Program-made: the position numbers and the translations under genes
Notes under the pieces: generated by a model
What the model saw: the letters and a program-made list of their open reading frames with translations, nothing else
What the model was told of the DNA's origin: nothing
Database searches by the model: none
Virus record (IMG/VR): IMGVR_UViG_3300032579_000072
Coordinates: 1-24,128 of that record
DNA from: a virus
Direction: 5' to 3' (one strand)
DNA: 24,128 nt
In this document: in pieces, positions 1 to 24,128 of the stretch
Layout: each line of letters starts with the position of its first letter
Position numbering within the stretch: the first letter of the stretch is position 1

Positions 1-1
1 A

Positions 2-76
2 AAACAAGCGGTAGCAATAGCGCTATCAGAAAAGCGTAAATCAAAACGATCCAAGCGAGCAAGTAAAAGGGGTTAG
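2..76 (+). CDS. C-terminal end of a basic DUF6496-like protein (5' partial)
   Basis: The reading frame is open from the window edge to a TAG at 74-76, so only the last 24 residues are visible. They begin KQAVAIALSEKRKSK and end in a tail rich in lysine, arginine and serine. The pattern KQA-I-AIALS followed by a basic tail resembles, from memory, the C-terminus of the uncharacterised DUF6496 family of phage and bacterial proteins. The start and most of the protein lie outside the window. The next gene follows within a few bases, so the two are probably co-transcribed. The family call rests on a short motif only. Confidence 0.4.
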   Translation, partial: KQAVAIALSEKRKSKRSKRASKRG

Positions 77-80
77 GATC

Positions 81-272
81 ATCGACTCTCATTACAAGTC
101 TTTAGCTAAAGCAGTTACTTGGCGCATCACAGGTAGCCTTGACACATTTGTTTTGTCTTGGATTATCACTGGTCATGCTTCCCTTGCTTTCTCCATTGCG
201 TTTATAGAGTTATTTACCAAGATAGCCCTGTATTGGATACATGAGCGTATCTGGGTAAATATTAAACTATGA
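81..272 (+). CDS. DUF2061-like small membrane protein, apparent ATC start
   Basis: The 63-residue product reads (I/M)DSHYKSLAKAVTWRITGS at its start and ends LYWIHERIWVNIKL. This matches the known pattern of DUF2061, a family of small predicted inner-membrane proteins of unknown function with two hydrophobic stretches (here about residues 22-31 and 36-52). The frame is closed upstream by TAG at 18-20, and there is no ATG, GTG or TTG between that stop and the conserved region. A strong ribosome binding site (aaaagggg, 65-72) lies 8 bases before the ATC at 81, and DUF2061 proteins often begin Met-Asp-Ser or similar. The likely start is therefore this ATC, either a genuine near-cognate start or an ATG altered by mutation or sequencing error. 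ATC at 78 is also possible. The stop is TGA 270-272. Confidence 0.65.
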   Translation: MDSHYKSLAKAVTWRITGSLDTFVLSWIITGHASLAFSIAFIELFTKIALYWIHERIWVNIKL

Positions 273-294
273 TTCATTGGGTACTAGGTTTGAA

Positions 295-339
295 TGGGGC
301 TTCTCCTCCCCAAACAAAATTAAATTGTTGCACTGCAAC
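295..339. terminator. Possible bidirectional terminator hairpins between convergent genes
   Basis: The short gap between the rightward DUF2061-like gene and the leftward glycosyltransferase gene holds two inverted repeats. One is tgggg/cccca (295-299 with 308-312, 8-base loop). The other is gttg/caac with a compact centre (327-339). AT-rich sequence lies between and around them, but no long uniform T-run follows either stem. The position between converging transcripts is where a terminator is expected, so the call is mainly positional. Confidence 0.35.
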
Positions 340-340
340 A

Positions 341-1096
341 TTAACCAGCAGGGATCAATTTACCTTCAAAAGCGTAAGTACCTATATGAGCGAGATCACA
401 CCAGGGAGCAGCGTAAACCTTACCGCCAATTTGCCTCCAAATACGGCAAAAGTGGTAATCCTCTGACAACAAGCGCTGAGTTTCAGGCTCAATCGAAGTA
501 GTAAAGAACTCTTTAATCTCATCACGCTGCCCAACAGTGCCAGCAAGGTCTAAAACATCATTAAAGTAAGTTGGCACATGATCTGCTAACTTTTCAAAAA
601 CTTCACGCTTAATCAGCATATATCCAGTACCGCCATTAAAGATCTCTACAGGCTCTGCAACAGGCACAGTGACTTCTCCTTGGTAATCTACCAAATTGAC
701 CACAAAAGAGCCTGTATGGTGCTTTAAACGATCATTAGGCACACCAGCATCCATTGCGTTCTTTACTGTATCCCAGTTAATCTCTTTTTTAGGGTAAATA
801 CCGCAAATAATGTCTTTATCAGCCTCAATCATTTTTACAATGTCGTGAGGATTGAACTTGATGTCTGCATCTATAAACATGAGGTGCGTATATTCACCTT
901 TGAGAAAAGTTGCTGTTAAAGCGTTCCTGGCACGGGTAATTAGGCTCTCATTGAACATAAAACTAAAAGAGCTGTTTATTTTGTAATGAGAAAACACCAT
1001 TTGAGCTTGCATCACTGATTGAGTGTAGTAACCAGCACACATGCCTCCGTACATAGGGCTAGCCACAAATATTTTTACTTGAGATAGATCGGTCAT
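341..1096 (-). CDS. GT-A-type glycosyltransferase-like protein
   Basis: A 251-residue protein with the features of a nucleotide-sugar glycosyltransferase of GT-A fold. An N-terminal beta strand (KIFVASPMYGG, residues 8-18) is followed by an R-A-R-N-A-L helix (about 55-60). Next comes a DxD metal/nucleotide-sugar motif, FIDADIKF, with Asp76 and Asp78. An acceptor-side loop, NGGTGYMLIKR (about 154-164), follows, then an ED pair (212-213) and a late His (237) in an AHIGT segment that could bind metal. These are hallmarks of phage glycosyltransferases that modify DNA bases, virion proteins or host glycans; the substrate cannot be told from sequence. It is the last gene of the leftward train, and its start overlaps the previous gene by four bases (ATGA), indicating translational coupling. 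It is one of three unrelated glycosyltransferase genes in the window. Confidence 0.75.
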   Translation of the reverse strand: MTDLSQVKIFVASPMYGGMCAGYYTQSVMQAQMVFSHYKINSSFSFMFNESLITRARNALTATFLKGEYTHLMFIDADIKFNPHDIVKMIEADKDIICGIYPKKEINWDTVKNAMDAGVPNDRLKHHTGSFVVNLVDYQGEVTVPVAEPVEIFNGGTGYMLIKREVFEKLADHVPTYFNDVLDLAGTVGQRDEIKEFFTTSIEPETQRLLSEDYHFCRIWRQIGGKVYAAPWCDLAHIGTYAFEGKLIPAG

Positions 1097-1536
1097 AATA
1101 ATTCCATAAAGTTTAAGTTGCGATAGATCACTCCATCATTCCATTTGCGATTAGTAGCTTTTTCATACAGATAAATTACTTTCTCTGGATAAACAAACAA
1201 GGGATCGCAACCCTCAAAGCAAAAAGCATAAACCAGTGGTGCTTTCTTACTGCTAAACCATTCCAGAAACATCGGAATCATCTTTATTTCTTTTTCCTTA
1301 AAATTGGCTGTTCCTTTGACATTAACCACCATCGTTTCATCACCTCTACTGATAACAAAATCAGGTAAATTGCGTAAAAGACAAGGCAAATTGAAAAAAT
1401 TAGCCACATTTCCATGCTTTTCATCAAAGCCAATCCTACTGACTTGATAGCCGTTAAATTGACACCATTCCTGAAATAGAACCTCACCTTTGTTAGCAAC
1501 GGTTTGCCGTTCTGCGTAGGAGTTTGATCCATTCAC
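1093..1536 (-). CDS. PD-(D/E)XK nuclease-like protein with an altered catalytic position
   Basis: The 147-residue protein has an N-terminal helix with a conserved-looking glutamate (KGEVLFQEW, Glu18). It is followed by LPDFVISRGDETMVVNVKG (residues 57-75), which fits the two strands of the PD-(D/E)XK fold: Pro58-Asp59 and then x-N-V-K at 72-74. In active members the residue two before the lysine is Asp or Glu. Here it is Asn72, so the protein may be an inactive or modified nuclease fold, or a DNA-binding relative. The start is GTG at 1536, which shares a base with the TAG stop of the preceding 30-residue gene; an AAAGAG ribosome binding site lies upstream. An ATG four bases further on is in the wrong frame. 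The gene is coupled to the glycosyltransferase after it. No more specific family is recognised. Confidence 0.5.
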   Translation of the reverse strand: MNGSNSYAERQTVANKGEVLFQEWCQFNGYQVSRIGFDEKHGNVANFFNLPCLLRNLPDFVISRGDETMVVNVKGTANFKEKEIKMIPMFLEWFSSKKAPLVYAFCFEGCDPLFVYPEKVIYLYEKATNRKWNDGVIYRNLNFMELL

Positions 1537-1628
1537 TATTTGAACTCTTTAACAATGATGAGATCACCTAAAATCTGCACAATCTCAAAAGTCTTGCCGT
1601 TCATCTGTTTTCTTTTCCAAAATTTCAT
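1536..1628 (-). CDS. 30-residue hypothetical protein
   Basis: This small frame encodes MKFWKRKQMNGKTFEIVQIL and ten more residues ending in KEFK. It is basic at the N-terminus and beta-like after that. The ATG at 1628 shares its A with the TAA of the preceding gene (TAATG), and its TAG shares a base with the GTG of the next gene. The frame exactly fills the space between two overlapping neighbours, in the same style as the rest of this train, which is the main evidence that it is translated. No function is recognised. Confidence 0.5.
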   Translation of the reverse strand: MKFWKRKQMNGKTFEIVQILGDLIIVKEFK

Positions 1629-1870
1629 TATTGTGCCTTTCTTAGTATTAGATGGGCAAAATAATGTTGTTGCGTAGTAAATCCGTGTTGCATAGCAATC
1701 CCATCTTCATGCGATTCTGCCCACAATTCGTTTACTACAGCATCTGTTAGTGTCTTTGTTGGCTGTGTGTAAAGTGGTTTCCAATAATCAACTTCACAAT
1801 AAGGCTTCTTCTCTACAATCTTTGTGCCATGACCTGTTTTAAGCATCCACGCTACTGGTTCATTGTTCAT
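1628..1870 (-). CDS. PVAWM...PLYT family small phage protein, copy 2
   Basis: An 80-residue protein starting MNNEPVAWM, with a central WKPLYTQPTKTLTD segment and a C-terminal FAHLILRKAQ. It is a paralogue of the product of 2061-2297 (MNNKPVAWM, IPLYTHPAKTLTD, FARAILRKAQ). The two genes also share identical 18-base stretches (1632-1649 with 2071-2088; 1741-1758 with 2171-2188), so this is a tandem duplication with the coiled-coil gene 1867-2064 between the copies. Proteins with PVAW near the N-terminus and PLYT in the middle are common in proteobacterial phages, from memory, but have no known function. Its start overlaps the preceding gene by four bases. The middle section has diverged most from the other copy. 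Confidence 0.75.
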   Translation of the reverse strand: MNNEPVAWMLKTGHGTKIVEKKPYCEVDYWKPLYTQPTKTLTDAVVNELWAESHEDGIAMQHGFTTQQHYFAHLILRKAQ

Positions 1871-2064
1871 TTAACAAACTCCTTGCCATAAATTAAATTT
1901 AGGTTTCTATCTAAATCTTCTTTTAAATGATATTGCTTTAGCTTGGCTTTCAACACCTCTATTTCAGCTTGTTGCTGGCAAAGCATTTCAATAACCTCTG
2001 GAATTAACTCATCCGCATTATTGTTACCTTGTGCTATTTGCAATCTATCTATTAAAGGTTTCAT
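1867..2064 (-). CDS. Small coiled-coil hypothetical protein
   Basis: The 65-residue product is almost entirely helical. Residues about 18-50 (ELIPEVIEMLCQQQAEIEVL and onward) show the spacing of hydrophobic residues expected of a coiled coil, so it probably self-associates or binds a partner. It overlaps both neighbours by four bases (ATGA) and sits between the two paralogous PVAWM genes, so it may have moved or been duplicated with them. No catalytic motif is visible and no family is recognised with confidence. Confidence 0.65.
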   Translation of the reverse strand: MKPLIDRLQIAQGNNNADELIPEVIEMLCQQQAEIEVLKAKLKQYHLKEDLDRNLNLIYGKEFVK

Positions 2065-2297
2065 GTCTCTTGTGCCTTTCTTAGTATTGCTCTAGCAAAA
2101 TATAAATGCCCATCATCAGCAGTTTGCCTATCTATTAAACGAATTTGATGGGCAATATTTAGTATTTCCTCATCTGTTAGTGTCTTTGCTGGATGGGTGT
2201 AGAGTGGAATGTAATCTTGCATTTTGGTCATCAAAAAACCACCACTACATAAATGCCCTGTGTGTGCGTTCATCCACGCTACTGGTTTATTGTTCAT
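2061..2297 (-). CDS. PVAWM...PLYT family small phage protein, copy 1
   Basis: The frame is open from 2348, but the ATG at 2297 is the better start. It gives MNNKPVAWM, matching the start of the paralogue at 1628-1870, and is preceded by a good AAGGGG ribosome binding site six bases upstream. The 78-residue protein has the PVAW motif at residues 5-8, then IPLYTHPAKTLTDEEI in the middle and FARAILRKAQET at the end. The function of the family is unknown. Its last bases overlap the start of the coiled-coil gene that follows, so translation is probably coupled. Shared DNA blocks with the second copy show recent duplication. Confidence 0.75.
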   Translation of the reverse strand: MNNKPVAWMNAHTGHLCSGGFLMTKMQDYIPLYTHPAKTLTDEEILNIAHQIRLIDRQTADDGHLYFARAILRKAQET

Positions 2298-2363
2298 AAA
2301 TATCCCCTTAAATGAGTGCCAGCTTGCCCAAGAAGTTGGCTGGCTCAACCCCTAACTACCTGG

Positions 2364-2747
2364 CTAATTCACGCCAGATTCCCCTTGAGCTGGTGATTCT
2401 TCCAAATAATCAATCATGACTAAACAACCACCGTTCTTTTTAACCATACCTCGCTCAATGCGAACCCAGTGAACTTGAACATCATCATCAAATACACCAG
2501 CATCTTGCAAGGCATCTAATATTGGTTTTATGCAGTTATCAACATCCATGAGCTTTTTAGAGCGTGGATAGAGAAAAATATCTACCCAAACTTGTTTATC
2601 GCCAAATTTAGGAACTCTGAACTCAGCGCAATACTCTGCGACTGCATTTTTAAATTCCCTACCCCGCTTAGAGATAAACCGTCTGTTTCCTGAAGCGATC
2701 CAGTAGTTATTGATACTGGGAGGGTAAGGTAAATTTAAAACAACCAT
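2364..2747 (-). CDS. rusA: RusA-family Holliday junction resolvase
   Basis: The 127-residue protein matches the RusA family of phage endodeoxyribonucleases, which cut four-way DNA junctions as dimers. The N-terminal LPYPPSINNYW (residues 6-16) is the typical RusA opening. The active-site segment MDVDNCIKPILDAL (67-80) supplies Asp68, Asp70, Asn71 and Lys74, followed by GVFDDDVQV (84-92) with the last acidic cluster. All expected catalytic carboxylates are present and the length is usual for the family. ATG 2747 is chosen; an in-frame TTG at 2750 directly before it is the alternative. Its start overlaps the stop of the cysteine-rich peptide gene, and no strong ribosome binding site is seen, so it may rely on coupling. 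With the exonuclease and annealing protein upstream it completes a recombination set. Confidence 0.9.
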   Translation of the reverse strand: MVVLNLPYPPSINNYWIASGNRRFISKRGREFKNAVAEYCAEFRVPKFGDKQVWVDIFLYPRSKKLMDVDNCIKPILDALQDAGVFDDDVQVHWVRIERGMVKKNGGCLVMIDYLEESPAQGESGVN

Positions 2748-2908
2748 CAATAGCAGCTCATTGGTTTAAATGGTCCTTCGGTATTGGTATCCCAACAACA
2801 GATACCACCTGTATAGTCACGCTCACACTTAGTAGCTGCATGACATTGAGAGATTCCAAACATCAAGAATGTAACGGCTACCATAATTAGCACAATAAAA
2901 TTTTTCAT
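2747..2908 (-). CDS. Small exported cysteine-rich protein (53 residues)
   Basis: The product begins MKNFIVLIMVAVTFLMFGIS, a lysine followed by a long hydrophobic stretch, and then QCHA-ATKC. This fits a Sec signal peptide with a signal peptidase I site after CHA (about residue 24). The ISQC segment is a poor lipobox because Gln precedes the Cys. The predicted mature part is about 29 residues with four cysteines (28, 37, 38, 52), suggesting disulfides in the periplasm. The gene starts with TAATG overlap on the HNH gene and ends overlapping the rusA start, so it is fully embedded in the translated train. The role is unknown. An envelope function such as superinfection exclusion or lysis timing is possible but unproven. 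Confidence 0.65.
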   Translation of the reverse strand: MKNFIVLIMVAVTFLMFGISQCHAATKCERDYTGGICCWDTNTEGPFKPMSCY

Positions 2909-3345
2909 TAGAATCCTTTGTTTAATATAAGTTTCATTTCTTTATGCCTACGATTGTGGCATGGCTGGCAGAGCCAAATAACTTGAAGGGGTTTGTCGTA
3001 ATCTTCGTGGTGAGCAAGACTTTTTGGTTCTCCACATCTATTACAATCCTTTCGCACAAGCTCCCCTTTTTTTATGGCAAGTGCCACAGCTCTATGACAT
3101 TTGCTTCTTCGGGCATCTTCTGCTCTCCAAAATCTTGTTTGCTCTGTTTTGAGTGTTTGTCTGTGAGGAAGTTTTGCTCGTTCACTGTCATACGCTCTAA
3201 CCCTTTCAATATTTTTATTTCTGTGTTCAGTTGCATCTTTTTTGGTACATTCTTTGCATTTATTAAGATGACCGTCAGCCATCATTTTGTGTTTATAAAA
3301 ATCGGCTAACGGCTTTTCTTTTTTGCATTTAAAACAAGTTTTCAT
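2908..3345 (-). CDS. HNH endonuclease-like protein with N-terminal zinc ribbon
   Basis: The 145-residue protein has two cysteine-rich parts. The N-terminal CFKCKKEKPLADFY (Cys4, Cys7) with CKEC (Cys30, Cys33) forms a zinc ribbon of the kind found in phage HNH proteins. The C-terminal part has CNRC (101, 104), AHHEDYDKPL with His112, His113 and Asp115, and CQPCHNRRH (Cys126, Cys129, His130, His134), which is the HNH/ββα-metal signature plus its structural zinc. It is probably a metal-dependent DNA nuclease, either free-standing (homing-like) or involved in DNA processing. A GGAGG ribosome binding site stands just upstream of the ATG. It lies between recombination genes. A separate HNH gene next to terminase would suggest packaging, but that is not the case here. 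Confidence 0.8.
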   Translation of the reverse strand: MKTCFKCKKEKPLADFYKHKMMADGHLNKCKECTKKDATEHRNKNIERVRAYDSERAKLPHRQTLKTEQTRFWRAEDARRSKCHRAVALAIKKGELVRKDCNRCGEPKSLAHHEDYDKPLQVIWLCQPCHNRRHKEMKLILNKGF

Positions 3346-3380
3346 GGCTACCTCCTTTGTGCCATTATACCCATTCTAAA

Positions 3381-3650
3381 CTAAAATGGTACATCAGAAT
3401 CATCAACACGCTTATTCACTTCTTTTGGATAAGCGCCACCTGTATCAGGCTTCCAGTTATCCTCAGACAAGCTAATCAAACTACCTTTAGGGGTTTGCTT
3501 AGTCCAGCCAGCAATCTTCAGGGTTTGACCCGCTTTATAGTCCTCTGAGAGCAATAGCGTACCTTTCCAATCAGGAGAGCGCTCATTGGTTTTCTTTTCG
3601 TTCTGAAACAGAACACCTTTGCCCATCTGGGCGATATGACCATTAGCCAT
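3381..3650 (-). CDS. Small putative ssDNA-binding-like protein
   Basis: The frame extends upstream to 3740, but ATG 3650 is chosen: it follows an AGGA ribosome binding site nine bases away and gives MANGHIAQMGKGVLFQNEKK, the usual opening of this protein type. The 89-residue product has GVLFQNEKKTNERSPDWKGT followed by TLKIAGWTKQTPKGSLISLS, which resembles a widespread small phage family with the pattern LF-N-KK...PD-GxI...W-K...G-LSL. It is probably a beta-rich, OB-like fold. The position directly after the RecT-like gene, with an 8-base overlap, suggests a ssDNA-binding or annealing accessory role. That function is inferred from context, not shown by a motif. Confidence 0.6.
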   Translation of the reverse strand: MANGHIAQMGKGVLFQNEKKTNERSPDWKGTLLLSEDYKAGQTLKIAGWTKQTPKGSLISLSEDNWKPDTGGAYPKEVNKRVDDSDVPF

Positions 3651-4467
3651 TGTTGATTTCCTTTCTAATTGCTTGGAGTTTTGATAAAAACTTTGCTGTA
3701 GTATTGCCGTCAAATGTTTTTGTATAGGCTTCATTGACATCTCTAAACGCCTTTATCTTGGTGAATTTTTCCTCTGCTGTCATCTTGGTAGATTCATGGA
3801 TCTTGGCGTGCATCTCTGCGAAACCATCAATCCAATCATCTTTACAAACATAATGCGCATACGGAACATCATTACCAGGAACATACATCGGCAATGCCAT
3901 ATCAGGGATGTCATCAGGAATAGCGGAAAGATCCACTACGCTAGGAATGACTGATCCCATGTCTTTTAATACGGTAGGCTTGACGGTCTGGGTTTCGAAG
4001 TTTTCGACTTCATCTGGCGAGTAGAACCCCGTAACAGATCCAGGGAAAACTGATCTAATCCCCTCTGAAATACAACGGCTTCTGAGCATCGCTCTGGGAA
4101 ACTTTTGCCATCCGCTTCCTGGTTTAACAAGACCGATTTTGGTAGCTTGTCCAATGGTCCATGTAACCGCAAGGTTACCCCCGTTGGGATGTGAAAAAAC
4201 TCCTGTAACTTGCTCATCTGTGTATTCCTTCCATTCGACTTTGCCACCTGCATTTTGGAAACGGGCAAGCATCGCATCAGCCTTCAATGCGGGTCTGCCT
4301 TGGATTATGTGAAAGTCACGAGCTGCCGTTGCAGGATGTAAACCTTCCGCTTGTGCTACCGCCATTAGTGCTAAAACACTATTAGTGTCCTTCATACCAA
4401 ACAGACCAGACTTAGCTATTGCTTGTGCCATCTGCTCCATCTCGTTAAAACTAACGATATTGCTCAT
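3643..4467 (-). CDS. recT: RecT-like single-strand annealing recombinase
   Basis: The 274-residue protein has the layout of RecT/Bet-type annealing proteins. An N-terminal helical part is followed by GLHPATAARDFHIIQGRPAL (residues 42-61), KADAMLARFQNAGG (62-75), WTIGQATKIGL (103-113) and FPRAMLRSRCISEGIR (123-138). These segments form the conserved DNA-annealing core. The C-terminal third is less conserved and charged. Such proteins coat ssDNA made by a partner exonuclease and anneal it to complementary strands. The partner is encoded directly upstream (YqaJ-like, 4551-5450), separated only by a tiny frame, making a classic exonuclease/annealing pair. ATG 4467 follows a GGAG ribosome binding site. 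The family is clear, the symbol less so. Confidence 0.8.
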   Translation of the reverse strand: MSNIVSFNEMEQMAQAIAKSGLFGMKDTNSVLALMAVAQAEGLHPATAARDFHIIQGRPALKADAMLARFQNAGGKVEWKEYTDEQVTGVFSHPNGGNLAVTWTIGQATKIGLVKPGSGWQKFPRAMLRSRCISEGIRSVFPGSVTGFYSPDEVENFETQTVKPTVLKDMGSVIPSVVDLSAIPDDIPDMALPMYVPGNDVPYAHYVCKDDWIDGFAEMHAKIHESTKMTAEEKFTKIKAFRDVNEAYTKTFDGNTTAKFLSKLQAIRKEINNG

Positions 4468-4550
4468 GTAAATTTCTCCGCTAAAGTTAGGATTGTGTCG
4501 ATGACTGAGGATGCAGCCATTACATATATTGCGAGGTCAATGTTGTTCAT
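4464..4550 (-). CDS. 28-residue hypothetical hydrophobic peptide
   Basis: A short frame, MNNIDLAIYVMAASSVIDTI plus eight residues, fills the space between the exonuclease stop (4551-4553, directly adjacent) and the RecT-like start, whose ATG overlaps its TGA. The peptide is hydrophobic enough to be membrane-inserting or amphipathic. No ribosome binding site of its own is obvious, since the exonuclease gene ends immediately before it, so translation would depend on re-initiation. Its main effect could be to carry ribosomes from the exonuclease to the annealing protein gene. No family is recognised, and it may be only a leader frame. Confidence 0.35.
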   Translation of the reverse strand: MNNIDLAIYVMAASSVIDTILTLAEKFT

Positions 4551-5450
4551 TTATTTCACCAAAAATCTCCTACTGCCCATTGTTTCTACTACGAACTGCT
4601 CATAAATATCAGGCATGGCACTCTGAAACAGTGATGCTGAGAACTTCTTAGAGCTTTTAGAGGACTTCCAAGAAACTAATGTCTGTCCATCCACTGTTCT
4701 AATCTCCTGGCACTCTCCCATAAGATTACGGACAGCCACTTCAATCTGCTCCTCAGTAGCTTCAAGGTGTTTAATCTGATTCTTGACATCCCGTAATTGA
4801 GCGATAGCCAACTCAACTTGCTGTGTAGCCGTAACCACCGCAGTAGAGGATGACGGGTAAATGATCTTAGTTTGCTCAATTGTTTCTGCTGGCGGAAGCG
4901 TACCCGCTTGGCAATGACCCCAAACTGTAGCCATTTTCTGTATGAGATCATCTTTTTCTTGGTCTGAAATAGTAAATTCAAAGGTATGAAACTCTTGACC
5001 ACCAAATAAAACAGCCAAAAAGATCCGATTAACATTGTGGCAAGCAGCTTCGTGGACAAGTTGTGCGTAATCAGCATCAGGAATCCGATTAGTGTCGGGA
5101 TCAAACTTAGAGCGAACTGCTGCGTTGTAGTTTTTAGCTTCAACAAGCACACCACCATCAGCACTAATGAAATCAAAATGAGATTTAAACCAAGTATGCT
5201 TTGAATGGGTAATCGAATAATCAGCATCTTTTAACTCCATCTTTAAACGATCTTGAGCCAGCTTGCCAATCAGGGGTTGCATAACATGACCCATCTGCAC
5301 TGCTTCCACGCCTGAGAGGTCTTTTAACTCTTTCTTACCTTGCTTCTCTAGGATCACATCTACCATCTTGCCATTAGCGACCTTACGACTGTCACCAGAC
5401 CAGATAGCAGAACGCCTTATCTCTGGTGCAAAATCTGCTTGATCGTTCAT
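4551..5450 (-). CDS. YqaJ-type phage exonuclease (PD-(D/E)XK)
   Basis: The 299-residue protein has the lambda-exonuclease/YqaJ nuclease fold. GHVMQPLIGKLAQDRL (residues 54-69) is the alpha helix with the early acidic/Gln pattern. SHFDFIS contains the catalytic Asp93, and VLVEAKNY gives the Glu104-x-Lys106 pair. YAQLVHEA (128-135) provides the conserved Gln. The C-terminal part, about 210-250, is a predicted coiled coil (VELAIAQLRDVKNQI region), and the last about 60 residues are of unknown fold. Such enzymes resect double-stranded ends 5' to 3' to give ssDNA for the partner annealing protein, encoded just downstream. All catalytic residues are visible. The start overlaps the preceding gene by four bases (ATGA). 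Confidence 0.85.
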   Translation of the reverse strand: MNDQADFAPEIRRSAIWSGDSRKVANGKMVDVILEKQGKKELKDLSGVEAVQMGHVMQPLIGKLAQDRLKMELKDADYSITHSKHTWFKSHFDFISADGGVLVEAKNYNAAVRSKFDPDTNRIPDADYAQLVHEAACHNVNRIFLAVLFGGQEFHTFEFTISDQEKDDLIQKMATVWGHCQAGTLPPAETIEQTKIIYPSSSTAVVTATQQVELAIAQLRDVKNQIKHLEATEEQIEVAVRNLMGECQEIRTVDGQTLVSWKSSKSSKKFSASLFQSAMPDIYEQFVVETMGSRRFLVK

Positions 5451-5647
5451 TTGCGAGCCTCCATCATTGTGTCAGCCCATTTATATGCTGCCTCGCATAC
5501 ATAAGGAATCATCTCGGGTGATTGATTATTAGGTATTAAAGCAACAATTATTTTGGATGCAAAGTAATCTCGTAAGTCCATGCCGACTTGATTTTCAACA
5601 GTTCTACCGCTACGATCTAGCGTCATAGGATTTGGAAATGCTTTCAT
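5447..5647 (-). CDS. Conserved small phage protein (MDLRDYFA-type)
   Basis: The 66-residue product contains VGMDLRDYFASKIIVALIPN in the middle and ends AYKWADTMMEARK. The pattern G-M-(D/T)-LRDYFAAKA...A-Y-(F/W)AD-M-AR is a widespread phage and prophage protein of unknown function, often found near recombination or replication genes. Here it is directly upstream of, and overlaps by four bases, the exonuclease gene. It is helical, without catalytic motifs. The overlap with the upstream coiled-coil gene is also four bases. Confidence 0.75.
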   Translation of the reverse strand: MKAFPNPMTLDRSGRTVENQVGMDLRDYFASKIIVALIPNNQSPEMIPYVCEAAYKWADTMMEARK

Positions 5648-5910
5648 TCTGTGATCTCCAAGATAGTTTTGATGATTTCACGATAGTTTTCAATGCGACC
5701 AATAAGAACTGAGATCTCCTCATCTGATTCCTCAATGCTCTTTTTAAACTCGTTTAGCTCATCGCACATCTGAATGATCTGATCGTCTTGCCTTGCCACT
5801 AGGTTTTTAAGGCGATCTACTTCTTTTTTGGTGTAAGCATCATTGATCTTCTTATCAACTTTATTTACTGGAAACTTAGGTTCATTCTTGCTACTTGGTG
5901 TTTTTGACAT
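5644..5910 (-). CDS. Coiled-coil hypothetical protein
   Basis: ATG 5910 is preferred over the in-frame ATG at 5922 because GGAG lies six bases upstream of it. The 88-residue protein has a lysine-rich N-terminus (SKTPSSKNEPKF), then a long helix from about residue 30 to the end (VDRLKNLVARQDDQI... to ...REIIKTILEITE) with coiled-coil spacing. It is probably oligomeric; the role is unknown. Its leader contains the repeated 11-base motif described at 5923-5933, which here also contains the TAA stop of the upstream gene. Confidence 0.65.
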   Translation of the reverse strand: MSKTPSSKNEPKFPVNKVDKKINDAYTKKEVDRLKNLVARQDDQIIQMCDELNEFKKSIEESDEEISVLIGRIENYREIIKTILEITE

Positions 5911-5922
5911 GATTAACTCCAT

Positions 5923-5933
5923 TAGTTAGGTTA
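5923..5933 (-). promoter_or_regulatory. Leader motif TAACCTAACTA, copy 1
   Basis: Exact copy of an 11-base motif on the minus strand, two bases before the GGAG ribosome binding site of the coiled-coil gene. It overlaps the stop codon of the upstream gene (TAA, 5931-5933). The function is unknown. Confidence 0.6.
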
Positions 5934-6149
5934 TTTACCAAAAGGGATTGCTGAAAGATCGTCAAGATCCTCTACTTCAATAAAAGCAAACCACTTCGCA
6001 TCTTCCCCGCATCCGCTTATGGGTAAGTTACGGCTATTGTTTGCTGTCATTTTCTTTTGTAGTCCCGTCACCATGTCGTGAGGGCGTTGGGGTGACAAGC
6101 ACTGTAAAGTGTCTTGGTCTAGGTGTTTGCAATTAACGCAATATTCCAT
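5931..6149 (-). CDS. Cysteine-rich small phage protein
   Basis: The 72-residue protein starts MEYCVNCKHLDQDTLQCLSP, with Cys4, Cys7 and Cys17, and has a later SGCGEDAKWF segment. The arrangement CxxC-H...C...D-VTG...N-R...CG-x(2-3)-WF resembles a recurring small phage family that probably binds zinc. Its function is unknown. An AGGA ribosome binding site is six to seven bases upstream of ATG 6149, and an imperfect copy of the leader motif precedes it. Its stop lies inside the motif copy serving the next gene. Confidence 0.7.
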   Translation of the reverse strand: MEYCVNCKHLDQDTLQCLSPQRPHDMVTGLQKKMTANNSRNLPISGCGEDAKWFAFIEVEDLDDLSAIPFGK

Positions 6150-6164
6150 GATATTTCCTTTATA

Positions 6165-6175
6165 TAGTTAGGCTT
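6165..6175 (-). promoter_or_regulatory. Leader motif, copy 2 (imperfect)
   Basis: Minus strand reads AAGCCTAACTA, nine of eleven positions matching the other copies. It lies five bases before the AGGA ribosome binding site of the cysteine-rich gene 5931-6149. Confidence 0.5.
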
Positions 6176-6223
6176 TGATGTACTACAGTTAGAACATTAC
6201 TACATTACTACGATTAGTGCAAT

Positions 6224-6382
6224 TTATTTGTTAGGTGTTGTTTTTTTATCTTCGGTCACTACATCGCCTTGGGGATTGATGTAATAAGGCGTACCTGTTT
6301 CTGTTGCTCTGATCCATTCTCGGTACTGAGCTGCTTGGTTCATCTCTTGCCACTTCTGCGCATCTTTATCTGCTTTGTTCAT
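6224..6382 (-). CDS. 52-residue hypothetical protein
   Basis: The product MNKADKDAQKWQEMNQAAQY... is strongly helical and charged in its first half. It then has a TGTPYYINPQGDV segment and a lysine/threonine-rich end. A GGAG ribosome binding site is spaced seven bases from ATG 6382, which supports translation. The YYINPQGDV piece looks like a short beta hairpin of the WW-like or tail-end type, but no family is recognised. It is separated from its neighbours by about 75-95 bases on either side, unlike most genes here. Upstream lies an 11-base perfect palindrome (TAATCCGATTA, 6412-6422), and about 65 bases upstream there is a rearranged version of the leader motif. Confidence 0.6.
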   Translation of the reverse strand: MNKADKDAQKWQEMNQAAQYREWIRATETGTPYYINPQGDVVTEDKKTTPNK

Positions 6383-6411
6383 TTTGTTGCACTCCTTTAA
6401 AAAGTATGATC

Positions 6412-6422
6412 TAATCCGATTA
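6412..6422. repeat. Short perfect inverted repeat
   Basis: TAATC-C-GATTA, an 11-base odd palindrome in the leader of the 52-residue gene, about 30 bases before its ATG. It could be an operator half-site pair; no binding protein is known. Confidence 0.35.
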
Positions 6423-6478
6423 AGTTTGTTTTAGTGGTGGTTTTAGGTTAGTTATGCGATGGGGGCATCCATAACGAT

Positions 6479-6709
6479 TTAAGACCACTCACCATTAAAA
6501 CCACCATTAAAGCGAACTACTACGGGGCTATAACCCAGCCCTCCTAAACATTGTGGTGATGGATAGGGATAAACAAGGCAGCTACCATCTGGCGGACCGT
6601 TACTGGACAGCACCGCTTTAGTTAAGTGCCATAGATAAACGATAACCACTCTCTGAAAAGAGATCCCCCACCGTAAGGCGGGTAAGGTTCTTATTCTCTC
6701 GGGGTTCAT
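6479..6709 (-). CDS. Doubtful 76-residue hypothetical protein
   Basis: The frame runs without a stop between two better-supported small genes, starting 15 bases after the TGA of the membrane peptide gene. The product begins MNPERIRTLPALRWG, has a hydrophobic stretch (VVIVYLW, about residues 21-27) and ends in a glycine-, tyrosine- and proline-rich tail (PSPQCLGGLGYSPVVVRFNG). No ribosome binding site is visible before ATG 6709, and the protein resembles nothing I recognise. The codon choice in the second half looks like that of neighbouring genes, which is mild support. It could be a real accessory gene or a chance frame. Confidence 0.35.
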   Translation of the reverse strand: MNPERIRTLPALRWGISFQRVVIVYLWHLTKAVLSSNGPPDGSCLVYPYPSPQCLGGLGYSPVVVRFNGGFNGEWS

Positions 6710-6724
6710 GGGGTCTTGGGGTTC

Positions 6725-6883
6725 TCACAATGCTAACAGTAGCCAAACCAGTAGCAAACCACCAAATACAGCTACTAAGTCAATTAACTGATCTTTACTT
6801 ATCAGCCCTTGCACACGCATGGGGGAATATTTCTTCTTTATAAAGATTTTGCGTTGAATAGTATAAATATCATTATTTCTCAT
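6725..6883 (-). CDS. Small membrane protein (52 residues)
   Basis: The product begins MRNNDIYTIQRKIFIKKKYS, basic and soluble, and ends in one hydrophobic segment, LVAVFGGLLLVWLLLAL (residues 36-52), which is long enough to cross the membrane. With the positively charged side inside, it would be a C-tail-anchored single-pass protein. A GAGG ribosome binding site sits five bases before ATG 6883, preceded by an exact copy of the 11-base leader motif. It has no homologue I recognise. Small phage membrane proteins of this shape include exclusion and lysis-control proteins, but the position among early genes makes lysis less likely. Confidence 0.65.
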   Translation of the reverse strand: MRNNDIYTIQRKIFIKKKYSPMRVQGLISKDQLIDLVAVFGGLLLVWLLLAL

Positions 6884-6898
6884 AAATACCTCGAAAAT

Positions 6899-6909
6899 TA
6901 GTTAGGTTA
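6899..6909 (-). promoter_or_regulatory. Leader motif TAACCTAACTA, copy 3
   Basis: Exact copy, six bases upstream of the GAGG ribosome binding site of the small membrane protein gene 6725-6883. The sequence immediately before it on the minus strand (TACTAACC) partly repeats the motif. Confidence 0.6.
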
Positions 6910-6923
6910 GTAAGATAAAACTA

Positions 6924-7022
6924 TTAAATACCTTTAAAACACTTTAAAACAAACGCTACAGCGTTTTCACAGGGTAAGTGATACCTGAGTACCACTAAAC
7001 CCGTAAAGCGCTCTATTGCCAC
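6924..7022 (-). CDS. Possible 32-residue peptide with GTG start
   Basis: A frame beginning at GTG 7022, inside the end of the preceding gene, reads MAIERFTGLVVLRYHLPCEN and twelve more residues to TAA at 6924-6926. An AGGG ribosome binding site lies six bases before the GTG, and the overlap style matches the rest of the train. The peptide is mildly hydrophobic with two cysteines. It is too short to classify. Without it, bases 6884-7012 would be an unusual gap in this dense region. Confidence 0.35.
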   Translation of the reverse strand: MAIERFTGLVVLRYHLPCENAVAFVLKCFKGI

Positions 7023-7129
7023 AATTTGCCCTGTTTAACTGTAGATCGCCAGGCGTTATAACTTAGCGCTGTGATACCTTGCTTAGCACATAAGTAACGA
7101 TAAGCGCTGTATTTATCCCTAGCGCTCAT
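7013..7129 (-). CDS. 38-residue hypothetical protein
   Basis: The ATG at 7129 overlaps the TGA of the preceding gene (ATGA), and the frame ends with TAG at 7013-7015. The product, MSARDKYSAYRYLCAKQGIT followed by ALSYNAWRSTVKQGKLWQ, is small, basic and tyrosine-rich. It looks like a compact helical domain: the spacing of YRYLCAKQGITALSYNAWRSTV fits a helix-turn-helix, so it may bind DNA. Its DNA includes three of four AGCGCT palindromes clustered in this region. No family is recognised. Confidence 0.5.
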   Translation of the reverse strand: MSARDKYSAYRYLCAKQGITALSYNAWRSTVKQGKLWQ

Positions 7130-7326
7130 GCTGTTAGATCCTCCCCTAGAATTGGATAGCGTGGTATGTAACCTCCGTTAATGATCTTGCAATACTCTAT
7201 CCATTCCTGATTAGTCATTTCATAGCATCCTGGTGTAGGTGTTGCAAGTTGTGATCCATTTTCCTGCCTAGTATGTTTTACTATCCTGCCAGTAGATAGT
7301 TTTATATCGGCTCTTACTTGATCCAT
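7126..7326 (-). CDS. 66-residue hypothetical protein
   Basis: ATG 7326 (MDQVRADIKL) is chosen because GGAGG lies four bases upstream. The frame continues upstream to 7365 but without such a signal, and the leader motif occupies that stretch. The protein starts with a beta-rich segment (ADIKLSTGRIVKHTRQENGS), then has GCYEMTNQEWIEYCKIINGG, which is helical. No catalytic motif is visible and no family is recognised. It lies directly downstream of the ArdC-like gene, so an anti-host role is possible from context only. Confidence 0.6.
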   Translation of the reverse strand: MDQVRADIKLSTGRIVKHTRQENGSQLATPTPGCYEMTNQEWIEYCKIINGGYIPRYPILGEDLTA

Positions 7327-7337
7327 AAATCCTCCAA

Positions 7338-7348
7338 TAGTTAGGTTA
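7338..7348 (-). promoter_or_regulatory. Leader motif TAACCTAACTA, copy 4
   Basis: Exact copy, two bases before the GGAGG ribosome binding site of gene 7126-7326. The CCT of the motif could pair with AGG of the ribosome binding site, giving a small hairpin that would hide it. Confidence 0.6.
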
Positions 7349-7409
7349 AGACTTGCACAATGCAAGCCCTATAGATCCCTGGTATCAAGGATCTATAAGA
7401 CGGCATTGT

Positions 7410-8288
7410 TTAGGCTGCTGCTTGGTTAGTTATTGCATCTAAATTGTTGATGTAATCGGCTGCCTTTTGTGCCAGTGCTGCAGCGTTAAATATCGCCTTA
7501 TTGTCATTTTTAAGGCACTGTAGCCAATTGCCGATGTAGTCAGCGTGCTGCAGCTCACCTTCAATACCATAATCAGCGCATAAAAATGCAGCGCCCATTT
7601 CCGCTACTAATTCCTCAAAAGCGTAAGCACTATCAGCAAAGCGTTTGCCTTTTGTACGATCTAAACGATGCTCAGCGCCTGACCAGTGAGTCAGCTCATG
7701 CAATACAGTGGCATAGTAGTGGCTCTCACTTAAAAAAGTAGAGCGATCAGGAATTGTGATGCTATCTGAACTAGGTCTATAAAATGCCCTACCACCACCG
7801 TGCGAGATCTGAGCGCCAGTCTTAATAATGCGATCATCTAAGGCGGGTACTGGATTAAAGGTAGCGATGACAGGCTCAGGTTTAGTGATCTCTAATCCCT
7901 CAATCTGATCTGAATTGAAAACATAGTAAGACTTCAGCAAGGCATAAGTAGATTTATCAGGGTTTAGATCAGTAGGCTTAATCTCGCTCTTAGTAACCTG
8001 AGAATAAAATACTACTTGCGTACCCTTTTCGCCCTTGCGCACATTCCCGCCCATTTCCTGCCATTGCTTGAATGATCCCCAGATAGGTGAGCTGTAACCT
8101 GACATACCTAGAATTAAACGGTTAACGCCTGAATACTCTTTTTTAGATACGATATTGCGATCAGCTCCGCCTACGCTGCCTGATTTCCAGGGTTTAATCC
8201 AAGGCGTGATCCCTGCCTCTAATTTAGCGATGATATTGTTGGTAACGCTGTCATATACGCTAATGCGGTTTACTTGTGCTGTAGTCAT
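7410..8288 (-). CDS. ardC: ArdC-like antirestriction protein
   Basis: The 292-residue protein has the two-part structure of ArdC/TraC-type antirestriction proteins. The N-terminal ssDNA-binding domain covers about residues 5-125, with AGITPWIKPW (25-34), YSGVNRLIL (52-60), WGSFKQWQEMGGNVRKGEKG (70-89) and QVVFY (91-95). The C-terminal zincin-like domain has an HExxH motif (HELTH, 197-201) followed by a third ligand region with acidic residues, FEELVAE (224-230). All motif residues are intact and the length is normal. Such proteins protect incoming DNA from restriction enzymes. It is the first gene of the leftward train, as expected of an early product. GAGG lies seven bases from ATG 8288, with an exact leader motif copy just before. 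Confidence 0.9.
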   Translation of the reverse strand: MTTAQVNRISVYDSVTNNIIAKLEAGITPWIKPWKSGSVGGADRNIVSKKEYSGVNRLILGMSGYSSPIWGSFKQWQEMGGNVRKGEKGTQVVFYSQVTKSEIKPTDLNPDKSTYALLKSYYVFNSDQIEGLEITKPEPVIATFNPVPALDDRIIKTGAQISHGGGRAFYRPSSDSITIPDRSTFLSESHYYATVLHELTHWSGAEHRLDRTKGKRFADSAYAFEELVAEMGAAFLCADYGIEGELQHADYIGNWLQCLKNDNKAIFNAAALAQKAADYINNLDAITNQAAA

Positions 8289-8303
8289 GGTAGATCCTCT
8301 TAG

Positions 8304-8314
8304 TAGTTAGGTTA
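8304..8314 (-). promoter_or_regulatory. Leader motif TAACCTAACTA, copy 5
   Basis: Exact copy, four bases before the GAGG ribosome binding site of the ArdC-like gene. This is the most upstream member of the five copies. Confidence 0.6.
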
Positions 8315-8337
8315 TGAGATTAGCTCTCATAGGTATG

Positions 8338-8360
8338 ATTATAAGCATAGAATGATTATA
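8338..8360 (-). promoter_or_regulatory. Candidate -10 elements of the leftward promoter
   Basis: The minus strand holds two TATAAT hexamers (8355-8360 and 8338-8343), 24 and 41 bases beyond the ArdC leader motif, in AT-rich DNA. No good TTGACA lies at the right spacing before either, so the promoter would depend on an activator or extended contacts. The position upstream of the first gene of the leftward train supports the call. Confidence 0.4.
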
Positions 8361-8423
8361 CTATACCATTGTATTTTTTAATTGTTGTTTTATTTCCAAT
8401 AGTCTTATGCTATGATCCAGGTG

Positions 8424-8541
8424 ATAGTCTATCTTCTATAATCTATAGGTCTATAGTCTATTTTCTATACTTCATAGGCTTCTATAGTTTCTATATTTAT
8501 ATAGTAATTATGTAAGTTAGTAGATAGATACATAGATAAGA
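8424..8541. repeat. AT-rich iteron-like repeat array
   Basis: The minus strand repeats TATAGA or close variants about eight times between 8424 and 8500. A longer direct repeat, ATAGTCTATYTTCTATA (17 bases, one mismatch), occurs at 8424-8440 and 8453-8469, 29 bases apart start to start. The tract then continues as TAGATAGATACATAGATAA-type sequence to about 8540. Clustered short direct repeats in AT-rich DNA next to early genes are typical of phage origins bound by an initiator, or of multi-site operators. No initiator gene is identified in the window. Confidence 0.55.
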
Positions 8542-8661
8542 GATTGGGTATGCCGAAGCCTGGAAAGGTAGACTACTCTCCGCACTCTGTTGTTTTACAT
8601 AATTCCTAAAGGGTATCCCTGTCATCACTAGCTCAATGCCTTATATAGTATCTATAGGCGT

Positions 8662-8682
8662 AACTGGTAATGGTTACCCGTT
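8662..8682. repeat. Operator-like inverted repeat
   Basis: AACTGGTAA-TGG-TTACCCGTT: nine-base arms with one mismatch around a three-base centre. It can act as a two-fold protein binding site or, in RNA, as a hairpin with a tight loop. It stands alone in non-coding sequence with no gene start close by, so its target is unclear. Confidence 0.45.
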
Positions 8683-8718
8683 GATTGTTGCTAGATCGTT
8701 GACTGAATCCGCCCAAGT

Positions 8719-8761
8719 GAATGGGACTGGACTTGATGGAGAGCGTACCCCTCTCCCATTC
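8719..8761. repeat. Compound hairpin downstream of the GT-B-like gene
   Basis: GGAGAG (8738-8743) pairs with CTCTCC (8751-8756), and directly stacked outside it GAATG (8719-8723) pairs with CATTC (8757-8761), leaving a bulge on the 5' side. It lies about 20-60 bases after the stop of the leftward gene 8778-9503, with an A/T run (8769-8776) between. It may end that transcript, although no T-run follows the stem on the minus strand. Confidence 0.4.
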
Positions 8762-8777
8762 CACCCCAAAAAAAATT

Positions 8778-9503
8778 CTAGTTTTTTAGACTTTGCTTAA
8801 CGATGACATTCTTTGACAGATCGAATGAATCAGAGGCGTTGGTGTAGATCAGGCGTGATAACACCTTGTCTTGATTGAAGATATTGTGGGTAGTCCACAT
8901 TGGACCAGTATCCACACCCTCGATTAACTGCACGCCTTTGCTAAGCACACCGATGTCAGTGACCGTGTAATGGCTCTCAAGAGTGCTAGGAACGATGCCT
9001 GTAGGATGGGTAGTAATGACTTTTAACCCCTCATTTGTTAATTCCATGACCCGTTTTTTAAAGAAATCCGCATTAAAGTCTGGTAATTGCCCTGACTGTG
9101 GGGGAGAGTTAATGACTAGGAGGTCAAACTCATACCTAGACTGCTCTCTCAGAGCAGGATACTCGAACAAGAGATCTTCCTTGCAAGCTATAGGCGAGGA
9201 AACTTCTAACAGGTCTGATAGATGGTCAAACCATTCCATGTGAAATTGCGCCCACTGCCGTCTAAGAGGGTGGTTGTGAAAGTAGTTGTCCCTGCCAATC
9301 CAAGCGTTAATAGAGCCTGGTGGGATGGATAGATCTGCTAAGAGGATGCTTACGCCCTCACACAAGGGTTGTAGCTGGCTATGGTACTGCGGATGGCAAT
9401 GGTGAACAAAGTCCATGTCACTATCTTGCTCACAAACCTTACGCAAATAGTTCAGATGAATAAGGTTATCGCCTAGATGATATTCGTTGTATGTGTGTAT
9501 CAT
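8778..9503 (-). CDS. GT-B-like glycosyltransferase (heptosyltransferase-related)
   Basis: The 241-residue protein begins with EYHLGDNLIHLNYLRK (residues 7-22), the G-D-x-(L/I)-x(2)-(L/N) glycine-rich start of GT9/heptosyltransferase-like GT-B enzymes. It ends with VITTHPTGI (162-170) and LIEGVDTGPMW (193-203). The latter resembles the conserved G-x-D-T-G-(P/A)-x-H/W segment that contacts the nucleotide sugar. It is shorter than full heptosyltransferases (about 320-350), so it is a compact phage version or a remote relative. Substrate is unknown. It is separated from the leftward train by the repeat-rich region and starts only 37 bases from the divergent rightward genes. No ribosome binding site is visible before ATG 9503. 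Confidence 0.65.
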   Translation of the reverse strand: MIHTYNEYHLGDNLIHLNYLRKVCEQDSDMDFVHHCHPQYHSQLQPLCEGVSILLADLSIPPGSINAWIGRDNYFHNHPLRRQWAQFHMEWFDHLSDLLEVSSPIACKEDLLFEYPALREQSRYEFDLLVINSPPQSGQLPDFNADFFKKRVMELTNEGLKVITTHPTGIVPSTLESHYTVTDIGVLSKGVQLIEGVDTGPMWTTHNIFNQDKVLSRLIYTNASDSFDLSKNVIVKQSLKN

Positions 9504-9516
9504 GGTAGTGTATGAT
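9487..9516 (+). promoter_or_regulatory. Candidate promoter for the rightward genes
   Basis: TTGTAT (9487-9492) and TATGAT (9511-9516) are 18 bases apart. The -10 matches consensus at five of six positions, the -35 weakly. Transcription would start near 9523, giving a short leader with AAGGAG before ATG 9541. It lies within the start of the divergent gene 8778-9503. Confidence 0.4.
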
Positions 9517-9540
9517 GAGTTAAGTTATAAGGAGAATAGC

Positions 9541-9756
9541 ATGACTATTGAAGTAGAAAAAAATATTCCCATACCCCCTGAGAAAAAGCGCAATGTGTAC
9601 CCATATAGGATTATGGAGATCGGTGAATCATTCTTTGTACCAGCGGGGAAGCTGCAAATTGTCTGTAATGCAAACTACAGAACAGGCAAACAATTGAATC
9701 GGAAGTTTATTGCTAGAAAAGACGGAGAAGGAATAAGAGTATGGAGAACGGAATAA
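9541..9756 (+). CDS. DUF7303-like small phage protein
   Basis: ATG 9541 follows a good AAGGAG site; the frame is open further upstream from 9487 but overlaps the divergent gene and lacks such a site. The 71-residue product has IPIPPEKKRNVYPYRIMEIGESFFVP (split here: IPIPPEKKRN, then YPYRIMEIGESFFVPAGK) and ends KFIARKDGEGIRVWRTE. The pattern IPIPP...YP-x(2)-M-x-(V/I)-G-(D/E)-SFFVP...K-x-R-x-G-x-G-x-RVWR is a widespread small phage protein family that I recall as DUF7303, function unknown. It is often encoded among early or regulatory genes. The start of the next gene lies inside its last codons. Confidence 0.75.
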   Translation: MTIEVEKNIPIPPEKKRNVYPYRIMEIGESFFVPAGKLQIVCNANYRTGKQLNRKFIARKDGEGIRVWRTE

Positions 9757-9971
9757 AAGATGCAGTATCAGTCCAGCAATACATTGAGAAGGCTGGGGAC
9801 ATTGCTAAGAAGGAATACATGACCAGAATATGGGCTATGACTAAAGATGACATCTTCCATGAGTTGATGCGGGTTCATGCCAAGTCCTCTGAACTGCTCA
9901 TGATGGCTGAAGCGGAGATTTTGCATCTCAAGAAACTGCTAGAGCCTGAAGATGGTGATTGCGTACACTGA
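9741..9971 (+). CDS. Helical hypothetical protein
   Basis: The 76-residue protein is almost all helix: AVSVQQYIEKAGDIAKKEYM, then TKDDIFHELMRVHAKSSELL and a leucine-rich EAEILHLKKLLEPE end. ATG 9741 lies inside the end of the preceding gene, with AAGAG just before. It ends CVH, overlapping the next gene by 20 bases. No motif is seen. A small-terminase-like helical role is possible because the large terminase gene is close and no clear small subunit has been found, but this is speculation. Confidence 0.6.
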   Translation: MENGIKDAVSVQQYIEKAGDIAKKEYMTRIWAMTKDDIFHELMRVHAKSSELLMMAEAEILHLKKLLEPEDGDCVH

Positions 9972-10203
9972 TTGGGAACGGCTCTGTCAAGAACGCCAGA
10001 TGTACAAGACAGAAATGATGAGAGCCTTGTCTTGCAAAACCAAGAAGCAAAAGATCGCATTAGCAAAAGAATGGAAGGAACGGTTTAGCCCCATGACCTA
10101 TACCGCCTTGATTGACCTAGCCAGGAATCACACCGCTAGGCTTAAGGTGGCGTATTGGGATCTTCCTAACTTTGAAATCAAAAAACTAGGTAAACACAAT
10201 TGA
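9952..10203 (+). CDS. Basic hypothetical protein
   Basis: The 83-residue protein is lysine- and arginine-rich and helical: YTDWERLCQERQMYKTEMMR, then KTKKQKIALAKEWKERFSPM, then TYTALIDLARNHTARLKVAY. The basic helices would suit nucleic acid binding. The ATG overlaps the preceding gene, and its TGA overlaps the TTG start of the glycosyltransferase that follows. No family is recognised. As with its upstream neighbour, a packaging-accessory role cannot be excluded. Confidence 0.6.
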   Translation: MVIAYTDWERLCQERQMYKTEMMRALSCKTKKQKIALAKEWKERFSPMTYTALIDLARNHTARLKVAYWDLPNFEIKKLGKHN

Positions 10204-10916
10204 AAACCGCAGCCGTAGTCACAGTTACCAACGGGAAGCGCCACTGGGAGTTAGCAAACTGCATTGCTAGTGTAAAAGCCCAGACTTATCCAGTGGTGCA
10301 TTACATTGTTTGCGATGAAGGCTTTAATCAATACGCAGAACTAAGAAGGCTATACCCAGAATTAAAGATCTGCTATTGGGATGGTAAGGTCGGGGGCAAA
10401 GATGTAGAAGGCAGAAGGCTTTATGCTGCAAGTGCTTTTCTTGTAAATGAAGATGTGACTTTCTTTTGCAACGATGACGATTGGTACAAGCCTAATCATG
10501 TAGAGTCCATTATGACCAAAATGGAAGAAGATTATGATTGGGTCTATTGCCTACGCTCTGTGTACGAGAAGGAAGGGCGGTTTATCTGTGAAGATAGCTG
10601 CGAAGCCCTTGGAAGCCTTCACGACTGCTGGAACGCACCAGGTCATAGCTTTGTGGATTGGTGTATGTGGGGCATGAAAACGGAGTGCCTCAAGACTTTA
10701 GCCATTATTCTTTCTCAGCCAGGATGGGGTGGTGATCGAAAGTTCTACGCAGCAGCTACTCAGGTATATCCCAACTTTGCTTGGTCAGGACAAAACACTT
10801 TTTGTTTTAGGCTTGGTGGTAACGAATACTCAGTAGGTCGTGACTTCTTTGAACAAGGGAATAAGACCATGCTTGAGAAATACAACAACAAATTACCTTG
10901 GCTAACCAATGAGTAA
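10200..10916 (+). CDS. GT2-like glycosyltransferase
   Basis: The 238-residue protein has a GT-A layout: AAVVTVTNGKRHWELANCIA (residues 4-23), SVKAQTYP (24-31) and HYIVCDEG (34-41), as in family 2 enzymes. The metal/nucleotide-sugar motif FFCNDDDWYKPNHVE has Asp92-94. The C-terminal half includes GHSFVDWCMWGMKTEC and PGWGGDRKFYAA, where Gly-Gly-Asp-Arg-Lys could be the acceptor and base region. It starts with TTG at 10200, overlapping the preceding stop, and overlaps the terminase start by eight bases. It differs from the other two glycosyltransferases of the window. The position against the terminase is unusual and suggests a virion or DNA modification linked to late genes. Confidence 0.8.
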   Translation: MKTAAVVTVTNGKRHWELANCIASVKAQTYPVVHYIVCDEGFNQYAELRRLYPELKICYWDGKVGGKDVEGRRLYAASAFLVNEDVTFFCNDDDWYKPNHVESIMTKMEEDYDWVYCLRSVYEKEGRFICEDSCEALGSLHDCWNAPGHSFVDWCMWGMKTECLKTLAIILSQPGWGGDRKFYAAATQVYPNFAWSGQNTFCFRLGGNEYSVGRDFFEQGNKTMLEKYNNKLPWLTNE

Positions 10917-12690
10917 ATTTAACCTCCAGCATTTTTACTACTTTTGTAAGCAGCTCAAGATTGAAACTAAAGAGCAAGGCTTACGCAAGATGGATAACCT
11001 TCTTGGTAGTCAAACCTATGTGATGAATGAAATCGCAAAGGGCTTGGAGGAGGACATCCACTTTTTTGTTATCTTGAAAGGAAGGCAACTTGGAATCACG
11101 ACTATCTCCCTCGCACTTGACCTCTACTGGCACTTCATGCACCCAGGGCTTCAAGGCACACTCACAACAGATACGGAAGAAAATAGGGATATGTTCCGAA
11201 CAACCCTTGCCATGTATATGGATGGTTTGCCCAAAGAGTTCAAAATCCCGATCCTTGCTCACAACCGAAATCAGCTTTCCCTCAAAAACCGCAGCCGTAT
11301 CTTTTATCAAGTCGCTGGGCTTAGAGCGAAAGGAAGTCTGGGTCGTGGTAAGGCTATTACATACCTTCATGGAACGGAAACCTCAAGCTGGGGAGATGAA
11401 GAAGGATTAGCTTCCTTGCTAGCTTCCCTTGCGGAAACTAACCCTGATCGTCTGTACACTTTTGAGTCCACAGCACGGGGCTTTAATATGTTTCACGAAA
11501 TGTACACTACTGCTAAGAAGGCTCGGACTCAACGGGCTATCTTTTGTGGCTGGTGGCGTAACGAACTGTATTCCCTAGATCCTGAAGGTCAGACTTACAA
11601 AGTCTATTGGGATGGCAAGCTCACAGGTGAAGAAAAAGAATGGGTGCGTGACATCAAAAAGCTCTACGGTGTTGAAATCAATTCCCGTCAGATTGCCTGG
11701 TGGCGCTGGAAGATGCTAGAGGGTATTAAGGATGACTCCCTCATGTATCAAGAGTTTCCGCCTACTGAGGACTACGCCTTTGTGATGACTGGCACTTCTT
11801 TCTTTTCTAATGCAAGATGTACGGATGCCATGAAAAAACTAAAGAAAGTACCCTATGAGTCCTATAGATATTCTTTTGGAGTTAACTTTCAAGACACGGA
11901 AGTACTTAAATCCACTGAGCGTCTTGCCACGCTCAAGGTTTGGGAAGAACCTGTGGACACTGCTTATTATGTTATCGGTGCTGATCCTGCTTATGGATCT
12001 AGCGACTGGGCTGATAGATTCTGTATTCAGGTGCTGCGGGTATATGCAGATGGGCTTGAGCAGGTGGCTTCATTTGCCACCTCTGAAATGAACACCTACC
12101 AATTTGCCTGGGTGATCGCCCACCTTGCTGGCGCTTACAAGAACTCAACTCTTAACCTTGAGATCAATGGTCCAGGTCAGGCGGTCATCAATGAACTACG
12201 CAACCTCAAGCGTCAAGCTGCTGCGATGGGTACAGCTTTGGGTAAAGACCTCATGGATGTGTACGGCAATATGCAGAACTACATCTGGCGCAGGAACGAT
12301 ACGATGGGTGGCTTGTCTAACTCGATTGGCTGGATGACAACGGCAGCTACCAAAGAGAGGATGCTCACCTACATGAAGGATTACTTTGAGCGTGGGATGT
12401 TAGACATCTACGATTTGGATACCATTGATGAAATGAAAACCACTATTCGTGATGGCAGCTCAATTGAAGCATCTGGTCGCAACAAAGATGACCGTGTGAT
12501 CGCTACAGCCCTAGCTTGCGCTGCTTATGCTGAACAAGTACAGCCAAGATTGATAAATCAAAAGCTCACTCGCAGAGTATCCCGTGTACAGGATGATTTC
12601 ACCCCTGAACAGCTCACTGTAGGTCGAAATGTGTCCGATTACCTTAAAAGGATAGGTGTTTATGGTAATGCCACTGGTAATCCACAGTAG
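10909..12690 (+). CDS. terL: Terminase large subunit
   Basis: The 593-residue protein is the packaging motor ATPase and nuclease. The N-terminal ATPase has a variant Walker A, LKGRQLGITT (residues 56-65), lacking the usual GKS/T ending but matching the K/R-x-R-Q-x-G-x-(S/T)-T form of many TerL proteins. A Walker B/catalytic Glu lies in YLHGTETSSW (Glu157), and a coupling motif in TFESTARGFN (184-193). The C-terminal RNase H-like nuclease starts with YVIGADPAYGSSDWADR (first Asp at 359), continues with NLEINGPGQAV (Glu418) and ends with a late NKDDRV acidic pair. All expected sites are visible. No small subunit is recognised, although the helical genes upstream or the HTH-like gene after it may fill the role. 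Confidence 0.95.
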   Translation: MSKFNLQHFYYFCKQLKIETKEQGLRKMDNLLGSQTYVMNEIAKGLEEDIHFFVILKGRQLGITTISLALDLYWHFMHPGLQGTLTTDTEENRDMFRTTLAMYMDGLPKEFKIPILAHNRNQLSLKNRSRIFYQVAGLRAKGSLGRGKAITYLHGTETSSWGDEEGLASLLASLAETNPDRLYTFESTARGFNMFHEMYTTAKKARTQRAIFCGWWRNELYSLDPEGQTYKVYWDGKLTGEEKEWVRDIKKLYGVEINSRQIAWWRWKMLEGIKDDSLMYQEFPPTEDYAFVMTGTSFFSNARCTDAMKKLKKVPYESYRYSFGVNFQDTEVLKSTERLATLKVWEEPVDTAYYVIGADPAYGSSDWADRFCIQVLRVYADGLEQVASFATSEMNTYQFAWVIAHLAGAYKNSTLNLEINGPGQAVINELRNLKRQAAAMGTALGKDLMDVYGNMQNYIWRRNDTMGGLSNSIGWMTTAATKERMLTYMKDYFERGMLDIYDLDTIDEMKTTIRDGSSIEASGRNKDDRVIATALACAAYAEQVQPRLINQKLTRRVSRVQDDFTPEQLTVGRNVSDYLKRIGVYGNATGNPQ

Positions 12691-13066
12691 AACTGACCTT
12701 AGAAGGATTATTAAGAGATTTCTCAAGGATAAGAACCGAGGAATCTCTATTCCTTTGTTTGCAGAGCTTGCTGGGTTATCTACATCCCATATACGGGATG
12801 TTTTTATCAATGAGAGTGAACCATTGACTGAATATGTCCAAAGAAGGGTGTCAAAATCCTATCAAGAATGGATTAATGGGGAAGTAGCCATTATGCAGAA
12901 CCGTGACACCTCATTATTTGTTCAATATCGCAAAGAAGCCAAGCCCATACTTCATAAATCCAGTAAATTGACATTGATTAACGGGGAGATTAAGATTAAT
13001 ATGGGTATCAAACCGAAGTATGATTATTCTGATTTAACACTTGACGAGCAATTGAAGGGGATATAA
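12662..13066 (+). CDS. HTH-like hypothetical protein, possible small terminase
   Basis: ATG 12662 is chosen: an AAGGA ribosome binding site lies nine bases upstream, whereas the earlier in-frame GTG at 12656 is too close to it. ATG 12668 is another option. The 134-residue product has ISIPLFAELAGLSTSHIRDV (about residues 28-47), which reads as a helix-turn-helix with the typical A-x(3)-G turn. It is followed by a helix (EYVQRRVSKSYQEWINGE) and a less ordered C-terminus. DNA binding next to the large terminase suggests a packaging-site-recognition role, but the family is not recognised and the usual gene order places the small subunit before terL. It overlaps the terL end by 29 bases. Confidence 0.55.
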   Translation: MVMPLVIHSRTDLRRIIKRFLKDKNRGISIPLFAELAGLSTSHIRDVFINESEPLTEYVQRRVSKSYQEWINGEVAIMQNRDTSLFVQYRKEAKPILHKSSKLTLINGEIKINMGIKPKYDYSDLTLDEQLKGI

Positions 13067-13068
13067 CA

Positions 13069-13650
13069 ATGGCTGTAGTAAATGATTTTCACTGTGCTAA
13101 ACACGGTTATTTTGAATCGAGGACTCCTAAATGTCCCATGAAAGGATGTAATGAAGAAGTTATGGTCGTATTTTTGCAAGCTCCTAACTTGGTCAGCGCC
13201 AAAACAAGATTTACGGACAAGTCCACCAAGCAACTCGCAATGGAGTTCGGAATGTCAGACATCAAAACCACCCGTGAAGGCGAGCACCAAGAAGGCTTCC
13301 TCGCCAAGAAAAACAAGTTCACCGAAAAAGAATACGCAGATGCCGAAAAGTTCGCAACCCGTAAAAAAGGAGTTGACAAAGACAAGCTCAAGCGTCAAGT
13401 CCCAACCCCGCAAGCGGAAGCCCCAAGGGAAGCCCGCCCTGGTGACGCAGCGGTCTGGGGTGGCGGAATGAAAGGCATGAATATGCAATCTATTCTTGCT
13501 GGACAATTCTCAAAACCTGTTGGACCGTTACTAGGTAAAGAACCTGAGGCTGCGGGCTTGACACCATCTCAGGCTGGTATAAACTCAGGACCTAGAGTTG
13601 ATCCATCTTCAACATTACGAGATCCTGAAAACTTACAGATTAAAAAATGA
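13069..13650 (+). CDS. Zinc-finger-like protein of the head gene block
   Basis: The 193-residue protein starts with a small metal-binding site: FHCAKHGYFESRTPKCPMKG with Cys9, His12, Cys22 and Cys27. The middle section is lysine-rich and helical (KTTREGEHQEGFLAKKNKFT and onwards). The C-terminal half is low complexity, rich in Pro, Ala and Gly (about residues 115-193), as in disordered head-interior or linker proteins. It starts two bases after the preceding stop and overlaps the portal gene by four bases. The role is unknown; a portal-associated or packaging accessory function fits the position. Confidence 0.6.
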   Translation: MAVVNDFHCAKHGYFESRTPKCPMKGCNEEVMVVFLQAPNLVSAKTRFTDKSTKQLAMEFGMSDIKTTREGEHQEGFLAKKNKFTEKEYADAEKFATRKKGVDKDKLKRQVPTPQAEAPREARPGDAAVWGGGMKGMNMQSILAGQFSKPVGPLLGKEPEAAGLTPSQAGINSGPRVDPSSTLRDPENLQIKK

Positions 13651-15281
13651 GAATACCTAGCGCACCCGAAGCAAGAGAAGATTTTTATTTAGACATCATT
13701 GCTAAGTGCCTGGTATCAAGAGATGCCCGCAAAGGTGATTACACCACTCAGCGGGCATATTATTTATTTGGCGCTGGACCTGAAGAACCACCAGCCTATT
13801 TCAACAAGATCAATCCGCACTTAGATCAGCTTACTAGCTTCCTCTATAGCTCGGAAACAACCCGCTTCTCTTTACAATTGGGCGCTTCAGTCCACGATAT
13901 GGAGCAGCGCAAAACACCACGATTGACTCAAGCACTCAATGACGAGTGGCTTAACTCCAATGCAGACCAAGTATTTTCGACTGCGTTGACTTGGTCATTG
14001 GTTTATAACACCACCTTTGTAAAGCTGGTTTATAACAACGGCATTAATCCTTACCTGATCGAGCCTGATTCTATCGGCATATTGCGTGAGGACACCCCTT
14101 ATACAGACAGGCAAGAAGCCATTGTACAAACTTACTACATGACAAAGTCGGAGCTATATGCCCGTCTGTATTCCCATCCAAAGCGTGATGACATCGTAAA
14201 GCGCCTCACGACTGGCACAAGAGTTAATGAATCAGAGATTCCTGAAGCAGTAAATCGTATTGTGATGAGTCAAACCAATCCGACTATCTATGGCAACATC
14301 AACCTTGATCTGTATGGAGTAAATCGCTACAAAGCTCAAGTAGCTGAAGATACAGTAGAGATGACTGAGTTGTGGGTGTGGAATGATGACACTTCTGATT
14401 ATCAAGTGGTAACTAGCGCAGCTCCTGGAATTATTATTTATGACCGACCAGGTGCATCCTTGTTCCTTAAAGGCGAATGTCCATTTGTTCAGATCTGCCC
14501 AAACCCATTGCCAACCTATTTTTGGGGCGCATCGGAAGTTCAAAAGCTCATGCAGCTTCAAACTTTGCTCAATGTGCGCTGGGTAGAGATTTTGGATCTA
14601 TTGTCCAAGCAAGTTAGCCCTCCAACAGCGTTGACAGGCTTTTCTGGCATCTTGGATGAGAAAAACTTTGCATTAAACCGTGCTGGTGGTCTTTTAAGCT
14701 CAGATATGCCCAACGCTAAGGCTGAACGCCTTGCACCGCAGATGCCACCTGATCTTTTTGAGGTTATCCACGAAATTAGCGCAATGTTTGAAGAAGTTTC
14801 AGGTATTGGCAATGTATTGCAAGGTAAAGGCGAGTCTGGCGTAAGATCGGCTGGTCATGCAAGCCAATTAGCTCGTTTAGGTTCTTCAAGAGCTAAAAAA
14901 CGGGCTTTGATTGTGGAAGATAGCTTGGAAAAGGTAGCAACACTGTATCTCAAGCTCATGCAAGCCTATGACCCAACACATTACAAAGATACTGAAGGCG
15001 TGCCGTTTATTGCAGAGCAGTTTACTAACGATTATGTTGTTAAAGTTGATGCTCACTCTAACAGCCCAATCTTTACTGAAGATACAAAGCAATTGGCGTT
15101 CAATTTATTTAAAGCTGGCGCAATTGACAAAGAATCTTTACTTGACATGGTGGAAGCTCCAGGTAAACAATTGCTTATACAGCGTTTGAAAAAGATGGAG
15201 GCGCAAAGTGGTGGTCAGCAAAAGCCTCCAGGTCATGCGCCTAAGGAAAAGCACCCAAAGAATGAACCAGGAGCAGCGTAA
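13647..15281 (+). CDS. Portal protein
   Basis: The 544-residue protein follows the terminase region and has portal-like features. An N-terminal part has RAYYLFGAGPEEPPAYFNKI (about residues 36-55). The central wing has a FWGASEVQKLMQLQTLLNVR segment (about 293-312), where the pattern G-x-S-x(3)-L-x(2)-Q-x(4)-N is typical of portals. A long crown/stem helix region includes MFEEVSGIGNVLQGKGESGV, where the GE-S-G-x-R-SA loop (about 395-405) is a common portal motif. The C-terminus is disordered and Lys/Pro-rich. It forms the dodecameric ring at one vertex through which DNA passes. The length is within the usual 450-700. Its start overlaps the zinc-finger-like gene and its TAA overlaps the next ATG. 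Confidence 0.9.
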   Translation: MRIPSAPEAREDFYLDIIAKCLVSRDARKGDYTTQRAYYLFGAGPEEPPAYFNKINPHLDQLTSFLYSSETTRFSLQLGASVHDMEQRKTPRLTQALNDEWLNSNADQVFSTALTWSLVYNTTFVKLVYNNGINPYLIEPDSIGILREDTPYTDRQEAIVQTYYMTKSELYARLYSHPKRDDIVKRLTTGTRVNESEIPEAVNRIVMSQTNPTIYGNINLDLYGVNRYKAQVAEDTVEMTELWVWNDDTSDYQVVTSAAPGIIIYDRPGASLFLKGECPFVQICPNPLPTYFWGASEVQKLMQLQTLLNVRWVEILDLLSKQVSPPTALTGFSGILDEKNFALNRAGGLLSSDMPNAKAERLAPQMPPDLFEVIHEISAMFEEVSGIGNVLQGKGESGVRSAGHASQLARLGSSRAKKRALIVEDSLEKVATLYLKLMQAYDPTHYKDTEGVPFIAEQFTNDYVVKVDAHSNSPIFTEDTKQLAFNLFKAGAIDKESLLDMVEAPGKQLLIQRLKKMEAQSGGQQKPPGHAPKEKHPKNEPGAA

Positions 15282-15442
15282 TGGCACAATCAATAGCACC
15301 AAAAGCAGATCAGCCAAAAGTTACAACTGAATCTTTAAAAAGAGGTGAAAAAGGTCCAGGTTTAGAGTATCGTACTCAAAGCACACCAAGTTTTAACCGT
15401 AGTCCAAAAATTAGGAATATGGGCAGGTCTATCAGGGGATAA
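15281..15442 (+). CDS. 53-residue hypothetical protein after the portal
   Basis: The ATG shares a base with the portal stop (TAATG). The product, MAQSIAPKADQPKVTTESLK and onward to NMGRSIRG, is basic, lacks hydrophobic core residues and is probably disordered. The gene is translationally coupled to the portal, so it is likely made in proportion to it. No motif is recognised. It is the first of three small basic products in a row. Confidence 0.6.
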   Translation: MAQSIAPKADQPKVTTESLKRGEKGPGLEYRTQSTPSFNRSPKIRNMGRSIRG

Positions 15443-15463
15443 ACTTAACTAGGAGATTTTGAA

Positions 15464-15505
15464 ATGCGTAAAGCTCACAAAAAATCACGCAAGTCTAAGC
15501 GTTAA
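15464..15505 (+). CDS. 13-residue basic micro-protein 1
   Basis: A strong AGGAG site (15451-15455), eight bases before the ATG, opens the frame MRKAHKKSRKSKR, nine of whose thirteen residues are Lys or Arg, followed by TAA. The same arrangement recurs at 15586-15627. A near-perfect ribosome binding site, in-frame stop and almost purely basic composition argue that both are translated. The composition is protamine-like, suggesting binding to DNA or RNA during packaging or to an acidic scaffold. It could also be a leader peptide. I know no named family. Confidence 0.55.
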   Translation: MRKAHKKSRKSKR

Positions 15506-15526
15506 TTGGTTTTCCTTCACGGGAGA

Positions 15527-15550
15527 AAAGGGTGTGGCTGCCTTCCCTTT
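15527..15550 (+). repeat. Hairpin between the micro-protein genes
   Basis: AAAGGG (15527-15532) pairs with CCCTTT (15545-15550); inside the loop GGC and GCC can pair further. There is no T-run after it, so it is more likely an RNA processing or stability element than a terminator. Confidence 0.4.
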
Positions 15551-15585
15551 GAAATAGGTGACCGCTTCTTTAAGGAGTCATTCAC

Positions 15586-15627
15586 ATGGCACGCAAAGCT
15601 CGCAAAGGTCGTAAAGCACGCAAGTAA
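15586..15627 (+). CDS. 13-residue basic micro-protein 2
   Basis: AAGGAG (15572-15577) lies eight bases before the ATG of MARKARKGRKARK, followed by TAA. Eight of thirteen residues are Lys or Arg, in an ARK/GRK repeat pattern. It shares length, composition, spacing and position with micro-protein 1, but the sequences are not close copies, which suggests selection for composition. See the findings for tests. Confidence 0.55.
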   Translation: MARKARKGRKARK

Positions 15628-15637
15628 TCCGTAAGGG

Positions 15638-15695
15638 TTATTTCGGGCAGACCGAATAAGTCCTAGAGGGGGAGGGAAACTAAATAATTCCCCCC
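15638..15695 (+). repeat. Two hairpins before the capsid-block promoter
   Basis: The first stem pairs TTAT-TCGG (15638-15646, one bulged T) with CCGA-ATAA (15652-15659). The second pairs GGG-GGGAA (15670-15678, one bulged A) with TTCCCCCC (15688-15695) around an AT-rich loop. They end three bases before a TTGACA promoter element. They may reduce read-through from the portal transcript, though no T-run is present. Confidence 0.5.
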
Positions 15696-15697
15696 AC

Positions 15698-15725
15698 TTG
15701 ACAATTGATAGATTAAGATTACGAT
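15698..15725 (+). promoter_or_regulatory. Sigma70-type promoter of the scaffold/capsid genes
   Basis: A perfect TTGACA (15698-15703), a 16-base spacer and TACGAT (15720-15725, four of six to consensus) place a start near 15732, about 20 bases before the next ATG (15751). The perfect -35 in an intergenic region right before the capsid-assembly genes, preceded by strong hairpins, makes this the best promoter in the window. Confidence 0.65.
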
Positions 15726-15750
15726 ACGAGAAACTTAATAGGAAAAAGTT

Positions 15751-16257
15751 ATGTCAGTACCTTCAGACCAACTGATGCAGATGATTAAAAGCCAAAGGGA
15801 TAAAGCAACCCCTGCTGGCGTTCCTCCAGCGCCTGAAGCACCAACGGGTATGTCTGAAAACAGTGCAGCTCCGATGTCATCTCCGATGAGCACCCCAGAA
15901 CCAAAAATGGGAAATCGTGAAGCAGCCATGATTAACTTATCTATGGCTCAAGACTTGTTAGAACAAGCTCTCCCAGCCGTAGGATCTGATTCCGAAGAAG
16001 GTCGCTCCATTTTAGGGGCGATTAGCACATTGAACAAAGTCATTGGACCTAAGAAATCCAAGACAAATGAATTGCAACCTACTGAAATCATGCAGATGTT
16101 GCAAACATTGCCTCAAGCTGGTGGTGCAACGGCTGAAGGAAAAGCAATGGCACAAGCACCACAAATCCCAGGTATGTCAGCCCAAGTACCACCTCCTGCG
16201 CCTCCTGGTGCTGGCGGTTTACCAGGCGGTCAACCTTCCGCAACTCCACAAATGTAA
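15751..16257 (+). CDS. Proline/alanine-rich head assembly protein (scaffold-like)
   Basis: The 168-residue protein has an N-terminal short helix (SDQLMQMIKSQRDKA), then a low-complexity stretch rich in Pro, Ala and Ser (about 19-52), and a helical centre (REAAMINLSMAQDLLEQALP, LGAISTLNKVIG). It ends in a Pro/Gly/Gln-rich tail (PPPAPPGAGGLPGGQ). This mix of disordered and helical parts, before the coiled-coil scaffold-like gene and the capsid gene, suits an assembly or internal head protein. The family is not recognised. It is the first gene after the promoter at 15698-15725, so it probably leads the late assembly transcript. Confidence 0.55.
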   Translation: MSVPSDQLMQMIKSQRDKATPAGVPPAPEAPTGMSENSAAPMSSPMSTPEPKMGNREAAMINLSMAQDLLEQALPAVGSDSEEGRSILGAISTLNKVIGPKKSKTNELQPTEIMQMLQTLPQAGGATAEGKAMAQAPQIPGMSAQVPPPAPPGAGGLPGGQPSATPQM

Positions 16258-16266
16258 GGAATTATC

Positions 16267-16452
16267 ATGGAATTATTTAAACCTCGTGGCGCTGCGCTTC
16301 CACGCAGACCTACTGACAATAACCAGAAAAATGGTCAAGTTATTAACACCCCTCGTTATTCAGAGTTCGGTGGTTTAACATCTGCTCCTAAAGCTGGTTA
16401 CAAAAATATGATGAATATGTCACATCCTGGTGACACAAAGAAAGTTATCTAA
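16267..16452 (+). CDS. 61-residue hypothetical protein
   Basis: The product starts MELFKPRGAALPRRPTDNNQ and is basic and polar throughout, with little hydrophobic core, so it is probably disordered or folds on binding. AAGGA lies about seven bases before ATG 16267, ten bases after the preceding stop. It sits between two scaffold-like genes, and a role in head assembly is likely from position only. I do not recognise the family. Confidence 0.55.
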   Translation: MELFKPRGAALPRRPTDNNQKNGQVINTPRYSEFGGLTSAPKAGYKNMMNMSHPGDTKKVI

Positions 16453-16471
16453 TAAATAAAGGGGATATGAA

Positions 16472-16996
16472 ATGAGTTTAGAAGATCTTTCGTTTGAACA
16501 GCGTGATGAATTGGCAATGTTGGCTAAGCAATTAGCTGATAACCCACAAACACGCAAAGAATTTTTACGCATGACTAAACAGGTCAAGCCTGAAATGTCC
16601 ATTCCTGAACTTGAGATTGAGGATTACACCAATAAAAAGGTGACCGCTGCTGAAGAACGGGTAATGAGATTAGAGGCTCAATTGCGTGATAGAGATGCAA
16701 GAGAAGAACTTGAAAAACGCAGAGCAAAGTTAAATCGCTCTGAAAAAGAAATTGCTGAAATTGAAAAAGTAATGCTTGAAAAAGGCATGACCAATCATGA
16801 AACAGCAGCCGAGTACTTCGATTGGATGAATCAAGCAGCAGCTCCAACGCCTAATTCGGCAATGGGGTATAACCCAAGCGCACTGAATAAGTTTGACCTT
16901 TCTAAGTATTGGAAAAACCCACAGATGGGCGCAAGGGATGAGGCATCAAAAGCATTGCAAGAGTTGCGTAAAAACACTCGACCAATTGGTATTTAA
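16472..16996 (+). CDS. Scaffolding-like coiled-coil protein
   Basis: The 174-residue protein has a first helical part (FEQRDELAMLAKQLADNPQT), then a long charged coiled coil at about residues 55-110 (VTAAEERVMRLEAQLRDRDA onwards). The C-terminus is less ordered, with FDLSKYWKNPQMG and a basic KALQELRKNTRPIGI end. Highly charged coiled coil plus a basic C-terminal tail, just before the capsid gene, is the usual signature of phage scaffolding proteins, which guide capsid assembly and then leave. GGGGA lies about nine bases before the ATG. No protease is seen, so removal may not need cleavage. Confidence 0.65.
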   Translation: MSLEDLSFEQRDELAMLAKQLADNPQTRKEFLRMTKQVKPEMSIPELEIEDYTNKKVTAAEERVMRLEAQLRDRDAREELEKRRAKLNRSEKEIAEIEKVMLEKGMTNHETAAEYFDWMNQAAAPTPNSAMGYNPSALNKFDLSKYWKNPQMGARDEASKALQELRKNTRPIGI

Positions 16997-17001
16997 ACAG
17001 C

Positions 17002-17021
17002 AGTAAATGGGGATATTTACT
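17002..17021 (+). repeat. Hairpin in the capsid gene leader
   Basis: AGTAAAT (17002-17008) pairs with ATTTACT (17015-17021) around a GGGGAT loop; TTTT follows at once. It sits between the scaffold-like stop and the CGGAG site of the capsid gene. It could be a weak terminator or, more likely, an RNA-stabilising or processing site that lets the capsid message accumulate. Confidence 0.5.
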
Positions 17022-17038
17022 TTTAACGGAGAATTATT

Positions 17039-18049
17039 ATGCCTATAGGTGGCGGAATAGTCCCAGCATCAGGATCAAGCCAATACAATGAGCTTACTTA
17101 TGTAACTCGTAGAGCGTTTATCCCCAAGCTGGTAGTACAACTTTATAACAGCACACCATTGATGGCTGCGTTGATTGCTAACAGTCAATCTGCTTCAGGC
17201 GGTGTATCCCAAGTAACCGTGCCAGTTCAAGGCGCTCAGTTTGTTAACGCACAGTGGTCTGACTACTCTGGTTCATTCAACCAGCCAGCAGTTCAGCAAG
17301 GTGCTTTTAATGCTGAGTTCAACTTGAAATTGATGATTGCCCCAGTACCGTTCCTCGGTATGGAAGGCGCAGTTCAGCAAGATTACGCAATCATCCCTCT
17401 CATTGAAGCTCGTATGAACGATGCAACCAATGTGATGATGGATGCGATGGCTACAGCACTTTACACAAACTACACCAACACTCAACAGTTCATTGGCTTG
17501 CCAGGCGCTATTGATGATGGTACAAATATGCAGACTTACGGTAACATCAACCGTTCTACCTATACATGGTGGCAGTCTAAGGTGTACAACGCTGGTTCTG
17601 TAAACCCAACTCGTCAAAATGTACTTCAATACATTTCTGGTACAGTTAAGAAAGGTGCTGAAGTACCTACTTTTGGTGTTTGCGGTTTCGGTACATGGAC
17701 ACTCTTGGCACAAGACTATGTTGGTCAAGAACAGTATGTAATTACCCCAGGACACGGCTTTGATAGCGACTCCAACGGTCCTCAAGCAGCTTTCCGTGCT
17801 TTGATGGTAGCTGGTGTTCCAATCTATCCAGACCCATATTGCCCAGAAGGTACTTTGTACTTCATTAACAGCAACTACATGAGCCTCTACATCCACGATC
17901 AGGGTTCATTCGTATTTACTGGTTTTGAATCTACACTTCCTAACTGGCAGATCGGTTATGTTGGCGCAGTTTTGATGATTGCCGAATTGGTAAGCACCAA
18001 GCCTAAGTCAATGACCCGTGTGCAGGGTTATAACTCTATTTCACTATAA
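17039..18049 (+). CDS. Major capsid protein
   Basis: The 336-residue protein has the position (after portal and scaffold) and composition of a HK97-fold capsid protein. An N-terminal arm (GGGIVPASGSSQYNELTYVT) is followed by a helix (RAFIPKLVVQLYNSTPLMAA) and a beta-rich region with VTVPVQGAQFVNAQWSDYSG (E-loop-like). A spine-type helix (IPLIEARMNDATNVMMDAMA) comes next, then an A-domain with ALMVAGVPIYPDPYCPEG and a closing YVGAVLMIAELVSTKPKS. The A-x-M-V-x-G-(V/I)-P-(I/V)-x-x-D segment is common in capsid proteins. A good ribosome binding site (CGGAG) precedes it. No N-terminal prohead cleavage region is evident. The fold assignment is inferred. Confidence 0.85.
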   Translation: MPIGGGIVPASGSSQYNELTYVTRRAFIPKLVVQLYNSTPLMAALIANSQSASGGVSQVTVPVQGAQFVNAQWSDYSGSFNQPAVQQGAFNAEFNLKLMIAPVPFLGMEGAVQQDYAIIPLIEARMNDATNVMMDAMATALYTNYTNTQQFIGLPGAIDDGTNMQTYGNINRSTYTWWQSKVYNAGSVNPTRQNVLQYISGTVKKGAEVPTFGVCGFGTWTLLAQDYVGQEQYVITPGHGFDSDSNGPQAAFRALMVAGVPIYPDPYCPEGTLYFINSNYMSLYIHDQGSFVFTGFESTLPNWQIGYVGAVLMIAELVSTKPKSMTRVQGYNSISL

Positions 18050-18061
18050 GGAGCGTATAAC

Positions 18062-18403
18062 ATGGCACTCGCAAATAATAAAATCCTGATTTCAGGTACT
18101 TATGCAAATACTCCAGGCGCATATTTTCAGTTAACTACTTTGTCAGTTCCAACAGGAGGCGTTGTAATTCCTGCTGGTAACTACATCGTATTTCCAACTG
18201 CCAATGTGAGCATTTCTGCTGTTTCTGCTTACAATGCAACATCAAACGCTGCAACATGGACAACCGTGATTGCTTCTGGTGCTGGTGGCTGGATTTCCGC
18301 AGATGGCGTGAATGTGGCTGCTAACGCATCTACTGCTGCCACTTTGACATTGGCTACCGTAGATGGTGGTTTGCCTGTCACTGGCACTTACAACGCAAGT
18401 TAA
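18062..18403 (+). CDS. Probable head decoration protein
   Basis: The 113-residue product is beta-rich, made of small and hydroxylated residues: ILISGTYANTPGAYFQLTTL, then PAGNYIVFPTANVSISAVSA and ATLTLATVDGGLPVTGTYNA. There are no charged clusters or cysteines. Small beta-rich proteins encoded 12 bases after the capsid gene with their own ribosome binding site (AAGGAGC) are typically trimers or monomers that stabilise the outer capsid. No specific family is recognised. A trypsin-like motif or signal sequence is absent, consistent with a structural role. Confidence 0.55.
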   Translation: MALANNKILISGTYANTPGAYFQLTTLSVPTGGVVIPAGNYIVFPTANVSISAVSAYNATSNAATWTTVIASGAGGWISADGVNVAANASTAATLTLATVDGGLPVTGTYNAS

Positions 18404-18414
18404 GGAGAGTAATA

Positions 18415-18879
18415 ATGGCTAATCCAGATTCAGTATCACAGTTTTACCTTGATAGTTTCGGGAATGGTCGCATTGCTCAAGCTCAAAATGTTTCCTTCAA
18501 TACAGTAGGTAACGCAACCGTAACTGGTATTGTGTTACCTATTCTTGGGGGTGGCTTAACACAATCAGGATCAACAGCATCTTCAGGTGCGGTTATTCTC
18601 CGTAGAATTACGGTATCTAACCCATCTGGCGATGTATCCGCTGCATATGTCACTATTTCGACAGATTCAGCAGGTTCAAATGTTGTTGTAGCGAATGTGG
18701 CGTTAACTCAATTGAACGGTGTAAACAAGTTCACTGATTTAACTATTGCAGCTCCGTATGCAGCGTCTGTCCCTGTTTCAGGTAATGTAACCCAAGCACT
18801 ATATGTGAATGTAACAACTGCTAGTGGCAACACTAACACAGCTACAATTAGCGTATATGGCGATGTTGTAAAGTTCTAA
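18415..18879 (+). CDS. Second probable decoration or capsid-accessory protein
   Basis: The 154-residue protein begins ANPDSVSQFYLDSFGNGRIA and then has repeated beta strands: NVSFNTVGNATVTGIVLPIL, VILRRITVSNPSGDVSAAYV, TDLTIAAPYAASVPV, TQALYVNVTTASGNTNTATI. The composition resembles the preceding protein but the sequences are not close. The VTVSNPSG...A-x-V-x-IST pattern is jelly-roll or Ig-like, as in many head-surface proteins. AAGGAG lies about eight bases upstream of ATG 18415. The family is not recognised. Confidence 0.5.
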   Translation: MANPDSVSQFYLDSFGNGRIAQAQNVSFNTVGNATVTGIVLPILGGGLTQSGSTASSGAVILRRITVSNPSGDVSAAYVTISTDSAGSNVVVANVALTQLNGVNKFTDLTIAAPYAASVPVSGNVTQALYVNVTTASGNTNTATISVYGDVVKF

Positions 18880-18881
18880 AT

Positions 18882-19220
18882 ATGTCCTCAATCTTCGTAA
18901 CTAATAATTCTGACAAAAAGTTAAAAGATGGCTACGCTGGAGTCTTTTACACTTTTCCTAAAGGTGAAACTGTAGAGCTTCCTATTGAAGTAGCTCGTCA
19001 CATTTTTGGTTATGGAGATGAGAACAAAGAGCCGTATTTGGCAAGACTCGGATGGATCATCACTGCTAATGACCTTGAAAAAGGTTTAGAAATTCTTTCT
19101 CAGTGGGATTTTTCATCTGAAGCTCCAAAAAAGAACCAATCTATATCCCCGTTGGTGGAAAGAGTACCCCTGCCGTCTGAAAGGAAGGCAAGGGGAAAAG
19201 TCCTACAGGCGGTAGCATGA
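18882..19220 (+). CDS. Hypothetical head-to-tail region protein
   Basis: The 112-residue product has VTNNSDKKLKDGYAGVFYTF and KGETVELPIEVARHIFGYGD, then GWIITANDLEKGLEILSQWD. It ends with a basic tail (LPSERKARGKVLQAVA). It starts two bases after the previous stop with no clear ribosome binding site, so it probably depends on coupled translation. The beta-rich first part with a later helix is seen in small connector-type proteins, but the assignment rests only on its place before the connector gene. Confidence 0.5.
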   Translation: MSSIFVTNNSDKKLKDGYAGVFYTFPKGETVELPIEVARHIFGYGDENKEPYLARLGWIITANDLEKGLEILSQWDFSSEAPKKNQSISPLVERVPLPSERKARGKVLQAVA

Positions 19221-19237
19221 CTTATGAAAGGTAACCA

Positions 19238-20155
19238 GTGGCAACACTTAATTCATACCTTACGCAAGTCCAAAGGTTGCTTCATGATGCCAACAATAAC
19301 TTCTACTCTCCTTCACAGTTAACGGATTACATTAACGAAGCTCGTCAGAGAACAGTTCGTGATACTGGAGCGTTAAGAGAAGTCGTTGTTACACAAACAC
19401 CATGTATGGTTGCTCCTACAGCGACCATTGGCGGAGTTTCGCCACAATATCCATCAGCCTGGGCAGCAAATACTGCTTACACTGCTGGACAATTCATTTT
19501 TAGCAATATCTACATCTATCAAGTAACTCAATCTGGTACTACTAGCGGTACAACGCCTCCGTACCCACAAGCTACTCAAAACAATTACAACAACTATCCA
19601 CCAAGCGGTCAGTTCTTAAACGGCACTTGTGGATTAACTTATGTTGGTAATTGCGAAAATATTAGCTATCCAGCCTTGACCTACTTGATGGGAACATCAC
19701 CTTTAACGCCATCTAACGGCAATACGGTGCTAGATATTGTTAACATCAACCTGTACTGGGGAAACTCCCGTGTACCACTTGATTACTTGGCATGGTCAGA
19801 CTTCAACGCAAGATTGCGTTTTTGGCAAAACTACATTGGCAGACCACTTGCTTTTAGCATTTATGGTCAGCAACAGATTTATATTGGACCAGTTCCAGAT
19901 CAGGTTTATCAATTAGAGATTGATTGCGTAGTGTTGCCTAACAACTTGTCTTTAACTTCTCCAAACACTACGGATGTCATTAACGACCCTTACACAACGC
20001 CTGTGCAGTTTTATGCAGCGTATTTGGCTAAGTATTATGAGCAATCCTACGGGGAAGCTGAAATTTACAAGCAGGAATACAATAAACACGCACAATCCGT
20101 TCTTAATACAGTATTTACACGCAGAATCCCATCCGTATATAGCACCCCTTACTAA
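19238..20155 (+). CDS. Head-tail connector/adaptor-like protein
   Basis: The 305-residue protein begins at GTG 19238, after an AAAGGT site, with SYLTQVQRLLHDANNNFYSP and LTDYINEARQRTVRDTGALR. A paired-helix opening with (L/Y)xxxVqrll-D...yt...L..yiN.aR..i..dt is typical of adaptor proteins of short-tailed phages. The middle part holds a polar insertion (GTTSGTTPPYPQATQNNYNN). The end, YAAYLAKYYEQSYGEAEIYK with the adjacent NKHAQSVLNTVF, is a helical core of the same family. The protein would join the portal to the tail, as the next gene encodes a tail component. No enzymatic motif is visible. Confidence 0.7.
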   Translation: MATLNSYLTQVQRLLHDANNNFYSPSQLTDYINEARQRTVRDTGALREVVVTQTPCMVAPTATIGGVSPQYPSAWAANTAYTAGQFIFSNIYIYQVTQSGTTSGTTPPYPQATQNNYNNYPPSGQFLNGTCGLTYVGNCENISYPALTYLMGTSPLTPSNGNTVLDIVNINLYWGNSRVPLDYLAWSDFNARLRFWQNYIGRPLAFSIYGQQQIYIGPVPDQVYQLEIDCVVLPNNLSLTSPNTTDVINDPYTTPVQFYAAYLAKYYEQSYGEAEIYKQEYNKHAQSVLNTVFTRRIPSVYSTPY

Positions 20156-20158
20156 ATT

Positions 20159-22150
20159 ATGGCATCAGCAGAACAGAAAAAGTCCTATGAAGTCATTAAG
20201 CAGTTTAAGGGAATAAACACCCAGGCTAACCGCACTGCGATTGAAGCTGAGGAGTTTGCATGGCTGGAAAATGCCCAGCCAATTGGTTACGGCAATATGC
20301 ATATTGTTCCAACAAGTGTTTTAGTTAAAGATTCAGGCGGTAATGCAGTTATCCAAACTTCTGAAATTATTTATTTCAGTTCAGTAAATTTAGGTGTAAA
20401 CGACTATCTTTTATTCTTTTTGGCTGATGGATCTGCTCAATATTATGAGATTCAGACTCAAGTTAGAGGTCAGGTAGCCCCTGCTGGCACTTTTAGCGGT
20501 TCTGAAGGGATGAACTCTAGTCAGTGGTACAACACTGAATGTTTGATTCTTGATCCGAATTACGGTTATTTCACTTGGGATGGCAACAATACAGTTACCG
20601 TTGGTTCTGTTGGAGTCATTGCGATTACCAATGCGGGCACTGGATACAACACTGCTCCTTCAGTAGTTATTTCAGGACCAGATCAAGCAGGTGGAGTTCA
20701 GGCTAATGCGGCTACTTCATTGGTATCTGGCGGTAATACAGTTGGATCAATCAGTATTGTCACAGGTGGATCTGGATACACAAACACTGCAAATCTTACT
20801 GTTACCCTATCAGGCGGTGGCGGTAACGGTGCTACAGCAATTGCTGGGATCAGCACTTTTGCCCAAGGAACAGTTCAGGTCAATGTAGTCGATGGTGGCG
20901 CTGGATATTCTGGTAATACAACTCCAGTAACGATTACAGGCGGTGGTGGCACAGGCGCTGCTGGCACAGCAGTCATATCAGGGAATACCATTACTCAAGT
21001 CATTATGACTAACCCTGGCACTGGCTATACAAACTCAGCCAATATTGTCGCTACCGTCACTGGTAACGCTACTTTGCAAGCTATAGTAAATACTAATGAA
21101 AATGTGGGTATATCGAGCTTCTCAGGGCGTGTTTGGATTGCGTCAGGTCGAACTATTACTTACAGTGCAGCAGGTGATTACAGCGACTTTACAAGCGTTT
21201 CAGCGGGATCTTTAGAACTTACCGACTCTACATTGCATGGTGATATTCAACAAATCTTAGCTGCTAACGATTTTTTATACATTTTTGGTGATTCTTCCAT
21301 CAATGTGTTTTCCAATGTGCAAGTTTCAAGCACAGGACAGACTTTATTTACCAATACCAATGTGAGTGCTTCTGTTGGTACAGCGCAGCCTTATGCGATT
21401 ATTCCGTACTTCCGTTCAGTGATTTTTATGAATAATTACGGGGTTTATGCGCTTGTTGGCTCTACAACAACCAAGTTATCCAGCCCTTTAGATGGTATTT
21501 TCCCTAATATTAACTTTGCAACTGAGGAAATCACCTCAGGACAAGTTTTATTAAATAACATTTTGTGCGCTGCATTCACTATTCGGTATAACGATACTGA
21601 ATTTACAAATACCACTCGGTATATGCAAATGGTATTTTTTGATAAAAAATGGTTTCTGACCAGTCAAGGTGATAATTTAAAATATATTACTTCTGTACCT
21701 GTAGCTGGTGTGGATACGCTTTTTAGCGTTGATAACACTACTTTGTATCAATTGTATTCCGATCCCAATAGCGCAATTACGAGCAGAATACAGACGGCAT
21801 TATTGCCTATGACTGATCCTATTCGTACTAAGCAAGCTCTGAAGTTTGGTATTGAGGCAACGCTTAATAATGGCGCTGCTTTTGAAGTAACGGTTGATTC
21901 AGAATATGGATCAAGCCCTCCTTATTACCTCACAAATACAGTCACTTGGTTTAATACTTCTGGAACAACTATCCCTTGGATAAATGCTAGTTCTCAAGTA
22001 ATATCATGGACATATAGTGAAGGTTATGCTCTGTTTAAATCAGATGCTCAACAATGGGGTAAGTATATAGGCTTGACCATGACAAGCAATTCCGCTGCTT
22101 TCGTGGTCAATACATTTGAATTTGAACAAGAATTGAGAACGAGGTTCTAA
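20159..22150 (+). CDS. Propeller-like tail (nozzle/stabilisation) protein with repeat insertion
   Basis: The 663-residue protein starts with a conserved opening (KQFKGINTQANRTAIEAEEF, residues 15-34) and continues with beta strands from about 315: GRVWIASGRTITYSAAGDYS, then QILAANDFLYIFGDSSINVF and PYFRSVIFMNNYGVYALVGS. These strands recall the multi-bladed folds of tail nozzle or packaged-DNA-stabilising proteins such as P22 gp10 and T7 gp12. A glycine-rich repeat domain (residues about 150-310, see 20609-21088) interrupts it. The C-terminus is beta-rich and ends RTRF. It starts four bases after the adaptor stop with no strong ribosome binding site, so it is probably coupled. It likely forms the tail tube below the connector; function is by resemblance and position. 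Confidence 0.7.
   Translation: MASAEQKKSYEVIKQFKGINTQANRTAIEAEEFAWLENAQPIGYGNMHIVPTSVLVKDSGGNAVIQTSEIIYFSSVNLGVNDYLLFFLADGSAQYYEIQTQVRGQVAPAGTFSGSEGMNSSQWYNTECLILDPNYGYFTWDGNNTVTVGSVGVIAITNAGTGYNTAPSVVISGPDQAGGVQANAATSLVSGGNTVGSISIVTGGSGYTNTANLTVTLSGGGGNGATAIAGISTFAQGTVQVNVVDGGAGYSGNTTPVTITGGGGTGAAGTAVISGNTITQVIMTNPGTGYTNSANIVATVTGNATLQAIVNTNENVGISSFSGRVWIASGRTITYSAAGDYSDFTSVSAGSLELTDSTLHGDIQQILAANDFLYIFGDSSINVFSNVQVSSTGQTLFTNTNVSASVGTAQPYAIIPYFRSVIFMNNYGVYALVGSTTTKLSSPLDGIFPNINFATEEITSGQVLLNNILCAAFTIRYNDTEFTNTTRYMQMVFFDKKWFLTSQGDNLKYITSVPVAGVDTLFSVDNTTLYQLYSDPNSAITSRIQTALLPMTDPIRTKQALKFGIEATLNNGAAFEVTVDSEYGSSPPYYLTNTVTWFNTSGTTIPWINASSQVISWTYSEGYALFKSDAQQWGKYIGLTMTSNSAAFVVNTFEFEQELRTRF
20609..21088 (+). 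repeat. Four glycine-rich protein repeats in the tail protein
   Basis: Residues about 151-310 hold four units of about 36-46 residues with the core pattern I-x-N/T-x-G-(T/S/A)-GY, then x-V-x-(I/L)-x-G-(G)-x-G-A. The cores are GTGY (160-163), GSGY (204-207), GAGY (247-250) and GTGY (287-290). The units differ in sequence, so the duplication is old. This resembles surface-exposed beta repeats found in some phage tail proteins. Confidence 0.7.
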
Positions 22151-22151
22151 T

Positions 22152-23657
22152 ATGGCTCTACCAATTACAGTACCGTATGTATTCGGAAATGTCACAACAT
22201 CCATTCCGCTGACTAACCTAGATAGCGACTTTGCTACCATTTATGCAGCCGTAAATGGCATCGGAAACGGCACGGTAGCCCTTGCCAATGTGAGCATTAC
22301 TGGCGGATCTATTCAGAATGTGTCAGTAACATTAGATACGATTAACAATACTCCAATCGGTAACACAACGCCTTCTACAGGCGCATTTACAAGCCTAACC
22401 GACACAGGTCTGACTTCTGGTCGTGTTACCTATGCGGGAACAGCAGGGCTATTGCAAGATTCAGCAAATCTTACATTCAACGGCACTACATTAACTGCAA
22501 ATACATTAAATTTAACTAATGCGCTTACTACTTCTTATGGCGGTACTGGATTAACTTCATTTACTGCTGGTGATTTACCGTATTACAGTACAGGCACTGC
22601 ATTATCTAAATTAGCAATTGGTACTAATGGCTATATTTTGCAGTCCAATGGTTCTGCTCCGACATGGGTATTAGCCTCTTCTGTAATCGGTGGTGCTGGC
22701 GGTTCAAACACCCAAGTTCAATACAATAGCTCTGGCTTATTGGCTGGTTCTGCTAACCTGACCTTTGATGGCTCTACCTTAACTACTCTTAATGCTGCAT
22801 ACACAGGAACTCTCACAGGCGGTACAGGAGTAGTTAATCTAGGTTCTGGACAGTTTTATAAAGATGCTAGTGGAAATGTAGGTATTGGTACAAGTAGTCC
22901 TTCTACAAAACTACAAGTCACATCTTCTGCCGCAACAGTTAATGCAATATCAATGACTGGAAGCACAACTGCGGCAACCTATTTGCAAATGACTACAAGT
23001 GGTGGAATATTTACTGCTGGCTTGGACAGTAGCACAGCAAGCGTTTTTGGAAATGCAGCATATTCAGGTAATTTATATATGAGTGGTGCTTATCCAATGC
23101 TGTTTTGGACTAATGGCACAGAACGGATGCGTATTGACTCTAGTGGTAATTTGTTAGTTGGTACTACAAGTTTTGTTGCTGGCAGGGATTCTAGAGTTTA
23201 TGTAAAAGGTGATGCAACTGGTAACTATTGCATGACTTCTGATTTTCCAAATGCAACAACACAATATTTTCATTCTTTTAGATACAACGGAACTGGAATT
23301 GGTAGTATTACTGGAAACAATACAGCTACTTTATATAATACCTTTTCAGACTATCGCTTGAAAGAACAAATTGCACCGATGACAGGTGCTTTAGCTACTG
23401 TTTCTGCATTAAAACCTGTTATTTATAAATGGAAATTGGATAATTCAAATGGTCAAGGTTTCATAGCACACGAATTAGCTGAAGTAGTGCCTGATTGCGT
23501 AACTGGCGAAAAAGATGCCGTAGATGCTGAAGGAAATCCAATTTATCAAGGTATTGACACTTCATTTTTAGTAGCTACATTAACTGCTGCTATTCAAGAA
23601 CTTAAAGCAGAAGTAGATGCACAAGCCGTAGAAATTGCAACTTTAAAGGCTAAATAA
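22152..23657 (+). CDS. Tail fibre/spike with S74 self-cleaving chaperone domain
   Basis: The 501-residue protein has three parts. The N-terminus (ITVPYVFGNVTTSIPLTNLD, up to about residue 45) is probably the virion-binding part. A long modular beta-rich shaft follows, with motifs such as IGNTTPSTGAFTSL, LTTSYGGTGLTSF and NVGIGTSSPSTKLQV and repeats of SANLTF. From about residue 399 there is a C-terminal intramolecular chaperone of the Peptidase_S74 type, SDYRLKEQ to ALKPVIYKWK, GFIAHELAEVVPD and a final coiled coil (AAIQELKAEVDAQAVEIATL). The Ser399 and Lys403 of SDYRLK are the expected autocleavage pair, both present. Fibres of this type bind host receptors, so the shaft likely sets host range. 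Confidence 0.85.
   Translation: MALPITVPYVFGNVTTSIPLTNLDSDFATIYAAVNGIGNGTVALANVSITGGSIQNVSVTLDTINNTPIGNTTPSTGAFTSLTDTGLTSGRVTYAGTAGLLQDSANLTFNGTTLTANTLNLTNALTTSYGGTGLTSFTAGDLPYYSTGTALSKLAIGTNGYILQSNGSAPTWVLASSVIGGAGGSNTQVQYNSSGLLAGSANLTFDGSTLTTLNAAYTGTLTGGTGVVNLGSGQFYKDASGNVGIGTSSPSTKLQVTSSAATVNAISMTGSTTAATYLQMTTSGGIFTAGLDSSTASVFGNAAYSGNLYMSGAYPMLFWTNGTERMRIDSSGNLLVGTTSFVAGRDSRVYVKGDATGNYCMTSDFPNATTQYFHSFRYNGTGIGSITGNNTATLYNTFSDYRLKEQIAPMTGALATVSALKPVIYKWKLDNSNGQGFIAHELAEVVPDCVTGEKDAVDAEGNPIYQGIDTSFLVATLTAAIQELKAEVDAQAVEIATLKAK
23346..23654 (+). other. Peptidase_S74 chaperone domain (coding part)
   Basis: Codes for residues 399-501: SDYRLKE with Ser/Lys dyad, then KPVIYKWK, FIAHELAEVVPD, GIDTSFLVATLTAAIQELKA. 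The domain folds the trimer, then cuts itself off. The catalytic pair is intact. Confidence 0.8.
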
Positions 23658-23658
23658 A

Positions 23659-23973
23659 ATGAACTTTACATGGAATGTAGTACAGATGGACAGATTAACT
23701 TCTGATGGCTTTGTAGTAACTGTTCATTACACAGTCGATGCTGTTGATGGTGAATTTACTGCCTCTACCTATGGCACAGTAGGCTATACACAAGAAGATA
23801 AAATGTATGTGCCTTACGCTGATTTAACCCAAGCTGAAGTTGTTGGCTGGGTACAAGAGTCACTAGGCAAAGACACAGTAGAAGCTAGTCTAACTGCACA
23901 GATTGAAGCACAAAAGAACCCTGTACAAGAAACTGGATTACCTTGGGTTTCAAATACAACTTTGCCAGCATGA
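23659..23973 (+). CDS. DUF7936-like protein after the fibre gene
   Basis: The 104-residue product has FTWNVVQMDRLTSDGFVVTV at the start, GEFTASTYGTVGYTQ in the middle and ADLTQAEVVGWVQESLGKDT as a helix. It ends in a polar tail with GLPWVSNTTLPA. The layout WxVxxM-x-(T/R)-x(5)-V-x(2)-x-(Y/W)-x-...-L-x-E-x(3)-W-(V/I) resembles the small DUF7936 family found beside phage fibre genes, from memory. It begins two bases after the fibre stop without a good ribosome binding site and so is probably coupled to it. A fibre assembly or maturation role is possible from position. Confidence 0.65.
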   Translation: MNFTWNVVQMDRLTSDGFVVTVHYTVDAVDGEFTASTYGTVGYTQEDKMYVPYADLTQAEVVGWVQESLGKDTVEASLTAQIEAQKNPVQETGLPWVSNTTLPA

Positions 23974-24002
23974 ATTTTTAACAACAACTTTAGGGGATAC
24001 CT

Positions 24003-24128
24003 ATGAAAACTTTTACATTAGAAGATAACGAAGCCTTATTTATCATTAATCAAATTGGTGGTTTGCCAAACAACACTGGTACAGCACCTTTGTTTACTAA
24101 ATTGGCAGATCAATACAACTTACAGCTT
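24003..24128 (+). CDS. Small hypothetical protein, 3' partial
   Basis: ATG 24003 follows TAGGGG about seven bases upstream. The visible 42 residues (MKTFTLEDNEALFIINQIGG, then LPNNTGTAPLFTKLADQYNL) run off the window edge. The pattern L-x(2)-N-E-A-x-(F/L)-I-x(2)-x-(L/I)-G, then P-x(8)-P-L-(F/L)-x-K-L-x(2)-Q, is that of a small helical phage protein of unknown function I have seen after fibre genes. The end is missing. Confidence 0.6.
   Translation, partial: MKTFTLEDNEALFIINQIGGLPNNTGTAPLFTKLADQYNLQL

Follow-up and report, generated by a model that had tools for sequence, protein, structure and literature searches.

A structured RNA at the end of rusA probably pairs with the leaders of early genes in a family of freshwater phages

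The leader of phage T7 gene 10 carries a hairpin, the epsilon element and a Shine-Dalgarno (SD) site, and is not known to involve a partner RNA. The start-associated sequences (SAS and ESAS) described for Cluster K mycobacteriophages and for Microbacterium EF phages are short repeats that precede the starts of non-structural genes only, in many unrelated families; about half of them are preceded by inverted repeats, and some overlap the upstream stop codon (PMC3203893, PMC7302621). The Cluster K SAS has a 13-bp consensus (GGGATAGGAGCCC) that includes the SD and lies 3-7 bp from the start, and its imperfect 17-bp upstream inverted repeats have a fixed consensus and do not support RNA pairing (PMC3203893, PMC7302621). 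Among antisense RNAs, GcvB of enteric bacteria represses yifK through base pairing directly upstream of the SD (PMC3879156), and the c4 RNA of phages P1/P7 and the sar RNA of P22 pair around the ribosome binding site of one phage mRNA, ant (PMC12197685).

The DNA analyzed here (the window) is a 24,128-nt stretch of virus record IMGVR_UViG_3300032579_000072. The initial annotation had described five copies of an 11-base motif just 5' of the ribosome binding sites of leftward genes. All five are present on the minus strand, four as exact TAACCTAACTA (5923-5933, 6899-6909, 7338-7348 and 8304-8314) and one as AAGCCTAACTA (6165-6175; 9/11 positions). At two or fewer mismatches the motif is not enriched in the window as a whole (11 observed, 8.4 expected). 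Conservation does not extend to the leading TAA (phage MW202753 reads TGTCCTAACTA), which leaves CCTAACTA as the true core. All five exact minus-strand cores fall in the 24-nt zones preceding SDs (3.2% of the strand; P ~3.5e-8), as do all six minus-strand copies of CCTAACT (P ~1e-9).

Six target sites, all on the minus strand, can be assigned to genes, and the predicted duplex with the window's own seed (discussed below) is given for each. Site 1 (TAACCTAACTA, 8304-8314; core 8304-8311) precedes the ArdC-like gene 7410-8288 (-15.5 kcal/mol), site 2 (core 7338-7345) gene 7126-7326 (-12.6 kcal/mol), site 3 (core 6899-6906) gene 6725-6883 (-11.0 kcal/mol), and site 4 (AAGCCTAACTA; core 6165-6172) gene 5931-6149 (-13.0 kcal/mol). 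Site 5 (core 5923-5930) precedes gene 5644-5910 (-11.0 kcal/mol) and, as had been noted, spans a stop codon, the TAA of gene 5931-6149. The starts of the genes behind sites 5 and 2 were corrected from the sequence to ATG 5910 and ATG 7326, respectively; the mechanical list of open reading frames had placed both at upstream ATG/TTG codons. The recombination genes had been said to lack the motif, which is wrong for the recT-like gene 3643-4467: CCTAACTTTAGCGGAG stands before it (4484-4491), and CCTAACTA is often found at the corresponding place in its relatives. This weaker match is site 6 (CCTAACTT, -10.4 kcal/mol); it apparently lies within a small open reading frame.

A search of related phages for the motif and its spacing, which the annotation had proposed, finds it in this position ahead of about 50 unrelated families of early genes (protein clusters), all of them non-structural and on the early strand only. 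An SD follows the core after 0-8 nt, and the start codon is 15-32 nt away. An unbiased count of 7-mers upstream of SDs in these relatives is headed by ACCTAAC, CTAACTA, CCTAACT and AACCTAA (22- to 24-fold enriched); other enriched 7-mers (GCACTACTCA, CGCCTACT and GAGTTTCC) are orthologous coding stretches and were rejected as motifs. The number of targets varies, some genomes having only 1-3. Across IMG/VR the combination of motif, SD and ATG occurs in at least 120 stretches, against a complete count of 110 for the reversed control; since the former is a lower bound, no enrichment figure follows. A leader motif used throughout a host genome was also considered and rejected, as CCTAACTAN{0,8}GGAG has six matches in the 31 genomes examined from one candidate host family, below the reversed control.

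The copies often lie behind hairpins that covary. Just 5' of site 1, and shortly after a TATAAT-like box, is TATGAGA-GCTAA-TCTCATA (8313-8331, minus strand), whose stem varies among relatives with pairing kept (TATGCAA/TTGCATA; TATGGGAT/ATCTCATA). The leader of site 2 has two tandem hairpins (7370-7397 and 7350-7368, minus strand); across 24 relatives 98.6% of cells are paired, 14 of 18 pairs have changed on both sides, and none of 500 shuffles reaches the observed share of paired cells. The SD is not included in the leader hairpins.

The exact complement of the leader word CCUAACU is found on the same strand, in a structured element (2318-2390, minus strand) that overlaps the stop codon and end of rusA (2364-2750). 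Helices P1 (2384-2390 with 2326-2332) and P3 (2339-2344 with 2318-2323) form a pseudoknot, P2 (2373-2379 with 2358-2364) is a hairpin, and the exposed seed AGTTAGG (2351-2357; TAGTTAGG at 2351-2358) is a perfect complement of the target core. Covariation in the element is extensive: 95% of cells are paired, 17 of 18 pairs have changed on both sides (0/500 shuffles), and P1 is paired in 100% of 25 sequences. The fold is present at 66 of 103 rusA ends and in none of 60 shuffles, and across the family the complement of the leader word sits in this orthologous element. Methylophilales phage MEP301 and MW202520, considered in looking for a cultured relative, have RusA relatives; the fold was not found in unrelated RusA genes, including the one MEP301 end scored. 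MW202825 is without the leader word and, by pattern, without the RNA element. The seed is the only part of a 266-nt region whose complement accumulates 5' of SDs (peak of 72 leaders, mean of 3.5 elsewhere). Rfam gives no match at gathering score in the whole window; at 2260-2460, the four matches up to E 5 are all unrelated and at chance level. A DNA search of the phage collection with the element returned no match. As judged by comparative sequence analysis, the element is a structured RNA family new to Rfam.

Seed and leaders change together between phages. Seed UGUUAGG goes with leaders CCUAAC(A/G), GUUAGGACA with UGUCCUAAC, GUUUAGGA with UCCUAAAC, GUUGAG with CUCAAC, and GUUAGAA with UUCUAAC; seed GGACA accompanies TGTCC leaders in MW202753 (3/3) and L477, and one MW202753 leader contains 15 nt of perfect complement. 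Where the seed base opposite leader base 7 is A, the leader has T in 125 of 135 cases; where it is T, A/G in 12/14; and where it is G, C/T in 7/8 (T versus A seed classes, Fisher 5e-12). Leader words predicted from altered seeds, and only afterwards looked up, were found near the SD in L118 (TCCTAAAC, 2/2), L451 (CTCAAC, 5/9; P 2e-5) and L465 (TTCTAAC, 5/6; P 2e-6), and CCTAACT is near an SD in none of these three phages. The duplexes span only 7-10 bp, and leader base -1 is mostly A and unpaired in the class with seed AGGG, to which the window belongs. No matching leaders were found in L460 and L462, which have the fold with seed GUUACGAG, or for the seed of L450. At six flank positions, pairing with the phage's own seed is 2.98, against 2.28 ± 0.14 with swapped seeds (0/20,000 permutations as good), a value that overstates independence because related phages share ancestry; there are perhaps about 6-8 independent seed changes.

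We propose that a folded phage RNA encoded at the end of the leftward gene train docks at the motif, an explanation to which we give a probability of roughly 0.85. The compact RNA (about 75-90 nt) would be transcribed as the rusA 3' end and the gap behind it, within the leftward early train. The pseudoknot of P1 with P3 and hairpin P2 would hold the seed AGUUAGG single-stranded, and over 7-10 nt the seed should pair with the target CCUAACUA, kept open by the leader hairpins, in the leaders of the antirestriction gene, several small early genes and recT. Released, or acting from the mRNA, it may crowd out the 30S subunit, since pairing ends 0-8 nt from the SD, and so lower translation of early genes after transcription reaches rusA, a built-in early-to-late timer. 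The fold, the conserved target position and the matched evolution of seed and target are established from the sequences themselves. Base pairing of seed and leader is very probably real, and it is likely that the RNA controls translation of the early gene set. Across this family of freshwater phages the docking site has evolved in step with the RNA, and thus one small RNA probably governs translation of most of their early genes.

The initial annotation had favored an RNA-level role, and the matched changes strongly support it, the partner being a phage RNA and not, in the main, a protein or the gene's own SD. It had suggested that the CCU of the motif hides the ribosome binding site. CCU does pair with the SD region more often than in shuffled motifs (0.33 versus 0.19), but SD exposure is barely altered (0.41 versus 0.45), 45 of the leaders examined have no downstream AGG, and such self-sequestration, weak as a main mechanism, leaves unexplained why leader base 7 and bases -1/-2 track a distant seed. 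The same weak CCU-AGG pairing bears on whether the seed pairing might instead activate, by freeing the SD, or stabilize, by shielding the leader from RNase, with the hairpins ahead of the targets serving as 5' stabilizers. This is rather unlikely: the SD is outside the leader hairpins, which leaves no strong inhibitory structure for the RNA to open, and at the point where pairing stops a bulky partner would be expected to keep the 30S subunit away. Repression is the likelier effect. It is doubtful that seed and leaders pair merely inside a single long early transcript and shape how it folds or decays, without a free regulatory RNA. Element and targets do share the leftward train, the gene directly behind the element has a target-like word in some phages (L453, L164), and neither a promoter nor a terminator was seen near the element in the window, which makes a free small RNA a candidate only. 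Against this, five or six leaders over 2-6 kb of one molecule would depend on a single seed, so that at most one leader would be bound per mRNA, and a fold that is compact and closed and leaves a seed exposed is typical of RNAs that act in trans; action in trans is somewhat favored.

The remaining readings fare much worse. As a G-free word directly 5' of the SD, where enhancers lie, CCTAACTA could be a translation enhancer that pairs with the host ribosome like the T7 epsilon element, but its pairing with six sampled betaproteobacterial 16S rRNAs is no better than that of shuffled words (5-7 of 60 shuffles as good) and none of the 12 rRNA loci examined contains its full complement (these may not be the host's), and the leader word varies with the phage seed; this is very improbable. 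The annotation's other proposals, a landing site for an RNA-binding protein or a promoter element (or a site for a DNA-binding protein), are slighter still. Short exact repeats before many early genes and TATAAT-like boxes about 30 nt upstream of several copies would suit them, but no second element lies at a fixed distance (across 160 leaders, the information content at positions -40 to -5 never exceeds 0.39 bits), the copies lie behind covarying RNA hairpins or over stop codons of the train, and the matched changes of word and seed, which require no protein, contradict these proposals in several seed classes.

For start-proximal phage repeats such as SAS, described in 2011, no partner has become known since; here a partner is found and its fold defined, and the visible joint change of seed and targets allows the idea of one phage RNA in charge of an early regulon to be tested. 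The gains are a structured RNA family absent from Rfam and a set of natural matched seed-target pairs, and the same search, for a conserved same-strand exact complement of a start-associated repeat, is applicable to mycobacteriophage SAS. More speculatively, if the RNA acts in trans, an operon-borne RNA with a diversifying seed might be a private address, giving protein-free control of an entire viral early operon; phages that are related and infect the same host might then carry mutually non-matching RNA codes (heteroimmunity or competition), and foreign genes could join the regulon by landing behind a tagged leader.

The motif resembles SAS/ESAS in its limitation to non-structural genes of many unrelated families, its upstream hairpins or inverted repeats and its stop codon overlaps. 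SAS contains the SD, whereas the core here lies 5' of it; the hairpin stems here vary in sequence and covary, with no fixed consensus; and SAS has no known partner. Like the T7 gene 10 leader, these leaders have a hairpin, then a G-poor word, then the SD, but the sequence is different and no partner RNA is known there. The c4 and sar RNAs are likewise phage antisense RNAs that pair around the ribosome binding site of a phage mRNA (predicted pairing in our case), but they act on one mRNA, whereas one seed here matches up to six leaders; the C4 RNA family of P1 has no Rfam match in the window. By analogy, the element can be read as a phage-encoded, multi-target antisense RNA that works beside early ribosome binding sites in the manner of GcvB, with one RNA, a single-stranded seed, many targets and (predicted) sites immediately 5' of the SD. 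It differs from GcvB in having no sequence relation to it (no Rfam match), in being phage-encoded, overlapping rusA and containing a pseudoknot, and in that its seed and targets change together from phage to phage.

The window, a virus record of 24,128 bases, carries a leftward train of early genes (about 9503 to 341) beside a rightward structural train. Among the early genes, 7410-8288 is an ArdC-like antirestriction gene, 4551-5450 encodes a RecE/YqaJ-type exonuclease, 3643-4467 is recT-like and 2364-2750 is rusA-like (relatives are annotated RusA). The initial annotation placed five copies of an 11-base motif before ribosome binding sites of this train, and all five were found there. On the early strand every CCTAACTA (five copies) and every copy of its core, CCTAACT (six), has a Shine-Dalgarno (SD) site no more than 24 nt downstream (P 3.5e-8 and 1e-9, respectively); positions this close 5′ of an SD make up 3.2% of that strand. 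The recombination set had been thought to lack the motif, but the recT gene carries it. In the window (4467-4551, minus strand) this copy seemingly lies within a small ORF (CTA ACT codons, read from the sequence), one that overlaps with the start of recT and that relatives conserve. Some relatives, however, have the word across a stop codon or clear of any obvious ORF.

The relatives, about 35 kb in size, are for the most part from metagenomes; the named ones, MW202753 and MW202825, are both from Manatee Spring, and the contig of one relative was binned with a betaproteobacterium. Placement of the motif before SDs recurs in them, almost without exception for its full length, and an unbiased 7-mer count ranks the same word at the top. 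An alignment of 160 distinct leaders, behind which stand about 50 protein clusters, shows CCTAACT followed by A (position 8) in 87%, A-rich sequence on the 5′ side, the SD 0–8 nt beyond the core in all but two, the start codon 15–32 nt beyond it, and no second element in register with it. In the 40 nt upstream of the cores, extra CCTAA (20 versus 4.8 in shuffles) and CTAAT (39 versus 15.1) words are enriched, a hint of second binding sites, although CTAA also turns up frequently as the loop of a hairpin.

In 34% of leaders a stem of at least 7 pairs ends no more than 8 nt from the core; the same is true of 3.2% of shuffled sequences and of 2.2% of SD starts that lack the word. Two hairpins stand side by side in the leader of gene 7126-7326, and across 24 relatives their covariation is strong: 98.6% of cells pair, both sides have changed in 14 of 18 pairs, and no slid version is comparable. 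Because such hairpins occur and covary, the leaders are RNA elements rather than promoters; this bears out the proposed RNA-level role and, with no other element in register, argues against a phage promoter element. This two-hairpin leader is conserved in the slot behind the antirestriction gene (7126-7407, minus strand, in the window) and in relatives, while the small gene that follows it falls into 15 or more unrelated protein clusters; at this slot genes are swapped behind a tagged leader that stays constant.

The exact complement of the word, TAGTTAGG, was sought on the same strand of the family genomes. It is present in most that hold this region, once in nearly all, and its site is orthologous throughout, over the rusA stop codon. 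There the RNA (2318-2390, minus strand) folds into helices P1, P2 and P3, with the complementary seed AGTTAGG (2351-2357) between P2 and P3 and a pseudoknot in which the P1 3′ strand lies inside the P3 loop. One fold detection required stems by design and is no evidence by itself. In a MAFFT alignment of 25 diverse sequences, some drawn from stem-selected lists, 95% of cells pair (slid controls 26–39%), P1 is 100% paired, and in 17 of 18 pairs both bases have changed. When stretches behind rusA were taken simply for containing GTTAGG, with no condition on stems, 66 distinct elements resulted, nearly all with the same helices as judged by eye. Applied to 103 distinct rusA ends, a fold finder separated them cleanly: 59 hold GTTAGG, seven more have the fold with another seed, and the rest have no comparable fold save three weak, chance-like ones (0 of 60 shuffles reached the score). 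The position of the rusA stop, counted from the seed, varies between −13 and +4, whereas the RNA keeps its place, and therefore the constraint acts on the RNA. No Rfam family fits it. Upstream in the train, TAACTTAACTC (9517-9527, minus strand), 13 nt before gene 8778-9503, resembles a further copy of the word and has no match to the seed.

Seed and leaders change together across phages, as comparison on the same contigs shows. Leader position 7 faces an A of the seed in most phages, and 125 of 135 leaders there read CCTAACT; where it faces T (L605, L606, L608), 12 of 14 end in A or G (CCTAACA, CCTAACG), among them leaders of genes whose relatives in other phages carry T; and where it faces G (L504, L082), seven of eight have C or T. 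Seeds continued as GGACA (MW202753, L477) go with leaders TGTCC or GTCC, one MW202753 leader being a perfect complement over 15 nt (TTAAGTGTCCTAACT), and seeds continued as GGAA (L501, L082) with TTCC in nearly all leaders. Over six flank positions own seeds make a mean of 2.98 pairs versus 2.28 (sd 0.14) when swapped, equalled in 0 of 20,000 permutations, in which the leaders were found by CCTAA, so that only flanking positions are free, and the phages are related rather than independent samples. The 266 nt surrounding the seed were scanned in 18 genomes in successive 6-mers: complementary leaders peak at 72 on the seed, versus a mean of 3.5 elsewhere (maximum 10).

Three elements without the usual GTTAGG were found via rusA or terminase, and for each the leader word was predicted from the altered seed before it was looked up. 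In the 17.9 kb of L118 (seed GTTTAGGA) the predicted TCCTAAAC has two occurrences, each before an SD; CTCAAC precedes SDs in five of nine occurrences in L451 (seed GTTGAG; P 2e-5), and TTCTAAC in five of six in L465 (seed GTTAGAA; P 2e-6). CCTAACT itself does not precede an SD in any of them. A match in L455, with TAACTAA before SDs in two of three cases, is suggestive. No leaders matching the seed were found in the contigs of L450 or L460/L462 (seed GTTACGAG), but such absence is weak evidence because contigs are fragments. Behind rusA, L460 and L462 have the same fold with seed GUUACGAG, without a complementary word before SDs; L462 early genes instead share an AGGGGC-type SD context.

Predicted duplexes of the window seed with its six target leaders range from −10.4 to −15.5 kcal/mol and end 0–8 nt from the SD. 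Pairing in this position represses translation in the case of GcvB on yifK (PMC3879156), and the phage c4 and sar RNAs repress via pairing at ribosome binding sites or by interfering with initiation (PMC12197685). The pairing of CCT with AGG of the ribosome binding site, suggested initially, is measurable but weak. Pairing with the seed may activate the early genes rather than repress them, or it may occur inside one mRNA only; the element may also regulate its neighbor in cis, since the gene behind it, which differs between phages (2297-2317, minus strand, in the window), has CCTAA in its own leader in L453, L164 and L260. Repression of the early set by the RNA at the rusA end is favored because GcvB, c4 and sar repress by pairing at such sites or by interfering with initiation. 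Such repression would set in once the train had been transcribed up to rusA, and the distance of about 3.5–6 kb behind the main targets could serve as a delay timer.

An RNA family whose seed and regulon change together has no earlier description in Rfam or the literature searched (subscription journals and preprints lay outside the search). The leader word is similar in layout to the start-associated sequences of Cluster K mycobacteriophages (PMC3203893) but is without their defining features. The RNA at the rusA end would work like a multi-target antisense RNA.

Follow-up and report, generated by a model that had tools for sequence, protein, structure and literature searches.

The window analysed here, a 24.1-kb stretch of DNA from a virus record, carries two very short and strongly basic open reading frames between its portal gene and its capsid gene. 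Such frames are referred to below as micro-ORFs and labelled A, B, and C in 5' to 3' order, and the gene order around them is terminase, portal, 53-aa ORF, micro-ORFs, 168-aa ORF, 61-aa ORF, 174-aa ORF, and capsid (Table 1). A preliminary description of this DNA had reported two 13-residue frames, each preceded by a ribosome binding site at eight-nucleotide spacing and closed by TAA, and both are present as described; its count of nine and eight Lys/Arg residues is correct for C (eight), while B also has eight and reaches nine basic residues only when His is counted.

Table 1. Features surrounding the micro-ORFs, in coordinates of the window.
Feature	Position	Strand	Characteristics and basis
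Portal protein gene, upstream neighbour	13647..15281	+	Pfam SU10_portal E 3e-12; PHROG portal
53-aa ORF between portal and micro-ORF B	15281..15442	+	Sequence
Shine-Dalgarno AGGAG of micro-ORF B	15451..15455	+	8-nt spacer to ATG; sequence
Micro-ORF B, MRKAHKKSRKSKR	15464..15505	+	13 aa, 8 K/R, acidic residues 0; ATG, TAA
H-type RNA pseudoknot	15527..15565	+	S1 15527-15532/15545-15550; S2 15534-15543/15556-15565; covariation
Shine-Dalgarno AGGAG of micro-ORF C	15573..15577	+	8-nt spacer to ATG; sequence
Micro-ORF C, MARKARKGRKARK	15586..15627	+	13 aa, 8 K/R, (RKx)-repeat; ATG, TAA
Three predicted hairpins after C	15624..15699	+	Folding
Promoter-like TTGACA-16-TACGAT before next gene block	15698..15725	+	Sequence
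168-aa Pro/Gln-rich ORF, downstream neighbour	15751..16257	+	Conserved partner in relatives
174-aa ORF, putative scaffold	16472..16996	+	Position ahead of capsid gene; coiled-coil look
Major capsid protein	17039..18049	+	PHROG 9953 major head protein, E 3e-36

Among the neighbouring genes, the 174-aa ORF appears scaffold-like, judging by its place before the capsid gene and its coiled-coil look, and family searches with it (Pfam, PHROG) gave no match. AlphaFold on the capsid protein returned no usable fold (pLDDT 30), and a tRNA search of the window found none. The 53-aa ORF is conserved, and is retained in the loci examined from a clade that has lost the micro-ORFs. Of 92 intervals from relatives, 87 have a TTGAC element no more than 160 nt from the next gene, and the micro-ORFs are probably expressed with the portal transcript, at its end, ahead of this TTGAC promoter.

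A portal search of IMG/VR yielded 80 loci, and nearly all of those with sufficient reach carry frames at the same place. Micro-ORFs, defined as frames of 10-20 aa with at least 45% Lys/Arg and a ribosome site, were counted in 159 unique complete intervals, each bounded by the portal stop and the conserved gene that follows, in sequences retrieved with the portal, with the capsid protein, and, in a single fetch, with a peptide pattern. The short basic frames that the preliminary description proposed seeking in relatives occur in 139 of the 159 intervals (257 in total), with two copies in 96, one in 32, three in 11, and none in 20. Since the reverse strand of these intervals gave 0 and dinucleotide shuffles a mean of 0.6, a chance origin was rejected. 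Micro-ORFs are also carried by 72 of the 92 intervals not fetched by peptide pattern, which supply 56 distinct peptides. Taken together, the 133 peptides of these pattern-independent loci consist almost entirely of K, R, A, S, G, M, H, T, Y, and C, with 1 acidic residue among them, and the traits of the family are a length of 11-16 aa, a Lys/Arg content of about 60%, and practically no acidic or large hydrophobic residues.

Both frames are present in GenBank MW202753 and MW202825 (portal match 72-74%), in neither of which does any annotated gene correspond to them, as the preliminary description had expected of gene callers with a length cut-off. In MW202753, two antisense hypothetical CDS have been called over the micro-ORF region (4740-5038, equivalent to 3356-3654 of L081). 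Searching 50,697 phage records revealed no cultured relative, the matches being two uncultured spring assemblies only, and host clues come from only six MAG contigs of mixed taxa, possibly mis-binned, two of which are labelled betaproteobacterial. Carriers originate from many samples, and constitute a group of tailed phages that is widespread and hardly represented in culture.

The position of the micro-ORFs was surveyed through three peptide-pattern scans over 2.9 million viral contigs. Among the matches listed for the first pattern (MARxxRKGRKxRK), all placed ones adjoin this portal or its downstream neighbours. The second (MARKxRRxKRK) gave 7 matches, all in the portal neighbourhood, six adjoining portals of 28 to 63% identity and the seventh (L305) adjoining the downstream gene, and the third (MYKKMKRGRKTR) gave 78 matches, of which all 51 new ones adjoin the portal or its downstream neighbour. 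In whole or near-whole carrier genomes, good matches are found only at the portal locus, with a few weak candidates elsewhere. In the carrying intervals and in every placeable pattern match alike, the micro-ORFs adjoin the portal and precede the putative scaffold/capsid block. No comparable array was seen near the capsid gene of very distant capsid phages (Mx8, BUCT555, TM7 phage, and ppBjS10J-1; 22-26% capsid identity), and scanning the text of 5.39 million papers for the peptide strings gave no match. Other arrays of tiny basic ORFs were observed after the portal of L289, a distant relative (12, 19, ~29, and ~32 aa; 3997-4517), and in L303 (an 11-mer plus three further ORFs of 16-29 aa; 9256-9770 of the reverse complement). 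Family searches need at least 20 aa, more than the micro-ORF peptides offer, and a PHROG search with the longer basic ORFs nearby in L289, L303, L287, and L279 gave no match.

Pooled in-frame pN/pS is 0.28 for A (9 sequences), 0.44 for B (57 distinct), and 0.24 for C (64), groups whose sorting by motif somewhat lowers pN, compared with 1.6-4.5 in the other two frames. The identical peptide MARKARKGRKARK is written in 23 synonymous codings with as many as 10 base differences, and 22 exist for MYKKMKRGRKTRR; identical peptides are kept among phages whose portals are only ~70% alike. In relatives, with non-ATG starts added at a later step, 382 frames start with ATG and 23 with GTG, and 400 of 405 stop with TAA, the ribosome site being demanded by the micro-ORF finder; GGAG lies 5-9 nt from the start in most relatives, for the most part at 6-8 nt. 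These patterns strongly support selection on the amino-acid sequence of the peptides, and because evolution has kept that sequence, we regard the micro-ORFs as real genes. Their interpretation as genuine, overlooked micro-genes is thus strongly supported by conservation, pN/pS, and synteny, and the frames proved neither unconserved nor frameshifted in relatives, the outcome named beforehand as speaking against them.

Several relatives carry a third frame, A, ahead of B, encoding MARKxKKGRKSCK and ending in SCK. Given that the ancestral form of B, MYKKMKRGRKTRR, aligns without gaps to C, MARKARKGRKARK, across all 13 residues, A, B, and C are most plausibly tandem paralogs of old origin, with the window peptides belonging to a family of up to three copies. 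Residue 12 is Arg or Cys (SCK, GCK, and ACK endings) in several paralogs, namely the A-type peptides and those of L310 and L330. Deep clades retain length and composition only (MARKTRRSKRKSKR; MARRGRRVKRGKK with MRKSHRAKRKSRR; MARKMKRARRKAKR; MARKSRRHKRK with MARRMRRHKRK). The proposal that selection acts on composition, and that B and C are not a recent copy, was therefore half right: it applies solely between the deepest clades, where likeness reduces to length and composition, whereas within clades the sequence is conserved, B and C can be aligned, and relatives hold a third copy.

On the portal tree, whose long branches make deep joins uncertain, carriers of micro-ORFs are found to either side of the midpoint root. 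Loci without them form one clade (L212, L253, L279, and L287) and, apart from it, L290, implying at least two losses; in L287 and L279 a 20-aa basic ORF stands in place of the micro-ORFs. Near-complete genomes of one micro-less lineage measure 35.6 and 35.7 kb versus 34.2-36.3 kb in four carriers, a fifth carrier of 31.6 kb being possibly a fragment. With losses in at least two lineages and no smaller genome in the one examined, the micro-ORFs are not universally essential. A variant cassette, MKMRKARKGRKARK together with a changed knot sequence, turns up repeatedly in different clades (L005, L048, L062, and L066), which suggests recombination of the unit.

The RNA between and after the frames is structured, although differently from what was first described. 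Instead of the stable hairpin proposed between B and C, where the 80-nt fold is not unusually stable (z = +0.23), we find a covarying H-type pseudoknot whose 3' end lies ~20 nt upstream of the C start codon; ordinary minimum free energy prediction misses it because nested folding cannot represent pseudoknots. In 27 distinct sequences, 95.6% of its cells are paired compared with 81.7% in shuffles, a percentage favoured by the choice of sequences for a recognisable motif from which the structure was also read. The double changes (39 versus 10.7 shuffled; 0 of 500 shuffles) are stronger evidence for the pseudoknot than this percentage, and the covariation score is 0.399 versus 0.127 shuffled, with the signal destroyed on sliding the partners. 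A tandem U.G/G.U step is present without variation in all 27 sequences, and the window clade has one C.A mismatch, in S2. The motif was recognised in 45 of the 72 intervals with micro-ORFs and in 0 of the 20 without, and the pseudoknot also precedes a micro-ORF in the deep clades L303 and L304.

The second proposed hairpin fared better: the structure after C is somewhat stabler than shuffles (z = -1.84, with 8 of 200 shuffles as stable). It directly precedes the TTGACA-N16-TACGAT promoter-like site, and since its hairpins lack a U-run it is not a canonical intrinsic terminator. An Rfam search of the window at gathering thresholds found no match, and the sole Rfam match in the region was antisense and at chance level (E 5.9); a known RNA family for the pseudoknot was accordingly rejected at the thresholds tried.

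The closest phage parallel in kind is the microvirus J protein of ssDNA tailless phages, of ~24-38 aa, which binds DNA and accompanies it into the capsid. Like J and the gokushovirus J-like proteins, the micro-ORF peptides are very small, highly basic, phage-encoded, and specified within the head module, and like protamines and J they are without a hydrophobic core; unlike J, they are 11-16 aa long, are encoded by tandem paralogs in dsDNA tailed phages, and are only putatively virion components. Adenovirus proteins VII, V, and Mu and baculovirus P6.9 are likewise basic and bind packaged dsDNA, which the micro-ORF peptides do only putatively, although these core proteins belong to eukaryotic viruses; adenovirus protein VII has been called protamine-like (PMC4189039). 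T4 gp32 represses its own translation via a pseudoknot, possibly the sole viral example according to a 2010 review (PMC3014915). As with gp32, a covarying H-type pseudoknot lies 5' of the start codon of micro-ORF C, whose product may similarly bind nucleic acid. However, the T4 knot has another sequence and lies ~67 nt upstream, compared with ~20 nt here, and gp32 is a large ssDNA-binding protein, whereas the products here have 11-16 aa and regulation of C by the knot is putative. Small phage genes were predicted by Fremin et al. (2022), and as cited in PMC11323111 these predictions resemble the micro-ORFs in being overlooked, conserved short phage frames.

Our best reading is that the micro-ORFs encode late micro-proteins that bind nucleic acid and function in the head or in packaging, possibly autoregulated via the pseudoknot. 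In its specific form, which we hold tentatively and at slightly below even confidence, they are selected, unfolded polycations that bind the genome or the prohead interior in a dose set by gene copies and the pseudoknot. Binding to nucleic acid would be non-covalent, with the phage genome or the prohead interior as the likeliest site while DNA is being packaged, and the bound peptides may ease charge repulsion within the head, by analogy with microvirus J or the basic core peptides found in certain eukaryotic DNA viruses. Gene copy number would set the dose, and the pseudoknot before the second gene would control ribosome access to C and thereby adjust it. A copy number of one to three with repeated gain and loss fits a product that acts by dose or by charge.

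Protamine-like condensation of packaged DNA by the peptides is plausible, and neutralising much of a 35-kb genome would require thousands of +8 peptides per head. That at least two lineages do without the peptides, and that genomes are no different in length in the one examined, speaks against condensation as an indispensable role, the peptides not being needed wherever the same genome is packaged; similar genome lengths with and without them also indicate that head filling does not require them. We consider it fairly unlikely that these tandem polycations of 11-16 residues both neutralise or condense packaged dsDNA in tailed phages, in protamine-like manner, and feed back via their own pseudoknot.

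The pseudoknot hints at RNA recognition instead of genome binding. The peptides might be RNA-binding regulators akin to arginine-rich-motif peptides: by recognising the knot, or else the hairpins that follow C, they would lower or raise translation of their own genes or of late genes. The strong covariation and invariant U.G/G.U step of a knot directly upstream of C, its recognition in none of the intervals without micro-ORFs, its place ahead of the micro-ORF in deep clades too, and the gp32 precedent of own-mRNA repression (PMC3014915) all favour such regulation; on the other hand, the 27 of 72 carriers without a recognisable knot, and likewise L206-L209, L211, and L214, keep their micro-ORFs, and the knot may merely tune ribosome access and bind nothing, and we regard this role as fairly improbable.

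Strict placement between the portal and putative assembly genes would also suit assembly cofactors that bind an acidic patch on the portal, capsid, or 174-aa protein (net charges -12, -6, and -2, respectively) and steer prohead assembly or scaffold release, as would the conservation of sequence, rather than of charge alone, within clades. Such a role seems quite improbable, as the window holds no strongly acidic partner and a comparison of gene content between carriers and non-carriers singled out none, a profile confounded by phylogeny since presence follows clade.

Hosts are a frequent target of small phage proteins (review PMC11323111), and late action on the ribosome, nucleoid, an RNase, or the membrane might be envisaged, but the locus belongs to the head module rather than to the early genes, the peptides show no hydrophobic or amphipathic pattern, and carriers come from many samples, which makes host-directed peptides distinctly improbable. 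Control of mRNA stability or of downstream translation by the act of translating short K/R runs, rather than by the peptide, would account for short frames with strong ribosome sites and adjoining RNA structures without requiring any other gene product, but is highly improbable given that codons drift while the amino-acid sequence is conserved, that a promoter-like site of its own precedes the next gene block, and that the paralogs stand in tandem and do not each lead a gene.

The micro-ORF peptides are near the lower limit of gene size and are nevertheless conserved, offering an unusually clear test case of how 11-13 residues form a selected gene product. They open the question of whether tailed phages employ protamine-like peptides, and of whether phage pseudoknots regulate genes other than T4 gene 32. 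If condensation with feedback through the knot were true, the micro-ORFs would represent a widespread family among the shortest conserved head-module genes of phages.
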